This document shows positions 1 through 64,000 of a DNA stretch of 64,000 nucleotides, one piece after another; the stretch's first letter is position 1; the number at the start of each line of letters is the position of its first letter. The position numbers and the translations under genes were made by a program. The stretch lies in the NCBI GenBank assembly GCA_028281025.1, contig JANQKR010000013.1:124001-188000 (forward strand). Direction: 5' to 3'. Source of the DNA: Croceivirga sp. (GTDB lineage: Bacteria; Bacteroidota; Bacteroidia; Flavobacteriales; Flavobacteriaceae). The notes beneath the pieces were generated by a model. It was given only the letters and a program-made list of their open reading frames with translations, was not told the DNA's origin and did no database searches.

Positions 1-216
1 GTTATCCTTATCATCGCTCCGAACGTCAAACAACAGCAGGATTTCGGAGGCTTTTTGGTTGTTGAACGTAATGTCAAAAGGCCGTTCAATAATTCGGAGC
101 AGGCTTAATGCTATGCTCAGCAAGAGAATGGTCAAGATCAAGCTAAGGCCCACTAAAACAAACGCCCTTTTGCGCTTGATCAGATATTTTGAATTAAGAA
201 GTAAAAGACTCTTCAT
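1..216 (-). CDS. ABC transporter permease, N-terminal fragment
   Basis: Partial gene cut by the window edge; only about 72 residues are visible. The start ATG is at 216-214, 21 bases after the stop of the ATP-binding gene. The product begins with a short cytoplasmic stretch, a basic KRKR patch, then one long hydrophobic helix (about residues 19-42), and continues into what should be a periplasmic domain. This matches the N-terminus of MacB/FtsX-type permeases, as does its place directly after a MacB/LolD-like ATPase. The partner and substrate cannot be judged because the body of the protein lies outside the window. Confidence 0.7.
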   Translation of the reverse strand, partial: MKSLLLLNSKYLIKRKRAFVLVGLSLILTILLLSIALSLLRIIERPFDITFNNQKASEILLLFDVRSDDKDN

Positions 217-237
217 GTTCTTTTGTTTTTTTGTGGA

Positions 238-993
238 TTACCAGCCTAAGGACCGAAGCCATTGCAGTAGTGCTTCATGGCGCGCCTCCAAATCGTTTTG
301 GGCCCCAAACATAAATGCGTCCATTACCTGTCCATCCTGGATAAATAGAACCCTGTCCCCATAGCAGGCGGATTTGGGGTCGTGGGTGACCATAAGTATG
401 GTTTGGCCTTCATTATGAACCTCTTTAAAACAGGAAAGCACTTTTTCCGACGCAGCAGAATTTAAACTGCCCGTAGGTTCATCGGCCATCAGGATTTTAG
501 GGTTATTGATCAGGGCCCTGGCAATGGCACACCGCTGCCGTTCCCCTCCGGAAACCTGGGACGGCAGTCTGTCCGCCAGGGTCTCTATTTCGAGTTCCTT
601 CATAAGCATGGCCGCCCTTGTCTGTACGACCCTCCTATCCTGTTTGGATAGATAGCCCACAATGAGAATGTTTTCCTTTAGACTTAGCTCAGAAATCAGG
701 TTATGGTCCTGAAAAACAAAACCAACATGATTTCTCCTAAAAAGGGTCATGGTGTTTTCATCAAGTTTATGAATTGGGGTGTTGTTCAAAAAAATCTGCC
801 CGGAAGAGGGTCGGTCCAATCCGCTCAACACATACAGGAGCGTTGATTTCCCCGAGCCCGAACTGCCCATAATAATCGCAAACTCCCCTTCCTTGATCTC
901 CATATTGACGTTATGGATTCCATTATTGCTTTTCGAACCTTCACCGAACGATTTTCCCAGTGCCTCCGTCTTTATGATTGGAACAACCTCCAT
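238..993 (-). CDS. ABC transporter ATP-binding protein, MacB/LolD-like
   Basis: A 251-residue nucleotide-binding subunit that should power a MacB/FtsX-type permease at the inner membrane. Visible motifs are Walker A GSSGSGKST (about 43-51), Q-loop FVFQDH (about 92-97), signature VSGGERQR (about 147-154), Walker B ILMADEPTG (about 167-175) and the switch His in VTHDP. The insert of the LolD/MacB subfamily is short, which fits. The gene is followed 21 bases later by the permease fragment, so the two form one operon. The substrate (peptide, drug or lipoprotein) is not readable from the ATPase. A divergent 7TM-AraC regulator gene 157 bases upstream is a plausible local regulator; this is inference from position only. 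Confidence 0.88.
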   Translation of the reverse strand: MEVVPIIKTEALGKSFGEGSKSNNGIHNVNMEIKEGEFAIIMGSSGSGKSTLLYVLSGLDRPSSGQIFLNNTPIHKLDENTMTLFRRNHVGFVFQDHNLISELSLKENILIVGYLSKQDRRVVQTRAAMLMKELEIETLADRLPSQVSGGERQRCAIARALINNPKILMADEPTGSLNSAASEKVLSCFKEVHNEGQTILMVTHDPKSACYGDRVLFIQDGQVMDAFMFGAQNDLEARHEALLQWLRSLGW

Positions 994-1150
994 GATACTT
1001 GAATTTTAAAGTTCATTTGCAAAGCACGTATACCCATCGGTGCCATGCGCTGCAACATGAAGGTTGGTACCATTCCCCTGGGATATGAGACCAAACCCTG
1101 TAAAATGATACCCCTTCCTTTTTATTATTCCATACTTTTAATAAAAAAAG

Positions 1151-2281
1151 ATGCAGTATCTCTTTGTAGCCAGTGGGAGCCTGACCCTTTTTATCATTGC
1201 CCTTATTCTTGGAAGAAAGAATAGGTCTTTGCCAAATACCATTCTCGTGGTTTGGTTGGTGGTGTTCGTACTCAATCTGGTGTCCCTTTTTGTGCTTTAT
1301 GAGGCTACTGATCCGTTCTCCACCGCACAGCATTTAATACTGGAGTTCAGCGAGGTCTCCATTTTTGCCCATGGGCCATTACTGTGGTTGTATACCAAAT
1401 CCCTGACCGAAGAAGGTTTTGGCCTAAATCGAAAACATGCTTACCATTTCCTTCCCTTTGGTATTGGATACTTGATTTTTGTAATCCAAATCTTTGGCAA
1501 AATGGAGATGGTCCCTTTATTGAGAAATTCCATAACCATTTTAAAAATGGGCAGTCTTTTGGTATACCTGATGCTCGTACTGGTCAAATTGAAAAGGCAT
1601 CAGGTGCGTGTCCCACATATTTTTTCCAATATTGAGGAAAAGAATTTAAGTTGGATCGGTTTTTTAAGTTGGGGAATCCTTGTCATATGGGCCATTGCCA
1701 GTGGTAGTCTCCTCTTAGATCGATTGACCACCGTGCATATCCCTCAATATGGCGGGTTAATTGCACATATTTCCACGTGTATTTTCATTTTCCTAATGGG
1801 TTATTTTGGTCTCAATCAGCCCTCTGTGTTCACTAGCCAGCAAAATGTGGTGTTCCATTCGGAATTCCATAATGCCCCCAAAAAGGAAATGAAGGGGGAC
1901 CAATCCATCAAGTATAAACATTCGGGCTTGGACGTGAAGGGGTCCAAAAAAATCCAAAAAGAACTTTTGGAACTCATGAAAACGGGCAAACCCTATCTGG
2001 AGAAGGAGCTTACCTTGTACAATCTGGCCGAACGGTTACAGGTACAACCCAACCATTTGTCCCAGGTAATCAATAGTCTCGAAGGAAAGAACTTTTTTGA
2101 TTTTATCAATATGTATCGGGTGGAAGCGGCAAAAGAAAAAATTCTCCTAAACCATTATCAAAACCTCACCTTGTTGGGAATAGCCTTTGAAAGTGGGTTT
2201 AATTCCAAGGCCTCATTCAATAGGGCATTTAAAAAGCTTACGGGACAAACCCCTACGGAATATCGAAAAATAAATGAGTAA
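1151..2281 (+). CDS. Membrane-anchored AraC-family transcriptional regulator (7TM-AraC)
   Basis: 376 residues. The first two thirds (about 1-225) are hydrophobic with seven or so membrane helices. A charged linker follows, and the C-terminal 110 residues form the double helix-turn-helix AraC domain, ending in the typical FNSKASFNRAFKKLTGQTPTEYR. This layout is common in Bacteroidota, where the membrane half is thought to sense an envelope signal and the tail binds DNA. The gene is divergent from the ABC operon at 1-993, which is the most likely target by position. No ligand can be inferred. The start ATG follows an A-rich leader without a clear Shine-Dalgarno, as usual in this group. Confidence 0.85.
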   Translation: MQYLFVASGSLTLFIIALILGRKNRSLPNTILVVWLVVFVLNLVSLFVLYEATDPFSTAQHLILEFSEVSIFAHGPLLWLYTKSLTEEGFGLNRKHAYHFLPFGIGYLIFVIQIFGKMEMVPLLRNSITILKMGSLLVYLMLVLVKLKRHQVRVPHIFSNIEEKNLSWIGFLSWGILVIWAIASGSLLLDRLTTVHIPQYGGLIAHISTCIFIFLMGYFGLNQPSVFTSQQNVVFHSEFHNAPKKEMKGDQSIKYKHSGLDVKGSKKIQKELLELMKTGKPYLEKELTLYNLAERLQVQPNHLSQVINSLEGKNFFDFINMYRVEAAKEKILLNHYQNLTLLGIAFESGFNSKASFNRAFKKLTGQTPTEYRKINE

Positions 2282-2345
2282 CTGTTCTGCGCTGGTCTTG
2301 ACCCTATCATATCTATTGTGTTTTTACAAATCAGTATAAATGGTC

Positions 2346-3299
2346 CTACTCATTTTCCCCTGGTAGGCGATGTCTTTTAAAAAAATTCCAGATTTCGATG
2401 CTCGCATCAATATTTTGGTTGGTATGGCCAAGATTCCCAGAGATAAATTCAGCCCATTTCGGACATCCCGGCCAGGTGTGTCCCCCATTGATTATTTTGT
2501 AGAGAAGTACTTCTGCATCGTTGGTGTTGCTTGTATATCTTTCCCTGATGACGGTGGATATTGATTTTGAATTGGCATGGGCCAAAGTATCAACTTCAGG
2601 AACATCCAAAGTCTGGTTATGTTTTTTCCAGATTTCAATTTCATCGGATACACTTATAAACTCATTCACCGAAAGTGGACCTCCCCCATATTTTACAAAT
2701 TTATCCTCCGTTCCATGCATCATCAATACGGATATCGGTTTTGAATTGTTGCAAACGGGAGGAAATTCGGTGGTTCTTGTACATGATACGGGAGCAATCG
2801 CTGCAATTTTATCCTGTAAATCACATGCCAAGGCAATGCACATGGCCCCTCCATTGCTAAAACCAGTTACGTAAACCCTATTGGGGTCAATATGATATTC
2901 CGCTATCAATGTATCGATCATGCTTGCAATGAACTGAATATCATTATGATTCCCTTCTTTATAATAGGCGTTCCAGTAACTCTTATTTGAGGGAGCATAG
3001 GTCATGCCCTGTGGCAGGGCCATAATAAAACCTTCTTTATCCGCTATGCTTCTAAAATCAGCATAAAGCATTTGTTGCCAAGAATTGCCGCTATGGCCGT
3101 GCAGGTTTATTAAAAGTGGAACAGGTTCCTCGGTACTATGGTAGGATTTTGGTACGTAGAGTTTATAGGTTCTTACTTCCCCATCAAAATCGATACGTTC
3201 ATTCTTTGTGTTTTTCTGGATGCCCCTATAGACATAAACAATGCCGGCCAACAGTAAAAACAAGATACTTAAAACAATATGCATCAGTTTAAATTTCAT
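2346..3299 (-). CDS. Secreted or membrane-anchored esterase, polyhydroxybutyrate-depolymerase (LpqC) family
   Basis: 317 residues with one N-terminal membrane segment (about 6-26), so exported and probably anchored. The body is an alpha/beta hydrolase: LLINLHGHSG oxyanion region (about 62-71), nucleophile in VTGFSNGGAMC with Ser about 148, an Asp in MMHGTEDKFV, and a late His in INGGHTWPG. These are hallmarks of the PHB-depolymerase/feruloyl-esterase-like LpqC group. Members cleave ester bonds of polymers or acylated sugars; the substrate is unknown here. It is the last gene of a three-gene unit with a VOC protein and a metallo-beta-lactamase-fold enzyme, all exported. Confidence 0.8.
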   Translation of the reverse strand: MKFKLMHIVLSILFLLLAGIVYVYRGIQKNTKNERIDFDGEVRTYKLYVPKSYHSTEEPVPLLINLHGHSGNSWQQMLYADFRSIADKEGFIMALPQGMTYAPSNKSYWNAYYKEGNHNDIQFIASMIDTLIAEYHIDPNRVYVTGFSNGGAMCIALACDLQDKIAAIAPVSCTRTTEFPPVCNNSKPISVLMMHGTEDKFVKYGGGPLSVNEFISVSDEIEIWKKHNQTLDVPEVDTLAHANSKSISTVIRERYTSNTNDAEVLLYKIINGGHTWPGCPKWAEFISGNLGHTNQNIDASIEIWNFFKRHRLPGENE

Positions 3300-3326
3300 T
3301 GATTGCCTTTCGTCACTTTTCCTTAT

Positions 3327-3821
3327 TTAGTTCGGTGAGTGTAGGCCAATTCTATTTCCTTCCGTATCCAAAAACAACGCAAAGAAACCACTTTCATCTG
3401 CATGGGAGGTTTTGGGAACACTAATTTTTCCCCCGTTTTTTTCGACCTTATTGAGAATAACTTGAAGATCAGGTCCGCCATTAAGGTAAATGGTCACTCC
3501 ATTGGACGAAGGGCGGTATCCTTCCCCCTTAATGATAACCCCCGTGACCAATTGACCTTCGTATGGGAATATCCCCATTTCCATTTCCGGGACGGCCATT
3601 TGCTCAATTTTAATATCCAAAATGGTTTCATAAAAATGGACTGCTCGGGAAATGTTGGTTGCCGGAATTTCAAAAATGGAAATACGGCTTTCCATTCCAT
3701 GGGTTGTTTGCTTTTCGTTGGATCCCCCTTTTTGTGTTTCCCGGGGAGCCCCATTTTGGCCATAGCAAGTCGTAAAATGAAGTGCGAGTGTTGCTATGGC
3801 ATACAGAAGTATTCGTTTCAT
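3327..3821 (-). CDS. Exported VOC-fold (glyoxalase/bleomycin-resistance-like) protein
   Basis: 164 residues. A signal peptide (about 1-21, ending in a CYGQ-type site) precedes a single vicinal-oxygen-chelate module. The opening ISIFEIPATNISRAVHFYETIL is the typical first beta-alpha unit of the family, and the end LDTEGNRIGLHSP is the typical last strand with a metal-ligand Glu replaced by other polar residues. Most VOC proteins are cytosolic, so an exported copy is less usual. It lies 27 bases from the esterase start and 32 bases after the metallo-beta-lactamase-fold gene, suggesting one operon. Enzymatic activity is uncertain; it may be a binding protein. Confidence 0.75.
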   Translation of the reverse strand: MKRILLYAIATLALHFTTCYGQNGAPRETQKGGSNEKQTTHGMESRISIFEIPATNISRAVHFYETILDIKIEQMAVPEMEMGIFPYEGQLVTGVIIKGEGYRPSSNGVTIYLNGGPDLQVILNKVEKNGGKISVPKTSHADESGFFALFLDTEGNRIGLHSPN

Positions 3822-3853
3822 TTCTATTTTAAATTTGAATTTGCATTGTTTTG

Positions 3854-4771
3854 TTATTGGGTTAAAAGGCCATAGAGCATTGTTAGGTATTCTTCCGTGG
3901 TTTGTGCCCCCCCATTGCCCAAATCATCGTATTCCATAAGAACTTTATCCGCTATCATTTCTTCAAGGGACTTTTCGCTTTTGATGCCATTTTCAACAAT
4001 TTGGGTCGATTTTTTGAGCATATTTAAATATTCCCCCAACTCTTGCATGGTACTCACCCGTCCATGTCCCGGAACAACTTTACAATCCTTGGGAAAACGG
4101 GTTAAAATGTCTTCAAGGGACAGGATGAGCTGTTTTATATTTCCTCCACTACTTGTATACACTGCAGGAAACATCCCTTGAAAAAAAATATCCCCCAGAT
4201 GTAAAACCTTTGATTCCTTGAAAAAAACAACAACATCGTTGTCCGTATGACTATTCGGGTAATGAATCATTTCCACGGATTCCCCATTGAAATGAATTTC
4301 AAGATGGTCCGAAAAAGTGATTGTTGGGAGCAGGTCCAGAATTTGCGGTTTGGTACTGCTGTATGCCGCTAACCGCTCAAAGAGATTTTTATGCCCAATT
4401 ACTAGTGTACCTCCCTCTTTTAAGCTTTTATTTCCTTGAATATGGTCTCCATGAAAATGGGAATTTATGGCGATTTCAATTTTTTTATCGGTAATCTCTG
4501 CAATCGCTTTTTTTAGCTTCGGCATCATCCAATCATACATATTGTCCACAAGAAGGACTCCGTCCCCACCTATGGAAACGGTAACGTTCCCACCACCAAA
4601 ACCAAGTATCCCCTCCATAAAATAGATGGAATCCGCAATCTTTGATGTTTTGACCTCGACCGCCCGCCATTCTTGGGCCGAACCAAAAGTTATGGTTAAA
4701 AAGAATACGGTCAACGTAATTCGGGTTCCCTTGTCCAAAAAGAGCGGCCATTTTCGATTGCCTGATTTCAT
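3854..4771 (-). CDS. Exported metallo-beta-lactamase-fold hydrolase
   Basis: About 305 residues from the ATG at 4771; the frame stays open to 4825, but the upstream codons do not look like a signal peptide, whereas MKSGNRKW followed by a hydrophobic stretch ending in GSAQ does. The zinc motif HFHGDH is at about 105-110, with later ligands in PNSHTDNDVVVFF, LGDIFF and VPGHGR. The fold covers lactonases, quorum-quenching enzymes, glyoxalase II and beta-lactamases; this copy most resembles the broad periplasmic hydrolase group rather than a dedicated beta-lactamase. First gene of the exported-enzyme operon with the VOC protein and the esterase. Confidence 0.8.
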   Translation of the reverse strand: MKSGNRKWPLFLDKGTRITLTVFFLTITFGSAQEWRAVEVKTSKIADSIYFMEGILGFGGGNVTVSIGGDGVLLVDNMYDWMMPKLKKAIAEITDKKIEIAINSHFHGDHIQGNKSLKEGGTLVIGHKNLFERLAAYSSTKPQILDLLPTITFSDHLEIHFNGESVEMIHYPNSHTDNDVVVFFKESKVLHLGDIFFQGMFPAVYTSSGGNIKQLILSLEDILTRFPKDCKVVPGHGRVSTMQELGEYLNMLKKSTQIVENGIKSEKSLEEMIADKVLMEYDDLGNGGAQTTEEYLTMLYGLLTQ

Positions 4772-4967
4772 GGTGCACTGGTTATATGTGGCTTCCCCTG
4801 TTGGGCTGCATGACGTTGCTATCACTGCATTCCACTTTTGCCAGTCGAAAAGTACATTTGAAACGGTCTGTGGATCATGGTTGTTTACTACTATTCTTTT
4901 TTTATCAAATACAACTATAGGGCATCTGTGTTTTTTCTAGTATTTTGAATAGCATAAAACAGCACAA

Positions 4968-6890
4968 ATGTCTTGCTACATAAAGAAACTGTGTATTGCC
5001 TTTTTGGTACTGATTACCAATGGCATTTTTGGCACCCAGGGCGTGTATGCGGTTGATACCGTTTTGTTAAACTCCAATACCGCTCTAAAACCAATACAGC
5101 AACCTGAACTGGATGAGTTAATGGCCAATAGTACCGCAGGTTCCGTTCTATTGGAGCTGGAAAGGTATTTTAAGGCACGGAAAGCCTATTCCAAATATCA
5201 TTCGAGCGATAAAAAAATTAGACTGCTCAGTTTAAATACTTTGACCAACTACCTAATTGAAACCAAAGCGCTCGACAGTGCCTTAAACGTAAATGGGAGA
5301 GCCCTAAAAATACAGTTGGACACCAACAAGGAACTCATGGTAGAGGCCTATCACAATGCCGCCACCATCCAATATGAACTGTCGTATTACAATGATGGTA
5401 TGGAATGGAGTTTAAAGGCCCTGGATTTGGCACAAAGCATTGGAGATAAAAAAGGACAAATTGAGGCGTTTAATGATGCCGGCATTACCTATTGGCGATT
5501 TGGAAATATCACAAAGGCGAAGGAGTATTTGGAAGAAGCCATTGACATGAGCCGATCGGACCCCGTTGACTATCAGTCAACCATCCTTTCAAATTTAGGA
5601 TTGGTTTATCTCGAAGAAAAAAACTATGAAAAAGCCATTGAACTTTTCGAAAGTTCAGTGGAAATCGATATAAGGAAAAATGAAGACCATCAAATAGGCA
5701 TCACATACAACAACCTGGGATTGGCCTATAAACAACTTAACAGATTTAATAGGGCCAATAGGTACTTGGAGAAGGCTTACCAAATAAGTAAAGCCAATAA
5801 GGACCATAAAAATGTTGTGCTGTCCCTTGGCAATAACTCAAGGGTATTGGCTAAACTGGGAATGTACGATGAGGCTAGGGAAAAACTGGATGAGGCCTTG
5901 GATATATTGAAAATGACAGGATCCAGTGATGGCTATGCCCATATTCATTATGCGTACTTCCTGCTGAACAAGGAGATTGGGAATTATGAATCCGCTTTAT
6001 CCAATTTACAGTTACACCATACTTGGAAAGACAGTGTCTTGCTCAAAAACAACAAAGCAAAAATCACGGAACTGAATCTCAAGCATGAAGCCAGACAAAA
6101 GGAAAACGAGATTCTAAGGTTATCCGAGCAGAACCTTATCCAAGAAAGGGACCTTCTAAAAAAAGACCGTATGATCAAGACTTTTGTACTGGGCGGGTTA
6201 GTATTGATTTTGCTCCTTATTTCCATTGCCTTTATTTTTCTAAAACGAGCGGAACTCAGGAAGCAGAAAATGATTTTCGATACCATTGCCAAAACTGAAA
6301 TTGAGGAACAGCATCGAATTGCCCGAGATTTGCATGATAGTATTGGAACCATGCTTGCCTCCCTTAAAAACCATCTTTCCCTGATAATGGTGAAAAATCA
6401 AAAAAGTGCGACCGCTCTTGACCAAGCAAAAAAAATGCTCACTAAATCCATAGAGGAAACCCGAAGGATTTCCCATAACATGATGCCCGAAGAACTCATC
6501 AAATTTGGGTTGGTTTCCGCTATAGAGGGAATTTTGGATGATGTAAGGGTGTCTTCCAATATGAAGGTCACCTTTGAGCATGACATGAACAATACCATCA
6601 TTGACAAGTCCAAGGAACTACACATTTATAGGATAGTACAGGAACTTGTCCAAAACAGTCTCAAGCATTCCAAATCCGATTTTTTAACGGTAATTTTAAA
6701 ATGCGATGACCGCCACATTTCCTTAAAGGTGGAAGACAAAGGCAAAGGGTTTGAATATGTAAAGGAAATGGCCAATGGGTATGGCCTAAAAAATATACAA
6801 TCGCGTGTTGCCTTTTTAAAAGGAAAACTGAGTATAGAGACCCAAATCAATAAAGGATCAATTGTAAACCTTAATATCCCGTTATCATGA
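4968..6890 (+). CDS. TPR-containing sensor histidine kinase (NarX/DesK-type HisKA_3)
   Basis: 640 residues. A signal peptide or first membrane helix (about 5-28) is followed by a long helical region with tetratricopeptide repeats (about 100-330; several units of the form NNLGLAYKQLNRFNRANRYLEKA), a short coiled coil and one membrane helix (about 404-426). The kinase part has the HisKA_3 phospho-acceptor in IARDLHDSIG (His about 456), the N-box ELVQNSLKHSKSD (about 556-568) and G-boxes DKGKGF and GYGLKNI. The sensor TPRs face the periplasm. The stop overlaps the start of the response regulator by four bases (ATGA), so the two are translationally coupled. The signal is unknown. Confidence 0.9.
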   Translation: MSCYIKKLCIAFLVLITNGIFGTQGVYAVDTVLLNSNTALKPIQQPELDELMANSTAGSVLLELERYFKARKAYSKYHSSDKKIRLLSLNTLTNYLIETKALDSALNVNGRALKIQLDTNKELMVEAYHNAATIQYELSYYNDGMEWSLKALDLAQSIGDKKGQIEAFNDAGITYWRFGNITKAKEYLEEAIDMSRSDPVDYQSTILSNLGLVYLEEKNYEKAIELFESSVEIDIRKNEDHQIGITYNNLGLAYKQLNRFNRANRYLEKAYQISKANKDHKNVVLSLGNNSRVLAKLGMYDEAREKLDEALDILKMTGSSDGYAHIHYAYFLLNKEIGNYESALSNLQLHHTWKDSVLLKNNKAKITELNLKHEARQKENEILRLSEQNLIQERDLLKKDRMIKTFVLGGLVLILLLISIAFIFLKRAELRKQKMIFDTIAKTEIEEQHRIARDLHDSIGTMLASLKNHLSLIMVKNQKSATALDQAKKMLTKSIEETRRISHNMMPEELIKFGLVSAIEGILDDVRVSSNMKVTFEHDMNNTIIDKSKELHIYRIVQELVQNSLKHSKSDFLTVILKCDDRHISLKVEDKGKGFEYVKEMANGYGLKNIQSRVAFLKGKLSIETQINKGSIVNLNIPLS

Positions 6891-7516
6891 TCAAGGTAAT
6901 AATAGCAGATGACCACCGAATATTCCGGGAAGGAATAGTGGCACTCCTGGCCGATGAAAAAAATATAGAAGTTATTGCGGAATCCAACAATGGGCAAGAA
7001 CTGATGAACCTATTGAAAGGGCTGAAACCCAATGTGGTTCTAATGGACATTGAAATGCCCATTATGAATGGTATTGACTGTACCCGGGAAATCGTGGCCA
7101 AGTATCCCTCCATAAAAATTATCGCACTGTCCATGCATATTCAGTCCGCCTTTATCAAACAAATGCTAAAAGCCGGGGTCCACGGATACCTGCAAAAAGA
7201 TATTGGCAAGAAAGAATTGGTAAAAGCGATTGAGACCGTTATGAAAACAGGTAGTTATTTTGGTGATAAAATAGGTAACCTTGTCCTTTTGAGCCTCAGG
7301 GAAAATGAAAAAAGCCATGAACTCACCCCTAGGGAAAAGGAAATCATCCAATTGATCGTAAACCAGAACACGACTGATGAAATTGCCAACATACTGCACA
7401 TTAGTAAGTACACGGTAGAATCGCATCGCCAGAACATTTTACTGAAATTGGATTTGCGCAATACCGCCGGATTGGTCAAATATGCCATTGAAAATGCCAT
7501 CGTGGTGGAAAAATGA
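6887..7516 (+). CDS. NarL/FixJ-family response regulator
   Basis: 209 residues. Receiver domain with acidic pair IIADDH and phospho-acceptor Asp about 54 in VVLMDIEMP, a switch Ser in ALSMH and Lys in YLQKDI. The C-terminal LuxR-type helix-turn-helix runs from LTPREKEIIQLI (about 146) to the end, with recognition helix ISKYTVESHRQNIL. It is the cognate partner of the TPR kinase, whose stop overlaps its ATG. A strong hairpin terminator follows about 80 bases downstream. No regulated gene can be assigned from the window. Confidence 0.92.
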   Translation: MIKVIIADDHRIFREGIVALLADEKNIEVIAESNNGQELMNLLKGLKPNVVLMDIEMPIMNGIDCTREIVAKYPSIKIIALSMHIQSAFIKQMLKAGVHGYLQKDIGKKELVKAIETVMKTGSYFGDKIGNLVLLSLRENEKSHELTPREKEIIQLIVNQNTTDEIANILHISKYTVESHRQNILLKLDLRNTAGLVKYAIENAIVVEK

Positions 7517-7595
7517 GCTTTGCGAATGGCCCAACTTAATAGGACAAGCATTTGGGCCATAGGAGCCGTTAAGGGAAAAACCACGTAACACCTTA

Positions 7596-7637
7596 ATCCA
7601 AAAAAACCACCAAAAGAGTTTGGTGGTTTTTTTGGAT
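7596..7637. terminator. Bidirectional intrinsic terminator
   Basis: A near-perfect inverted repeat, ATCCAAAAAAACCACCAAA against its complement with a four-base AGAG loop. It is A-rich before and T-rich after the GC core, so it can end transcripts from both sides. It sits between the convergent response-regulator and SusD-like genes. Confidence 0.88.
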
Positions 7638-7683
7638 TCCTATCGTCATCCCTTATAAAGGAATGGAAAGGGATTTATCGAAA

Positions 7684-9108
7684 TCAATGAAATGGCAATA
7701 CCAAATCGGACTCTTTATTGCCCACTAAAATTTGGGTCACATCAACAACAGTTGTTGCTACCCCAGCAGTAGCATCGTAGGTAATGGCATCCAGGTCGGT
7801 TACTACTGCGGCAATAAAAGGGGGAATTACCGGAACCGTTCCAGGATCGCCCATGGAAATATTGTCATTCTGCAGGATTTCATTTTCATCAATGACCAGT
7901 TTGATTCCCATATCCACAAAACGAATTCCTTCCGCTATAAAGACTTCCTGTCTTGTCCGGTATAGTAGTTCCACGGCGTTGTCACCGGCGACCATCATGT
8001 CCACATCAAATTCGGTCAAGGATGTGCCGGAAACCGCAGGGATATCCACATTGCCGGCCTGCCTATCCAAAACCAATCCCAATCCCCTAAAATTCACTGC
8101 CACGCCGGCATTATCCGGTCTTGAACCAGGGGCATTTTCAGTCCTTCCCTCTATGCTGTCATCAATGCTCCTTACCTCTCGGGTCGCTACTAAGTCCAGT
8201 AAATTCCTTAGGTCGTCCTGAGCTGCGGCAATGTTTCCGTCGGAAATATTGGCCTCTGCAAGGATCAGGTGGGCTTCCTCCGCTTTTAAATAATGTACCG
8301 GAGGGTCTTCCTCTGCCGTAAGGAAGGAATATTTTGGGTCCAAAAAATCCAAGGTGGGCAATGGCTGCAGATCGTCAAAAGTACCCCGGGCAAAAAGGGC
8401 CGCTTCCATGGTATTGGTTGGTCCATTGGCTTGATCAAAGGTCGCAAATCGATCAAAACTTCCATCCAAAGCCAGTGCCTGTTGGGCAGCGGCTACGGCA
8501 TCCGCTTTGTTTCCCAGGTAGTAATTTGCCCGGGCCTTTGCCAAATGGTACTCCGGTAAGGGGTTTAAACCAATAGCCAGGTCAAAGGCCGCAATCGCAT
8601 CGCGGTAGTTTTGGGCCGAACTTATGGGGATACCCACAGGTTCCTGGGGCAAGGCGGAAAAATACATTGCCGAATACAGCAATGAAATTCCATAAAAGAA
8701 ATGGTACTCCGCTTCCGTTGTTGCCACATATTCAGGATCTGCCGGGCCTACCTGGGTCAATCCAAACACCGCCATCTCACGTAGTCTTTGAACCGTGAAG
8801 GCCGCGTTCCTAATATTGGGATCCGTCACACGGATATCCAATTCATCCATAAACTGACTAAAGAATGTTTGGGTATTCACATAATTGTCAGAGCCCAGTT
8901 CTGCCAATACCAAAGTATTGTTGATTGCGAGCGAAAGCTGTCTTTCCAAACCCGACAGCCAAATGACCGAGGAATTTGGCTGTCCGATTACCGATCCCTC
9001 GGACAAATTGGGGTTTTCCACTTCGGTAAAATCTACTACGCTACTGAAATCATCGGTGCAACCGATGACCAAAAAAAGGGTGCTAAAAGCTAAAATTATC
9101 CTATTCAT
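7684..9108 (-). CDS. SusD/RagB-family outer-membrane lipoprotein
   Basis: 474 residues. The signal peptide ends in a lipobox (LFLVIGC, Cys about 17), giving a surface lipoprotein. The middle part carries the helical TPR-like repeats typical of SusD (for example AIGLNPLPEYHLAKARANYYLG) and the conserved YLKAEEAHLILAEANI segment near two thirds. It should cap the SusC-like transporter encoded 16 bases upstream in the same operon and hand nutrients to it. No glycoside hydrolase, peptidase or sulfatase gene lies beside the pair, so the nutrient cannot be named. Confidence 0.85.
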   Translation of the reverse strand: MNRIILAFSTLFLVIGCTDDFSSVVDFTEVENPNLSEGSVIGQPNSSVIWLSGLERQLSLAINNTLVLAELGSDNYVNTQTFFSQFMDELDIRVTDPNIRNAAFTVQRLREMAVFGLTQVGPADPEYVATTEAEYHFFYGISLLYSAMYFSALPQEPVGIPISSAQNYRDAIAAFDLAIGLNPLPEYHLAKARANYYLGNKADAVAAAQQALALDGSFDRFATFDQANGPTNTMEAALFARGTFDDLQPLPTLDFLDPKYSFLTAEEDPPVHYLKAEEAHLILAEANISDGNIAAAQDDLRNLLDLVATREVRSIDDSIEGRTENAPGSRPDNAGVAVNFRGLGLVLDRQAGNVDIPAVSGTSLTEFDVDMMVAGDNAVELLYRTRQEVFIAEGIRFVDMGIKLVIDENEILQNDNISMGDPGTVPVIPPFIAAVVTDLDAITYDATAGVATTVVDVTQILVGNKESDLVLPFH

Positions 9109-9124
9109 TTTTTTCTTTTTTTCG

Positions 9125-11938
9125 TTAGAATTGAAATCGTAAAGAACTCAGGAAGATTCTTGGCAAGGACTCCGTTCCATAGGCAAAACCACCACTGGCA
9201 AATCCGTTTTGCAGCGCAATCCCAGAACCGGTGTTCTCGGGATCAAAGTTTCCTGCTGTCCAGTTAAAGGGGTTGGTTACCGTGAGGCCAAACCTTATGT
9301 TGGAAAAAGGCTTTACCACATTTCCAAAATCATACGTAGCCCCTATGGTTCTTATTTTAATGAAGTCATTGTCAAAAACAAAGAAGTTTACATAGTTGAA
9401 AGGAGAGGTGTTGCCATTCAGTTCTTCAGGAATGCCCTCACTATCAAATTCCCGTAAGTTTCTCAAGAGAAAGCTTAGGTCGGTAATCTTGCCCCCAAAT
9501 TGGTAATCCCCCGTGGCAAAAAGATTAAAACTACCCCATGTGTAATTCAATCCAATTGAACCAAAATAAGGAGCAAACGTATCGCCTAAATTGGAATTGG
9601 GTTGAAATTCATAAGAACCATCGCTCTGAAGCACGGCCGCAGTGCCCCTTAAATACCCCAAACTCTGACCCTCTTCCACCACGGAGCCGATAACTTGGAA
9701 TCCTCCTACCACGAATGGAGCTCCACCCCCTGAACTTACCACCACATTTTCATTGGTGTTATAAGAAAGGTTTATTCCCAGACGGTGCTTTTTGGTTTGG
9801 ATCAAAGTGGCGTCCAGTGCAAATTCCCATCCTTTATTGGATACTTCCCCAATGTTTTGAATTTGGTTCAATTGACCGTCCGATGGTGGGGATACCGGTG
9901 TAAAAAGCGCGTCCTCGGTAGTCGCGTCGTATCGTGTACCGCTCAAATTGAGTCGATTTCCAAAAAAACCCAGTTCCAAACCAAATTCGGTGGTCTTCAC
10001 CCGTTCCGAAACCAAATCCGGATTTCCCGGATTGGCGAATGTGAAAGAAGGCGCCCCTAAAAAGGAATTCAGTGAAAAGGTCCTGTCCTGTGAAAATGGC
10101 TGTGCAAAATTGGTGGCTTCCCCATAATTCGCCCTGAGCTTTATCGTCGAGACGATATCATTGATGCCATTTCTTTTATAAAAATCGTGGTCGGAAAGGT
10201 TGTAGACCACTCCAATTTTTGGAAGGAACAAAGGATTGGTGTTCTCTCCCGCAGATGTATTTCTGTCCAGTCTGCCCCCCAGTTCCAAAAAAGCTACATT
10301 GAAGAAACCAACGTTCTCCAAAAAATAGAGGCCATAGTTGGCATTTTCCAATACAAAATCCAAGACGGTTTGAGTGGCAAAATTGTTGACGGACCGCGTT
10401 CCATCCACACCTCCGGTACCATTGATCTGATTTTGCCTATCCGTACTTCTAAAGAACTGCCCCCCTAAAATTGTAACAAAAGAAAAGTCATTCAAATTAG
10501 CTTTATGGGTAAAGTTGAGATCTGCGGTAACCGTAAAGGCATTTCGCAACAACCGCCCCAGAATGGCCTGGTCGGTAGTCCCTTCCGGGATGGTACCTGT
10601 GGCCACTTGAAAACTATTGCTTTGGATTTGTTCCGAAACGGAAGTTCGATAGTCTATCCCCACTGTTGCATTGGCCTGAATGGCATTTGAAAAGGTATAC
10701 GTAAATTTATTCGAACCTGTAATCCTATTTATGGTTTGCGTATTGTCCACCAAAGGGTTTATCCTGTCCGATCTTTCCAACTCGGCCTGCCATTCTTCAT
10801 CGGTAAGCTCATCCAAGTTGCCACGCCCTGCACTCTCAAAACCAGAAAATCTTGAAAGCGTGGTAAAATTTGCGTTGAAGTCCAAGTTGGACTCAAAGCC
10901 GGTGTACGAGAACGAACCTTGGTAATCCATCTTTTCGGATAATTTGGCTTTGTATCCAAAAGTGAAGGAGCGTTTTACCTGCTCGTTCAAATTGTTGAAG
11001 GAATCGTCCTTATATAGGCTTCCCCCAAAATTGTAGGAAAAGCCTTTTCCTCCTCCATTAAAACCAACTTTGAACTCTTGGGACAATCCAGTACTGAACA
11101 GCGCCTCGGCAGTCCTTTTGTACTTTAAATAGTCCTCTGTTCCTTTGATTACACCCAAACTACTCTCAAAAAAGGCAGTTGCCCTGCCCTCGCGACCTTT
11201 TTTGGTAATCACCTGAATTACCCCGTTGGCGGCATCGGCACCGTACAAGGTGGTCGCGGCACCTCCTTTGATATATTCAATTCGTTCTATGGATTCCACG
11301 GGAATATCCGCAAGGGCCGAAACATTGGCACCCCCGGTACCCAAGCCCAACTGCGGGCTTGAATTTAAATTGTCCACCCTAACCCCATCCACAATAATTA
11401 CGGGGGTGGAAGAGGTAGCAGCAGAAATTGGGCCCCTGGTCCGTATTATGGAAGCGGTGCCAGGTTGCCCGGAACTTAACCTTATCTGGGCGCTTGGTGT
11501 GCTGGCCTGCAGCATCGCATCTATCTGATTGGAGGGGAGTTTGTCAATATCTTCCTCCGTTAGCACGTCGACCGTAGTGGAGAGTTTTCGCTTTTGGATA
11601 CCAGAGCCTTGGCCGGTTACAATGACTTCTTCCAATGCTTCTGCATCCTCAACCATTTGGATATCGATCACATTGGATTCCCCTATGGGTCGCGTTACCG
11701 TTTTTTGTCCCAGATAGGAAAAAACCAATGTTTGGCCATTGTTCCCCTGGATGGTATAGTTTCCGTCAAAATCGGTCTGTGTGCCATTGCTTGTTCCTTG
11801 AACAATTACATTGACCCCGGGTAAGGGCAACCCGTTTTGATCGGTAACCGTACCTCTGATTGTTTTGTTCTGCGCCAGTGTAATTGTAGTTCCCAAAATA
11901 AAGAATACCAACACCCGCCAATAATTACTTCGATCCAT
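9125..11938 (-). CDS. SusC/RagA-family TonB-linked outer-membrane transporter
   Basis: 937 residues. Signal peptide (about 1-22), carboxypeptidase-regulatory-like domain starting IRGTVTDQNGLPLPGVNVIV (about 28-100), plug domain with IEYIKGGAATTLYGADAANGVIQVITKKG (about 215-245), and a long beta-barrel ending in an aromatic C-terminal strand (LSSLRFQF). This is the SusC signature. Its role is TonB-driven import of a ligand held by the SusD partner, whose gene follows after 16 bases. An AraC regulator gene lies 257 bases upstream on the same strand and may control the pair. Confidence 0.92.
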   Translation of the reverse strand: MDRSNYWRVLVFFILGTTITLAQNKTIRGTVTDQNGLPLPGVNVIVQGTSNGTQTDFDGNYTIQGNNGQTLVFSYLGQKTVTRPIGESNVIDIQMVEDAEALEEVIVTGQGSGIQKRKLSTTVDVLTEEDIDKLPSNQIDAMLQASTPSAQIRLSSGQPGTASIIRTRGPISAATSSTPVIIVDGVRVDNLNSSPQLGLGTGGANVSALADIPVESIERIEYIKGGAATTLYGADAANGVIQVITKKGREGRATAFFESSLGVIKGTEDYLKYKRTAEALFSTGLSQEFKVGFNGGGKGFSYNFGGSLYKDDSFNNLNEQVKRSFTFGYKAKLSEKMDYQGSFSYTGFESNLDFNANFTTLSRFSGFESAGRGNLDELTDEEWQAELERSDRINPLVDNTQTINRITGSNKFTYTFSNAIQANATVGIDYRTSVSEQIQSNSFQVATGTIPEGTTDQAILGRLLRNAFTVTADLNFTHKANLNDFSFVTILGGQFFRSTDRQNQINGTGGVDGTRSVNNFATQTVLDFVLENANYGLYFLENVGFFNVAFLELGGRLDRNTSAGENTNPLFLPKIGVVYNLSDHDFYKRNGINDIVSTIKLRANYGEATNFAQPFSQDRTFSLNSFLGAPSFTFANPGNPDLVSERVKTTEFGLELGFFGNRLNLSGTRYDATTEDALFTPVSPPSDGQLNQIQNIGEVSNKGWEFALDATLIQTKKHRLGINLSYNTNENVVVSSGGGAPFVVGGFQVIGSVVEEGQSLGYLRGTAAVLQSDGSYEFQPNSNLGDTFAPYFGSIGLNYTWGSFNLFATGDYQFGGKITDLSFLLRNLREFDSEGIPEELNGNTSPFNYVNFFVFDNDFIKIRTIGATYDFGNVVKPFSNIRFGLTVTNPFNWTAGNFDPENTGSGIALQNGFASGGFAYGTESLPRIFLSSLRFQF

Positions 11939-12195
11939 GAACTTTAGAATTTAGGTTAGAAATTATTTGAGCTAGTGCAACCGAGAAAGGAGGGCAAAAG
12001 GTAAATTTTATGCTAATTCAAATCACCTTACCAATGAGAACAAAACCAACAGACCAATTTCACGTCTTAAATAGTGTAAGACCCCAGTGACCCTGCCTTT
12101 ACAATTGCGGGGTAAAACAAATGAATAGTGGTTCGGAAAGGGTTATTTTAAGTTGGGGTTGACCAAAAACCTGACGCAGGTTTACCGTTAACCCA

Positions 12196-13314
12196 TTATG
12201 CAGACATACTAAGCTCAACATACCTTTTTGGGGTGTGTCCCGTGGATTTTTTAAAGGCTTTGTAAAACGAAACTTTGTTATTGAAGCCCGTTTGATAAAC
12301 AATTTCAATAACTTTTAATCGGCAATCTTCTTGGTTCTTCAAAAGTGCTTTTGCTTCCTCAATCCTGAACTTGTTTATGAAGTCATAAAAGCCCATTTCA
12401 AATTGTTCATTGATGATTTGGGACACATAATGCCGTGGGATACTTAAACGATTTGCAAGATTATCCAGCGTAAGATCATTGTTCAAATAGAGTTTCTCTT
12501 CTTCGATCAATTTTAAAAGTTTGTTCTTCAGCTCTTCCGATAGTTCCTGAGACAATCCACTACGGCAATATTTTTCGGGAGGTGCTGTTTTTTTGAGCAC
12601 ATTTTTGTCCCATAGTATTTTGGGATGGAAATAGGCCACATAGCCCAAAATCAAAACAAAAGCACCGACGGTGCCCAGGGTAAGAATATCCGAATAAACG
12701 ACCATATGGGTATTTAGGCTCAAGGAAATAAATAGGGTAAGGAAAAGATACACGGCAAATAAGATTGTCACCCAATTCCTAAGAAGATTACCAAATCTGC
12801 CGTGGTTCTTTTTTAGAAAAACAGCTATCCCAAAACCATAAAGTATAAGATGAACGATTAACGTGTAGGGGTTAAAAACAAACTGGTACAGTTGGGCCAA
12901 ATAAAATAGCCCCAAATACTCTCCCAGAATACTCCCTGTTGTGATAAGTGCGGGAAAAAAATGGAGTAAACTCACGGTCTTATACTTTCCTTGACCCAGT
13001 AAATTGAAAATATACAGGTAATTCAAGGGGCCAATGGTAAACAATATGATTCTGATGAATCCGTCATCCAATATGGAGGGCCTATGAACAGGTTGATCCA
13101 GAAATATAATGGCATAGGTCAAAACAATAACACAATACGAAATCACCACTAGACCAAGACGGATATTCGATGTATTGTTCTGCTTCCCTTTGCCTATGAT
13201 CAAGAGACTCAATAGTACCCCTTGACTTGCCAATACCAAAGAACAACTTGTCCACAAATTCAATACATCAAAAGCTCCGGGGGATTCCCCTATCACAGAT
13301 AAAACCATTTGCAC
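12196..13314 (-). CDS. 7TM-AraC transcriptional regulator next to SusCD
   Basis: 372 residues with about seven membrane helices in residues 15-240 and an AraC-type DNA-binding domain at the end (LTLDNLANRLSIPRHYVSQIINE ... FNNKVSFYKAFKKSTGHTPKRYVEL). It has the same architecture as the regulator at 1151-2281 but low visible identity in the membrane half, so the two probably sense different signals. Position just upstream of the SusC/SusD genes on the same strand suggests control of that uptake pair, in place of the more usual ECF sigma/anti-sigma or hybrid two-component control of such loci. That link is inferred from position. Confidence 0.83.
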   Translation of the reverse strand: MQMVLSVIGESPGAFDVLNLWTSCSLVLASQGVLLSLLIIGKGKQNNTSNIRLGLVVISYCVIVLTYAIIFLDQPVHRPSILDDGFIRIILFTIGPLNYLYIFNLLGQGKYKTVSLLHFFPALITTGSILGEYLGLFYLAQLYQFVFNPYTLIVHLILYGFGIAVFLKKNHGRFGNLLRNWVTILFAVYLFLTLFISLSLNTHMVVYSDILTLGTVGAFVLILGYVAYFHPKILWDKNVLKKTAPPEKYCRSGLSQELSEELKNKLLKLIEEEKLYLNNDLTLDNLANRLSIPRHYVSQIINEQFEMGFYDFINKFRIEEAKALLKNQEDCRLKVIEIVYQTGFNNKVSFYKAFKKSTGHTPKRYVELSMSA

Positions 13315-13482
13315 CTAACTTTATTCCTTCCAATTTTTATCCCTAAAGTAGCGCTTCTTGAACGTGGGCCAATCCTAGGTATTTACCAAACTTTCCCTAG
13401 TTGTTATCTACTAAAAAATGCATTGGTCCATTCATTTTACGAATCCCGCCAATGCATTTTTAACCAAGGGTGAAAACTTGGA

Positions 13483-14220
13483 TTACCAGGTTTTTATAGT
13501 ATATAGGACCCCCAATCTAATGACCCGGTTTTTGACGTCTCCAAAACCTTGCTGTTCTTCAAGGTTGAGAAACCCGTGGTCGTAACCCAACTGAACACTA
13601 AGATTGTCATTAAAAATATAGCCCACCCCCAGGGTGGCGGCCAAATCAAATCCTTTGTAATTGTCTTTTACATCTTGATCGGTGGTGTCCCCATTTACCT
13701 CACTTTTTTCATTGGCACCCAACAATATTGAAGGTTGCAAACCACCCTGAACAGTGAACTTTGGCCTTATGGGATACCGCAGTTGCAAAGGAATGTCAAT
13801 GTAGGTCAAACGTGTTTTGATGGACCCTAGGTTATCAATGGTGGTCTCGCTCCCTTTGGTACTGAACCGTAGACCCGTCTGGGCGGATAACTTTGAATTT
13901 AAGGGCGTATCCAGACTGGCCCCGATAAAAAACCCAGGAATGGCTTCTTCGGAACCTCCTCCAAAGAAGCTGGATGCAGAACCAGCACCCGCTATGGAGG
14001 AACTGGTGGTGGATTGATTTTGGCCTTCAACACAATCCTCACATCGGCCCTGCAACTGTGGTGCATTATCATATGGTGAATATTCCCTGTCCACCGCCCG
14101 GGTTCCAAGGTTTGGTCCAGCTTCTACACTAAGGGAACCGAATATTGAAGCACAGCTTACATGCAATGCCAAAAAGCCAACCACGGTTATATGACACGCT
14201 ATTTTTTTTAGTATTCTCAT
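13483..14220 (-). CDS. Outer-membrane beta-barrel protein (PorT-like family)
   Basis: 245 residues with a signal peptide ending near SCAS, which could also be a lipobox. The second half has the alternating pattern of a small beta-barrel: TGLRFSTKGSE, LTYIDIPLQLRYPI, FTVQGGLQPSILLG, LAATLGVGYIFNDNLSVQLGYDHGFLN, and a terminal IRLGVLYTIKTW. The LTYIDIPLQLRY element is typical of the outer-membrane beta-barrel/PorT group of Bacteroidota. The N-terminal half has an unusual Ser/Gly/Ala-rich region (about 65-95). Function unknown; not clearly in an operon with its neighbours. Confidence 0.75.
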   Translation of the reverse strand: MRILKKIACHITVVGFLALHVSCASIFGSLSVEAGPNLGTRAVDREYSPYDNAPQLQGRCEDCVEGQNQSTTSSSIAGAGSASSFFGGGSEEAIPGFFIGASLDTPLNSKLSAQTGLRFSTKGSETTIDNLGSIKTRLTYIDIPLQLRYPIRPKFTVQGGLQPSILLGANEKSEVNGDTTDQDVKDNYKGFDLAATLGVGYIFNDNLSVQLGYDHGFLNLEEQQGFGDVKNRVIRLGVLYTIKTW

Positions 14221-14312
14221 TTTGTTCGTTTTTTATTGTTTTACTATTTTGAAAAATTGCCTTGTTGGAGGTATCCGTCCTTTCCAAAAAAAGACGGCAA
14301 CGAAAAAAGGGT

Positions 14313-14759
14313 TTAAGGCGATTCAAGGTTTCTCTTGAGACTGGCCAACCGTTGTCTTGTATGCTGCCTCAAAACACGATTTACCATAAGGCCAACAAGA
14401 TTGAACGGGAACCGCAGTTGATAGGAATACAAAAAGCTGACCTCGGTTGCCTTTCTGGAGGTAGCCTTGAATACCCAACACCCATGAAATGATCTGAACA
14501 TATATGGCCCTTGAATCATTTCAATAGCGGTTCTTTCCGGTCTATTGAAGGTTATGTACCGTGTTACCATGCTATGCCCATTATGGGCCACACAATGTGC
14601 TTTTGCCCCTACATGGGCCGTACTAACCCCATCCAGCAGATCTGCCTTGCTTAACAACGTATCCCAATCAAGCCTGAACCTATAGTTTTGCGTATAATCA
14701 AAAACATCCCGCTGCTCCCTTTCGATGGCTATTTGCTCCCTCCAACTGATACGCCCCAT
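14313..14759 (-). CDS. Hypothetical protein, SRPBCC/polyketide-cyclase-like
   Basis: About 148 residues from the ATG at 14759. The frame is open further upstream but would run into the preceding gene, so this later start is preferred. The sequence MGRISWREQIAIEREQRDVFDYTQNYRFRLDWD and the later alternation of strands resemble the START/SRPBCC ligand-binding fold (polyketide-cyclase-type), in which the opening strand is followed by VFDY..N..R...WD. Its ligand is unknown. It lies 49 bases after a small exported protein gene on the same strand. The assignment rests on pattern recognition only. Confidence 0.55.
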   Translation of the reverse strand: MGRISWREQIAIEREQRDVFDYTQNYRFRLDWDTLLSKADLLDGVSTAHVGAKAHCVAHNGHSMVTRYITFNRPERTAIEMIQGPYMFRSFHGCWVFKATSRKATEVSFLYSYQLRFPFNLVGLMVNRVLRQHTRQRLASLKRNLESP

Positions 14760-14808
14760 AGCTAAATATTGTCTGCTAAACCGATGTTGAACCTTACTCC
14801 CGTTGAAA

Positions 14809-15291
14809 TTATGGGCACCTGCCATTACCCGGGGCAAAGACATAGGTGACGTTACCTATTCTCCATTTCCCAGCAAGCATTTTTTGAACATCTATGGGAT
14901 AATAATTCTTGGTGCCGGTATAATCCGTTATTTCCAAATAGTAGCCCCCTTGATAGTCCAATACTTGCCAATCCCCTTCATTTTCCGCTACACCAGCGCC
15001 ATAGGCCCTGTTATTCCTGTTGGTCGTATGCTGCGTGCCCTTCACGGTGTAAGAGCCATCATAGGAATACTGATATCTACCGTTGGGGCAGAAATCGATA
15101 TACGTAATGGCACTTGCCGAATTATCGCTCAAATAGGAGGACTCTGAGTAGGTCACCAATTGACTCCCATTGATATAATTTGTCAATTTCTCCACATCAC
15201 TTTGGGCAGCTACCTTACCAGCGACAAAAGTGAACGTGAGGAGAACTAACGTTCGGTACTTTTTTTTGACTATTTTTTTCATCTGGTTCAT
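14809..15291 (-). CDS. Small exported protein of unknown function
   Basis: 160 residues. Signal peptide (about 1-29, cleavage after KVAAQ). The mature part is rich in Tyr, Asn and Gly and alternates polar and aromatic residues (FCPNGRYQYSYDGSY, GDWQVLDYQGGYYLEITDYTG), as in small lipocalin-like or beta-sandwich envelope proteins. The segment NGRYQYSYDGSY ... GTW-like GDWQV ... ITDYTG resembles proteins annotated as lipocalin-like hypothetical in Bacteroidota, but I do not recognise a named family with certainty. Followed by the SRPBCC-like gene. Confidence 0.6.
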   Translation of the reverse strand: MNQMKKIVKKKYRTLVLLTFTFVAGKVAAQSDVEKLTNYINGSQLVTYSESSYLSDNSASAITYIDFCPNGRYQYSYDGSYTVKGTQHTTNRNNRAYGAGVAENEGDWQVLDYQGGYYLEITDYTGTKNYYPIDVQKMLAGKWRIGNVTYVFAPGNGRCP

Positions 15292-15438
15292 GTGCTTTGC
15301 CTTCTAAGGAAATCCATTGCTAATTGATGGCAAGGAAATACGCCTTTGAATGTGCAGACTCCCACCACTTAAGATGTTATGGAGTCTGCATCAAACCAAA
15401 AACTGATCTACATCAACAAAAAAACAATGCCTAAATAA

Positions 15439-16071
15439 TTACACCTGTGGTGTTAATCTCAAATAGGGTTTTACCGTTTTAAATCCTTTGGGGAACCTTT
15501 TTGTCGCTTCTTCATTGCTTACTGAAGGTAAAATGACACAATCGTCACCTTTCTTCCAATTGGCGGGAGTCGCGAGCATCTCGTATTCGGTAAGCTGTAG
15601 CGAGTCTATAACCCTTAATAACTCATCAAAATTTCTTCCCGTAGCGGCGGGATACGTCAGTATCAGCTTCACTTTTTTGTCGGGGGCGATAATGAAAACG
15701 GAACGCACCGTCATCGTGGAATCCGCATTGGGATGGATCATTCCGTACAAACCGGCAATTGTTCCATCCGCATCGGCAATCAATGGGAAATCAACACTTG
15801 CATTCTGGGTTTCCTCGATGTCCTTAATCCACTCAAAATGCGACTCCAGGGAATCTACACTAATGGCGGCTATTTTTATCTTGCGTTCGTCAAATTCATT
15901 TTGAAAGTTGGCCATTGTGCCCAACTCCGTGGTACATACTGGAGTGAAGTCTGCTGGATGTGATACCAACATCCCCCAGTTTTCACCCAGCCATTCATGG
16001 TAATCCATCCTTCCTTTTGTTGTATTCGCCGTAAAATTTGGGGCGATGTCCCCCAATCGAATCGTATTCAT
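15439..16071 (-). CDS. 1-Cys peroxiredoxin (Prx6 family)
   Basis: About 210 residues from the ATG at 16071 (MNTIRLGDIAPNF); an in-frame ATG at 16110 would add 13 residues not seen at the N-terminus of the family. The peroxidatic cysteine lies in HPADFTPVCTTELG (Cys about 46), with the conserved Arg later in MTVRSVFIIAPDKKVKL. The long C-terminal dimerisation part (LLRVIDSLQLTEYEMLATPANWKKGDD) and the lack of a second conserved cysteine fit the Prx6 group. It reduces hydrogen peroxide and organic peroxides in the cytosol. A long inverted repeat lies about 160 bases upstream and might be a regulator site. Confidence 0.92.
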   Translation of the reverse strand: MNTIRLGDIAPNFTANTTKGRMDYHEWLGENWGMLVSHPADFTPVCTTELGTMANFQNEFDERKIKIAAISVDSLESHFEWIKDIEETQNASVDFPLIADADGTIAGLYGMIHPNADSTMTVRSVFIIAPDKKVKLILTYPAATGRNFDELLRVIDSLQLTEYEMLATPANWKKGDDCVILPSVSNEEATKRFPKGFKTVKPYLRLTPQV

Positions 16072-16110
16072 GTGTTCCGTATTTTGATTAATAAATTCCT
16101 TGTTCCTCAT

Positions 16111-16678
16111 TGTGCTGTCCCTTTATGAACAGTTCCGAACGGCACTTTTAGCATTGCGTACAACCCCAGTACCCATCCCCTCCTCCCTTGACCAAAAACG
16201 GAAGATTACGGCTTTCCGCTTGGTTGTATTCCGTTAAACAATGCTTGTTTAAACGGAACCTATGGGGTGAATGGCGGTTCAGTACAAATTGCTATCGCAA
16301 AGGGAATGGTTTGGGATTGAAAAGCTATAGTCGTTTACAACCATTTTCCTTTAGTTAAATACCTGTAAAACGAATGGTTTGAAAAGCATGATGTTGTCCG
16401 TTATCATGGCATCGATCTCTTTATCATCCTGGGAAATCTCCCAATAAAAACAGTGTCTTCCGGGAAAAAGGAGCTAAATCCCGTTCGCTTGGTATTACGC
16501 CCGCTTTTCTTATTTGCCCGCTTTTCTTGTTGCTGTTCCCATTCATTTTTTGGGGTCATTCATTAAGGTTTCGGGCTATTTTCAGCAATCCCCTTACCAT
16601 ATCGACATACAGAATTTTGTGTCGGTTAAAATTGTGGGTGAGGGTATTGGGAAATACTTTGTCTTTGATTTCCAGGCA
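16111..16678. other. Intergenic region without recognisable gene
   Basis: About 570 bases between the peroxiredoxin and the channel gene. I see only a hairpin at 16229-16258 and a short direct repeat CCCGCTTTTCTTxTT near 16500. No reading frame here has a convincing start, composition or family resemblance. Confidence 0.5.
16229..16258. repeat. Inverted repeat upstream of peroxiredoxin
   Basis: TTCCGTTAAACAA, spacer TGC, then TTGTTTAAACGGAA. The arms match over 13 bases with one extra T. It lies about 160-190 bases upstream of the peroxiredoxin start and could be an operator or a hairpin; no oxidative-stress regulator site can be named. Confidence 0.45.
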
Positions 16679-18034
16679 TTAAAACTTAAACTCTGCAGTA
16701 AAAACGGCATGGAACAAGGTATTGTCCAAACCACTTTCCGCCAAAAAAGCCCCTGGGAAAATAACGTTGGCCTCCAACTCCAAAGCAATAAAACCATTTA
16801 CTTCAAAACTGGCTATGGAACCGAGTTGATGCCCTATAAATCGTTCTTCATTTACGGAAGGGTACTGCAAATTCAATGGCGGACCATACACCCCATCCTG
16901 TCTTGACAACCGCCAAAACGCAACATAATCAAACTGAAAGTTGAAACGTCCCATGGACATGTCAACATACGGATGGATATCAAATAGGTTGGAAGGCCCT
17001 ATTCGGGCCACACGGCCAAAGTAAGCACCTCGTGGGTAGAGCCCATCGAAGGTATTTAGGGTCGTATCCGTAGCGCTGGTGTCGCCACTTATGGCCTCTG
17101 TTTTCAATCCAATGGAGCTGTTCGTCCCTAAAAAGGGATGTTCAATATTGAAGGAGACCGTCCATGCCCTGATCTCTTGATCACCAAAACGCCCGGTCTG
17201 GAATACAAATTCATTGTTGTACCTTAATTTGTTCCAATTCCCGAAATGTCGTAATCCCAAACTCAGTCGATTGTCATCGGCGGTACCCGAATCCCAGGTT
17301 TTGGCTTCCTCCTCTTTGTAAATCATGTAGATATCCGTGCTTGTTTTGCGGTTCCAATGTTGCGTCCAGTAAACCGCACTAAGCGACTCCCGGAAATTGA
17401 GCGCCTCATTGTCAAATACCCCTTGCCCCACCCGAACCGGAACGGCGTAAAAGGCGGTGAGCTCCTTGTTTTGGTCCTGGTACTGCAATTGTGCCATATC
17501 AAATGACAACCGAACGTTGGGTCCCTCCCGAACATCAATCAAACGGCCGCTTCCCAGACGCATGTTTTGACGGCCTACCAACATACGCCAATTGGGATTG
17601 AAATGATATCGTGCAAACAACTGGTTAAAACTTAGCTCGTCCCGGTCAACGGGAGCCAGGTTTTGTTTGCTGGTAATTAAACTGGAATTCAGTTCTGCGA
17701 ACAGTTCGAATGTATTGGCAAGTTTTAGATGGGAATGGAACTGGAACCGATTCAAAAACCAAATGTCATCCTGGTCCACTTCCGTTGCAAATTCCTCGTT
17801 GATAAACGCTTCCGATTGAAACCGGTAACTGCCCCCAAAACTTAGCTTACTTTCATTGCCGATTTCGATTTGCTTTAAATTTTCATAAAGGCCGTTTTTC
17901 CCATCTGAAGGAATGTCAATAACATCATTCTGCCGCAATAAACTAAAATCAAGTACTTTTTTACCTTCTTCTTGCGCCTGCATCCATAAAACAGCACCAA
18001 AGAAAACAGTAGCTATTTGAGATAAGGTCTTCAC
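16679..18034 (-). CDS. Alginate-export-family outer-membrane channel
   Basis: 451 residues with a signal peptide (about 1-20, ending MQAQ). The body is a predicted beta-barrel with the AlgE/alginate_exp-like hallmarks: LSFGGSYRFQSEAF near residue 65, FNQLFARYHFNPNWRMLVGRQNMRLGSGRLIDVREGPNVRLSFD (about 125-170), and a final aromatic strand FHAVFTAEFKF. Despite the family name, many members are general channels for small organic anions, and no alginate genes are near. It is the last gene of a tight cluster with a DMT permease, DoxX, SCO and tyrosinase, only one base after the DMT stop. Confidence 0.82.
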   Translation of the reverse strand: MKTLSQIATVFFGAVLWMQAQEEGKKVLDFSLLRQNDVIDIPSDGKNGLYENLKQIEIGNESKLSFGGSYRFQSEAFINEEFATEVDQDDIWFLNRFQFHSHLKLANTFELFAELNSSLITSKQNLAPVDRDELSFNQLFARYHFNPNWRMLVGRQNMRLGSGRLIDVREGPNVRLSFDMAQLQYQDQNKELTAFYAVPVRVGQGVFDNEALNFRESLSAVYWTQHWNRKTSTDIYMIYKEEEAKTWDSGTADDNRLSLGLRHFGNWNKLRYNNEFVFQTGRFGDQEIRAWTVSFNIEHPFLGTNSSIGLKTEAISGDTSATDTTLNTFDGLYPRGAYFGRVARIGPSNLFDIHPYVDMSMGRFNFQFDYVAFWRLSRQDGVYGPPLNLQYPSVNEERFIGHQLGSIASFEVNGFIALELEANVIFPGAFLAESGLDNTLFHAVFTAEFKF

Positions 18035-18035
18035 T

Positions 18036-18485
18036 TCAAAATCTCCGAATCAGTACCACTCCAGCAACCAAAAGGAGTACCCCAAACAATCGCTGCCAAT
18101 TGATTTGCTTTACAGGAAGGCCCAAAAGTCCGTAATGGTCCACCACCAGGGATACCGCCATTTGTCCGGCAACTACCAAAACAAAGGTCAGGGCCACGCC
18201 TAAACGTGGTGCCAAAATAATGACGGCGGCAACGTAAAACGCGCCCAAAATCCCAGCGATCCAAACCACGGGAGAAACCGTTTTGGCCTGTGCAATGGTT
18301 GAAAAATCAAACTTTAAGACAAAGAGGTAAACCAATAATCCCACGGTGCCGATCAAAAAGGAGGCAAAAGCGGCAAAAATGGGTTGATGGACCGATTTCC
18401 CCAACTGTACGTTAAGCCCTGCTTGAAGTGGTAAAACAGCTCCAGCGACAATGGCCAAAAGGACGAAAAAGACCTGTGTTTTCAT
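18036..18485 (-). CDS. DMT-superfamily membrane protein (YdcZ/DUF606 type)
   Basis: 149 residues with five hydrophobic helices. The opening FFVLLAIVAGAVLPLQAGLNVQLGKSVHQPIFAAFASFLIGTVGLL, with LQAGLNVQLG and AAFASFLIGT, is typical of the YdcZ/DUF606 half-size drug/metabolite transporters, and the end LLLVAGVVLIRRF closes the last helix. The start overlaps the DoxX stop by four bases (ATGA-type), so it is translationally coupled to it. The transported compound is unknown. Confidence 0.85.
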   Translation of the reverse strand: MKTQVFFVLLAIVAGAVLPLQAGLNVQLGKSVHQPIFAAFASFLIGTVGLLVYLFVLKFDFSTIAQAKTVSPVVWIAGILGAFYVAAVIILAPRLGVALTFVLVVAGQMAVSLVVDHYGLLGLPVKQINWQRLFGVLLLVAGVVLIRRF

Positions 18486-18931
18486 TGGTGGATTTTCTTT
18501 TCAATTATGGCATCCAGGGAGTATTTGCCCGAACCCAAAATGATGAGCGCAATAAACACTATGGAATAAATTAAGGGAGTATCCTGAACTTTTGCTGGAT
18601 CGGCGGCATGCACGATAAACAGTCCACTAAGGGTAATTGAGATTACAGCAAAGGAGGCCCATCGCGTAAACAGACCCAACATGACCAAAAGGGCACAACA
18701 TACATTGGCGAAAATGGCATAGTAAGCAGAAAAAGTCGGTCCAAGACCTGTAGGGTCGGGAATATGTGCCATGGTCCCCTCCAAATCCATCAACTTTGGC
18801 CATCCGTGGGTTCTTATAAGTGCAAAACTTCCAAAAAACCGCAAGAACAATAGCCCCAACCCCGAACGCGTATTGGAATGGGTCGTGGCAATTGATTTTT
18901 TTACAAATGATGTTAAAGCCTTCATTTTCAA
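18482..18931 (-). CDS. DoxX-family membrane protein
   Basis: 149 residues with four hydrophobic helices and the family pattern LLFLRFFGSFALIRTHGWPKLMDLEG ... ANVCCALLVMLGLFTRWAS ... LIILGSGKYSLDA. DoxX proteins are linked to quinone or thiol redox at the membrane in several bacteria, and related proteins occur beside SCO-type copper chaperones. The start overlaps the SCO stop by four bases and the stop overlaps the DMT start, so the three genes are coupled. A second ATG two codons in is equally possible as start. Confidence 0.85.
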   Translation of the reverse strand: MKMKALTSFVKKSIATTHSNTRSGLGLLFLRFFGSFALIRTHGWPKLMDLEGTMAHIPDPTGLGPTFSAYYAIFANVCCALLVMLGLFTRWASFAVISITLSGLFIVHAADPAKVQDTPLIYSIVFIALIILGSGKYSLDAIIEKKIHQ

Positions 18932-19533
18932 AGTGTTTTTAATAGTTTTTCAATGTCGGTTATGAGACGTTGTGTATCCGCACCATCCAGGCCATTATAG
19001 TAGCCACGTATTTGTTGATTGTGGTCGACCAGGACAAAAGTGCCATCATGAACCAGGTTTCGTTCTCCGGCAAATTCATCATCATAAGCCATGACCTTAT
19101 ACCCTTTTGAAATGGCAAAGATCCCTTCCGGATTTCCGGTCAATAACTTCCATTGGTTTTCATTGATGTTATACTTTTTGGCGTAACACGATAGTACTTC
19201 CGGACTGTCATTGGTGCCATCAATGGAAAAGGACAAAATCTCCACCTGTCCATTGCCCTGAAAATGGTCTTGAACCGTTACCAAATGGCTGGTCATCTTG
19301 GGACAAATGGTTGGACAACCCGTAAAAAAGAAGTCCACTACCTGAATTTTTTTTGGGGCCGATTTCCTATAATAGGCCCCCGTCTGAGTCACCAACGGAC
19401 TGCAATTTGGAAGTTCCACCGAAGCTTGTCCCAAAACGGGAGGTGCTTCGGTGGCATCACCAATAGTATTTTGGCAAGACCAAAGAAGGACCAGGAAAAA
19501 TCCTATCCTAAGTCCTGCACTAGGCATCTTCAT
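18928..19533 (-). CDS. SCO1/SenC-family copper chaperone lipoprotein
   Basis: 201 residues. The signal peptide ends with lipobox LLWSC (Cys about 20), so the protein is membrane-anchored outside the cytoplasm. The thioredoxin-like domain has the copper-binding FFFTGCPTICPKM (Cys about 73 and 77) and the third ligand His about 162 in LVHDGTFVLVD. SCO proteins deliver copper to CuA of cytochrome oxidase, or act as thiol reductases. Here the gene overlaps the end of a tyrosinase gene by 14 bases and no oxidase gene is present, which suggests loading of copper into the tyrosinase. That client is inferred. Confidence 0.9.
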   Translation of the reverse strand: MKMPSAGLRIGFFLVLLWSCQNTIGDATEAPPVLGQASVELPNCSPLVTQTGAYYRKSAPKKIQVVDFFFTGCPTICPKMTSHLVTVQDHFQGNGQVEILSFSIDGTNDSPEVLSCYAKKYNINENQWKLLTGNPEGIFAISKGYKVMAYDDEFAGERNLVHDGTFVLVDHNQQIRGYYNGLDGADTQRLITDIEKLLKTL

Positions 19534-20923
19534 AATTCAGTTTTAGCGAAATGTTCTCCAACTTCAATATTTCGTTGGGAATATTTCGATTGGGCAGGGG
19601 AACCGGCTGAAAGACTACTTGTATGTCTTTTTCGGCCTCAATGGCATCGGCAATGTCCTTCTCAATTTCTATCTGTAAATGCACCCCGTTTTGGAGCAAA
19701 ACACTATCCAGATCCAAAATGGGCAGGATGGTAAAGGTCCCGGTGTATTTGCTCTGGCGTTCCCCATTTCCATCATACTCAAAAAATACACGTGCGCAAT
19801 AGGGTTGATAGGGCAATTGTGCCCTTTCAAAGTGTAAGATCACATGGGTACGCTCCTTGTTCACCATTTCCGTATAAATGGCATCGGTCTGTGACGTATT
19901 TAAGTTCAACGGGGCCACACAGTCCACTTGTGAGGCTTCCCTAACAGGTTTGTCCGCTTCCTCATAGGGGTTACAGAAGGTTGGGTTCAAATCCAGATCG
20001 TGGAAGGTATAGCCCAAATCCTCGGTATTCAACAACTCCTTGATCTTAAAAGCTACAGGCGTGCCATTTCCATCGGTGGCGAACAAACGTTTTTCCAACC
20101 ATTCCGCATCTTCCGGCAATGTATTGTTTGGGCTGTAGGTTTGCCATGCTTCCCAAATACGGTCGCAATTACCATGGTGGGCGTAGAAAATGGGGTCAAA
20201 ACCGGATTCGGTAAAAGTGGCCATCTGTCCGCCGATCCAGTTATGGATATTGTTATGGAACGATTGCTCCGCCAAACCATCCAACTGGGCTTCACCGCGT
20301 TTTTTGATTGCTGGATAACCTCCAAAGGTTTTGTAGTGTTCCGCCCGAAATCCAGCACCAACATTGATAAAATCCTTGGGAACCTCATCGGTAGCCTTGA
20401 CCATTCGTGTTACATTGTACAACGGATTGCTTTCATCTCCCCAGTAGTGCTCCGGAATATAATTGAATTTGGTCCAGTCCCAATAGTGCAGTGCCAGGGT
20501 TGGTTCTTGCACCGCTTTTTGTAGTTTCTGCTCCATGGACCAGAGATACAAACGGTGCCAGGGCCATACATACCAATTGTAGTGTACTTGGTTGGCGTAA
20601 ATACTGGTGGCGCAAAAAGTGGCGTGCAACATTCCTTGGGCCTGCCATCCGGATGGGTCCAGGGGTGAAACTTCTGAACGCTTTTTTAAGATATTGAGGG
20701 CATCTTTAAAAACTTTGATCTCCGCATCATCAACGGGAATGTCGGCGATGTTCCTTCGAACGGCCAAATTGCCGCTCGATCTTGCTCCTGTCTTTTCCTG
20801 TGGCCCGGTTCCGTTTTTACACCCACTGACCGCTGTGGCTGCAAGGGGAAGGGCAGAAAGTCCCAAAGTGGACCAACCCATTTTTTTTAGAAAATCCCGG
20901 CGCTGCGGGTGATTCATTTTCAT
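19520..20923 (-). CDS. Tat-exported tyrosinase/polyphenol oxidase (type-3 copper)
   Basis: 467 residues. Tat-type leader with RRDFLKK and a hydrophobic stretch ending near SGC. CuA site: LHATFC (His about 100), VHYNW (about 114) and WPWHRLYL (about 123); Cys about 104 is placed like the thioether cysteine of plant polyphenol oxidases. CuB site: FHNNIHNW (His about 223 and 227) and FYAHHGNCDRIWEAW (about 249). The region after about residue 320 resembles the C-terminal shielding domain of plant-type enzymes. It should oxidise phenols to quinones in the envelope. It overlaps the SCO gene by 14 bases, and a terminator separates it from yceI. Confidence 0.88.
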   Translation of the reverse strand: MKMNHPQRRDFLKKMGWSTLGLSALPLAATAVSGCKNGTGPQEKTGARSSGNLAVRRNIADIPVDDAEIKVFKDALNILKKRSEVSPLDPSGWQAQGMLHATFCATSIYANQVHYNWYVWPWHRLYLWSMEQKLQKAVQEPTLALHYWDWTKFNYIPEHYWGDESNPLYNVTRMVKATDEVPKDFINVGAGFRAEHYKTFGGYPAIKKRGEAQLDGLAEQSFHNNIHNWIGGQMATFTESGFDPIFYAHHGNCDRIWEAWQTYSPNNTLPEDAEWLEKRLFATDGNGTPVAFKIKELLNTEDLGYTFHDLDLNPTFCNPYEEADKPVREASQVDCVAPLNLNTSQTDAIYTEMVNKERTHVILHFERAQLPYQPYCARVFFEYDGNGERQSKYTGTFTILPILDLDSVLLQNGVHLQIEIEKDIADAIEAEKDIQVVFQPVPLPNRNIPNEILKLENISLKLNYEDA

Positions 20924-20941
20924 TGGTGATTCGATTTAAAG

Positions 20942-20970
20942 AAAACGGGCGGTCTTGGACCGCCCGTTTT
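20942..20970 (-). terminator. Intrinsic terminator after the YceI gene
   Basis: AAAACGGGCGGTC, loop TTG, GACCGCCCGTTTT: a perfect 13-base stem with T-rich flank, nine bases beyond the YceI stop on the minus strand. It would limit read-through into the tyrosinase operon. Confidence 0.85.
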
Positions 20971-20979
20971 GGGTTTGGT

Positions 20980-21504
20980 TTATTCTTGAATGAACTGTAG
21001 GTCGATGACCAATTTTACCTGTTCGGCAACCACAACGCTTCCCGCTTCGGTAACCGCACTCCAGGCAAGGCCAAAATCCTTTCGGTTCAGCGTGCCGGTA
21101 ATTTCAAATCCAGCCTTGGTTTGGCCGTAAGGGTCAACCGCTATGCCGTTAAATTCCACATTCAACGCAATGCTTTTGGTGATACCACGAATGGTCAGAT
21201 CACCCATCATTTTTTCGCCGTCAAAGGCCGTTGAGGTAAAGGTCATTTCAGGATACGCCTCCGCATTGAAAAAGTCATTTGACCTTAAGTGGTTGTCCCT
21301 ATCGGCATTTTTGGTATTGATGCTCCCTACGGTTGCCACGAAATCAAATTCCGCATCCTTAAAATCGTCCGATGCCGTGGTCACGGTGGCGTTGAAATCC
21401 TCAAAGTGGCCCGTTACCGTTGAAATCATCATGTGTTTTACCTTAAACCCAATCTCCGAGTGGGCGGTATCCAAATTCCATTTTGTTTTTACTACTGTTT
21501 CCAT
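20980..21504 (-). CDS. YceI-family lipid-binding protein
   Basis: 174 residues without a signal peptide. It shows the full YceI pattern: WNLDTAHSEIGFKVKHMMISTVTGHFEDF (about 7-35), FVATVGSINTKNADRDNHLRSNDFFNAEAYPEMTF (about 54-90), LTIRGITKSI and AGFEITGTLNRKDFGLAW. The fold is a lipocalin-like barrel that binds polyprenyl chains such as quinones; cytosolic members exist and are widespread. A strong terminator follows, so it may be its own unit despite standing at the head of the tyrosinase cluster. Confidence 0.92.
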   Translation of the reverse strand: METVVKTKWNLDTAHSEIGFKVKHMMISTVTGHFEDFNATVTTASDDFKDAEFDFVATVGSINTKNADRDNHLRSNDFFNAEAYPEMTFTSTAFDGEKMMGDLTIRGITKSIALNVEFNGIAVDPYGQTKAGFEITGTLNRKDFGLAWSAVTEAGSVVVAEQVKLVIDLQFIQE

Positions 21505-21544
21505 AGTATATGATTTTTATAAATTGTTGTTTTAAAGAATATGT

Positions 21545-23380
21545 TTAACTCAAATACAGTTTTCTAAAGTCCCCTGTACGATATAGCGGAGACCAATCTG
21601 GCGCAACATCGGGCAGTGGTGCCGGTGCATACCTTTCAAAAGCATCGTATGCGTGCACTACGGTACCCCCAACAGCGGTCAACTTGGCATGCGTACGGGG
21701 TATCAAGGCATCCGGTACTTCCATAACATCTTGGTTGAGGATGGTAAAATCGGCCAATTGCCCTTCTTTAATGGCACCTTTACGCCCTTCATCCCCTGTA
21801 AACCACGCAGATCCCGTTGTCCATAATTTGATGGCTTCCTCCCTGGTCAGAATATTATCTTCCCCGTACATCTGTCTTCCTCCCCTGGATTGCCCTGTGG
21901 CCAACCAATGGATTGAGTACCATGGGTTGTACGAACTAACACGAGTGGCATCAGTTCCACCACCGACGGGAATGCCCATTTTCAACATCTTTTTGATCGG
22001 TGGGGTTTGCGCTAATTTGGCTGCTCCATACCTCATGACGAAGTCTTCGGCCTGGTAAGCAATTCTGTTTTGAATGGCCACGCCCATGTTGAGTTTGGCG
22101 ATACGTTCCAACGTTTTTTCAGAGAAAGTTTCGCCATGATCGATAAATGTGCCCTTTGGTAGCTTGCCATCACCGGCTGCTGCAACCTCTTCGTAGATAT
22201 CCAATAGGATCTCTGCCGATTCGTTGTATGTGATATGTTGTCTCCATGGCCAATTGTTCTCTGCCAACAGTTTATAAATAGGCATGGCTACCTCCTTGAC
22301 ATTGGATTCCAGATTAGGACGTTCTTGGGCAAAAATTTCATAATCATAGGCTGCCCATGCAATATTTTCACCCCCACCAATGAATCGGTACATATCATCA
22401 CCATCACCCGGTTTTATCATCCCTATCCACTTTTTATAGTCCTCATATTCACGTCCTCCAACTTGAGGAAAAGTGTGGATACCAACCCTTACGGTAGACA
22501 ACCCTTGTTTATGGACATCACCTATTACATCATACGCATCAGGATACTGCATACCGCCACCTCCGGCATCAGAAATAGAGGTAAGGCCCAATACATTCAT
22601 TTCATTCATAAAATGACGGGTACCCAGTATTTGTTGTTCCTTGGATTTTGCAGGTAATTTGGTCAATGTTTTATACATGATCAAGCCAGAAGGGGCCGCT
22701 GTAATGATACCTGTAGCCCTACCATATCTGTCTTTTTCTATCCTTCCTTTGTAGTAGAGGTCAATAGGTTCACTATCATAGTTTAAAACTTCAACAGCCT
22801 TTTTGTTCAACATGCCGTAGGCATAGAGGTAAAAAATGTAAACCGGATGGTTAGGGGCCACCTTATTTATTTCCTCTAAGGTTGGCATGCGTTTTTCTTT
22901 GAACTGTTCCCATGAAAAGCCGCCAACCACTCTTATCCACTGTCCTTTTGGCGTGTGCCTCACCTCTTCGGCGAGCATGGCCAGGGCTTCCTCCACAGAA
23001 GTCACCCAATCCCATCGCAACTCCAAACCATAATGCAATCCTTCACGAACACCATGGGTGTGGGAATCATTTAAACCCGGTATTACCCTATGGTTTTTTG
23101 CATCAATAACTTTGGTATTTCGCCCTATGAGTTCAGAGACGGCGTTATTGGAACCAACCCTGTAATAGACCCCATCCTTAATGGCAAATGCTTCTGCGGA
23201 AGGGGTGTTGGGGTCTATAGTGGTTACCTTGGCATTTCTTACCACTAAATCAGCAGACCCTTTAATCTGGGAAAATCCATTTCCAAGTAAAGAGGGCATA
23301 ACAAGGGTAGAGGCTCCGGCAGCGAGCGATCCTTTAAGAAAGTTCCTGCGATCGATGTATTTTTTATTTAATTTTTCCAT
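21545..23380 (-). CDS. Exported amidohydrolase, YtcJ-like (amidohydrolase_3)
   Basis: 611 residues with a Tat-type leader (DRRNFLKGSLAAGAS). The amidohydrolase body begins ADLVVRNAKVTTIDPNTPSAEAFAIKDG, with the metal pair in PGLNDSHTHG (about 100-109), later metal or catalytic residues in IDHGETFSE and PVGGGTDATRVSSYNPW, and the closing GSAWFTGDEGRKGAIKEGQLADFTILNQDV. These are typical of the YtcJ group, whose substrates are mostly unknown amides or cyclic compounds. It lies about 120 bases downstream of an exported isochorismatase-like gene on the same strand, with a hairpin in between. Confidence 0.88.
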   Translation of the reverse strand: MEKLNKKYIDRRNFLKGSLAAGASTLVMPSLLGNGFSQIKGSADLVVRNAKVTTIDPNTPSAEAFAIKDGVYYRVGSNNAVSELIGRNTKVIDAKNHRVIPGLNDSHTHGVREGLHYGLELRWDWVTSVEEALAMLAEEVRHTPKGQWIRVVGGFSWEQFKEKRMPTLEEINKVAPNHPVYIFYLYAYGMLNKKAVEVLNYDSEPIDLYYKGRIEKDRYGRATGIITAAPSGLIMYKTLTKLPAKSKEQQILGTRHFMNEMNVLGLTSISDAGGGGMQYPDAYDVIGDVHKQGLSTVRVGIHTFPQVGGREYEDYKKWIGMIKPGDGDDMYRFIGGGENIAWAAYDYEIFAQERPNLESNVKEVAMPIYKLLAENNWPWRQHITYNESAEILLDIYEEVAAAGDGKLPKGTFIDHGETFSEKTLERIAKLNMGVAIQNRIAYQAEDFVMRYGAAKLAQTPPIKKMLKMGIPVGGGTDATRVSSYNPWYSIHWLATGQSRGGRQMYGEDNILTREEAIKLWTTGSAWFTGDEGRKGAIKEGQLADFTILNQDVMEVPDALIPRTHAKLTAVGGTVVHAYDAFERYAPAPLPDVAPDWSPLYRTGDFRKLYLS

Positions 23381-23463
23381 GGTGTTTTTTGATAATTGTT
23401 ATGGTGAATGCAAGTGTTCGTTAGAATGATTTTTGTTTCGCTATTTCAGGGCGAATTAAATTC

Positions 23464-23496
23464 ACCCGCCATCGGCTTTGATTTTCGATAGCGGGT
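23464..23496. terminator. Hairpin between isochorismatase and amidohydrolase genes
   Basis: ACCCGCCATCG paired with CGATAGCGGGT around an 11-base loop, one unpaired base per arm. The T-run follows on the plus strand, so it is a good terminator only in that direction, where no gene ends. It may instead act as an attenuator or mRNA-stability hairpin on the minus strand. Confidence 0.5.
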
Positions 23497-23501
23497 CTTT
23501 T

Positions 23502-24251
23502 TTAATGATTGCCTTCGCCTTCTTTGGCCCATTTTTGCATGGTCTTGATGTAATCAATACCCAAACCATAGGCCCCACCATATCTTTTGGCAAGCTCGTT
23601 CACCTGTATATATTGATCGGAGCGCGCCCAATCCCTGTAGACTTCCAACATATATTGCATTGAAGTCATCGGAATGACTCCGGCCTGGATCATTCTCGCC
23701 ATGGCCATATCATGTGCCTCTTGTGATACGGCTCCAGAGGCGTCGGAGATAACATAGACTTCGTAACCATCTTCAAGAGCCGACAAGGCAGCAAGATTGA
23801 TACATACTTCCGTCCAAAGACCAGCCATTACGAGTTTTTTCTTTCCAGTAGCTTCAACGGCTTTCACAAAATTCTTGTCTTCCCAAGAGTTCATGGTCGT
23901 TCTATCGATGTAGGTCGACTCATCGGGGTAGTACTCCCTGATTTCTGGGAAAATCGGGCCCGAAAACTGTTTTTCGGCCACTGTGGTAATAATCGTGGGC
24001 ACTTCAAAAAGTTTTGATGCGCCGGCAAGTAAACCGGCATTGTTGCGCAATTCCTCAATAGGCTGCGATTCTACCGCAAATGCCATTTGACCTTCATGAT
24101 CGATAAGAAGCAAGGCATGGTTTCCTGGATGCAATACTTGCTCCGCTGCATTTGCCGGATCATTTACTGGATTTGGGGCGTATTGCGTCCATTGTCCAAA
24201 GGTTAGGGCACTTACAAATAGTGCTAACATGAATACATTAAAGGTTCTCAT
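23502..24251 (-). CDS. Exported isochorismatase-family hydrolase (YcaC-like)
   Basis: About 249 residues from the ATG at 24251, which directly precedes the signal peptide (MRTFNVFMLALFVSALTFGQ); an ATG 21 bases earlier is also in frame. The cysteine-hydrolase triad is visible: Asp in ALLLIDHEGQM, Lys in the EDKNFV region, and nucleophile Cys in MAGLWTEVCINLAAL. The pattern GLWTEVC..LAALSALEDGYEVYVISDASGAVS is characteristic of YcaC. Most homologues are cytosolic, so the clear signal peptide is notable. Located between the pirin and amidohydrolase genes, all exported. Substrate unknown. Confidence 0.87.
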   Translation of the reverse strand: MRTFNVFMLALFVSALTFGQWTQYAPNPVNDPANAAEQVLHPGNHALLLIDHEGQMAFAVESQPIEELRNNAGLLAGASKLFEVPTIITTVAEKQFSGPIFPEIREYYPDESTYIDRTTMNSWEDKNFVKAVEATGKKKLVMAGLWTEVCINLAALSALEDGYEVYVISDASGAVSQEAHDMAMARMIQAGVIPMTSMQYMLEVYRDWARSDQYIQVNELAKRYGGAYGLGIDYIKTMQKWAKEGEGNH

Positions 24252-24345
24252 TTTAAGTTTAATTAGTGTCATTTTTGACTGTTATACGTGTTTTAAATTT
24301 TCTTTTTTGGTCCCTTTTGTTATTGGGTAACTGTTCAACACTTAT

Positions 24346-25221
24346 TTAAAGCTCCATAGGGACTTCCATCAGCAGCAACTCGGTATTGGCATCGGCCGAG
24401 ATTTCCAGATTTTCGATATCCCAGAGTCCAAAGCCGTCCCTTTTTTCCAGTTGTTGGCCGTTGATGGTCACCTTCCCTTCAAGGACAAAAGCATATACCC
24501 CATTATTCCCAGCATCGTTCACTTGATAATTCAATGATTTTCCTTCTTCCAAAGAAGTCATATGGAACCATGCGTTTTGGTGGATCCATACCCCGGCATC
24601 ATCCGCATTTGGGGAAAGGATTTGTTGTAACGTATTTTTTCTGTCCTCCAGATTAAGGGTAATCTGATCATATCTCGGTTCAACTCCCTGCTTATTGGGA
24701 ACTACCCAGATTTGGAGAAATTTTACCTCTTTGTTCTTATTGGCGTTGTACTCGCTGTGAAGGATTCCGGTCCCTGCACTCATCACTTGTACATCGCCCT
24801 GTTTAATGATCGCGGAAGTACCCATACTGTCCTTGTGTTCCAAATCGCCTTCCAGCGGAATGGAAATGATTTCCATATTGTTGTGCGGATGGGTACCAAA
24901 ACCCATTCCAGCGGAGACCACGTCATCATTCAATACCCGAAGTACGCCGAAATTCATTCGCTCGGGATTGTAGTAGTTGGCAAAACTGAACGAGTGGTGG
25001 GACTTTAACCAACCATGGTTGGCCTTACCCCTGGTATCTGCCTTATGTAATACGGTAGTTGCTGTTTTTGTTTCCATTGTTTTAATGTGATTAAATCCTA
25101 TTTGTTTGACATTTGTTCCATGATCCGAAGAAGGGCCCGAAGCCTTGAGATAGTTGCCCACTCCAAGTGCGGCTAAAATCCCTCCCCAAGACAGCTGTTG
25201 TAAAAAATCCTTTCGTTTCAC
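24346..25221 (-). CDS. Pirin-family protein with an N-terminal export-type leader
   Basis: 291 residues. The pirin bicupin proper begins at about residue 49 (METKTATTVLHKADTRG); its metal site is FGTHPHNNMEIISIPLEG with the later Glu/His in SAGTGILHSEYN. About 48 extra residues precede it: MKRKDFLQQLSWGGILAALGVG looks like a Tat leader with KR in place of RR, then a linker. Pirins are usually nuclear or cytosolic (quercetinase or redox regulators). A start at 25077 would give a plain cytosolic pirin, but the upstream codons read as a leader and a sigma-54 promoter sits just before them. It heads the row with the isochorismatase and amidohydrolase genes. Confidence 0.85.
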   Translation of the reverse strand: MKRKDFLQQLSWGGILAALGVGNYLKASGPSSDHGTNVKQIGFNHIKTMETKTATTVLHKADTRGKANHGWLKSHHSFSFANYYNPERMNFGVLRVLNDDVVSAGMGFGTHPHNNMEIISIPLEGDLEHKDSMGTSAIIKQGDVQVMSAGTGILHSEYNANKNKEVKFLQIWVVPNKQGVEPRYDQITLNLEDRKNTLQQILSPNADDAGVWIHQNAWFHMTSLEEGKSLNYQVNDAGNNGVYAFVLEGKVTINGQQLEKRDGFGLWDIENLEISADANTELLLMEVPMEL

Positions 25222-25251
25222 GTTTTTGTTTTTTTTGATGCCATACTATAG

Positions 25252-25266
25252 GCCAATGCTGTGCCA
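25252..25266 (-). promoter_or_regulatory. Putative sigma-54 (-24/-12) promoter of the pirin gene
   Basis: Read on the minus strand: TGGCAC, five bases, TGGC, against the consensus TGGCAC-N5-TTGC. The GG of -24 and GC of -12 are both present at the correct spacing, with one mismatch. The predicted start of transcription is about 20 bases before the pirin ATG at 25221. A sigma-54 activator gene is divergent on the other side. Confidence 0.65.
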
Positions 25267-25393
25267 AAAACGTATCTAATTGAATTACAATGTTTTAAAA
25301 GGATCTGAAGAATTAAACTTTTACCCTTAATTGTAGACTTTTCTGTTATATGAGAAAAATTATGTTTATTTTAACAGCAAAAACTTTAAACAA

Positions 25394-27520
25394 ATGAGTG
25401 AGGATATTCCTTTTCAGGTCTTCAGGGAGCAATTTTTTAAAAACCTTCCTTATAAAATTATGTGGATGGACGAGTCCGGCAAGATCATTTATGCCAACAG
25501 CAAATTTTTAAAACGTTTGGGCTATACCCGAAAAGAGGTCGAAAAGCTTAGCATATTTGATATAAATCCCACCTCCACACAGGAAAGTTGGCAAACCCAT
25601 TGGCAAAAAGTACGCGAGGAAGGCGTGTATAGCTTTAAGGCCGTTCATCAAACCAAAAAGGGTGAATTCTATGATGTGGAGATTTCTTCCCATTTTTTCT
25701 CAAATAATGGAAAAGAAATCATAGCGGCCATTGTCAACGACATTTCCGAATCGAGCTTTTACAAAAATCTATTGAACCACGCCGAACGGATGGCCAATGT
25801 TGGAGGATGGAAACTGAACCTGCAGGACGGTTCCCTGGTGGTTACCAAACAGGCCCTTGAGATTTTTGAAACCGATAACAAAGAAGACCTCTTACCGGGA
25901 AAAGTGATCCATTTGTTCCAGGAATCGGAGGAACTCAAAACCTTATTGAGCAAGGCCATACGTAACGGTGCCTCTTATGATGTGGTCCTGACCATTACTA
26001 GTGTTGCAGCGCATTCAAAATACATCCGTTGCGTAACCGAACCCATTGTACAAAAGGATAAAATCGTCAAAATCATTGGTACCTATCAAGATGTCACCCC
26101 CCAAAAAGAACATGAATTGGGATTAAAACTTTACAAAGAGATCATTGACAACGCCCCGGATTTAATCTACATCTGGGATATCCATGGTAAATTATTGCAT
26201 TACAACGAGGCCGTTCCCAAGAATCTTGGGTATGCAAAAAGTGAGCTTAATGATTTTTATATCTATGATTTGGATGAAAAAATCACGCCGGAGTGGTGGA
26301 GGGAACATTTTATGGAACTGATCGAAAAGAAAGTGTTGAATTTGGATTGGTTGATCACGAGAAAGGACTTCACAAAATTTCCTGCCAGCATAACCGCAAA
26401 CCATTTAACATATCAAGGGCAAAACCTAAACTGTGCCATTATTAGGGATGTCACCCAAAAAAACAAAAGGGACAAGGCGCTTTTTGAAGCCCTGGAAGAA
26501 ATTAAATCCCTTAAAACACAACTCGAAATTGAAAACGAATACCTGAAGGAGGAAATAAAGCAGGAGGTAAATTTTGATAATATCATCTGCCAAAGTGATG
26601 AATATCGGGAAGTGCTTGAAAAAGTAAATCAGGTGGCCCCTACGGATACCACCGTCCTTATTACCGGTGAATCCGGGACCGGAAAGGAATTATTGGCCCG
26701 CGCCGTTCATGACAACAGCCAACGAAAGGAAAAACCATTGATAAAAGTGAATGCGGCCACATTGCCTTCCGAGCTCATTGAAAGTGAGCTGTTCGGACAC
26801 AAAAAAGGAGCCTTTACCGGCGCAACCGAAAACAAGGTGGGTAAGTTTAGCCTGGCCGACGGGGGAACGATATTTTTGGATGAAATTGGTGAGTTGCCGT
26901 TGGATTTACAACCGAAATTGTTACGTGTCATCCAGGAAGGTGAATTTGACCTTTTGGGCGGAACCAAAACGGAAAAGGTCAATGTGAGGATTGTTGCCGC
27001 CACTAATCGAAATTTGGAAAAAATGGTCAAGGATGGGAAGTTTCGGGAAGACCTTTTTTATCGCCTGAACGTCTTTCCCATTCATAACATTCCGCTTCGT
27101 GAGCGTAAGGACGACATTCCATTATTGGCGCAATACTTTTTGAAAAAATATTCCGCTCGGGCCGGTAAATCCTTTAAGCGATTGAGCAAAAAGACCATTG
27201 CTGCTTTGATGAACTACACTTTTCCAGGAAATATCCGGGAGTTGGAAAACCTTATCGAACGTGCCGTCATTATTGAAAACGGCACCATTTTGAACCCCGG
27301 CACCTGGATTCCGAACGGTGGGGCAGCGGAATTCAAGGAGGACTTCAAATCGTTTGAGGCCATGCAGCGCGATTATATCATCAAAGTGTTGGAGAAAACC
27401 AATTGGCGGGTCAGTGGCCCAAAAGGTGCCGCGGCCATTTTGGATATGAAGGACAAGACCCTTTTTGCCAAAATGAAACGATTGGGGATCGAGAAAGAAG
27501 TCCGTTTAAAAAAATCCTGA
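25394..27520 (+). CDS. PAS-containing sigma-54-dependent transcriptional activator
   Basis: 708 residues, no membrane segment. Three PAS-like modules occupy about residues 1-370 ([42 protein letters not shown]...; [28 protein letters not shown]), then a coiled coil, then the AAA+ domain with Walker A GESGTGKE (about 425), the sigma-54 contact loop GAFTGA (about 475), Walker [14 protein letters not shown] and the arginine-finger region. A Fis-type helix-turn-helix closes the protein. It activates RpoN promoters in response to a cytosolic signal, possibly redox or a small ligand. A sigma-54 promoter in the gap before the divergent pirin gene is the obvious target. Confidence 0.93.
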
Positions 27521-27542
27521 TCAAAGAATTCAATAGCGCACA

Positions 27543-27573
27543 GGTAGTTTTCCATGCGTCATGGAAAACTACC
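27543..27573. terminator. Bidirectional terminator hairpin
   Basis: GGTAGTTTTCCATG, loop CGT, CATGGAAAACTACC: a perfect 14-base stem, framed by an outer GCGCA/TGCGC pair. It sits between the convergent ends of the sigma-54 activator and TonB genes. Confidence 0.8.
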
Positions 27574-27574
27574 C

Positions 27575-28306
27575 TCATTGCGCTTTAAAAACAAAGTTTA
27601 TAGGCACGCTGTACCCCACTTTGACGTTTTTTCCCCGTTGTTGCCCAGGGGTCATTTCCGGCAAACTGGCAATTATCCGTACCGCCTCTTCCTCCAGGAT
27701 ACGATCTGGCCCTCTTTGCCGAATATTCGCCACTTTTCCATTGGCATCCACTTCAAAGGTTACAAACACCCTTCCTTTTATGCCCATTTCCAAGGCAATT
27801 GCGGGATAGACCAAATTGTTGTGAATATGTTCCTGTACTTTTTGGTTAAAACATTCCCTTTTTTCCTCTTCGGTCTCCATACCCTCGCAACCCGGAAATA
27901 TGGGCGCTTTTTCGATGACGGCGAACGGTACCGATATTTCTTCCTCAACTTCCTCAACAGCTACGTCATCCACACGAACCACCACATCTTCTATATAGGT
28001 TTCTTGACTACTTTCCGTGGTTTCGATAATGGTTTCTTCAATGTCGGCCACATCATCAACAATTTCGATGACATCCGGGGCGTTGGGTGGAGGTGGGGGC
28101 GCTTCTACCTTAACCTGTTCGGTTTGGGGAACCTCTTCGTTAAAATCTTCCACAACCTGTACGATTTCAGCAAATTGTTGTGGCTTTTCATAGGTTTTCA
28201 TTTCGAGAAGCCTCCATGTTGTGAACAACGCTAAATTGAGACCTATCAAAAAGTATAACCCAATGTTTCTGTCAATGTCTGCTTTTGGATACTTTTTAGG
28301 TTTCAT
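27575..28306 (-). CDS. TonB-family energy transducer
   Basis: 243 residues. One membrane helix (about 15-35) after a basic N-terminus, a Pro- and Glu-rich periplasmic stalk (EAPPPPPNAP, then an acidic Val/Glu/Asp stretch, about 60-135), and a C-terminal TonB domain (QEHIHNNLVYPAIALEMGIKGRVFVTFEVDANGKVANI ... VGYSVPINFVFKAQ). It should couple the proton-motive force to SusC or TonB-dependent receptors such as those in this window. No exbB/exbD gene is adjacent; it stands alone between two terminators. Confidence 0.92.
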   Translation of the reverse strand: MKPKKYPKADIDRNIGLYFLIGLNLALFTTWRLLEMKTYEKPQQFAEIVQVVEDFNEEVPQTEQVKVEAPPPPPNAPDVIEIVDDVADIEETIIETTESSQETYIEDVVVRVDDVAVEEVEEEISVPFAVIEKAPIFPGCEGMETEEEKRECFNQKVQEHIHNNLVYPAIALEMGIKGRVFVTFEVDANGKVANIRQRGPDRILEEEAVRIIASLPEMTPGQQRGKNVKVGYSVPINFVFKAQ

Positions 28307-28408
28307 GGCATTTACTTTTACGGTTTACATAAAGGTATTTTAGCCTGTTGACCTACAAAATGATCCGAATCAGTTCAACAAACATTATACTGAAAAATAG
28401 GTTCGGTC

Positions 28409-28442
28409 ATAAAAAAACCCCAGCTTACGCTAGGGGTTTTTT
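28409..28442 (-). terminator. Intrinsic terminator after the DUF4136 gene
   Basis: AAAAAAACCCCAGC, loop TTAC, GCTAGGGGTTTTTT, with one extra A in one arm. It lies about 100 bases downstream of the DUF4136 stop on the minus strand and upstream of the TonB gene. Confidence 0.8.
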
Positions 28443-28541
28443 AACGCTTTTAGTAGTCCCTCCTGGGCCAATTCAAGACGTCAATTAACAAAAGATTGCC
28501 TTTTGACCCGTCTCAGGAAAATCAAAGGGAAAGAAAAAGTA

Positions 28542-29126
28542 CTATTCCGGAAATTTCTTAAAAATTTCCTTTAACATTCGTTCCATTAACGTTTGATCGG
28601 ATATGTGGGACTTGATATTTTCAGCGATACCCACCCAAACCAATTCCTTTGTTGTGCTATCGTACATTTCAACGACTAAACTTCCCTTTTTATAGGGCTT
28701 ATTATTGGTTGTGCTTTCATCACTTGAAAGATACCTCTGGCCCCCTGATGCGCCTGATGCGGCGTAGTTTGGGCTGCTCCCAGCAGAGCCTCCCGAAGAG
28801 GCCTGTTCGTATTTGCTCTTCGTATTTTCATTACTGTTTATTTCCCTATTTGTCCTTAATAAAAGTAATAGGTCCGGGTTTTCGGTATTGATGGAATACC
28901 CTTTTTTGATCATTTCGTTGTTCAAGGATGAAACTAAAGCGGGTTCCACGGAATTGTCAGCATCACTATTGAACGTATTGATGTCAAAAGTTGTATTTGG
29001 CAAATAAGCGAAGGTCTGGAATGCATTAAAGTTACCTTCTATGGATTTTTTTGTTTTGATGTTTGTTGCACAACTTCCTAGAAGTACTGATCCTAGAATA
29101 AGCAGAATTTTTGTGGTATTTTTCAT
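28542..29126 (-). CDS. DUF4136 lipoprotein
   Basis: 194 residues. Lipobox LLGSC (Cys about 19) after a short hydrophobic leader. The body starts with FNAFQTFAYLPN and contains the paired motif NEMIKKGYSINTENPDLLLLLRTNRE and GSLVVEMYDSTTKELVWVGIAENIKS, which are characteristic of DUF4136. A low-complexity Ser/Gly/Ala insert (about 113-130) is unusual in length. Function of the family is unknown; an envelope role is likely. Single gene followed by a terminator. Confidence 0.85.
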   Translation of the reverse strand: MKNTTKILLILGSVLLGSCATNIKTKKSIEGNFNAFQTFAYLPNTTFDINTFNSDADNSVEPALVSSLNNEMIKKGYSINTENPDLLLLLRTNREINSNENTKSKYEQASSGGSAGSSPNYAASGASGGQRYLSSDESTTNNKPYKKGSLVVEMYDSTTKELVWVGIAENIKSHISDQTLMERMLKEIFKKFPE

Positions 29127-29183
29127 ATCGGTAACTTTAACCCTTAAGATAGTATTTTCTTACGTATAAAACAATTGGAGGTG

Positions 29184-30497
29184 CTAATCTTCCACCCAAA
29201 AAGGGATATTGGCATGTGCCGAATGGTCATGGCCATCTTCCACGTAGATAAACAATCGATACGCCCCTTCTTCTTCCGGAGCACGGAAAGTGACAAAATC
29301 CGCCATAGGTGCTGCAAAAAGCCCGTTTATTTTTTCAGGAATGTATTCTGCGTCCCCCCCGGTTTTTGAAGACCGGCTCTCCCGCATAATTTCCCACCGA
29401 TAGGTCAATTCATCCTTATCCGGATCTTTTGCAACTACCTGGGCCTTATAGGATCTTTTGGTCGTCAATCTAATGCTATTTTGAGCCCTCTTTCCCTCCA
29501 AGGTAAAATCTTCCAATTGCGGGCTTCGGTTTTTGGGCCATTCGCCATTCCAGGCATAATGCATCATGTCCACTGACTCCGTTTCCATCCCGTTGGGCAG
29601 GAACATGCCAAACCAGGTAGGGGTACGTTCCTGTTTCTGGCCCCATAGGAACACAAAGGAGCCCATCACCTGTTTTGGTAACCCCAAAATGGATTTTTGG
29701 TAGCGCTGTAAATAAAGATCTGCCTTTGTAGAGCTATTATTTTCCAAGGGAGCCCCCCAATCTGTTTTTTCCACCTCCCAATAACCGGTGGCACCCCATT
29801 CGGTTACCAATAGGGGTCCCTTATAACCTGAGTCCCTAATCAGCTGGGGAAGTACATCCATGGGACCATAGAGTTGAACACTCAAAAAATCAACTTCCGG
29901 TGCTTTTTTGGTCACTAAGGTTGCGAGTTCCTTATCGATGCCAGCCAAAGGAGTGGTTGTTACATGGTTTGGGTCGATTTCATGAATCATTTTGGCGATT
30001 TCATTCACGGCATCCCAAACCTTGGGGTTTTGGGATTGTAAATTCATCTCGTTCCCAATGCCCCATAGCATGAGTGCCGGATGATCCTTAAGGGCCAGGA
30101 CTCGTTTACGGATACGCTCCAATTGCATCTTGACCGCTTTTTTGTCGTTGTAATCAAAGCCATGCCGTTCCAGGCCCACCCAAATCCCCATCATCACCTT
30201 TAATCCCAATTCGTGGGCCTTGTCCAAGACCTCCTTTCCGTTTTCCGTGCTCCAAGTCCTAAGGGCGTTTGCGCCATGCCTGGCCAGGGCCTCTATATCC
30301 CCATTGTCCACACCAGCGCCTTTTACGTAAAAGGGTTCCCCATTCAAAAAGAGGCGGTAGCCATCATCGGTCATCCGAATTTCGGATTTGGTTGTCTGGG
30401 TCTTCATGTCCTGCATAGTAAACAAAGGGTTGGAAAACAAAAGAATCAATACCATCAAAAAGGGCTTATAAAGCGATGCAAAGTGGTCCATTTTCAT
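29184..30497 (-). CDS. Exported GH2-like glycoside hydrolase (TIM-barrel type)
   Basis: About 437 residues from the ATG at 30497, which directly precedes a hydrophobic leader (FLMVLILLFSNPLF); an earlier in-frame ATG would overlap the preceding gene. The TIM barrel starts at DGYRLFLNGEPFYVKGAGVDNGD, a typical GH2 catalytic-domain opening. The likely acid/base Glu is in LMLWGIGNEMN and the nucleophile Glu in PLLVTEWGATG. The C-terminal 100 residues look like an Ig-type or PKD-like beta-sandwich (YKAQVVAKDPDKDELTYRWEIM). No sugar-binding GH2 N-terminal domains are present. Substrate unknown. It follows the BNR-repeat protein gene after about 50 bases. Confidence 0.78.
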   Translation of the reverse strand: MKMDHFASLYKPFLMVLILLFSNPLFTMQDMKTQTTKSEIRMTDDGYRLFLNGEPFYVKGAGVDNGDIEALARHGANALRTWSTENGKEVLDKAHELGLKVMMGIWVGLERHGFDYNDKKAVKMQLERIRKRVLALKDHPALMLWGIGNEMNLQSQNPKVWDAVNEIAKMIHEIDPNHVTTTPLAGIDKELATLVTKKAPEVDFLSVQLYGPMDVLPQLIRDSGYKGPLLVTEWGATGYWEVEKTDWGAPLENNSSTKADLYLQRYQKSILGLPKQVMGSFVFLWGQKQERTPTWFGMFLPNGMETESVDMMHYAWNGEWPKNRSPQLEDFTLEGKRAQNSIRLTTKRSYKAQVVAKDPDKDELTYRWEIMRESRSSKTGGDAEYIPEKINGLFAAPMADFVTFRAPEEEGAYRLFIYVEDGHDHSAHANIPFWVED

Positions 30498-30549
30498 GTT
30501 TGTCCTTATTTTGCTTTCTCGAATCAATTCAGCTTCACCTCCCATGTCG

Positions 30550-33500
30550 CTATTCCCCAAAATCCGAAAAGTCCGCTACCCCAGCTTTTCCCAAAGCACG
30601 GTTGACCTTGGCTCCCTCCTTGGTGATGATCTGCTCCAACGCCCCAAGATGCCGATCCAATTCCGCGGAGAGCTCCCTAAAGACCTTGTAGGCCCCATCG
30701 GTAGGTCGGGCATCTCCGTTCTCGACACTACGTCGTAGGGAAGCCAAACGGTTATTAAGCTTTATGGGGAAGTTCAAAGGGTCCTGGTTGGACTGGTTTT
30801 TCACCTGGTAAAGTTCCTGCTCAATTGCGGCAAGCTTGTCCAAAAAGGGTTGGGCCGTGCTCTTGTAAGTAGCCGTACCCAGCGCATCCTTATTTGCCTC
30901 CAAATGCGCCCGTATCTTGCGAATATGGATTACTGCTTCGTTGGTGGCACTGGTTTTTTGAACAATCTGCTGGGAGAGGTCAAATTGCTCCTGCAAGTCG
31001 GCTTCGGTGATCCCCTTTAAATTGGGATCCATCAAAACGTCAAACGAATGTGTCTGGCTTTCTCCTCCAACTTTCATCCGCACCTGATAGGTGCCCAATG
31101 GGGCTTTTGGGCCTCGCTTGGGCCTTGCACTCCAGATGATCATCCCTTCAAAATCCGTAGCGCCTTTATAACGCAGATCCCAGGAAAATGTATTCAGGCC
31201 CTGCGCGGTTGTCGGCTTGGTAGACCCGCCTTTTTTCCACCAGGGAAGATCTGGATCTTCCTCATATGCTGGCTTGCTTCCCGTAAATGTATCGATGAGT
31301 TTGCCTTCCGCATCCAAAATCTCAAAGGTGATGGTGTCCAGTTCCTGCTTCAGGTAATACTGCACATTCGCATCGTAGACCCCACGAATCGCATCGGCCG
31401 GTTCAAATAACACGGCCTCCTTGCCTTTCATCCCTGGCATGTATTGCCGCAGCGGGCGGATGTCATCCAGGATCCAAAAGCCGCGCCCGTGGGAGCCCAC
31501 GACCACATCGTTGTCCTTTACCACCAAATCCCGAATGGGCGTGTCCGGTAAGTTGCCTTGCAGGGATTGCCAGAGGGCTCCGTCGTTAAGGGAGAAATAC
31601 ACCCCGTGTTCCGTTCCCAAATAAAGAAGACCTTCCCGCTTCGGGTCTTCCCGAACGGCCCGGGCAAAATGTCCGTCTTCAATACCATTAATGATTTTCG
31701 TCCAGGTCTTCCCATAGTCATGTGTTTTGAAGACGTAAGGCTGGCGGTCGTCTACCTGATAGCGGTTGGCCGCCAGGAACAATGTCCCTGGACGGTGCCG
31801 GGATTCGTCAATAATGCTGATACGGGAAAACTTCGGTAGGCCTTCCGGGGTAATGTCCTCCCAGGTGCCGCCTCCATCGCGTGTTATGTGCATCTTCCCA
31901 TCATCCGAACCGGCCCAGATCGTACCGATATCGTGCCAGGAAGGCGCCAGGGCAAAGACCGTAGCGTAAATCTCTGGCCCATTCATATCCATGGTAATCA
32001 CTCCCCCGGTCTTGCCAAGGGTGCTGGGGTCCGCATAGGTAAGGTCCGGGCTGATCTTCTCCCAGGATTGCCCGTCATTCGTCGTCTTCCAAACATGTTG
32101 GGAACAGGTATACATTACGCTGGCATCCTGCTTTGCAAACATAATCGGGAAGGTCCATTGCCAGCGTTCCGGAAGGGCATCGGCAGGTTCCCCGGAGAAG
32201 AATCGCGGATATACCTGAATGTCTCGAATCTGTCCGTTACTGCGGTCGTAACGCGTTAACAATGCCCCCTGACTACCAGCGTAGAAGATATCCGGGTGCT
32301 CGGGGTGCTGGGTAATCCAGCCGCTCTCACCACCGCCCACGGGATACCACCAGCCGTGGTTCGGTCCACGAGCTTGCATATGGCTCCAACCGTCGCTGGG
32401 CATGGCCAAGGTTGAGTTGTCCTGCTGAGCACCGGCCACATGGTAGGGCACATCGCTGGTCGCCATCACATGGTAGAACTGCGAAGTGGGAAAATCCTGT
32501 AAGGTCCAGGACTTACCGCCATTGATACTTACATTCCCCCCTCCATCATTGGAGTTGATCATCCGCTCTGGATTGTTCGGGTCGATCCAGAGGTCGTGGT
32601 TATCCCCGTGTGGCACCTTAATGGTGACATCAAAAGTCTTGCCCCCGTCCGTGGATTTATAAAAGCCTGTGTTTAAACAGTAGACCGTTTCCTTATCTAC
32701 CGGATCGGCGTAAATGCGGGAGTAGTAAAAGGCGCGCTGCCGCAGCTTGCGCTCGTCATTGGTGCGTTCCCAGGATTTCCCGGCATCGTCCGAACGGAAA
32801 ACCCCACCTTCATTGGCTTCCACAATGGCCCATACCCGGTTGGAATCTGCTGGGGATACCGTTACCCCAATCTTTCCGATAGGCCCTTCCGGCATGCCAG
32901 AATTGCCCGTCAGATCCGTCCAGGTATCTCCCCCGTCCGTGGATTTCCACAACTTGCTATCGCCTCCTCCGCCCCACATTTTCCAGGCCTTTCGGTAGAC
33001 TTCCCATGTGGTGGCGTAAATCACCTCCGGGTTATTGCGGTCTAGGATCAGATCCACCGCTCCCGCCTTAGGGCTCACATACAATATTTTCTCCCAGGTT
33101 GTGCCTCCATCCGCACTGCGGAAGACCCCGCGCTCCTCGTTCTCTCCATAAGGATGTCCCAGGGCCGCCACATAGACCAGGTCGGGATTCGTAGGGTGGA
33201 TGCGGATGCGCGCCACCGCCTGGGTTTCCTTTAGGCCAAGATGCGTCCATGTTTCCCCGGCATCCGTGCTTTTGTACACTCCATCTCCCTGGGTAATGCT
33301 TCCACGTAACTGTACCTCTCCCATACCGATATAAACGATATCCGGATTGGATTCGGACACCGCCACCGCGCCTACGGAAGAACTGGTCACTTGCCCATCC
33401 GTAACGGGCTTCCATTCATTGCCGCCATCCGTCGTTTTCCAAAGCCCCCCGCCGGTAGCCCCAAAATAGTATTCATTGGTCCTGGTCGGACTTCCGGCAC

Positions 33501-33663
33501 ATCCCAGGGATCGTCCACCCCTGTTCGGCCCAATGTTCCGCCATTCCAATCCCTCGTAGAAACCGGCATCAATGGGGAGTGAAGCCTGGGCCATGGTTGT
33601 TTGACCACTTAAAAGTGTAACAATGCACGTGAAGATCAAAGATGGGATAATGTTGGTTTTCAT
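30550..33663 (-). CDS. Exported BNR/VPS10-like beta-propeller protein
   Basis: 1037 residues with a signal peptide (about 1-26). Most of the protein is a set of beta-propeller blades with Asp-box motifs: STDAGETW, SADGGTTW, STDGGDTW, SDDAGKSW, STDGGKTF, SINGGKSW, TNDGQSW, TRDGGGTW, THDYGKTW. This matches the exported sortilin/VPS10-like or WD40/YVTN/BNR proteins common in Bacteroidota, often labelled glycosyl hydrolase without biochemical proof. The last 250 residues hold a beta-sandwich and a helical bundle (ADLQEQFDLSQQIVQKTSATNEAVIHIRKIRAHLEA). First of a two-gene unit with the GH2-like enzyme. Confidence 0.85.
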   Translation of the reverse strand: MKTNIIPSLIFTCIVTLLSGQTTMAQASLPIDAGFYEGLEWRNIGPNRGGRSLGCAGSPTRTNEYYFGATGGGLWKTTDGGNEWKPVTDGQVTSSSVGAVAVSESNPDIVYIGMGEVQLRGSITQGDGVYKSTDAGETWTHLGLKETQAVARIRIHPTNPDLVYVAALGHPYGENEERGVFRSADGGTTWEKILYVSPKAGAVDLILDRNNPEVIYATTWEVYRKAWKMWGGGGDSKLWKSTDGGDTWTDLTGNSGMPEGPIGKIGVTVSPADSNRVWAIVEANEGGVFRSDDAGKSWERTNDERKLRQRAFYYSRIYADPVDKETVYCLNTGFYKSTDGGKTFDVTIKVPHGDNHDLWIDPNNPERMINSNDGGGNVSINGGKSWTLQDFPTSQFYHVMATSDVPYHVAGAQQDNSTLAMPSDGWSHMQARGPNHGWWYPVGGGESGWITQHPEHPDIFYAGSQGALLTRYDRSNGQIRDIQVYPRFFSGEPADALPERWQWTFPIMFAKQDASVMYTCSQHVWKTTNDGQSWEKISPDLTYADPSTLGKTGGVITMDMNGPEIYATVFALAPSWHDIGTIWAGSDDGKMHITRDGGGTWEDITPEGLPKFSRISIIDESRHRPGTLFLAANRYQVDDRQPYVFKTHDYGKTWTKIINGIEDGHFARAVREDPKREGLLYLGTEHGVYFSLNDGALWQSLQGNLPDTPIRDLVVKDNDVVVGSHGRGFWILDDIRPLRQYMPGMKGKEAVLFEPADAIRGVYDANVQYYLKQELDTITFEILDAEGKLIDTFTGSKPAYEEDPDLPWWKKGGSTKPTTAQGLNTFSWDLRYKGATDFEGMIIWSARPKRGPKAPLGTYQVRMKVGGESQTHSFDVLMDPNLKGITEADLQEQFDLSQQIVQKTSATNEAVIHIRKIRAHLEANKDALGTATYKSTAQPFLDKLAAIEQELYQVKNQSNQDPLNFPIKLNNRLASLRRSVENGDARPTDGAYKVFRELSAELDRHLGALEQIITKEGAKVNRALGKAGVADFSDFGE

Positions 33664-33685
33664 GGGTTGGTGGATTTAGTTTGAA

Positions 33686-33700
33686 GGGGTCAGGGACCCC
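33686..33700. repeat. Short perfect inverted repeat before the BNR gene
   Basis: GGGGTC, AGG, GACCCC, about 25 bases upstream of the BNR start. Possible operator or 5'-leader hairpin; nothing else supports a role. Confidence 0.3.
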
Positions 33701-33867
33701 AATACCTTCATTTCAAATAACAGAGTAAGATAACGAAATGTTGGAAGCCAAAGAAAATAGATTCCGTTTATTTATCTGAATAAGATGTCTGAAGCATTGG
33801 ATTTTGAAAAACCACAAATAGCTTTCTATCAATATTTTATGGCAAACAAAGCTACCTTCCTTTGTTG

Positions 33868-34158
33868 TCAATCGTAGTTGATGCGATCCCGAATGGTACC
33901 ATCCTGTCTATGGATAATTACATCAGCCTTATACTTTCTGGCCAGACGTTTCGCTTTTCTTATGGCCGTATCCTGACGTCGGTGTTTGGAGGTAATACGT
34001 TTATTTCCCGCTCTCTTTACAGCCCAGCCGTTGTCATAAGGTATGACGTGCTGATGCCAGGTTCTTCCCCGACCGTCCTGACGTACACTTTTAAAAAAGA
34101 CCTCCACAATTTCAATTAAAATGGCTATCCAGGATTTGGATTTGCTGCCTTTGGGCAT
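33868..34158 (-). CDS. DUF2188 small basic protein
   Basis: 96 residues, strongly basic. The pattern TWHQHVIPYDNGWAVKRAGNKRITSKHRRQDTAIRKAKRLARKYKADVIIHRQDGTIRDRINYD matches DUF2188, a short domain with a W-x-V-x-R core and a closing HxxDGxIxxxxxY. Function of the family is unknown. The first 30 residues are an added hydrophobic or basic leader; a later start within it cannot be excluded. It stands alone between the BNR operon and the tRNA locus. Confidence 0.75.
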   Translation of the reverse strand: MPKGSKSKSWIAILIEIVEVFFKSVRQDGRGRTWHQHVIPYDNGWAVKRAGNKRITSKHRRQDTAIRKAKRLARKYKADVIIHRQDGTIRDRINYD

Positions 34159-34355
34159 AGTATTTTACTTGAGTTTCCCGAAGATACTGTTTTCAAAAAG
34201 GAATAGCGCTGGTTCGGAAATGCTATCAAGCCCATTTCTTTTGTTGAAATGGAAACCCACACCTTGTTGTGCGGGTTTTCTGCTTGATGTGGTCCCACTT
34301 GGCTTACCTCGACCCCGCTCGGCATGAACTTCTCGCCCAGGTTCATTCCATGAAA

Positions 34356-34381
34356 AAAGCCTTCACTTGCGTAAAGGCTTT
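34356..34381 (-). terminator. Terminator hairpin in repeat unit 1
   Basis: AAAGCCTT and AAGGCTTT arms around a 10-base loop, followed by six T on the minus strand. A duplicate of the terminator in unit 2. Confidence 0.65.
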
Positions 34382-34460
34382 CTTACCACTGTCGTGGTCC
34401 CACCTGGCTTACCTCGACCCCGCTCGGCATGAACTTCTCGCCCAGGTTCATTCCATGAAA

Positions 34461-34486
34461 AAAGCCTTCACTTTCGTAAAGGCTTT
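34461..34486 (-). terminator. tRNA terminator (repeat unit 2)
   Basis: AAAGCCTT and AAGGCTTT arms with T-run on the minus strand, 13 bases past the tRNA 3' end; the most likely terminator of the tRNA transcript. Confidence 0.75.
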
Positions 34487-34498
34487 CTACCACTGTCG

Positions 34499-34572
34499 TG
34501 GTCCCACCTGGGCTCGAACCAGGGACCAACTGATTATGAGTCAGCTACTCTAACCAACTGAGCTATAGGACC
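34499..34572 (-). tRNA. tRNA with CAU anticodon (Met elongator, or Ile2)
   Basis: A complete 74-base cloverleaf read on the minus strand: acceptor GGTCCTA with TGGGACC and discriminator A, D-arm TAGCTCAGTTGGTTAGAG, anticodon arm GCTGA-CTCATAA-TCAGT giving anticodon CAU, T-arm CCTGGTTCGAGCCCAGG. The 3' CCA is not encoded. Elongator Met is the more likely identity; tRNA-Ile2 with a modified C cannot be excluded by eye. The initiator is excluded because the first pair is G-C. Confidence 0.93.
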
Positions 34573-34920
34573 GTTGTTAATGGATAATTGATAATTTCCA
34601 AAATCAACTATCCATATTTCAATATTTCCTTCCTCTAATCCCCTATTACCAAATTTCATGCGCTATAGTGGCGAAGGCGGACGCAAAACTACTATTTATT
34701 TTCCGCTACCACAATACTATAGGTCCTATTCTTGGCTGTTGCCCCGCCAGAATCCAAATGTCAAATTAATGTTATATTCTGCATTAACGTAGTATGGCTT
34801 GGCATCCTACCTTACTTTCAATTATATTAGATTTTTTCTTGAAGGCCATTTGAACTATTGGGTAATACCATAATCCTTAAAATTTGACTCCCGCTTTTGG
34901 GCAGTGTGTAAACAGACCAG
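34573..34920. other. Intergenic region between tRNA and GH65 gene
   Basis: About 350 AT-rich bases. Apart from the inverted repeat at 34580-34615 nothing is recognisable. It must hold the promoters of the tRNA (minus) and of the GH65 gene (plus), but no convincing -33/-7 pair is seen. Confidence 0.5.
34580..34615. repeat. Inverted repeat upstream of the tRNA
   Basis: ATGGATAATTGAT and ATCAACTATCCAT, 13-base arms with one mismatch around a 10-base spacer, beginning eight bases outside the tRNA 5' end. Possibly a small dispersed palindromic repeat. Confidence 0.5.
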
Positions 34921-37287
34921 ATGATTTCGAAAAATATTAAACTCCCCCCCAGGCATATTTATCCTTTGGATGATTGGAGGTTCGTCCAAAAAAAATATTC
35001 ACCCCAATATCTGGCCCAAGATGAAACCGTTTTTTCCATTGCAAACGGCTATCTTGGTTTTCGCGGCAACCATGAGGAAGGAACGCCTGTGGTACAGCGG
35101 GGAACCTTTATCAACGGATTTCATGAACAATGGCCCATCCGCTATGGGGAATCTGCCTATGGGTTTGCCAAAACGGGCCAAACCATGCTGAATGTTACCG
35201 ATAGCAAAGTAATTAGGCTCTATGTGGATGACGAGCCGTTTTACCTTCCTACCGCAGATCTCAAATCCTATGAACGGGTACTTGATATGAAAGCCGGCAC
35301 CCTGAATCGGGATATTCTTTGGGAAACCGCTTCTGGTAAACGCGTTTCCATCCGCTCTACCCGAATCGTCTCTATGGAACACCGGCATGTTGCCGCCATT
35401 TCCTATGAGGTGACCGTGCTGAATGCCCCGGCCAAACTCATCATCTCCTCTAAATTACGCTGTCCCACAGAGAAACTTAATCCTCAGGAGGATAAGGAGG
35501 ATCCGAGAAAATCCCCCAAATTCGACCATAGTGTTTTTGTACCACAAGTGAGCCAGGTTAAAGACCAGAGGGTGCTTTTAGGGCATCAGATCCGTACCAG
35601 TGGTATGACACTGGCCTGTGGTGTAGATCATGAGATCCAAACGGAGAATACCTATTCCTATAAAAGCGAGTGTTATGAGGATTCCGCCAAAATCGTTTAT
35701 TCGCTAAAAGCCGAGGAGGGAGTGCCCTTTCGGATGATAAAATACATGGTGTACCACAGCTCCCGAAATGCGCCCGTTGTTGAACTTTGCGAGCGTACCG
35801 AACGAACACTGGACTCCGTGACACAAGACGGTTTCGAAGAGTTGACCGAGGGCCAGCAGCGCTTTATGGATAATTTTTGGACCAACAGCGATATTGAAGT
35901 TTCCATGTATAGAGACCGGAGAACGCAGCAATGCCTCCGCTTTAATCTATTCCATATCCTTCAGGCGTCCGCTCGTGTGGAAGGCACCGGAATCGGGGCC
36001 AGGGGTCTTACCGGAGAAGCCTATGAAGGCCATTATTTCTGGGACACCGAGATTTACCTGATGCCCTTTTTGATCTATACCTCGCCAAAAGTGGCCAAGA
36101 ACCTTCTACGTTTCCGATACAGCCTTCTGGATAAAGCACGCAAACGTGCCAGGGAACTTAATCAGAAAGGGGCGCTCTTTCCATGGAGGACCATTACCGG
36201 CGATGAAGCTTCTGCTTTTTTTGCTGCTGGAACCGCACAATATCATATCAATGCGGATATCATGTACGCCTTGAGAAAATACGTTGAGGTAACCGGCGAT
36301 GAGGAGTTTCTGTTTGAATACGGGGCTGAAATGCTCATCGAAACGGCACGCTTCTGGGCCGATCTGGGCTTCTATTCAACTAACGGAAAGGACCAGTTTC
36401 ATATCCATGGTGTTACGGGGCCTGACGAATATACCGCCATTGTGAACAACAATGCCTTTACCAATATAATGGCCCGTGAAAATCTTCGGTACGCCGTGGA
36501 GAGTCTGGAGTTACTTCAGAAAAAGGCACCGGACAGCTTTGAGGGCTTGGCAAAGGATACCGATCTTGACCTGGAAGAGATCGAGGAATGGAGAAATGCC
36601 GCGGCCAAAATGTACATCCCATACGATAAAGAAAAAGGAATTCACCCACAGGATGATGAATTCCTGAAAAAGGAAGTCTGGGATTTTGAAAATACCCCTT
36701 TGGAAAACTATCCTTTGCTGCTCCACTACCATCCCCTTGTGATTTACCGCTTTCAGGTCATTAAACAGGCCGATGTAGTCATGGCCATGTTCCTTTTGGG
36801 CCATGAATTTTCCAAGGAACAAAAGAAAAAAAATTTCGACTACTACGATCCCCTAACTACGGGAGACTCCTCATTGTCTTCCTGCGTATACAGCATCCTG
36901 GCATTTGAACTGGGGTATCTCGATAGGGCCATGGAGCTGATCAAGTATGCCGCCTGGATGGATCTGGCGGATGTAGGGGGAAACGTGAAGGACGGGGCCC
37001 ATATCGCTTCCATGGGCGGCACATGGATGGCCATCGTATATGGTTTGGCCGGTTTGCGCGATTATGGGGGTAAGATCAGCTTTAATCCCAAAAGCCCTCC
37101 CCGGACCCGAGCGGTGCGCTTCCCTTTAACGGTGCGTGGCAAACTGCTGGAGGTGATGATCCAAAGGGATAAGGTGACCTATACGTTAAAAAAAGGCAAG
37201 GCCCTTACCATCCATCACGGAGCGGAAGAAATAAAGCTTACCGAAAAGCAGCCCTCCTGCGTCAAGGAGTTGGTCGATACGAATTGA
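34921..37287 (+). CDS. GH65 disaccharide phosphorylase (maltose/kojibiose/trehalose type)
   Basis: 788 residues, no signal peptide, full length for GH65. It opens with FSIANGYLGFRGNHEEG, the conserved N-terminal motif, contains FWDTEIYLMPFLIYTSP in the (alpha/alpha)6 barrel, and the catalytic Glu in HIHGVTGPDEYT (about 503), with phosphate-site residues in TTGDSSLSSC and IASMGGTW. The enzyme splits an alpha-linked glucose disaccharide with phosphate to beta-glucose 1-phosphate and glucose in the cytosol. In maltose systems a beta-phosphoglucomutase is usually next door; none is present, so the exact disaccharide is open. Confidence 0.93.
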   Translation: MISKNIKLPPRHIYPLDDWRFVQKKYSPQYLAQDETVFSIANGYLGFRGNHEEGTPVVQRGTFINGFHEQWPIRYGESAYGFAKTGQTMLNVTDSKVIRLYVDDEPFYLPTADLKSYERVLDMKAGTLNRDILWETASGKRVSIRSTRIVSMEHRHVAAISYEVTVLNAPAKLIISSKLRCPTEKLNPQEDKEDPRKSPKFDHSVFVPQVSQVKDQRVLLGHQIRTSGMTLACGVDHEIQTENTYSYKSECYEDSAKIVYSLKAEEGVPFRMIKYMVYHSSRNAPVVELCERTERTLDSVTQDGFEELTEGQQRFMDNFWTNSDIEVSMYRDRRTQQCLRFNLFHILQASARVEGTGIGARGLTGEAYEGHYFWDTEIYLMPFLIYTSPKVAKNLLRFRYSLLDKARKRARELNQKGALFPWRTITGDEASAFFAAGTAQYHINADIMYALRKYVEVTGDEEFLFEYGAEMLIETARFWADLGFYSTNGKDQFHIHGVTGPDEYTAIVNNNAFTNIMARENLRYAVESLELLQKKAPDSFEGLAKDTDLDLEEIEEWRNAAAKMYIPYDKEKGIHPQDDEFLKKEVWDFENTPLENYPLLLHYHPLVIYRFQVIKQADVVMAMFLLGHEFSKEQKKKNFDYYDPLTTGDSSLSSCVYSILAFELGYLDRAMELIKYAAWMDLADVGGNVKDGAHIASMGGTWMAIVYGLAGLRDYGGKISFNPKSPPRTRAVRFPLTVRGKLLEVMIQRDKVTYTLKKGKALTIHHGAEEIKLTEKQPSCVKELVDTN

Positions 37288-37444
37288 ACGTGGAAAATTG
37301 ATCCTGTCGTTGCCAAGCGGATTCACCGTCGGCTTCCTTGGCCCTCGTCCAATTTCTGCGATTTTCGGTTTTCCAGCTTTTGTCGTGGTAATTACGGATC
37401 AGCACCTTCCATAGGACTGTGCACTGCCACTGCACACTCCCCCC

Positions 37445-37846
37445 TTACCCCAAATCCTGACAAAGCTCCGTCAAAACGCCGTTGGTCCCTTTTGGGTGTA
37501 AAAAGGCAACGCGCTTATTGTCCGCTCCATTCTTGGGAAATCCCGGTAATACCACGAACCCTTCCCCTTCCAATCGCTTTATTTCAGCCTCCAAATCATC
37601 AACGGCAAAGGCAATGTGGTGAATTCCCTCGCCTTTTTTCTCCAAATACTTTGCAATGGCACTATCTGCATGGGTCGCCTCCAAAAGTTCGATCTTATTG
37701 GGTCCCGACTTAAAAAATGAGGTTTTCACCCCTTCGGAAGCCACTTCTTCCATTTTATAACTTGGTACGCCCAATAGCTTTTCAAAAAGCGTATTGGAAA
37801 CCGCTAAATCCTTTACTGCAATACCGATGTGTTCAATTTTATCCAT
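37445..37846 (-). CDS. mce: Methylmalonyl-CoA epimerase
   Basis: 133 residues, one VOC-fold subunit. MDKIEHIGIAVKDL gives the first metal His (about 6), NKIELLEA the Glu of the first repeat, GIHHIAFAVDDL the second His, and the end GVLTELCQ the second Glu. The length and the pattern KGEGIHHIAF are characteristic of the epimerase, which converts the S to the R form of methylmalonyl-CoA in the propionate/succinate route. It stands alone; the mutase genes are not in the window. Confidence 0.9.
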   Translation of the reverse strand: MDKIEHIGIAVKDLAVSNTLFEKLLGVPSYKMEEVASEGVKTSFFKSGPNKIELLEATHADSAIAKYLEKKGEGIHHIAFAVDDLEAEIKRLEGEGFVVLPGFPKNGADNKRVAFLHPKGTNGVLTELCQDLG

Positions 37847-38009
37847 GGTGAAATACTGTTAATCCGGGCACAATTTACTCGTACTAAAAATAAGAAATGC
37901 TGAGATTGGTCATGAAATGAGCACTAACAATTTATTTTTCTAGAGTAAATCTCCAAAGGCGAATTGCATCTGACCGAAAAGAAAATAAGAAAGGAACAGA
38001 TGAAATGAA

Positions 38010-38017
38010 TAATTTTG
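38010..38017 (+). promoter_or_regulatory. Possible -7 element (TAnnTTTG) of rbfA
   Basis: TAATTTTG ends four bases before the rbfA ATG at 38022. It matches the -7 consensus known for Bacteroidota primary sigma promoters, and would give an almost leaderless message. No TTG-type -33 element is seen at the right distance, so this is weak. Confidence 0.3.
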
Positions 38018-38021
38018 CAGC

Positions 38022-38414
38022 ATGGAAACGCAACGACAGAAGAAAATTGGGGGCATTATTCAGCAGGATATTGCGGAGGTCCTTCAACGGGCCGCCACGG
38101 AAGGGGGCTTAAAGGGGGTATTGATTTCAGTGACCAAGGTTTCCATAACCACAGACCTCTCCATTGCCAAGATTTACGTTTCCATTTTTCCGCCCAAAGA
38201 GGCCAATGTGCTATTGGATGGCATTCGTTCCAATAAGGCCTTGATCAAACATGAATTGGCACAACGGACCAAAAACCAATTGCGAAGGGTTCCGGAGCTT
38301 CACTTTTATTTGGATGATTCCTTGGATTATATCGAAAAAATTGAGGAATCTTTGAAAGGGGAAGAAAATCCCATTGAAAAAAGGGACTTGTTGGATAAGC
38401 GAAAGAAATCCTGA
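38022..38414 (+). CDS. rbfA: Ribosome-binding factor A
   Basis: 130 residues. RQKKIGGIIQQDIAEVLQRAA is the usual N-terminal helix; the KH-like core follows with LISVTKVSITTDLSIAKIYVSIFP and LRRVPELHFYLDDSLDYIEKIEESL, the latter a very well-conserved end. It aids 30S maturation at the 16S 5' helix. The stop is two bases before the next gene, a LolC/E-type permease, and this pair is a frequent arrangement in Bacteroidota. Confidence 0.93.
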   Translation: METQRQKKIGGIIQQDIAEVLQRAATEGGLKGVLISVTKVSITTDLSIAKIYVSIFPPKEANVLLDGIRSNKALIKHELAQRTKNQLRRVPELHFYLDDSLDYIEKIEESLKGEENPIEKRDLLDKRKKS

Positions 38415-38416
38415 TT

Positions 38417-39622
38417 TTGAACTTCCCCACCTACATCGCCAAGCGGTACCTACGCTCAAAGAGCAGTCAGAATGCGGTCAATATCATCAACTTTTTTACT
38501 TTTTTGGTCATTATCATTGGATCGGCGGCCTTATTTCTGGTCCTTTCCGCTTTTGCGGGACTCAAGACCTTTAGCCTCCAGTTTACCAATACCTTTGACC
38601 CGGATGTAAAGGCCGTTCCCGTAACGGGGAAATTCTTTTCCTTGACTGCCGAAGAAAAGGACGCCCTGGAAACCATGGAAGGAATAGCCTCCTATTCCAA
38701 CGAAATTGTGGAACGGGTATACCTTAGCTATGACGATAAAAACTGTATCGCCTACATCAAAGGTGTTGATGAACACTACAGACAGGTTACGGCGGTGGAC
38801 AGCACGCTGTATTTTGGCAATTGGGGGGTGGATGAAAATCAGGCCGTCATTGGTATCGGCATATTTAATCTCCTGGGCGGTCCTATGGGCAATATGGCGC
38901 CCCTGAACGCCATCACCTTAAAACCTGGGAATCGCTCCATTACGGCCGATGTGCTGGGTTCAAAATCCTTTTATAACCAAATGCCCCTGGTGGTAAGTGG
39001 AGTGTACGCCGTGGAAGATGGTTTGGACAAAACCTACGTATTTGCCACTTTGCCCATGGTTCAGGCTTTTTTGGAAAAGGATTCCACCCAAATTTCCGGT
39101 ATCAATTTTAAGGTGGAGGAAGGGGTTGCCATTTCCAGGGCAAAGGATAACCTTAAAGCCGTTCTTGGGGACAAAGCGCTGGTACTGTCCCGTCAGGAAT
39201 TGAACACCACCCTTTATAAAATGCTGAAAACGGAAAATACGGCCACCTATCTCATTTTTACCTTGGTTTTGATCATCGCCTTGTTTAACGTGGTAGGCGC
39301 CATTATCATGATGATCTTGGATAAACGGGGAAACTCCAAAACACTTTTTGCTTTGGGAACGACCATAAAGCAGCTTCGGCAGATCTATTTTTACCAAGGC
39401 GTCTTTGTAACCTGTTTTGGGGGCTTGGTAGGTATTGCTTTGGGCTCGTTGATCGTGGTTTCCCAATTGGTGTTCAAATGGTGGCGCATTACTCCGTCCC
39501 TTGCCTATCCCGTGGAATATCAGTTCGTAAACATCCTGATTGTTTTGGGGACCATAGTCGTATTAGGGCTTATTTCTTCCAAAATAGCGAGCAGTAGAAT
39601 ATCCAAAAAGCTATTGGCCTAG
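38417..39622 (+). CDS. LolC/LolE-type ABC transporter permease
   Basis: 401 residues. The start is TTG at 38417, two bases after the rbfA stop; the product then begins MNFPTYIAKRYLRSKSS, which matches the usual N-terminus of this family, so the TTG is accepted. One helix near residues 25-50, a long periplasmic MacB_PCD-like domain (about 55-255), then three C-terminal helices of the FtsX domain (about 270-395). It probably takes part in lipoprotein release from the inner membrane. The ATPase partner is not adjacent, as is often so in this group. Confidence 0.87.
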   Translation: MNFPTYIAKRYLRSKSSQNAVNIINFFTFLVIIIGSAALFLVLSAFAGLKTFSLQFTNTFDPDVKAVPVTGKFFSLTAEEKDALETMEGIASYSNEIVERVYLSYDDKNCIAYIKGVDEHYRQVTAVDSTLYFGNWGVDENQAVIGIGIFNLLGGPMGNMAPLNAITLKPGNRSITADVLGSKSFYNQMPLVVSGVYAVEDGLDKTYVFATLPMVQAFLEKDSTQISGINFKVEEGVAISRAKDNLKAVLGDKALVLSRQELNTTLYKMLKTENTATYLIFTLVLIIALFNVVGAIIMMILDKRGNSKTLFALGTTIKQLRQIYFYQGVFVTCFGGLVGIALGSLIVVSQLVFKWWRITPSLAYPVEYQFVNILIVLGTIVVLGLISSKIASSRISKKLLA

Positions 39623-39625
39623 TTG

Positions 39626-40642
39626 TTATGCAAATTGAAAGTCTCCGAACTTCTCCAACACCTCATCAAAAGCTGCAAAGACATCCGCGGAGTCATCACT
39701 GGTAACCATTTTCATTCGGTATTCCTTAAAGTGCGGAATCCCTTTGAAATAATTGGTGTAATGACGGCGGGTTTCAAAAACACCCAGTTTTTCCCCTTTC
39801 CAGTCAATGGCCATTTGCAAATGGCGGCGGGCGGCTTCCACACGCGCTTCCATGGTGGGTGAAGGCAGGTGTTCCCCGGTTTCAAAATAGTGCTTTACCT
39901 GATTGAAAAACCAGGGGTTGCCAATGCTGGCACGCCCGATCATAGCCCCATCCAAACCAAAGTCATCCCGCATCCTAACCGCAGCTTCCGGCGTATCCAC
40001 ATCCCCATTGCCAAAGACGGGGATATGCATCCGCGGGTTGTTCTTCACCGCGGCTATGGGTTTCCAATCGGCATGGCCCTTGTACATCTGTACCCGTGTC
40101 CTTCCGTGAATGGAAATCGCTTGAATCCCCACATCCTGCAGTTGTTCCGCAACATCCACGATCTTAATGGAATCACTGTCCCATCCCAGCCTGGTTTTTA
40201 CGGTTACCGGAAGTTTGGTCCGCTTTACCATGGCTTCGGTCAATTTTACCATCAACGGAATATCGCGTAAAATACCTGCTCCGGCATTTTTGCAAACCAC
40301 CTTTTTTACCGGACAACCAAAATTGATATCGATAATATCCGGATTTGATTGCTCAACAATATCAATGGCCTGCAACATCGAATCCAGTTCGGCACCAAAG
40401 ATTTGAATCCCTACAGGGCGTTCCTTTTCGTAAATATCCAGTTTTATGACGCTTTTGGCCGCATCGCGAATAAGCCCTTCGGAAGAAATGAATTCCGTAT
40501 AGACCACATCTGCTCCATTTTCCTTGCAGAGCGCCCTAAAAGGAGGGTCGCTCACATCTTCCATGGGTGCCAAAAGCAAAGGAAAATCCGGTAGTTCTAT
40601 GTCTCCTATTTTGGGCAAAGCTTTGTTCTTTTTGGGTTGCAA
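39626..40642 (-). CDS. dusB: tRNA-dihydrouridine synthase B
   Basis: 338 residues. The FMN-dependent TIM barrel begins FPLLLAPMEDVSDPPFRALCKENGADVVYTEFIS, followed by the catalytic Cys in DINFGCPVKKVVCKNAGAGIL (about 105-125), TVKTRLGW, ISIHGRTRVQMYKG and FGNGDVDTPE. It reduces uridines in the D-loop of tRNA in the cytosol. Its stop is three bases from the permease stop on the other strand (convergent). The pattern fits the DusB clade used across Bacteroidota. Confidence 0.93.
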   Translation of the reverse strand: MQPKKNKALPKIGDIELPDFPLLLAPMEDVSDPPFRALCKENGADVVYTEFISSEGLIRDAAKSVIKLDIYEKERPVGIQIFGAELDSMLQAIDIVEQSNPDIIDINFGCPVKKVVCKNAGAGILRDIPLMVKLTEAMVKRTKLPVTVKTRLGWDSDSIKIVDVAEQLQDVGIQAISIHGRTRVQMYKGHADWKPIAAVKNNPRMHIPVFGNGDVDTPEAAVRMRDDFGLDGAMIGRASIGNPWFFNQVKHYFETGEHLPSPTMEARVEAARRHLQMAIDWKGEKLGVFETRRHYTNYFKGIPHFKEYRMKMVTSDDSADVFAAFDEVLEKFGDFQFA

Positions 40643-40689
40643 AAATACATCAAAAAAAGTATACCGCTCTAAATGAAGTTATTAGCGTA

Positions 40690-41913
40690 TTAGAATTGAA
40701 TTTCCACTTCGATTTTTTCCCCATCTCTGTCGATAACCGCTTTGGTGGCGTCCCCTTTTTCAAAGGAAGAAAGCGCCCGCATATAGCTCATCATATCCGT
40801 TACCGTACTATCCCCCAGTTGAATGACCACATCCCCTTTTTGAAGTCCGGCTTTTTGAGCGGGTTTGTCCTCGCTTATTCCATCGATCCGCATTCCCTTT
40901 CCATCGAACAAATAGTCGGGAATTACGCCCAGTCCAACTTTAAATCGAGGGACTTCCCCGCTTTCATTTTTGGTTTTTTTGAACGCCAATTTGGAACCCT
41001 TGTCCAAATCCATACAAACGGATGTGAGGTATGCCACAAGCTGTGCCATCCCATCATAGTTCAATTTATCCGCATCATCGGTGGGCCTGTGGTAGTCCTC
41101 ATGCTGTCCCGTAAAAAAATGGAGCGCAGGAATATCCTGTAAATAGAACGAAGTATGATCGGAGGGGCCCACCCCGGATTCATTTAAGACCAGCTTAAAC
41201 CCATTGTTATTGGCATTAAGGGTCTGTTTCCAAATAGGGGAAGTGCCCACACCGCTAATGGAAAGCGTTTTGTCCTCGCGAAGCCTTCCCACCATATCCA
41301 GGTTGATCATATAGCTGACCTTTTCCAAATCGATTGTAGGGTTTTTGCAGAAATAGTTCGACCCCAAAAGCCCCAACTCCTCGCCGGAATAGAATTGGAC
41401 CATAATATTGGTTGCCGTAAGGCTGTCCTTCAAGTGATGGGCAAGTTTTAAAATGGCCGCCACACCACTGGCATTGTCATCCGCTCCATTATGGATTTCG
41501 GGCTCTCCCCGGTACAGGGATCCTTCACCACCCATTCCCAGATGGTCATAATGCGCACCCAGGACAATGGTTTTTTCGGCCTCGTTATCCCAAAATCCCA
41601 TAACATTGGTCCCCGTTATGGTACCGTCCCCGGCAGAAACATATTGGATTTCCTGATGTGGGTCACGTTTATTTTTAAAGGTAAAGGTTTGAAAATAGGT
41701 CCCTGCCCCTCCTTTGGAATCGTAGCCCATGGATTCCAGTCGTTTTGCCAAATACGTGGCCGCTTCTATTTCGTCCGTAGAACCCGTGGCCCTTCCCTTT
41801 AAAGCGTCCGAAGCCAAAAATGCGACATCTTCCTTTAGGCTGGGTTGTTCAACAGCCGTTTTGCAGGACACGAGGAACAAGAGCAAAACACAAAACCCTA
41901 CTCTATTTTTCAT
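40690..41913 (-). CDS. M28-family zinc peptidase lipoprotein with PDZ domain
   Basis: About 407 residues from the ATG at 41913, which directly precedes a leader ending in lipobox LLFLVSC. The aminopeptidase domain has the zinc ligands in GAHYDHLG, HNGADDNASGVAA, SGEELGLLGS, NLDMVG and HEDYHRPTDDADK. A C-terminal PDZ domain (about 310-407; GMRIDGISEDKPAQKAGLQKGDVVIQLGDS) follows. It should remove N-terminal residues from peptides in the periplasm or on the cell surface. Divergent from the PD40 lipoprotein gene, with only 32 bases between the two starts. Confidence 0.9.
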   Translation of the reverse strand: MKNRVGFCVLLLFLVSCKTAVEQPSLKEDVAFLASDALKGRATGSTDEIEAATYLAKRLESMGYDSKGGAGTYFQTFTFKNKRDPHQEIQYVSAGDGTITGTNVMGFWDNEAEKTIVLGAHYDHLGMGGEGSLYRGEPEIHNGADDNASGVAAILKLAHHLKDSLTATNIMVQFYSGEELGLLGSNYFCKNPTIDLEKVSYMINLDMVGRLREDKTLSISGVGTSPIWKQTLNANNNGFKLVLNESGVGPSDHTSFYLQDIPALHFFTGQHEDYHRPTDDADKLNYDGMAQLVAYLTSVCMDLDKGSKLAFKKTKNESGEVPRFKVGLGVIPDYLFDGKGMRIDGISEDKPAQKAGLQKGDVVIQLGDSTVTDMMSYMRALSSFEKGDATKAVIDRDGEKIEVEIQF

Positions 41914-41945
41914 GATGCTGTATTTTAGTACAAAATTACACATCT

Positions 41946-43052
41946 ATGTACAGAATTCCCTTGTTCCTTCTACTCATCACTGTACTATTTTCCTGTAAGC
42001 AAGTGGATAAAAAGAACGCACCACCAATAGCTTCGGAAACGATGAAAACGGACAGTATTCCTTTGGTGTACCCGGAAGAGAAGCACTTTAAAAGTCTACG
42101 GCAAGTCACTTTTGGGGGTGATAATGCCGAAGCCTATTGGAGTTTTGACGACCGCATGCTGGTGTTCCAATCCAATTATGACCAATGGGGCGTGGGTTGT
42201 GATCAGATATTTACAATGGAACGTACCGAGGTATTTGATTCCTTAAGGCCTCCCATGGTGAGTACCGGGATGGGGCGTACCACCTGTTCGTACTTTATGC
42301 CGGACAACAAACATATTTTATATGCGTCTACCCATTTGGTCGATGTCGAATGCCCTGAGGTTCCCTTGCGAAAAAATGGCAAGTATGTATGGCCTGTCTA
42401 CGATTCCTTCGACATTTTTGTGGCCGATTTGGAAGGTACCATCGTAAAACAATTGACCCATGAGCCGGGATATGATGCCGAGGCCACGGTTTCACCCAAG
42501 GGGGACAAAATTGTATTTACTTCGGACCGAAGTGGCGATTTGGAACTCTATACCATGGATTTGGATGGTTCCAATGTAAAACAGATTACGGATGCATTGG
42601 GATATGATGGCGGGGCGTTCTTTTCGCCGGACGGTACCCAATTGATCTTTAGGGCTTCCCGACCCAAAACCGAGGATGAAATAAAAGAATACAAAGCGTT
42701 ATTGGCGCAGGGTTTGGTACAGCCTACGGAAATGGAGCTTTTTATCTGTAATGCGGACGGTAGTGATCTACGGCAATTGACCTTTTTGGGCAATGCCAAT
42801 TGGTGTCCATTCTTTCATCCATCGGGGGAAAAGATTTTGTTTTCCAGCAATTTTGAAGCGGAACGCGGGTTTCCCTTCAACCTGTATCTGATCGGTACCG
42901 ATGGAAAGAATTTAGAGCGGGTGACCCATGGGGAAACCTTTGACGCTTTTCCGGTATTTTCCAATAACGGGAAGTACCTGGCCTTCTCCAGTAACCGCAA
43001 TAATGGGGGAACACGGGACACGAATTTGTTTATTGCTGAGTGGAAGGATTAG
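41946..43052 (+). CDS. PD40/TolB-like beta-propeller lipoprotein
   Basis: 368 residues. Lipobox LLITVLFSC (Cys about 17). The propeller has repeated WD40-like PD40 elements: GYDAEATVSPKGDKIVFTSDRSGDLELYTMDLDGSNVKQIT, GYDGGAFFSPDGTQLIFRAS and NWCPFFHPSGEKILFSSN. Such proteins bind proteins or sugars in the envelope. It is divergent from an M28 peptidase gene and its last 23 bases overlap the end of the convergent TonB-dependent receptor gene. Confidence 0.87.
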   Translation: MYRIPLFLLLITVLFSCKQVDKKNAPPIASETMKTDSIPLVYPEEKHFKSLRQVTFGGDNAEAYWSFDDRMLVFQSNYDQWGVGCDQIFTMERTEVFDSLRPPMVSTGMGRTTCSYFMPDNKHILYASTHLVDVECPEVPLRKNGKYVWPVYDSFDIFVADLEGTIVKQLTHEPGYDAEATVSPKGDKIVFTSDRSGDLELYTMDLDGSNVKQITDALGYDGGAFFSPDGTQLIFRASRPKTEDEIKEYKALLAQGLVQPTEMELFICNADGSDLRQLTFLGNANWCPFFHPSGEKILFSSNFEAERGFPFNLYLIGTDGKNLERVTHGETFDAFPVFSNNGKYLAFSSNRNNGGTRDTNLFIAEWKD

Positions 43053-45468
43053 ATGACCTTCCAAGCCTTTCGCGCTCATCCTTTTCAATTTCACGTTTAT
43101 TCTGTTCCAGTCTAAAGTTGCCGAAGTTGTAGGTAAATCCTACGCGCACAAACTGGGTTTCGGGAACCAGCAGGAAAGCGTTGTCCTGATTTAAATATCT
43201 TGAGGTATAGGTAGGGTTGGCAAGGCCCAGCAAATCTTCCGCAGCAACGGAAACCGCAGCCCTATTGTCCCAAAGGTTTTTTCGCAGGCCAAGGGTGAGG
43301 TTGGTGCTGGGTGATTGGACATAGGACCCAAAAAGATATCTGGAAAAGTGACTGAATGTGACTTCCCCGGTCCAGGTCCCATCCTGGGAAAGGGTCAAAT
43401 AATTCGCTAGATAAATGTAAAACCCATCTATGGAATTGGTGAATTCCACATTACCGCTTTCGATGGCCAAAAAGGTTTCCTCCTCATAAAATACTGACGT
43501 ATACGCGTACAGAAACCAGGGGTCAACAATACTTTTGCTAAGGGTAAAATCCAGCCCATAGGAGATGCTCCCGATGACGTTTTGTTTGAACTCCCGAAGT
43601 GTTAGCGCGTCATTGTCCTGAAATACCAGGGCGCTGATGTAATTCCCGTTGTCCCGATAGTAAAAATCAAAGAAGTATTCGCTGTTGAAGGTGTAGTTCA
43701 AGTTGAAATTATTGTAAAAATTAGGTTGCAGGCGCTGGTTTCCTTCCTTAAAGTCGTTCTCATTATAGAAATACCGAAATGGATTCAGGTCATTGTATCG
43801 GGGGCGTTCCACCTTCCTGCCGTAATCAAAGGAAAAGCTATGCTTTTCATTGGGGGAATAGAGCACATAGACGGAAGGGAAGGGTTCAAAGAAATCCTGG
43901 GTGTTGGTTTCATTTAAGGTTTCCGATACTCCGGAGGCATCCGTCAGCTCTCCTCGAACTCCCAATTTAACGGACCATTTCTCCCAGTTCTGCACATAAC
44001 TTAGATACGCGGCATATACCTTTTCGTCGTATAAAAAGATATCCGATAAGGCAGGGTTAACCGTTTCACTGGTTTCGTCAAAATCGGAAAAATCGATACG
44101 GCTTTCAGAATCCACTACGGAAATCTTGGTCCCCGCTTCCAATGAAGCGGTACCAATTGGGGTTTGATAATCCATTTGTCCCGTAAAAATCTGGATGTTT
44201 TGATCTGCTGTTGTCCGAAAACCAAAATCCCGCAAAAAAGCCCCTGTATCGTCAAAGTAATTCGAATTGATCTGCTGTTGGTAATTGTCCTCGTAATGGG
44301 TGTAGTGACCATTTACGGTTAGCCTGGCCCCTGGTTTTTTCAGCTTCCTCACATAGGAAAGATCGAATGCGATATTGTTCTCGTCCTCAAAACCACTATT
44401 GTTGGTGGTAAAGGTGGAATCCAGTTGGTTTTGCGCATTCCTGATTTCCGAAGAAAGGTCACGCCTCCATTCCTGGTTTGGGGCAAGCAACACATTGGAG
44501 GTCAGCGTTAGGCTGTTTTTCGCATCAATCTCATAGTCCAAATTCAGATTAATACTGTGGCTTTGTATCTCCTTGACCTCATTTTCCTCATTCCGCCATC
44601 TGGAAAAAACGGAGTTGGTCTGATCTATAAAATTGAGTTCCTTGTCCAAATCCGCATTGTTTTTCTTGTCGCTATAATTGTAATTCGAAAAAAGATTAAG
44701 CTTATCGGTCTTGAAATAATGGCTGGTTCCTATATTGTACTTCGGAAAAATCGCCTGGGTAAAACTACCATCAATACTTCCCTTATACCCCGGGGCCACA
44801 TTTTTGTTGGTCATAATATTGATTACCGCACCATCCTCGGCATCAAAGTTGGCCGGGGGGTTGGCATACATTTCCACCGCCTGCACCATAGTCCCCGTAA
44901 GGCCCTCAAAAAAGTCCTTGACCTCATCCGGGGATAACTGTACCCTTCGGCCGTTGAGATAGACGTTTGCCGTTTTCCCCCTGATGTTCAGTTGATCCCG
45001 ATTCACAATAAGTCCCGGGGTGTTCCTTAGGATATCCCAGGTATTCCCCTGGGAAACCACCGTATTTTCCACCTGGAATACCACGCGATCTGCCAAACGT
45101 TTTACGGTGGGTCTTCTGGCCGTGACCACTACCTCATCCAAACGTTCGGATTCCAGGGGTATGACCAGCGCCCCCAGTTTTACATTGGACGCAATGTCCA
45201 GGGCCAGGGGCTTGGAACCCCTTCCCACATAACTTGCCTGTAGCAGATATAGATTCGGTGCTACTTCCTTTAAGCTAAAAAAACCGTTCTCATCCGCGGA
45301 AGTCCCCTTTACAAAAGTGGAGTCTGCCGAATTGAGTAATAGAATATTGGCAAAGGGAATGACTTCGTTGGTACTATTGATCACCTTTCCAGAAATCTCA
45401 AAAGTTTGCGATATGGAAATTCCGACAACGGAAAAAACCGTTATCAGGGTAAGCCATAAGGTTCTCAT
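43030..45468 (-). CDS. TonB-dependent receptor (outer-membrane beta-barrel family)
   Basis: 812 residues. Signal peptide (about 1-20), a carboxypeptidase-regulatory-like domain (FEISGKVINSTNEVIPFANILLL), a plug (LDEVVVTARRPTVKRLADRVVFQVENTVVSQGNTWDILRNTPGLIV), and a barrel of the OMP_b-brl_3 type with HSFSFDYGRKVERPRYNDLNPFRYF. The last strand is followed by an unusual basic, charged tail (RLEQNKREIEKDERERLGRSSNPSTQQ), so the protein does not end on an aromatic residue. This class is often linked to metal or peptide uptake; the ligand is unknown. Confidence 0.87.
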   Translation of the reverse strand: MRTLWLTLITVFSVVGISISQTFEISGKVINSTNEVIPFANILLLNSADSTFVKGTSADENGFFSLKEVAPNLYLLQASYVGRGSKPLALDIASNVKLGALVIPLESERLDEVVVTARRPTVKRLADRVVFQVENTVVSQGNTWDILRNTPGLIVNRDQLNIRGKTANVYLNGRRVQLSPDEVKDFFEGLTGTMVQAVEMYANPPANFDAEDGAVINIMTNKNVAPGYKGSIDGSFTQAIFPKYNIGTSHYFKTDKLNLFSNYNYSDKKNNADLDKELNFIDQTNSVFSRWRNEENEVKEIQSHSINLNLDYEIDAKNSLTLTSNVLLAPNQEWRRDLSSEIRNAQNQLDSTFTTNNSGFEDENNIAFDLSYVRKLKKPGARLTVNGHYTHYEDNYQQQINSNYFDDTGAFLRDFGFRTTADQNIQIFTGQMDYQTPIGTASLEAGTKISVVDSESRIDFSDFDETSETVNPALSDIFLYDEKVYAAYLSYVQNWEKWSVKLGVRGELTDASGVSETLNETNTQDFFEPFPSVYVLYSPNEKHSFSFDYGRKVERPRYNDLNPFRYFYNENDFKEGNQRLQPNFYNNFNLNYTFNSEYFFDFYYRDNGNYISALVFQDNDALTLREFKQNVIGSISYGLDFTLSKSIVDPWFLYAYTSVFYEEETFLAIESGNVEFTNSIDGFYIYLANYLTLSQDGTWTGEVTFSHFSRYLFGSYVQSPSTNLTLGLRKNLWDNRAAVSVAAEDLLGLANPTYTSRYLNQDNAFLLVPETQFVRVGFTYNFGNFRLEQNKREIEKDERERLGRSSNPSTQQ

Positions 45469-45559
45469 CTAACGTTGGGGTTGAATGCCAAAGCTAAGAA
45501 ATAATCCAAAAGTGGATGTTGAATCGTTGGCCCGCATGATAAAAGGCCGTTAAATAAAC

Positions 45560-45567
45560 TATCTTTG
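45560..45567 (+). promoter_or_regulatory. Possible -7 element (TAnnTTTG) of lepA
   Basis: TATCTTTG, 20 bases before the lepA ATG at 45588, matches the Bacteroidota -7 consensus. A TTG upstream is 28 bases away, further than usual, so support is partial. Confidence 0.45.
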
Positions 45568-45587
45568 CGGCCAAAATTGCTCCCTAA

Positions 45588-47384
45588 ATGAAGCATATTA
45601 GAAACTTCTGTATCATTGCCCATATCGATCATGGCAAGAGTACCCTGGCCGATCGGTTGTTGGATTTTACCGGGTCGGTTACCGAGCGTGAAAGGCAGGA
45701 CCAACTATTGGACAATATGGATCTGGAAAGGGAACGGGGCATCACCATAAAAAGTCATGCCATCCAAATGGAATATGTGTACCAGGGGGAGAACTATGTC
45801 CTTAATCTTATCGACACTCCAGGCCATGTGGATTTTTCATATGAAGTATCGCGTTCCATTGCCGCCTGTGAAGGGGCCTTATTGGTGGTCGATGCCGCCC
45901 AAAGTATTCAGGCACAGACCATTTCGAATTTGTATTTGGCATTGGAAAACGATCTGGAAATCATTCCCGTCCTGAATAAAGTGGATTTGCCCAGCGCCAA
46001 TCCCGATGAGGTGACCGATGATATTGTCGATCTATTGGGGTGTTCTCCCGATGAGGTCATTCCTGCAAGCGCCAAAACCGGTATTGGTATCGAAGAAATA
46101 TTGGCGGCCATTATTGAGCGCGTCCCCGCTCCGGATGGTGACCCAAATGCGCCACTGCAGGCTTTGGTATTTGATTCTGTCTATAACCCGTTTCGAGGGG
46201 TCGAAACCTATTTTAGGATCCTGAACGGCGAATTGAGAAAAGGGCAAAAAATCAAGTTCATGGCTACGGGAAAGGACTATTCCGCAGATGAAATAGGGAC
46301 CTTAAAACTCACCCAAGAGCCAAAACCCAGGATATCGACCGGGGATGTGGGTTATTTGATCACGGGAATCAAGGATGCGCGGGAGGTGAAGGTTGGAGAT
46401 ACCATTACCTTGACCGTGAATCCTTCCAAAGCCGCCATTGCCGGATTCGAAGATGTGAAGCCCATGGTTTTTGCCGGAATTTATCCTGTGGATACCGAAG
46501 ACTTTGAGGAGCTACGTTCCTCCATGGAAAAACTACAGCTGAACGATGCTTCCCTGGTCTTTACCGCAGAAAGTAGTGCGGCATTGGGCTTTGGCTTCCG
46601 TTGTGGTTTTTTGGGGATGCTGCATATGGAAATCATCCAGGAACGCCTGGAACGTGAGTTCGATATGACGGTCATTACCACGGTTCCGAACGTTAGCTAT
46701 CATGCCTATACCAAGAAAAATCCGGAGGAAATCGTGATTGTAAACAATCCTTCGGACCTGCCCGACCCCTCCACTTTAGATCGTGTGGAGGAGCCTTATA
46801 TTAAAGCGACCATTATTACGAAGTCGGATTTTGTGGGTAATGTCATGTCCCTTTGTATTGACAAAAGGGGACAGATCACCAATCAGACCTATTTGACCAC
46901 GGAACGGGTGGAACTCACCTTTGATATGCCTCTGGCGGAAATTGTATTCGACTTTTACGACCGATTGAAAACCGTTTCCAAAGGTTATGCGTCCTTTGAT
47001 TATACCCCCATAGGGCTACGCACCTCCAAACTGGTCCGTGTGGATATCCTTCTCAACGCGCAGCCCGTGGATGCCCTTTCGGCTTTGGTGCACTTTGACA
47101 ATGCCCACACTATAGGCAAAAAAATGTGCGAAAAGCTAAAGGAACTCATTCCAAGGCAACAATTTGATATTCCCATACAAGCGGCCATTGGATCCAAAAT
47201 CATTTCCCGGGAAACCATTAAGGCGTTGCGAAAGGATGTCACGGCCAAATGTTATGGGGGTGATATTTCGCGAAAGCGAAAGTTATTGGAAAAACAGAAG
47301 AAAGGAAAGAAACGGATGCGGCAGGTAGGAAATGTGGAAATTCCACAACAGGCGTTTATGGCCGTACTTAAGCTAAACGATTGA
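45588..47384 (+). CDS. lepA: Elongation factor 4 (LepA), ribosomal back-translocase GTPase
   Basis: 598 residues, the usual length. G1 in [15 protein letters not shown] (about 10-24), G2 [10 protein letters not shown]3 [16 protein letters not shown]4 NKVDLP and G5 SAKTG. The LepA-specific C-terminal part is present ([100 protein letters not shown]). It acts on stalled or incorrectly translocated ribosomes and in ribosome biogenesis. It marks the end of the conserved core part of the window. Confidence 0.97.
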
Positions 47385-47401
47385 TCGAGGGAAAAGAAAG
47401 G

Positions 47402-47439
47402 CCATTTTATACGCTACGCTAATCGCGCACCAGCGGGGC
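47402..47439. repeat. Dispersed repeat copy R1
   Basis: CCATTTTATACGCTACGCTAATCGCGCACCAGCGGGG; partial copy of the element also seen at 48015 and 48206. It lies between lepA and the ORF6N pseudogene. Confidence 0.6.
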
Positions 47440-47440
47440 A

Positions 47441-48009
47441 TTACTTCTTATACCCTATTTTGTTCCTTGGTTTGGGATTTTCCTTCCTCTCAATCAGCTC
47501 GTCCAAGTAGCTAAAGACGAGTTCGATGTTTTTGCTCTGGTTGGCCAATTTCTTCTTTCCCCTTCGATTTCAAGGCGCAGGTTCAGGTTGTCGGTGAGCA
47601 TTTCCCTAAGCTTGGTAAATATCCGCATGACCTGGATGTTGACGGCGATGGCCCTTTTGCTGTTCAACACACTTGATAGCATGAGTACGCCATGTTCCGT
47701 GAAGGCCATCGGGGCATACCGTATACCGCCCCAACTTGAGGTGCCAATTTGGCTCCTTCAATTTTGAAACTCCTCTTTATCAAGTTCAAACATAAAATCT
47801 TCGGGGAATCGGTCGATGTTCCTTCTCACCTGCCTTTTGAGTTGTTTGGTCTCCACTTGGTAAAGTTCAGCCAAATCCCTGTCCATCATGACCTTTTGAC
47901 CCCTGATGACGTAAATCTTACTGGTTATTGTTTCTTCTGTTATGGCTGGTTTATCGTTCACTCGATTGGCATAAAACCGTAAAATTAGGTTGAAACTTGG
48001 AGGTCCCAC
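47441..48009 (-). pseudogene. ORF6N-domain protein gene, disrupted
   Basis: Read on the minus strand the first part gives ITSKIYVIRGQKVMMDRDLAELYQVETKQLKRQVRRNIDRFPEDFMFELDKEEFQN, a clear ORF6N DNA-binding domain. A TGA at 47760-47758 interrupts it where the family normally has Leu. The same frame then continues [36 protein letters not shown]. Near 47572 the frame shifts: the expected continuation ([23 protein letters not shown]) lies in another frame and ends at 47441. One nonsense and one frameshift change therefore break the gene. The original start may have been GTG at 47961. ORF6N proteins are typical of phage and mobile regions. Confidence 0.85.
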
Positions 48010-48014
48010 GCTGC

Positions 48015-48119
48015 TGCCATTTTGGAACGCGATACGCTTCGTTAATCACGTACCAGCGGGGGTTATACCTCGGTAGTACACCCCTGTCCGCATTTGGCCG
48101 GTACCGTGGAGCGGGTTTA
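48015..48119. repeat. Dispersed repeat copy R2 with palindromic core
   Basis: Begins CCATTTTGGAACGCGATACG and runs through CACGTACCAGCGGGGG into a palindromic part CGGTAGTACACCCCTGTCCG ... CCGGTACCGTGG. The first half matches R1 and R3, the second half matches R4 at 50345. Probably the most complete copy in the window. Confidence 0.65.
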
Positions 48120-48205
48120 TCGTTATGCTCCAAAATAGGTAAAACTTGTCTGGGAGCCGGGGCAAATTGCATAAGCGGATTCATTGGACGATAAGTGGAA
48201 AATCC

Positions 48206-48246
48206 ATTTTGGAACACGATGCGCTAATCGCCTACCAACAGGGGGT
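48206..48246. repeat. Dispersed repeat copy R3
   Basis: CCATTTTGGAACACGATGCGCTAATCGCCTACCAACAGGGGG; matches the first half of R2. It lies about 55 bases beyond the reverse-transcriptase stop. Confidence 0.6.
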
Positions 48247-48299
48247 ACCTACACGATACGACACTCTTCAGAGACGAGCGCTAGCGGGGGGAATATGGT

Positions 48300-49154
48300 T
48301 CAAGTTTTTTTCTTGGAAGTCCTATACACTTGATCTTTGTAAGATTTCCTACCCAATATTTGAAGTTCACCCATGCTCTTTTCATCTTTATTCCTGAAAT
48401 CATCAGAAACCTTTAAAGTACTCAGGCCAGCTACTACCCCTGTTATTACAGATTTGTTTTTCCTGTAGGACGTTTTTCCCCTACTGATTTTAAATCCATT
48501 TTTTGTGATGGTTTGAATCATGCTGGGTATCAAATCATGAAAGTCATTTTTTGATGAAAATGTCAAATCATCAAACCAACGGGTGTAAATTATATCTTTT
48601 TCTTTGATTAATTCGAGAAGTTGCAAATCTGTCTTTTCAAATACAATATTTGCTAGCATTGGACTTGTTTTGGTTCCCTGTGGCAAAAATGTAATATCAG
48701 ACTCATTTTTTTTGAGGGTTGTTAGTTCCGCAATAATATTTGAAACCTGTTTTGAAAAGCCTTTTGACCTTAAAGCCCTAAATACCATGTCACGACTTAT
48801 TGATGGGAAAAAAGAAGTTATATCGGTCTGAAATCGATATATAGAACCTTTATGAAAATTGGCATTGCCAATTGAACTTTTCCTTTTTATTCCACCTTGA
48901 ATATTAGAAATTAAAGGGACTCTTGTTAGTATTTTAGTCTGTATTCTTCCTTGAAGGTTTTTAAGCTCTCCTCGACTGGGATTATAAACCCTTTTTTGAA
49001 CAATTCCATTTTTGACGATGGGCTTATTTGTGGTCTTATCTTTCTTGATTTGAGAATATTGGTAGTAGTAGCTAGAGTATTTTTCAATCACCGATTTTAG
49101 CTGATCCTTATCATATCCAAGGATTGCACATAAATCATTAATTGTTTTCACCAT
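48300..49154 (-). CDS. Retron-type reverse transcriptase
   Basis: 284 residues, small and without a maturase or endonuclease domain. RT core: YRFQTDITSFFPSISRDMVF (first catalytic Asp about 111), LPQGTKTSPMLANIVF (about 157-172), and the catalytic box TRWFDDLTFSS (Asp about 195 and 196). Retron-specific marks are present: region X NANFH (NAxxH, about 97-101) and region Y VITG (about 236-239; VTG in most retrons). The usual YxDD is WFDD. It should make msDNA from a structured RNA, probably the one predicted upstream at 49775-49969. The start overlaps the XRE gene by 17 bases, so the two are coupled. Confidence 0.92.
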   Translation of the reverse strand: MVKTINDLCAILGYDKDQLKSVIEKYSSYYYQYSQIKKDKTTNKPIVKNGIVQKRVYNPSRGELKNLQGRIQTKILTRVPLISNIQGGIKRKSSIGNANFHKGSIYRFQTDITSFFPSISRDMVFRALRSKGFSKQVSNIIAELTTLKKNESDITFLPQGTKTSPMLANIVFEKTDLQLLELIKEKDIIYTRWFDDLTFSSKNDFHDLIPSMIQTITKNGFKISRGKTSYRKNKSVITGVVAGLSTLKVSDDFRNKDEKSMGELQILGRKSYKDQVYRTSKKKT

Positions 49155-49455
49155 ATGGCTCAGGAAAAAATAACGAATTAACTAAATTGTTCAGTGATTC
49201 ACTAACAAGATTGTAAGCTTCCAGTTTAGCTTCGGGTATATCCGATTCATCAAGGGATTTAAAAAATAGTACAGGCAAAGGAATAGCAAGTACTTCGCTT
49301 AACCTCTTTAGTGTAGATAAGTTTGGCTCCTTTTTATTTCTCTCTATCATTGAAAGATAGACTTGGGTGATTTCGCAAGACTTTGCTAATTCACCCTGAC
49401 TAATACCCAGTTTTTTTCTTTGAAATTTTATTGCGTTTCCTAAATCCATAATCAT
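49138..49455 (-). CDS. XRE-family helix-turn-helix protein of the retron operon
   Basis: 105 residues. A classic HTH_3 domain spans about residues 3-62: LGNAIKFQRKKLGISQGELAKSCEITQVYLSMIERNKKEPNLSTLKRLSEVLAIPLPVLF. A 40-residue acidic, helical tail follows (SDIPEAKLEAYNLVSESLNNLVNSLFF). It lies between the 89-residue gene and the reverse transcriptase and overlaps the latter by 17 bases. HTH proteins are known as accessory partners of one group of retrons; whether this one is an autorepressor, an effector or both is unknown. The first ATG and one two codons later are both possible starts. Confidence 0.9.
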   Translation of the reverse strand: MIMDLGNAIKFQRKKLGISQGELAKSCEITQVYLSMIERNKKEPNLSTLKRLSEVLAIPLPVLFFKSLDESDIPEAKLEAYNLVSESLNNLVNSLFFPEPYGENN

Positions 49456-49477
49456 CTATAAATCAAAAGCGGGTCAA

Positions 49478-49747
49478 TTACAAGCTCGTCAAAAATTCGA
49501 GTACTTTTCTTAATTCAGCTATAACATCAGCACGCATAAACGTTCTAATTATTACTGGCAAAACGTCAGATAGAATTTCCTTCCTATCCGAATCTTCGGT
49601 TACTTCCTTCAATTCAATTAAAGCTACTTTTACATTCTCCAATCGAATTAAATCGTCAATTGACAAAGAACTGCGGTTCTTTGAGAGGACAACCTCAATT
49701 GCTTCAATGAGACTGTCAATTTTTAAAACAAATTCGTTTTTTTTCAT
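49478..49747 (-). CDS. Small helical protein of unknown function, first gene of the retron operon
   Basis: 89 residues, I recognise no family. The sequence is wholly helical in character with heptad-like Leu/Ile spacing (FVLKIDSLIEAIEVVL, IDDLIRLENVKVALIELKEV, VIAELRKVLEFLTSL), rich in Glu and Lys, and has no membrane segment or cysteine. It is followed 22 bases later by the XRE gene and preceded by 27 bases and the predicted structured RNA. It may be an effector, an antitoxin or a binding partner of the reverse transcriptase; nothing in the sequence decides. Confidence 0.75.
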   Translation of the reverse strand: MKKNEFVLKIDSLIEAIEVVLSKNRSSLSIDDLIRLENVKVALIELKEVTEDSDRKEILSDVLPVIIRTFMRADVIAELRKVLEFLTSL

Positions 49748-49774
49748 ACGGTTAATATTTAAAAATTAATAATA

Positions 49775-49969
49775 GATTAATATAGAATGGTGCCTAGCAC
49801 AATTCGTCCGCTTTCAATTTAGATAGGTAAAGAATAATTTATTATTCTTTTACCGTTAACCATAATCATAATAATTGTATGTGGCCAGAGCCTCAGTACC
49901 TAATGATCTGGCAAAATGGCGATAGGAAGCCGTGTAATCAAGTACACATTAATTCCATTCTTATTAATC
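49775..49969 (-). ncRNA. Candidate retron msr-msd RNA
   Basis: Read on the minus strand, GATTAATAAGAATGG at the 5' end is complementary to CCATTCTATATTAATC at the 3' end (7 + 7 pairs around a small internal loop), which fits the a1/a2 pair of retron RNAs. Inside lie three hairpins: GTGTA..TACAC near 49934-49950, GCCAGA..TCTGGC at 49883-49911, and a long one, GGTAAAAGAATAAT with ATTATTCTTTACC, at 49826-49854. It precedes the 89-residue, XRE and reverse-transcriptase genes on the same strand. The branching G and exact msd limits are not identified. Confidence 0.6.
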
Positions 49970-50439
49970 CCATGTATGAATTACTACTCTCAAAGAACTT
50001 ATGGGGCGAATATACAAAATATAACTCACAGTTAAAATACTTTCGATAATTTAATATTATTTAAACTGAGAAAATGGTTTAACTTTAAGAAAATCATCCC
50101 AAAACGCGCTTAAAACTTAACTAAGGTGGAATGAAGTCAATTGTCATGGCTCAAATAATTCTTATAAAATCTAAAAGAAATTTCTTTAGTTTAAGAACTA
50201 AACTATTACTATGATTAGTGCAATTAGTCGCAACCGAAAAAGTTACATGGATATTGATAGAAAGACCTAAAGGTTTCATTTTCCCGCTACAAAGTAACTT
50301 GGCAGTTTCGTCTTATTGTTATCAAAACTTTCAAAACGGTTAAGCCGCAGTAGTGCAACCCTGTCCTCATGTGACAGGTACTGCGGAGCTGGTATTAGGT
50401 ACAATATAAAACACCAATATTGACAAACTTAGTCTCATG
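49970..50439. other. AT-rich intergenic region upstream of the retron RNA
   Basis: About 470 bases, strongly AT-rich. It should contain the retron promoter. The only clear structure is the palindromic repeat R4 at 50345-50386. A 27-codon frame at 50131-50214 is too short and plain to support. Confidence 0.5.
50345..50386. repeat. Dispersed repeat copy R4, nested palindrome
   Basis: CCGCAGTA, seven bases, CCTGTC, seven bases, GACAGG, TACTGCGG: an 8-base outer and 6-base inner stem with one bulge. The same order with changes occurs in R2 at 48071-48119, so the two halves of the retron region are flanked by related sequence. Confidence 0.7.
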
Positions 50440-50793
50440 CTAAGTGCTTTTGATAAAAAAAATCGCAGATGAAAAAGTATAAAAGATTGCAAACAGGATC
50501 AAAAGATATTTCTCTTTTTCATTTAAAGATTCGTACGATTCTTTCATCTTACTTTTTACTGTTACTCTCTTAAAATAGCTATAAGAACCAAAAAAACTAA
50601 TCAATACGATTGCAACACTTAATAGCCAAGGTAAACTCAAGACATCCAATCCCAATAAGTTTAGTATACCTCCTATGGTAAATAAGAATACAATAGTGAA
50701 CAAGAAAGCTGCCCTTGAATCCTCATTTGTTAAACCAAACCCCGTATAAGATGTAAACTTTAACAAACAGAAGTAATACAACCGAATTATCAT
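50440..50793 (-). CDS. Small membrane protein of unknown function
   Basis: 117 residues with three likely membrane helices (about 28-46, 52-70 and 95-114) and a charged loop KRVTVKSKMKESYESLNEKEKYLL between the last two. No family is recognised. The composition is AT-rich like the retron region. Small proteins of this kind are common next to RHS genes in Flavobacteriaceae, where they may be immunity or orphan immunity proteins; that is only a suggestion from position. Confidence 0.65.
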   Translation of the reverse strand: MIIRLYYFCLLKFTSYTGFGLTNEDSRAAFLFTIVFLFTIGGILNLLGLDVLSLPWLLSVAIVLISFFGSYSYFKRVTVKSKMKESYESLNEKEKYLLILFAIFYTFSSAIFFIKST

Positions 50794-50991
50794 AACATTA
50801 TACTATTGCCCTTAATATGGAACCGTTAAACCTAGTTCTTTCACGAATTTGTAAAACTTTCCTTGTTTTGGCTCTTTGTTGTCTTTGTCCGGCTATTTCA
50901 GCTGAATCCAACGAATTTTTAAAACATTAAATTTGTAATGACCCTTTTACATTATTTAAAATGAAAGTTTTACGTAATACTGATTTAACAA

Positions 50992-51348
50992 ATGCGAGAG
51001 ATATTTATTTTCTGTTTAATTTTTTTCTTCGTAATAGCAAGTTTGGTCTACGCACTTGTTCATAAAGAGATTTTGTACAATAAGATTAAAAAAGAAGCGC
51101 AAAAAAGAGGTCATACTGCTATTGAAATAAGAAATACTGATGAAACTATTACAATTCAGGATAAAACTAATAATCCTTTTATCAATTTTTTAAAAAATAA
51201 TGTTCTCATCAACAATGGTCTTTCAGTATATCAAAAGATTTCAAAAAAAGTAATTTGTTCGTCTAATGACTTTGAGAAAGAAGAATTTGTTGTGGTTGTT
51301 GAAACTTATTTTTCATACCCCGTTAAAGTACATTTCAAAAAAGTCTAA
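50992..51348 (+). CDS. Small membrane-anchored protein of unknown function
   Basis: 118 residues with one N-terminal membrane helix (about 4-23) and a charged soluble part (KKEAQKRGHTAIEIRNTDETITIQDKT ... FEKEEFVVVVETYFSYPVKVHFKKV) ending in beta-strands. No family is recognised. It is transcribed toward, and ends next to, the convergent lipoprotein gene (stops adjacent at 51348/51349). An immunity-like role is possible but unproven. Confidence 0.65.
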   Translation: MREIFIFCLIFFFVIASLVYALVHKEILYNKIKKEAQKRGHTAIEIRNTDETITIQDKTNNPFINFLKNNVLINNGLSVYQKISKKVICSSNDFEKEEFVVVVETYFSYPVKVHFKKV

Positions 51349-52017
51349 TTAATGTAACATAAAGCTATACGCTATTTCTTTGAACAATTGCTCGTACACT
51401 GAGACATCTTTTCTCCCCGTAAAAAATGACATTATATATATTCCTCCATTGGTCTTTACCACATATTGTTCTATATAAATCTCTTTGTTCTTGATATTCA
51501 AAAGCTGTTTTATAACGTGACCCTTCATATTGTTAATTTCCACATCTTTCGAATTCAATAGTTGATACTCGTCCGCATTTGTTTCGTTTTCTAAAACCAA
51601 TTTTTTAACCGCGCTATCCAGTTCATTTTTCTGATTATCTGACAAGATTATATTTCCATTAGCGTGAGAAGAAGACTCGTATACAAATAATAATAGTGGA
51701 TTATCACTTGTGTTAATCTTATGAGCCCAATCTTTGGGAATATTAATCTTAAATCCATTTGAATCCAGAATATCCCAAAATATGTTTTTGGTGGAATTAT
51801 AGGTAATATCTTTATATTCCCATCTTCCTTTTTTTAATCCCTCATCATAACTGCCTTTAGCTATTAGTTCATTTGAGCTGTAATAGCTCCATTCGCCAAT
51901 TCTTTTATTATTATCTGATATTTTGCCTTTTGACATCACACCGTCTGACTTATCATTTTTACATGATAGGCATAATATTATTAAAAACAGTAATAAAGAG
52001 TTCTTAATCATCTTCAT
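51349..52017 (-). CDS. Lipoprotein encoded at the end of the RHS gene, possible immunity protein
   Basis: About 222 residues from the ATG at 52017, the start of a leader ending in lipobox LIILCLSC. Residues about 25-60 hold MORN/YwqK-type repeats (GKISDNNKRIGEWSYYSSNELIAKGSYDEGLKKGRWEYKD). The rest is a mixed alpha/beta domain with a long KSYFSG-like acidic stretch and the end GGIYIMSFFTGRKDVSVYEQLFKEIAYSF, resembling PsbP/MOG1-like folds. The start overlaps the RHS stop by 14 bases, so the genes are coupled. A protective role against the RHS tail domain is plausible by analogy with toxin/immunity pairs. Confidence 0.72.
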   Translation of the reverse strand: MKMIKNSLLLFLIILCLSCKNDKSDGVMSKGKISDNNKRIGEWSYYSSNELIAKGSYDEGLKKGRWEYKDITYNSTKNIFWDILDSNGFKINIPKDWAHKINTSDNPLLLFVYESSSHANGNIILSDNQKNELDSAVKKLVLENETNADEYQLLNSKDVEINNMKGHVIKQLLNIKNKEIYIEQYVVKTNGGIYIMSFFTGRKDVSVYEQLFKEIAYSFMLH

Positions 52018-55000
52018 TGTCTTTCTTTTGCTTGGCCTCAATGCCAATAAAAATGTCTATTCCAACAAAATGTGCACCATCAAAACCGATACCAAACCTT
52101 TGAATATTTGTTTGTGTTTTATCCCCTCCTATAGTTTTGTTTTCTCGACCAGCTTCAGCGGAAAAAACAGATATACTTCCACCACCATTAAACTCAGTTG
52201 TCTTTTCTGTTACTTGCGTCCCACCTTCACCAAAATTCACAGTTTCTGTTGCTTCTGCCTCAAATCCTACGCCTCCAGTCTTTGGAGAACCTATATTTCT
52301 GGAAACACCATGACTAATCTTAACATTTCCATCATCTCCTATTAAAGTTGTTCCTGAAGTATCTTCAATGCCTTCGGTTGATAATTTGGAACCAACTTTA
52401 GTAGAAAGCAACTCGGCAGAAGCGACGTTGTTCTTCATCCCTACATTTTTGTTTACCTGTGCGCTAGCTTGCAACCCCAAAGTAACTTTCAACTCTGCTT
52501 TGCCCTCTATAGTTGTGTTTTTAAGATTATCTATTACTTGGGCAGCTTTTTTACCAAAACCAGCTATTACTCTTCTAGCATTGTCAATTTTTGACTTAAC
52601 TGTTCTAATCTTTTGTCTAGCTTTTTTAAAAAATTTGAAAGGGTCAACGGGCATCATCCCATCTGGATCAATAAAGAACACCGGGTTATCAAACGCATAG
52701 TTATACGGTGAGTGCCTTCTCATCTGTTCCGCCAAGGGGTCAAGGTTCATCCACCTACCGAGTGCAGGGTCATAATTCCTTGCACCAAAGTCATAGGTAT
52801 TTAGGTCATGACCCTCATCAAACTCCTTACCCCCAAACGTCCAACGTTGGGCCACACTATTCCCCAATGAACTTACATTACTATTGTACCCTTTATGTTT
52901 AAGCCCAAAGGGGTAGTAGTTGTTCTCCTCAATAATCGTAGGCGTGCCGGGACTGCTTGGGTCATCCGTATAGGACAGCCTTACATTCCCCAAATGGTCC
53001 CTATATTGGTAAACATAATCATAGCCCCCACTGGTATTGGGCATCACATAGCCCTCCGGGTGGGAGAAGAACTGTAGGGCATTATTTTCATAGATGTAAT
53101 TGCCCGCATAATCGGTCGTGGTCGAAACACCGTTGCTGTAGGTCATTTTCTTTAACTTCGTTCCAAGGGCATCGTAAATATAGGTAATCTTTTTAGTACT
53201 GCTGTTGTCAAACTTTACCTCTGTGGGCAGGTTCAAATGGTTATAGCTTATCCCGTCCACACTGGCCGTCCCAATGCCCTTGTTGAGGTCACGGACCATA
53301 TTGCCGTTGTCATCGTACCAATAGTCATTCCCGGCCTTGTTGCCATCATTGAACCCCTCCGTTTTCCAGGCCGATGTTGAAGCATCCGTTACCTTTGTCA
53401 GTTGGTTTCCGGTATAGTCATAGGAAAGATTGTCCATATTGGTAGCGCTGTTATGGGCCCCTGCCCTACCGTTCCTCATCAAGTTGAGGATGTTGCCGTT
53501 TTTGTCATAGGCCATTCCCCAGATGCTATAGTGGAATTCATTGGTCAGCCCTGTCCCTGAAAGGTTCAGCCCGCTTGTGATCCTGTTCAGGGCATCATAA
53601 CCGTACCTGTACGCTTTTGGGCCGTTGTCAACATTTGCCGTCCGCCATTCGGTCTCTGCTATGTTGCCATTGTACAAAGCCGTTGCCCCATGTTGTGGGT
53701 CGTTATAGTTGATCTTAAAGCCAAAGAGGTCGTCGCCCAAACTGGAGGGATTGTTGATCCGTGTAAGCCACCCACGGACATTATAAGCATAGTCCACGTC
53801 CTGTAGGCCCCCGCCTACCTCTTTGCTTATCAATTGGCCCAGATCATCGTAGTGGTTCTCCACAATGGTCTCGGTATGCGAACCTATGGTCTGTTGCTGT
53901 TTCAGCAACCGACCCCTATGGTCATAGCTAAAATCGTCGGTGGTGACCAGCGCCGCATTGGTCCCCCTGGTATGGGAGGCCTTGGTCTGTACCACTCTGC
54001 CCGTAAAATCCAGTTTGCTCGTAACGATATCCGTGGTCCCCAGGTAACCGTTCACACTTTTTACATAGATGGAACGTCCCTTTTCGTCATAACCCATGAC
54101 CGTTGTTGTCCATTTCGCCGGGCTACTGCCCAACACCTTTACCTTGGTCCCCGTTGCCAAGCCCTTGGTCAGCTTTTGGGTACTTGCCGAGTTGTCATGG
54201 TTGATGACCGTTGCCCCCTCCACGGTGGATGGCATGGCCGTAAAGCCATCAAAGGTGTAATTGTCATAGTAGTTGATCGTCAATAGTTCGATAATATTGA
54301 CCCTGGGGTAGGCCGCGTTGTTATAATAAACCGATGTACCATCCACCGTTGTTGGAGATGATGTCTTGGTTTCATATAGCGTAGTTTCTGCATTGACCGC
54401 ATTTTGAAACGCCACCCTATTGCTATTGGAGCTCATTTTACCGGTGTAAACTATCCTGCCAAAGGCATCGTACTTGGTGAACAACCATTGGCCCAGGGCC
54501 TTGAGGTTCGGATCCCGGGTCATGATGGGTTGGTCCAGTTGGTTATATACAATGTATTCCCAGCCCTTGCCCGGAAGCTTCCTTTCCACCAGGCGGTTGC
54601 GGTGGTCGTACACATATTGGTAGCACAGTTCGCTCAGCTCCGTGGCACTTATTCCATCACCGGTCACCACCTTGGGTGGGAGGGTATAGGTCAGGTTTCC
54701 AAAATCGTCGTACACATAGTAGGTGTCGTGGGCCGTTTCGGTGCTCCCGATCAGGGCGTAGGTGCGCTTTAGGATTACGCGGCCCTGTTTGTCCGTGAAC
54801 TCCTCCGTGCTGTGCAGTTTTGAGGTCGAAGCGTGGTTTTCATCATAGGTGGTGGTCCTATAAAGCGCTCCGGCGGCATAGTGGCCATCTGAGACCAGCG
54901 TGGGCGTATAAGTGTTGTTGGCCACGGTGGTGGTGACCTTGTACTTCCGTACCTCGTTGGTCCCGTTCGTACCATGACCAAATTCCACTTCATGTCCCCC

Positions 55001-58000
55001 GCCCATACGCCAATCGTATCCGGGGGCGGCCTGTTTCAGTATCCGGGCCAGGGGCGAGGCCTCAAAGGCCCTTTCCGAAAAGGGGTTGGGCGTTGCCGAT
55101 ACCATATCGTCCGGATAATTGGCCACATAATAGCTATCGGTATCCGTTTCCGCCGTGCTTCGGAAACTGCCAAAGCTGCCCGGGGCTGCGCTGTAGGGAA
55201 GCCACTCTTTGGTCCGGCGCCCATGGGCGTCATAACCGATATGGGTGACCAGATCTTTGAGTTCCCCAGTGTGTGCGGTCCCGGCGATGATGTCCCCGAG
55301 GGCATCCTCGGTACCGTCCAGTTTCTGGAGCACGGGTTGGTGGAAGTACTGCCGTACCCCCACATCGGTGGCATAGTAGAGGTAGCTCCGAAACCTGGCT
55401 GTGGTGGTCGTGGATCTCCAGACATATTCGGTACCGTCGAGCACCTTGTTGCCCTCCAGGTCATAGACCCCGCTCACCCCACTGTCGCCACCGGAATGGC
55501 CCACCGGGTGTACGATGCCCACCATAAGGTACCAGGTGTCCAATTGGGGCAGGTCCCCGTACCAGAAATAGGGATTGCCGTTGGCAGACCCATTGAGGTT
55601 GTTCACGTTCTGGGTGCCATGGTAGGTAAGGCCGTCCTGGGAATGGGTGCGTTTTACCCAGACCGTATACCGGTAGGCCGCGTTTTTGTCCACGGCAAAG
55701 TAATCGGTGTTCCAGCCACCGTCAGCGTTGCTCTGGCCGTCATTGCCACATTCCCAGAGCAGGGACAGGGCCCCATGGGGATCCGAACCGTTGACCCTTT
55801 GGTTCTCCACGGTGCTGCCGTTCTGGTTGAAGAAGGGGGTGCCGCCGCTTCCTACCGTCCAGTCCATGGACCATCCGGGCACATTGGAGGTATAATCAAG
55901 TTTTTGGGGCTCCCTCCCCGACGCCTTGACGGCCACCTGCTGCCTGCCACGGCCCAGTCCATCAAAGTAGGTGACCTGCTCGACCACGTCAGTGTTCAGA
56001 CTTATGGGGTCGCTTCCCTTTAAAGGGTTTTGGTAGGTCCGGGTATGGATATAATTTTCATTGCTTTTGGCCACCGGGGCATAGAGCCCGGAACCCGGAG
56101 GGGGATCCGTCGTCCCAAAATAACCGCCCACCACGGAAACGTTCCTGTCGTCCCCGTTCTCCACATAACCCGTGGGCCGGGAACAGGCCCGTGTGCTGTT
56201 GGTCGGGTCGCCAAAGCCGTCCCCATCGGTATCGGCATACCAGACCGCCCCTTTGTTGATGGTATAGTCGATCCTCAGTGCCGTCCCCCAACAGGAGCCA
56301 CTATTGCTCTTTGCCCTGAGGTAGTATACCGTACCACTGGTTCGGGTAATGGAACCACTGGAATTTGATGTGCTTGTTGCGGATGCGCTGTCCTGCCAGT
56401 ACCAGGTCTCGCCGGAGGGTACCGTGCCCATGGTAAGTACCGTTCCCCCACAATTGTGGACCGTGGGGGCCAGGGTCGGGGTCGATACCGCCTCGGTGTA
56501 CTTGGTCTCCCCAAAGGATATGGCCCTCCTGCGGTACCATGTTGAAGTGGTCAAGGCTCCGGGATTGTATGAGGTGGTGGTGGCCCCACTGATATTGGAG
56601 AATCCCGATGTTGCCCCCGTCGTGGACCGTTGCCACTGGTAGGCATAGCTGCCATTGCCCCCACTGGCCGGGGCACCGTTCCCCAGAATGCTTGGGCTCC
56701 CGCCATGGCAGATGGTGTCCGTGCCATTGATACTGCCGGGCAGTAGGGCCGGCAAAACGGTAATCTTAACGCTCGGGCTGTACCTGGTCTGTCCGCAGGA
56801 GATCACACCCCTGCGGTACCACCGTGTGGCCGTTTGGTTGCCCGGAGGGTTGTAGCTGCTTATCGTGGCGCCGCTGATATTGACCCAGGAGCTGTTGTTC
56901 GACGATATTTGCCATTGGTAACTGTACCCGCCCAACCCGTTCGAGGGCGAAGTTGCGTTGCCCAGGGTGGACGGGTCCCCACCATAACGGACCGTGTCCG
57001 TGCCATTGATACTGCCGGGCAATAGGGCCGGCAAAACGGTGATCTTAACGCTCGGGCTGTACCTGGTCTGTCCGCAGGAGATCACACCCCTGCGGTACCA
57101 CCGTGTGGCCGTTTGGTTACCAGGGGGGGTGTAGGTGCTTAACGTCGCACCGCTGATATTGCCCCAGGAGCTGTTGTTCGACGATATTTGCCACTGGTAA
57201 CTGTACCCCCCCAACCCGTTCGAGGGCGAAGTTGCGTTGCCCAGGGTGGACGGGTCACCACCGTAACAGACCGTGTCCGTGCCATTGATACTGCCCGCAG
57301 TTAGGGGCGGCAGGACGGTCACCTTAACGCTCGCGCTGTACTTGGTCTGTCCGCAGGAGATCACCCGCCTGCGGTACCACCGCGTGGCCGTTTGGTTACC
57401 AGGGGGGGTGTAGGTGCTTAGCGTCGCACCGCTGATATTGCCCCAGGAACCGTTGCTCGACAGTACCTGCCACTGGTAGGCGTACCCCCCAATTCCGTTC
57501 GAGGGCGGGGCACCGTTGCCCAGGGTAACCGGATCGCCCCCGTGACATACGGTCTGGGTACCGGTGATGCTGCCCGCCGTCAAGGGGGGCTTCACCAGGA
57601 CCCTTACCGGGGCCGTATATTTTGTCTGGATGCCAGAGACCACCCGCCTACGGTACCATCGTGTGGCGGTGCGACCGCCAGGGGGGGTATAGGAGGTGCC
57701 CGTGGCACCACTGATGTTGAGCCAGCCACTGCTGCCGTTGCTGGAATACTGCCATTGATAGCTATAGGTTCCCGTACCGTTGGTGGCCAGGGCCGTACTG
57801 CGCAGGGTACCGGCATTGTTATTGTAACATAGGGTCTGTGCCCCACTGATGCGACCCGGATCCAGGGCATGGACCACTGTAATGCGCAGCCCCGTGAATT
57901 CATAGGTGCCCCCACTGCTGAAACTTGCCCTTAAAAAGACCGTGCCCACAGTATTAAAACTTAATCGGATGCTCTGGTTCCCCGAACTGCTTATCGTGCT

Positions 58001-58228
58001 GCCGGAAGGGGTGATCCACGAAGTATTGCTGATTGTTCCCGTATGGTTCAGGTAATACGTATAGGTGACCCCCTGGGTTACCCTTGTCTGGCCACTGATG
58101 GTCTGGGCCCCCAGCTGTTGGGGAAGGTTCATGGCAATAAGGACCAGGGCCAACGGCCCCATTCTTGCACAGGCCCATTTTACAAAATGGCCCATGGCCC
58201 GTGATTGTAGTTGAAACGGTTCTTTCAT
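52004..58228 (-). CDS. Giant exported RHS-repeat protein with Ig-like array
   Basis: 2074 residues. A signal peptide region (ending near QLGAQ, about 42) is followed by PKD/Ig-like modules (about 45-600), including near-identical 93-residue repeats with Cys pairs and YQWQ..S.....W.NISGAT. A DxDGDG calcium-type motif (YADTDGDGFGD, about 665) follows. A DUF6443-like start and many YD/RHS repeats occupy about 700-1730, then the RHS core with LGNVRLSYTDD and NYDPALGRWMNLDPLAEQMRRHSPYNYAFDNPVFFIDPDG (to about 1857). The last 217 residues are a unique tail with beta-rich, Gly-rich sequence, unlike known nuclease tails. Partner of the next upstream gene. Confidence 0.9.
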   Translation of the reverse strand: MKEPFQLQSRAMGHFVKWACARMGPLALVLIAMNLPQQLGAQTISGQTRVTQGVTYTYYLNHTGTISNTSWITPSGSTISSSGNQSIRLSFNTVGTVFLRASFSSGGTYEFTGLRITVVHALDPGRISGAQTLCYNNNAGTLRSTALATNGTGTYSYQWQYSSNGSSGWLNISGATGTSYTPPGGRTATRWYRRRVVSGIQTKYTAPVRVLVKPPLTAGSITGTQTVCHGGDPVTLGNGAPPSNGIGGYAYQWQVLSSNGSWGNISGATLSTYTPPGNQTATRWYRRRVISCGQTKYSASVKVTVLPPLTAGSINGTDTVCYGGDPSTLGNATSPSNGLGGYSYQWQISSNNSSWGNISGATLSTYTPPGNQTATRWYRRGVISCGQTRYSPSVKITVLPALLPGSINGTDTVRYGGDPSTLGNATSPSNGLGGYSYQWQISSNNSSWVNISGATISSYNPPGNQTATRWYRRGVISCGQTRYSPSVKITVLPALLPGSINGTDTICHGGSPSILGNGAPASGGNGSYAYQWQRSTTGATSGFSNISGATTTSYNPGALTTSTWYRRRAISFGETKYTEAVSTPTLAPTVHNCGGTVLTMGTVPSGETWYWQDSASATSTSNSSGSITRTSGTVYYLRAKSNSGSCWGTALRIDYTINKGAVWYADTDGDGFGDPTNSTRACSRPTGYVENGDDRNVSVVGGYFGTTDPPPGSGLYAPVAKSNENYIHTRTYQNPLKGSDPISLNTDVVEQVTYFDGLGRGRQQVAVKASGREPQKLDYTSNVPGWSMDWTVGSGGTPFFNQNGSTVENQRVNGSDPHGALSLLWECGNDGQSNADGGWNTDYFAVDKNAAYRYTVWVKRTHSQDGLTYHGTQNVNNLNGSANGNPYFWYGDLPQLDTWYLMVGIVHPVGHSGGDSGVSGVYDLEGNKVLDGTEYVWRSTTTTARFRSYLYYATDVGVRQYFHQPVLQKLDGTEDALGDIIAGTAHTGELKDLVTHIGYDAHGRRTKEWLPYSAAPGSFGSFRSTAETDTDSYYVANYPDDMVSATPNPFSERAFEASPLARILKQAAPGYDWRMGGGHEVEFGHGTNGTNEVRKYKVTTTVANNTYTPTLVSDGHYAAGALYRTTTYDENHASTSKLHSTEEFTDKQGRVILKRTYALIGSTETAHDTYYVYDDFGNLTYTLPPKVVTGDGISATELSELCYQYVYDHRNRLVERKLPGKGWEYIVYNQLDQPIMTRDPNLKALGQWLFTKYDAFGRIVYTGKMSSNSNRVAFQNAVNAETTLYETKTSSPTTVDGTSVYYNNAAYPRVNIIELLTINYYDNYTFDGFTAMPSTVEGATVINHDNSASTQKLTKGLATGTKVKVLGSSPAKWTTTVMGYDEKGRSIYVKSVNGYLGTTDIVTSKLDFTGRVVQTKASHTRGTNAALVTTDDFSYDHRGRLLKQQQTIGSHTETIVENHYDDLGQLISKEVGGGLQDVDYAYNVRGWLTRINNPSSLGDDLFGFKINYNDPQHGATALYNGNIAETEWRTANVDNGPKAYRYGYDALNRITSGLNLSGTGLTNEFHYSIWGMAYDKNGNILNLMRNGRAGAHNSATNMDNLSYDYTGNQLTKVTDASTSAWKTEGFNDGNKAGNDYWYDDNGNMVRDLNKGIGTASVDGISYNHLNLPTEVKFDNSSTKKITYIYDALGTKLKKMTYSNGVSTTTDYAGNYIYENNALQFFSHPEGYVMPNTSGGYDYVYQYRDHLGNVRLSYTDDPSSPGTPTIIEENNYYPFGLKHKGYNSNVSSLGNSVAQRWTFGGKEFDEGHDLNTYDFGARNYDPALGRWMNLDPLAEQMRRHSPYNYAFDNPVFFIDPDGMMPVDPFKFFKKARQKIRTVKSKIDNARRVIAGFGKKAAQVIDNLKNTTIEGKAELKVTLGLQASAQVNKNVGMKNNVASAELLSTKVGSKLSTEGIEDTSGTTLIGDDGNVKISHGVSRNIGSPKTGGVGFEAEATETVNFGEGGTQVTEKTTEFNGGGSISVFSAEAGRENKTIGGDKTQTNIQRFGIGFDGAHFVGIDIFIGIEAKQKKDNEDD
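56715..57551 (-). repeat. Three 279-bp tandem repeats inside the RHS gene
   Basis: Units at 56715-56993, 56994-57272 and 57273-57551, each 93 codons, very similar in DNA. More diverged copies flank them on both sides (about 56430-56714 and 57552-57840). One unit has Arg (CGT type) where the others have Cys in TVCYGG. The register fits one Ig-like domain per unit. Confidence 0.9.
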
Positions 58229-58307
58229 AGGTTCAATAGGTTTTTGGGACGTGGGGAAGGGATAAAGGGTCCCATAAAAGGGGTATGCCGGCCAAATGGC
58301 GGGACCG

Positions 58308-61300
58308 TCAGTTTTTGTAATGGTACTGGTACTGTTCGATCATATGCCCTGCGGCATCCTTAATATGTTCCAATCTATTGAAGTTGTCATAGGCGTATCC
58401 GGTGGTGTACCCCCTTGGATCGGTCCTACTAAGGATGCCCACCAGTGGTAGGTAATCGAAGGTGGTGATCCTGGCACCTGAAAGGCTGCTCCTGAGCAGG
58501 CCCTCCTGGGTTGGCGTCAGTCCCTGCAGCCCGGCATGGAAGTCGTTCCCCAAAAGGTTTTCTATCTGTGTCCGGGTCGCATTCTCTATTTTGGCCACGG
58601 GATAGGTCCGGTTATGGCCCCAGATGTAGGAAATGGGCATGCCCCCGGCCCTGGAAACCTCCAGGGGATTGCCGACATCGTCGTAATCCGAATAGACCAA
58701 CCTGTTCTCTAGACTGCCATTGTTTTTGGAGGTCTGTATATTTTCCGGCCAGACCAGGTTGCCCGTCCAGTTTTTGAAGTTCGTCCGGGTGGTCATTTTG
58801 GACAGTTGTGTTCCCGTTTTACTTTCGGTGATCACTTCCACCTGGACCGGTTGGTTGGGCCTTGCGGAGGTCAATAATCCCAATGCCGTGAAAGCCGTGG
58901 AGGACAGACAGGATAGGGAACTTCGGTTGGAGGGATAATATGTTTTGGTCCTGATGGTCTTTTCATCACTGGTTTCTTGTACGGATTCGCCCACCTGGTA
59001 ATGGTTGGCGTAATCGTAGCCGTATGTGGTCTTGTTGGTGATCACCGAGCTTCCATCGTAGGTCCTTTCTTCCGTGGAATGCAGATCCAAGGTCCCCCCG
59101 GTCAGGTAAAAGGTCTTAAATTCATTGTATTCGTCTGCGTCGTTGAGCGTGCCGTCCTGGTCCGCAAAGATGATGAAGGACGCCACGTACCGGCTTCGGG
59201 TCGCTTCGTAAACTTCACCGTAATTTGCGTTAACGGACAATGGGGGGTTCATCAGATAAGCTGGGGAACCCACAACATTGCCGTAGCGATACTCGTTCTT
59301 GATTTCCTTCAGCAGGGTGTACCCCTTGGTATCCTTTCTAAAAAACTTGGTGTCCAAAGGTTTCCCCCTTAACCACTCATTATCGGTGGCCAGGTGGTAC
59401 GGGAATTTATAAAAGTCCCCAGAGTCCCCGAAAATAGTGAAACGGTGTTCGGTCTTTCCTTGTCTTCCAGTTTCCCCTACCTCGTATTCAGTAACATATT
59501 CATAGCCTTCATGGTTTCCCTGTTCATAGGTCAGAGGGCTGCCGGGACGTGCGCCATACTTCCTCCTAAGGATGATCGGGCCCGGCCCTTGGTCCTCCTG
59601 ATAATAATAGCTTGGCAATGAAAACACCCTTCCACTGCCAACGCCCGTGACGGGGTCCTTATATTCGTACTCCTTTTTTATGGTACCGCCATTGCCATCC
59701 TCCAATAGGATACTCTTGATCCTATTTCCCGAGGTAAAAAGCAGTTCGGTACCGCTGGTCCGATTGCTTATGTTCTCTTTCCAGGATACGAGAATATCGA
59801 ATGGGTTGGTTAAAATATCGTTGTGGTTGTGGGGTATCTTGGGATTCGGGTCGACCCTAAGTACATAAGTGCCCGATGAAAGGGTCATGTCCACTCGCTC
59901 ATTGCTCAGGGTCACATCGGTCTGGGGACCTATCAACCGTGCCTTATAGGGGCAGGTGACCGTTGCCTGATGGGTCCCGCAATCGCTTTCCAGCCCTAGC
60001 CTGGCGGTAACCTGTGCCGCACCAACGATATTCCCGATGGTAAAAGGTTCCGATTCATAGAACGTTTTGTTAAAGCGCGAGGGATGCTTGGCCAGCCCTG
60101 CACCTTTTGTTACCGTGGGATTGGTGTCCGGAAACAAAAGGTCCTTAAAATATTGGGGGGGTACGGCCCGGTTATGTTCATAGGTATAGTTTATGGACCC
60201 CCCTGTGGGCAGTTGTATCTTTGTGAGCATCCCTGCCTGGGATTTTAGGGTATCAACTTCGCGATTAATGGTTGTTGTTCCGTAATCGAAAAATGTCAGG
60301 TACTGCCCATTGTTCTTTCCATTGTAGTATCCCCAGGTGTCCTGGGCGTTGGAAAAACGATGGGGCAGTGCTGTACTGTTGTAGAAAAACCGATAGGGGG
60401 GCAAGGTGGCCGTACCCTGTTTGGCATAAGTCTCCACCGAACTCAGGAAAAGGCGCTTGTGGGCCCGTAGGTCACAGTTGTCCAAGGCGGGCAGGACATT
60501 GGTCGAATTGGCCGAAACATAGGTATGGTTCAGTTTAAGGCGCTTGACCAGTACATTGTTGAAATCGGTCAGCTGTATCTCTTCCAGCGCGTAGGCATCG
60601 TCAAGATCCTCCCTTTCCGTGGTCCCGCTTACAAATTTGATCTTGCCCCGATCGCACAGGATTTCGGAGATTTGGTGTTGGACCGGTTTCACTTTCGAGA
60701 AATGGGCGCTCACGGCCTTTGTGCCAAAATCCACCTTATCGTAACTTCTCCTGCAATATATGGGTTGCTCACTGCCATATTTGAAGGTTATGGACCTACC
60801 GCTCGGCCCGGTTATATCCATAAGGTACCAGGCCGTATACGCATTAAAGGAACCACTGCCCGGAGCAGGGGTAAGCGAACCGCCAAAAAAAGTTAGGTTT
60901 TGCAAGATGTTTTCTTTGTCCCTTGCCGTTCGTAAAGCATCTTTGGACAGCCCAAAATGGAGCTTGAACCCATCTGGGGTCACCACTTCCCAACCGGATA
61001 TTTCGCCCACCGTTCCATTGGCCCAGACCGGGCTTATCTCGAGATCGGTAAAATGCTGGATGATGGGCAGCTTGGTACGCTGGTCAAAGATGAATTTTCC
61101 GGAATACCCCAAAAAGTTGAACATGAAACTATCCGGATAAAGATCTTGTTCGCCTAACTGGACACTGTCATATATTCTGGACCGTGTTGTAGCATCCCCA
61201 GTAAAAAAAGTCTGGTAAAAATTGTCCCTGAGGTAGCCTTTGACCCCATTGGGGATATACTCATCCGCAGAACCCCTGATCTGCCTGGTAATGGCCCCAC

Positions 61301-61580
61301 CGAAATCCATGGCCCACCCCAGGCCCACCCGCGAGGCGATTTCCTCCACCTGGATGCCCTTGGCATGGTACCTTAGGACAATGGGTATGGTCTTGCCATC
61401 CAGTTCCAGGGTATGGATGGGAACGGTAATGCTCGGAGTCCCATTGTAATGGGACACGGGCACATCAACATATTTGGCCAGCGCGGTGGCTTCCGGTGAC
61501 GGCGGAATGATTTCGGGCAAATCCTGTGCCCGACCAATGGTCATGGCAAGGAGGGCAAGTAGGCTACATGTTCTTTTCAT
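58308..61580 (-). CDS. Exported RHS-type partner protein
   Basis: About 1090 residues from the ATG at 61580, which opens a clear signal peptide (MKRTCSLLALLAMTIGRAQ); the open frame upstream has no leader character. The N-terminal part (YVDVPVSHYNGTPSITVPIHTLELDGKTIPIVLRYHAKGIQVEEIASRVGLGWAMDFGGAITRQIRG) is the SpvB/TcdB-like opening found before RHS proteins in Bacteroidota. The C-terminus has YD repeats, ending GYTTGYAYDNFNRLEHIKDAAGHMIEQYQYHY. It lacks the RHS core DPLG-type end, so it may work with the downstream 2074-residue protein, 79 bases away on the same strand, as a split shell. Confidence 0.85.
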   Translation of the reverse strand: MKRTCSLLALLAMTIGRAQDLPEIIPPSPEATALAKYVDVPVSHYNGTPSITVPIHTLELDGKTIPIVLRYHAKGIQVEEIASRVGLGWAMDFGGAITRQIRGSADEYIPNGVKGYLRDNFYQTFFTGDATTRSRIYDSVQLGEQDLYPDSFMFNFLGYSGKFIFDQRTKLPIIQHFTDLEISPVWANGTVGEISGWEVVTPDGFKLHFGLSKDALRTARDKENILQNLTFFGGSLTPAPGSGSFNAYTAWYLMDITGPSGRSITFKYGSEQPIYCRRSYDKVDFGTKAVSAHFSKVKPVQHQISEILCDRGKIKFVSGTTEREDLDDAYALEEIQLTDFNNVLVKRLKLNHTYVSANSTNVLPALDNCDLRAHKRLFLSSVETYAKQGTATLPPYRFFYNSTALPHRFSNAQDTWGYYNGKNNGQYLTFFDYGTTTINREVDTLKSQAGMLTKIQLPTGGSINYTYEHNRAVPPQYFKDLLFPDTNPTVTKGAGLAKHPSRFNKTFYESEPFTIGNIVGAAQVTARLGLESDCGTHQATVTCPYKARLIGPQTDVTLSNERVDMTLSSGTYVLRVDPNPKIPHNHNDILTNPFDILVSWKENISNRTSGTELLFTSGNRIKSILLEDGNGGTIKKEYEYKDPVTGVGSGRVFSLPSYYYQEDQGPGPIILRRKYGARPGSPLTYEQGNHEGYEYVTEYEVGETGRQGKTEHRFTIFGDSGDFYKFPYHLATDNEWLRGKPLDTKFFRKDTKGYTLLKEIKNEYRYGNVVGSPAYLMNPPLSVNANYGEVYEATRSRYVASFIIFADQDGTLNDADEYNEFKTFYLTGGTLDLHSTEERTYDGSSVITNKTTYGYDYANHYQVGESVQETSDEKTIRTKTYYPSNRSSLSCLSSTAFTALGLLTSARPNQPVQVEVITESKTGTQLSKMTTRTNFKNWTGNLVWPENIQTSKNNGSLENRLVYSDYDDVGNPLEVSRAGGMPISYIWGHNRTYPVAKIENATRTQIENLLGNDFHAGLQGLTPTQEGLLRSSLSGARITTFDYLPLVGILSRTDPRGYTTGYAYDNFNRLEHIKDAAGHMIEQYQYHYKN

Positions 61581-61709
61581 TGAAGATACGTATTTATGGT
61601 CATGGCTTTTTTGAAAAGGGGAGGTTTTGGGGAGGGTAACGATGCCCTCGCTATGGGATAAGATGTATTGGCACCGGCCTTCCCCAATGGTTTTGTCCAT
61701 GGTTTTCCA

Positions 61710-62000
61710 TTAGGGCTCCGGATGCATCATTTTGCCGTTCCTCGCGACTATGGGCATATTGCCATTGGACAGGTCCACATTGACAAAATCATCAATGGCA
61801 ATCCCGAAAAACAGGCATATTTTTTGGATTTTTTGGATGGGTGGGATGGCTTTATAGCGTACCCAATTACTGATCGTAGGAACACTTTCACCTATAGCGG
61901 TGCCCAACTCCTTCATAAGGATGCCCCTGGTAAAAAGTAACCACCTCAAATTGGTTCTGATGTAGTTTTCGGGCGGAGTTATTTTCTTGTATATTGTCAT
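61710..62000 (-). CDS. XRE-family helix-turn-helix regulator
   Basis: 96 residues. HTH_3-like fold: NYIRTNLRWLLFTRGILMKELGTAIGESVPTISNWVRYKAIPPIQKIQKICLFFGIAIDDFVNVDL (about 12-78). It lies 129 bases upstream of the RHS operon on the same strand and is divergent from a second XRE gene, so both may read the operator-like repeats in the 80-base gap. Regulation of the RHS genes is a fair guess from position. Confidence 0.8.
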   Translation of the reverse strand: MTIYKKITPPENYIRTNLRWLLFTRGILMKELGTAIGESVPTISNWVRYKAIPPIQKIQKICLFFGIAIDDFVNVDLSNGNMPIVARNGKMMHPEP

Positions 62001-62026
62001 TCAAATCTTAGATTAACGCTTACAAG

Positions 62027-62036
62027 ATTACGTAAT
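62027..62036. promoter_or_regulatory. Palindrome between divergent XRE genes
   Basis: ATTACGTAAT, a perfect 10-base palindrome 27 bases upstream of the minus-strand XRE gene. A candidate dimer operator. Confidence 0.45.
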
Positions 62037-62044
62037 AATTGTGT

Positions 62045-62079
62045 AAATACCTATTTATTGAGTAGAAAATACCTATTTA
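62045..62079. promoter_or_regulatory. Direct repeat operator candidate
   Basis: AAATACCTATTTA occurs twice, at 62045-62057 and 62067-62079, with starts 22 bases apart (about two helical turns), the second touching the TTG start of the plus-strand XRE gene. The arrangement suggests cooperative binding and autoregulation. Confidence 0.55.
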
Positions 62080-62080
62080 A

Positions 62081-62653
62081 TTGGATATTGATAATAACCT
62101 GAAATATAATATTGAGTACATACTTAAGAATCGTAAGCTAACTCAATCTGATTTAGGAAAATTGATAGGTTCCAACCAAAGACAGATCAGTAATTGGTTA
62201 ACGGGCAAAACCAGGGTTCCTATTGAAATGCTGGTGGCTATAGCCGCCAACTTCGATTTAAGTACGGACAAATTGCTGTTTGACCGTTTGGACAACCCCT
62301 ATTCCCAAGAGGCAGCATTTGAAAAAGTGAACCAGGGGATAACCGTTTCGGATTATAATGAGGGTGGGCCTAGCTATAATATAAGTGAAAAGAAAATCAC
62401 CAATGAAAGTCTCTTAAATTTCCTGCAATCAATCCTTGGAAATGAAGAATCAGTTGCCATTTTAACTGGCTTTTTAACAAAAAACCACCAGTATTTAAAG
62501 AACCATTCTATTTATGGGATGTATGTTAAACAAATGAAACTTGAAGGGGAAAATGAAAAGGATGAATTGTGGTTGGATGTTAGGGAGAAGATTTCAGAAA
62601 GCAAGTTAAAGCAGATTATGAAAATTTTGGATGACAAAAAAGTCAACCAATAA
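62081..62653 (+). CDS. XRE-family regulator with C-terminal effector domain
   Basis: 190 residues. The frame opens right after a TAA with TTG at 62081; no ATG is found before the helix-turn-helix, so TTG is the likely start. HTH_3: NIEYILKNRKLTQSDLGKLIGSNQRQISNWLTGKTRVPIEMLVAIAANFDLSTDKLLF (about 9-66). The C-terminal two thirds are helical and unlike a known domain. Its HTH resembles that of the divergent XRE protein (both have ISNW in the recognition helix), so the pair may compete for the same sites. Confidence 0.78.
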   Translation: MDIDNNLKYNIEYILKNRKLTQSDLGKLIGSNQRQISNWLTGKTRVPIEMLVAIAANFDLSTDKLLFDRLDNPYSQEAAFEKVNQGITVSDYNEGGPSYNISEKKITNESLLNFLQSILGNEESVAILTGFLTKNHQYLKNHSIYGMYVKQMKLEGENEKDELWLDVREKISESKLKQIMKILDDKKVNQ

Positions 62654-62951
62654 CCCTGTGCCTTTTTAATTTTTGTTCTTCTTCTAGGGTAATTCTATCG
62701 CCATTGTTTAGTTTATGATAAACTCTGTCTATCCATTTCCCTTTACTCTCGACCAAATGCCTCCTCACTTCCAATTGTTGTTTTTTTTCAATTTCCTGTT
62801 GTAAGCTTTCTTTAACCTCTTTTAAACAATCATCGAGCAAGTTCCCTTCAACCACTTTATTTAGTTGGCTTTTGAGCATTTTCCTTGTACGATGTTTTTT
62901 AGTCCAAAATATCCTTAGTTTTTTTGCGTAGGCTAGCTTTGAATTTTTCAT
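62643..62951 (-). CDS. Small basic coiled-coil protein of unknown function
   Basis: 102 residues, rich in Lys, Arg and Glu with a central coiled-coil-like stretch (LLDDCLKEVKESLQQEIEKKQQLEVRRHLVESKGKWIDRVYHKL). No family is recognised. Its first codons overlap the end of the preceding membrane-protein gene by 53 bases, and its stop overlaps the convergent XRE stop by 11 bases. Such close packing supports a real coding gene. Confidence 0.6.
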   Translation of the reverse strand: MKNSKLAYAKKLRIFWTKKHRTRKMLKSQLNKVVEGNLLDDCLKEVKESLQQEIEKKQQLEVRRHLVESKGKWIDRVYHKLNNGDRITLEEEQKLKRHRVIG

Positions 62952-63546
62952 AATCTTTGGTAATCTCCTCTATGTTTTCATCCTTTTTCTCTTGCGTCAT
63001 TTCGTCAAAAGAATCGTCAATAAGATTGGGCTTTAAAGCATTATTCAACTGTTTTTTATAATGCACGTTTGTAATTTCATCGATTAAATCGACAATGGAT
63101 TTAATTTTCTTGTGTCTCACTCTTGCTACCAAAACCGTACTAATCACAATTGCCCATTTCATAAAAAAGACCATCGCCAAAAAGGACAATATAAACGCTA
63201 TTGTGTAGTATGTATAGTAATCACGTTGTATCCATAATTCATCCCGCCAAACATAAATTATTTGGATACTAAAAACCGTTAAGGGGGCAAGTAAGGACCA
63301 TTTGTAAGGTTTAAAAAAATAGGAAAAAATAAGCAGTAGCATCGCTACAGTTTGACCTATGGTCCATAAAAAAGTATCCAAGTCGTAATAATATTTGAAC
63401 TCATAATCGACCTGGATACCCCAAAATTCAACAAATTTATCGACGTACATTACCAATCCAGAAAGCAAGGCCAAGAAAGAGCCAAAGCTCCTTTTGATGA
63501 TTTCAGCTACCTCCCCCGGGCTTTTTGATTTCTCTAGGGTCAACAT
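62899..63546 (-). CDS. Membrane protein of unknown function
   Basis: About 215 residues from the ATG at 63546 (MLTLEKSKSPGEVAEIIKRS); earlier in-frame ATGs reach to 63600. Four to five membrane helices lie in residues about 25-160 (SFGSFLALLSGLVMYV, LWTIGQTVAMLLLIFSYFF, LAPLTVFSIQIIYVW, YTIAFILSFLAMVFFMKWAIVISTVLVA), followed by a charged cytoplasmic tail with predicted helices (DEMTQEKKDENIEEITKDYEKFKASL). No family is recognised. Its 5' part overlaps the small lipoprotein gene. Confidence 0.68.
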   Translation of the reverse strand: MLTLEKSKSPGEVAEIIKRSFGSFLALLSGLVMYVDKFVEFWGIQVDYEFKYYYDLDTFLWTIGQTVAMLLLIFSYFFKPYKWSLLAPLTVFSIQIIYVWRDELWIQRDYYTYYTIAFILSFLAMVFFMKWAIVISTVLVARVRHKKIKSIVDLIDEITNVHYKKQLNNALKPNLIDDSFDEMTQEKKDENIEEITKDYEKFKASLRKKTKDILD

Positions 63547-63673
63547 CCGCCGCGGGATCAATATTTTCATAAAGTGTTTGATCATCACTCGTTGAATCAT
63601 TAGAACATGAAATGTTCAGTAAAAAACTTGCTAAAACCAATGTTGAAATCGTGTAAAAAAAAGCTTTTTTCAT
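63503..63673 (-). CDS. Small lipoprotein
   Basis: 56 residues: leader MKKAFFYTISTLVLASFLLNISC with a lipobox-like Cys about 23, then a short acidic tail (DQTLYENIDPAADVDPREIKKPGGG). Small lipoproteins with an IDxxDI..PG-type tail are frequent in Flavobacteriaceae. The last 44 bases overlap the likely start of the downstream membrane-protein gene in another frame, suggesting coupling. Function unknown. Confidence 0.65.
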   Translation of the reverse strand: MKKAFFYTISTLVLASFLLNISCSNDSTSDDQTLYENIDPAADVDPREIKKPGGGS

Positions 63674-64000
63674 GGTTAAAAATTTTAGGATTAATAATTC
63701 CTAAAATTATTTTTGAAACTTGCTGTTTTTACTTGAGTATCATTGTTTTATCCAAGAGTTTTCAGACATGAAAACCATAATGTAACAAGTGGCAGACCCG
63801 CAATATAAGTGATGTTGGCCGAAAACGCATTATAGGAAAACCGTCTTTTTTCTGGGGTTTTCCTACAAGCAGCGCTTTTTTCCTACAAAAAAACAGGGTT
63901 TTCCTTTGGGTCAACGGGAATATAAAAATGGAACGCTACCCACCTGGCAATTCCATGATAGCGGTTAGCACCGCAATGGTTTCCCTGCAGCTTACAGATC
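63674..64000. other. Intergenic region at the window end
   Basis: About 330 bases with no supported gene. It contains the inverted repeat at 63834-63864 and three copies of TTTTCCT(A/T) in the same stretch. The next gene lies outside the window. Confidence 0.45.
63834..63864. repeat. Inverted repeat AGGAAAACC/GGTTTTCCT
   Basis: Perfect 9-base arms with a 13-base T-rich spacer. TTTTCCTACAA recurs at 63859 and 63888, and GGTTTTCC again near 63897, so the motif is clustered. Possible operator or small structured element. Confidence 0.45.

Follow-up and report, generated by a model that had tools for sequence, protein, structure and literature searches.

A divergent, complete-looking type VI retron in a genome of Croceivirga sp. 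(Flavobacteriaceae)

Type VI retrons are described, in the accessible part of PMC8541194, as units of a reverse transcriptase (RT), a DNA-binding gene and a small auxiliary gene. The same part of that paper records units of this kind from P2-like and Mu-like phages and calls for experiments. A search of the open-licence literature, judged mostly from titles and the beginnings of abstracts and with subscription papers mostly outside it, yielded no functional study of a type VI retron. The type is a catalogued kind of retron that is functionally little-explored. It is reportedly a class of Mestre et al. 2020, said to be coded in PADLOC-DB as RT_VI, HTH_VI and SP_VI. Statements made here on the class rest on these PADLOC names and on the accessible part of PMC8541194.

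A further point of comparison is the type IX retron Kva2. According to the part of PMC13405049 that is accessible, its winged-helix protein makes contact with the msdDNA, and mimicry by a phage HTH protein sets the system off. Kva2 and the locus described here are alike, as far as that source goes, in having, beside an RT and an ncRNA, two partner proteins of which one binds DNA. They differ in the nature of these partners: Kva2 has an HEPN RNase and a winged-helix protein, whereas in the present locus one is an XRE protein and the other a helical one.

Three genes of the type VI class

The window, that is, the whole stretch of 64,000 nucleotides that was analysed (contig JANQKR010000013.1 of assembly GCA_028281025.1, positions 124,001 to 188,000), comes from a source genome of 5.1 Mb. 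On its minus strand, read 5' to 3', lie a leader of 251 nt and the genes of a small protein (SP), an XRE-family protein and an RT (Table 1). The same three reading frames had been proposed in an initial annotation of the sequence, and all of them are confirmed. They had also been described as overlapping. This is true of the XRE and RT genes, which share 17 nt (49138-49154), but not of the 89-aa gene and the XRE gene, between which there is a gap of 22 nt.

Table 1. Positions in the window of the three genes and of the leader elements
Feature	Position	Strand	Evidence
SP_VI, small helical protein, 89 aa	49478..49747	-	PADLOC SP_VI 9.5e-10; four predicted helices, pLDDT 83.7
HTH_VI, XRE-family HTH protein, 105 aa (likely start 49449)	49138..49455	-	PADLOC HTH_VI 3.7e-26; Pfam HTH_3 3.3e-15
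RT_VI, retron reverse transcriptase, 284 aa	48300..49154	-	PADLOC RT_VI 3.8e-64; Ec86 RT 6.6e-20; tree
Promoter-like box TATATTCG	50007..50014	-	TAnnTTYG upstream of the motif across leaders
Conserved leader motif GTTCTTTGA	49990..49998	-	exact in 58/62 type VI leaders
Leader with putative msr-msd template RNA	49748..49998	-	predicted fold; comparison with L134
Arm a1, closing stem	49955..49969	-	15 bp with one bulge to a2
Arm a2, closing stem	49775..49790	-	pairs with a1
msr-like hairpin 1, GTGTA/TACAC	49932..49947	-	predicted fold; same stem in L134, L067, L077, L098
msr-like hairpin 2, GGC/GCC	49918..49931	-	predicted fold; GGTT/AACC in L134
AU-rich hairpin, candidate msd stem (DNA template; inferred role)	49826..49854	-	predicted fold
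Possible hairpin GTGC/GCAC, just 5' of a2	49790..49800	-	by eye; GTGT/ACAC in L134

All three proteins are assigned to type VI by the PADLOC profiles, their order is that of 62 of the 69 type VI loci compared below, and a structured RNA lies upstream. The locus is a type VI retron that looks complete and belongs to a divergent clade, and thus a member of a known defence-associated family, not a new system.

The RT scores 214.7 bits against RT_VI, a profile that also recognizes 35 of the 35 relatives' RTs submitted to it. The runner-up, RT_III-A, stands 62 bits lower (152.5), and RT_IX gives 128 bits compared with 215 for RT_VI. A type III or type IX retron (PRTase plus WH, or HEPN plus WH) was considered and rejected on the lower scores of these RT profiles and on the match of the partner genes to HTH_VI and SP_VI. 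Both retron signatures noticed in the initial annotation are present, namely N97-A98-x-x-H101 and T238-G239; we take NAxxH and VTG, the names used there, to be the customary ones. Alignment of 69 RTs, including that of the window, shows N, H, T and G in all 69 and A in 66. RVT_1 is the sole Pfam match of this RT.

The effector and the RNA of retron Ec86 differ from those of the window. Its RT (7v9u/7v9x) is the closest solved RT by sequence and can be aligned with that of the window over residues 54-242 (6.6e-20).

The catalytic box, which includes D195-D196, reads W-F-D-D, with both aspartates kept. It had been singled out as unusual, and the phenylalanine directly before DD is indeed found in the window alone (1/69 RTs). 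On the other hand, the tryptophan at the first xxDD place is present in three of the 69 (the window, L039 and L042) and in L134 too. Judged by sequence, the WFDD box is a minor variant.

The 89-aa protein matches SP_VI with 36.7 bits, as do all 44 of the SP sequences scanned with this profile. The gene had been regarded as an extra and potentially new component. Because of the profile match it is instead a listed component of type VI, and its product can be identified, at the level of profiles, as the small protein already known from this type of retron. No Pfam model above cut-off and no NCBIfam model matches it. A fold search with the predicted four-helix structure returned 222 matches at E<=10 and none at E<=0.001, profiles of solved structures gave nothing better than 0.2, and a recognised active site is absent. 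Homology of SP with the HTH protein, an idea suggested by SinI and SinR, was examined and rejected, since hhalign assigns it a probability of 1.1% and finds no shared helix.

The XRE protein scores 89.2 bits against HTH_VI, and Pfam reports related HTH models besides HTH_3. Its start is probably at 49449 (M3) rather than at 49455, since M3 is invariant in 36 sequences. The predicted structure (pLDDT 88.6) has six helices in all and comprises an XRE domain followed by a C-terminal helix of 22 residues. Among solved structures, C.BclI and SinR are the best relatives of HTH_VI. Columns of the HTH alignment have a mean identity of 64%, those of the SP alignment one of 42%.

Relatives and genomic setting

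Relatives were collected by a scan of genome contigs with two peptide patterns, from which the best 80 of 157 were kept, and by further searches of 395 genomes of the order, 395 of the phylum, 397 of the family and 60 relatives of G984. Loci were counted as type VI if the RT reached E<1e-60 with a profile built from eight RTs of the family. This cut admitted 69 of 121 loci and left 52 aside; the 69 include the window, one Chryseobacterium piscicola contig counted twice (L003, L061) and the near copies L004/L066 and L040/L073. Sixty-two of the 69, the window among them, have their genes in the order SP-HTH-RT, and in 58 of these 62 operons the HTH and RT genes overlap. Loci with this order are mostly from Bacteroidota. 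Both small genes pointed out in the initial annotation are therefore a shared property of most homologous loci (62/69), and the same holds for the leader motif (58/62).

The other seven loci lie outside the SP-HTH-RT set. L062 is truncated by a contig end, L070 has an SP-like frame that the ORF rule overlooked, and in L101 neither SP nor HTH was found. It may also be mentioned that the 4.2-kb contig with L070, a Bacteroidota-like type VI unit, was assigned by binning to Desulfobulbaceae, where misbinning or transfer is possible. In three of the 69 loci (L002, L041 and L078) an RT_VI-like RT is preceded by GTTCTTTGA and the profile finds no HTH; these are possible reduced variants. L097 (positions 3141-4340, Neomarinimicrobiota) encodes a 399-aa RT frame with a long N-terminal extension, a weak SP-like match before it and no HTH match, possibly an HTH-RT fusion.

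The nearest relative found is L134, whose genome belongs to the family of the window and whose RT is 55% identical. A search for closer relatives near that genome matched the genome itself only (1/60). In a midpoint-rooted RT tree of 83 loci found here, which contains neither named reference retrons nor L134, the window groups with L042 (Bacteroidales) and L039 (a plasmid of Aureispira) with support 100/96, among SP-HTH-RT loci. Tree and RT_VI profile together uphold the initial placement of the RT among retron RTs, within the limits of a tree of this composition.

Related units are also found on plasmids (L041, which lacks an HTH match, among them) and, more distantly, in phages. P2_2H1 and MuM16-1, putative type VI units in the accessible part of PMC8541194, match RT_VI and HTH_VI, and their HTH gene overlaps the RT gene. 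Their RTs are about 27-29% identical to that of the window. Unlike the window, the P2_2H1 unit has a first gene without an SP_VI match.

Two genomes of the same genus contain no RT match at E<=1e-30, and blastn aligns the 20-kb stretches around their lepA genes to the window over lepA only. This indicates that the unit is not common to those two genomes. A search for a fourth shared gene, covering frames of at least 60 aa within 2.5 kb on flanks that are often shorter, gave no family in at least five of the 62 neighbourhoods; a recombinase family occurs in 4/62 only.

Several other features of the neighbourhood were recorded. Just past the RT gene, on the minus strand at 47494-48009, an ORF6N-domain gene is apparently split in two frames, of which 47758-48009 matches ORF6N in Pfam (2.7e-24) and 47494-47709 has no Pfam match. 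Three copies of a 30-nt repeat lie between lepA and the RT gene (47409-47438, 48032-48061 and 48214-48243), the second and third sharing 87% and 77% identity with the first. Also on the minus strand are two adjacent, very large frames, 52004-58228 and 58308-61700, the second with an RHS repeat and the first RHS-like by eye.

The leader and its putative template RNA

The leader begins with GTTCTTTGA, exact copies of which were found 207-505 nt 5' of the SP start in the 58 motif-bearing loci. The 168,674 nt that follow the RTs on their downstream side, used as control, hold two exact copies. The motif resembles what we take to be a boxA antitermination signal, an assignment that is putative; a literature search for a boxA-like leader motif, judged by title and abstract, gave nothing on point. 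TAnnTTYG occurs within 24 nt ahead of the motif in 55 of the 58 leaders, compared with 1.6% of 20,000 random 24-mers from the same loci. In the window this box is TATATTCG, presumably a -7 element of the Bacteroidota type. The 52 RT loci that were set aside, an imperfect control for the promoter as they include non-Bacteroidota loci, carry the motif upstream in two cases and promoter plus motif in none. In the genome of the window the combination of promoter and GTTCTTTGA occurs once, at the retron.

Retron RNAs are found in PADLOC by covariance models, according to the accessible part of its description. Rfam 15, run on the window at gathering score, does not match the leader and reports one tRNA only. 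With 12 relatives it gave one sub-threshold match to a molybdenum riboswitch, judged to be chance, and nothing convincing.

The initial annotation had described a closed, hairpin-rich segment upstream of the genes. The bulged 15-bp helix formed by a1 and a2 stands behind this description, since none of 400 dinucleotide shuffles reached it; other tests on the single sequence are weak. Folding of 49778-49972 is mildly stable (z -1.82, with 6 of 200 shuffles as good). Uninterrupted Watson-Crick pairing of the arms extends over 8 bp only, a length that 421 of 2000 mononucleotide shuffles attain as well. RNAduplex gives z -1.1, 10 of 100 shuffles being as good. As for the ungapped arm score of the window, 25 of 39 foreign a2 regions and, likewise, 27 of 39 foreign a1 regions do as well as the native arm. 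Over 40 leaders, this ungapped comparison places the native a2 above all foreign ones in 11 and in the best 5% in 16. The possible hairpin just 5' of a2 was not seen formed in the minimum-energy fold.

The a1 and a2 of L134 form a perfect 17-bp helix, reached by none of 2000 shuffles, in a sequence unlike that of the window. Arms and hairpins are thus kept with altered letters, and paired changes can be seen in a1 and in the second hairpin; these were read by eye and not tool-counted, as the MAFFT alignment of window and L134 puts hairpin 1 and a2 out of register. The case for the arms of the window is made by the bulged helix together with L134 and other relatives.

RNAalifold, applied to 23 leaders of the main branch of the family, predicts a long-range a1/a2 stem with hairpins 3' of a1. 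This alignment (A7) holds 23 of 32 leaders, chosen by length and core motif, and describes the main branch and not the clade of the window. Over 18 named pairs, 95.7% of the cells are paired and 12 pairs show two-sided change, including 8 of 8 pairs in the a1/a2 stem. None of 500 shuffles reached any of five pairing measures. It must be noted that the structure came from the same alignment, so that the slide control favours it by construction, and that related sequences can also beat shuffles; the count of distinct two-sided changes is therefore the better evidence.

Two further observations concern the main branch. A short direct repeat, in two copies ending in GCAGG, lies around or after the leader core in L004, L048, L058, L063, L065, L067, L072 and others; the letters that precede the copies seem, by eye, to co-vary between loci. 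Main-branch leaders also have, by eye, a hairpin just 5' of SP. Neither was seen in the window.

A covariance model of the 5' leaders (R1), built from the leaders of 31 relatives and containing 3 base pairs only, matches 9 of its 31 sources at E<=0.01. It misses the window, L134, L042 and L039. These four loci thus differ from the rest of the class both in their WxDD box and in leaders that escape a model of the other leaders. Since the model of its relatives misses it, the RNA of the window is a divergent form, and the leader is best described as the predicted, divergent but structured RNA of a retron. The initial view of the locus as an HTH-linked, retron-class RT with a structured RNA upstream agrees with the HTH_VI and RT_VI profiles and with the conserved leader.

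How the unit may work

The best explanation of the whole is that the locus is the type VI retron of a Flavobacteriales bacterium, an msDNA-controlled tripartite unit with a silenced effector. We hold this to be reasonably probable. The RT would bind the msr part of the leader RNA, use a G close to the end of a1 for priming and copy the variable central part of the RNA as msDNA. A complex of RT, msDNA and XRE protein would then hold the effector silent. An infecting phage would disturb the msDNA or its protein and so free the effector, upon which growth of the cell would stop. A role in anti-phage defence may reasonably be proposed by analogy with the retron family.

The weakest step of this model is the division of labour between the two small proteins, in which the XRE protein would be the msDNA reader and SP the more likely effector or effector switch. 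The XRE protein is proposed as reader on account of its higher conservation compared with SP, and the contact of the Kva2 winged-helix protein with msdDNA would, by analogy, make it the natural candidate. As no other shared gene was found, it is likely that SP or HTH carries the effect; SP is weakly favoured. The effector gene may also be located elsewhere.

An alternative model, which we consider rather unlikely, assumes that the unit is a transcription switch. The XRE protein would repress its own leader promoter or other genes, SP would be an antirepressor and the msDNA stem a decoy operator, so that any effect on phage would come about by regulation and not by a toxin. SinI is such an antirepressor, acting with SinR. 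That C.BclI and SinR are the best solved relatives of HTH_VI is in keeping with this model, as are the long C-terminal helix of the HTH protein and the position of the small, helical SP just 5' of HTH; by arrangement, a SinI/SinR-like pair is possible. However, the profile comparison of SP with HTH detects no shared helix, and no operator was identified.

That the copy has decayed or is no longer active, with its odd WFDD box and its divergent RNA as signs of a retron losing its function, is improbable. Such a reading could draw on the phenylalanine before DD, on the failure of the family model to detect the leader and on the split ORF6N gene just past the RT. Against it, the three frames are open, the catalytic aspartates, NAxxH and TG are all present, the tryptophan is common to L039, L042 and L134, and the arms of the RNA, though unlike in sequence, pair in the window as well as in L134. 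The notion that the RT is of a different defence kind (group II-like, DRT or Abi) and stands beside unrelated genes is already largely refuted and has hardly any probability left, since the weak matches of the RT to group II, Drt3a and Drt2 models attain at most 43.3 bits compared with the RT_VI score, and gene order and leader are conserved.

The locus is a compact three-gene unit in which it is directly testable which small protein is the effector. Its conserved leader, with promoter box, GTTCTTTGA, a1/a2 and two hairpins, gives exact sites for a search for msDNA. More speculatively, type VI retrons, and this divergent clade especially, might be sensors made of two proteins, with no enzyme as effector. 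The XRE protein would read the msDNA stem like an operator, SP would be the entire killing or switching device, and the leader RNA would be made from a dedicated promoter with an antitermination-like signal. We regard this as unlikely. If true, it would mean a retron that acts as an msDNA-controlled transcription or toxin switch.
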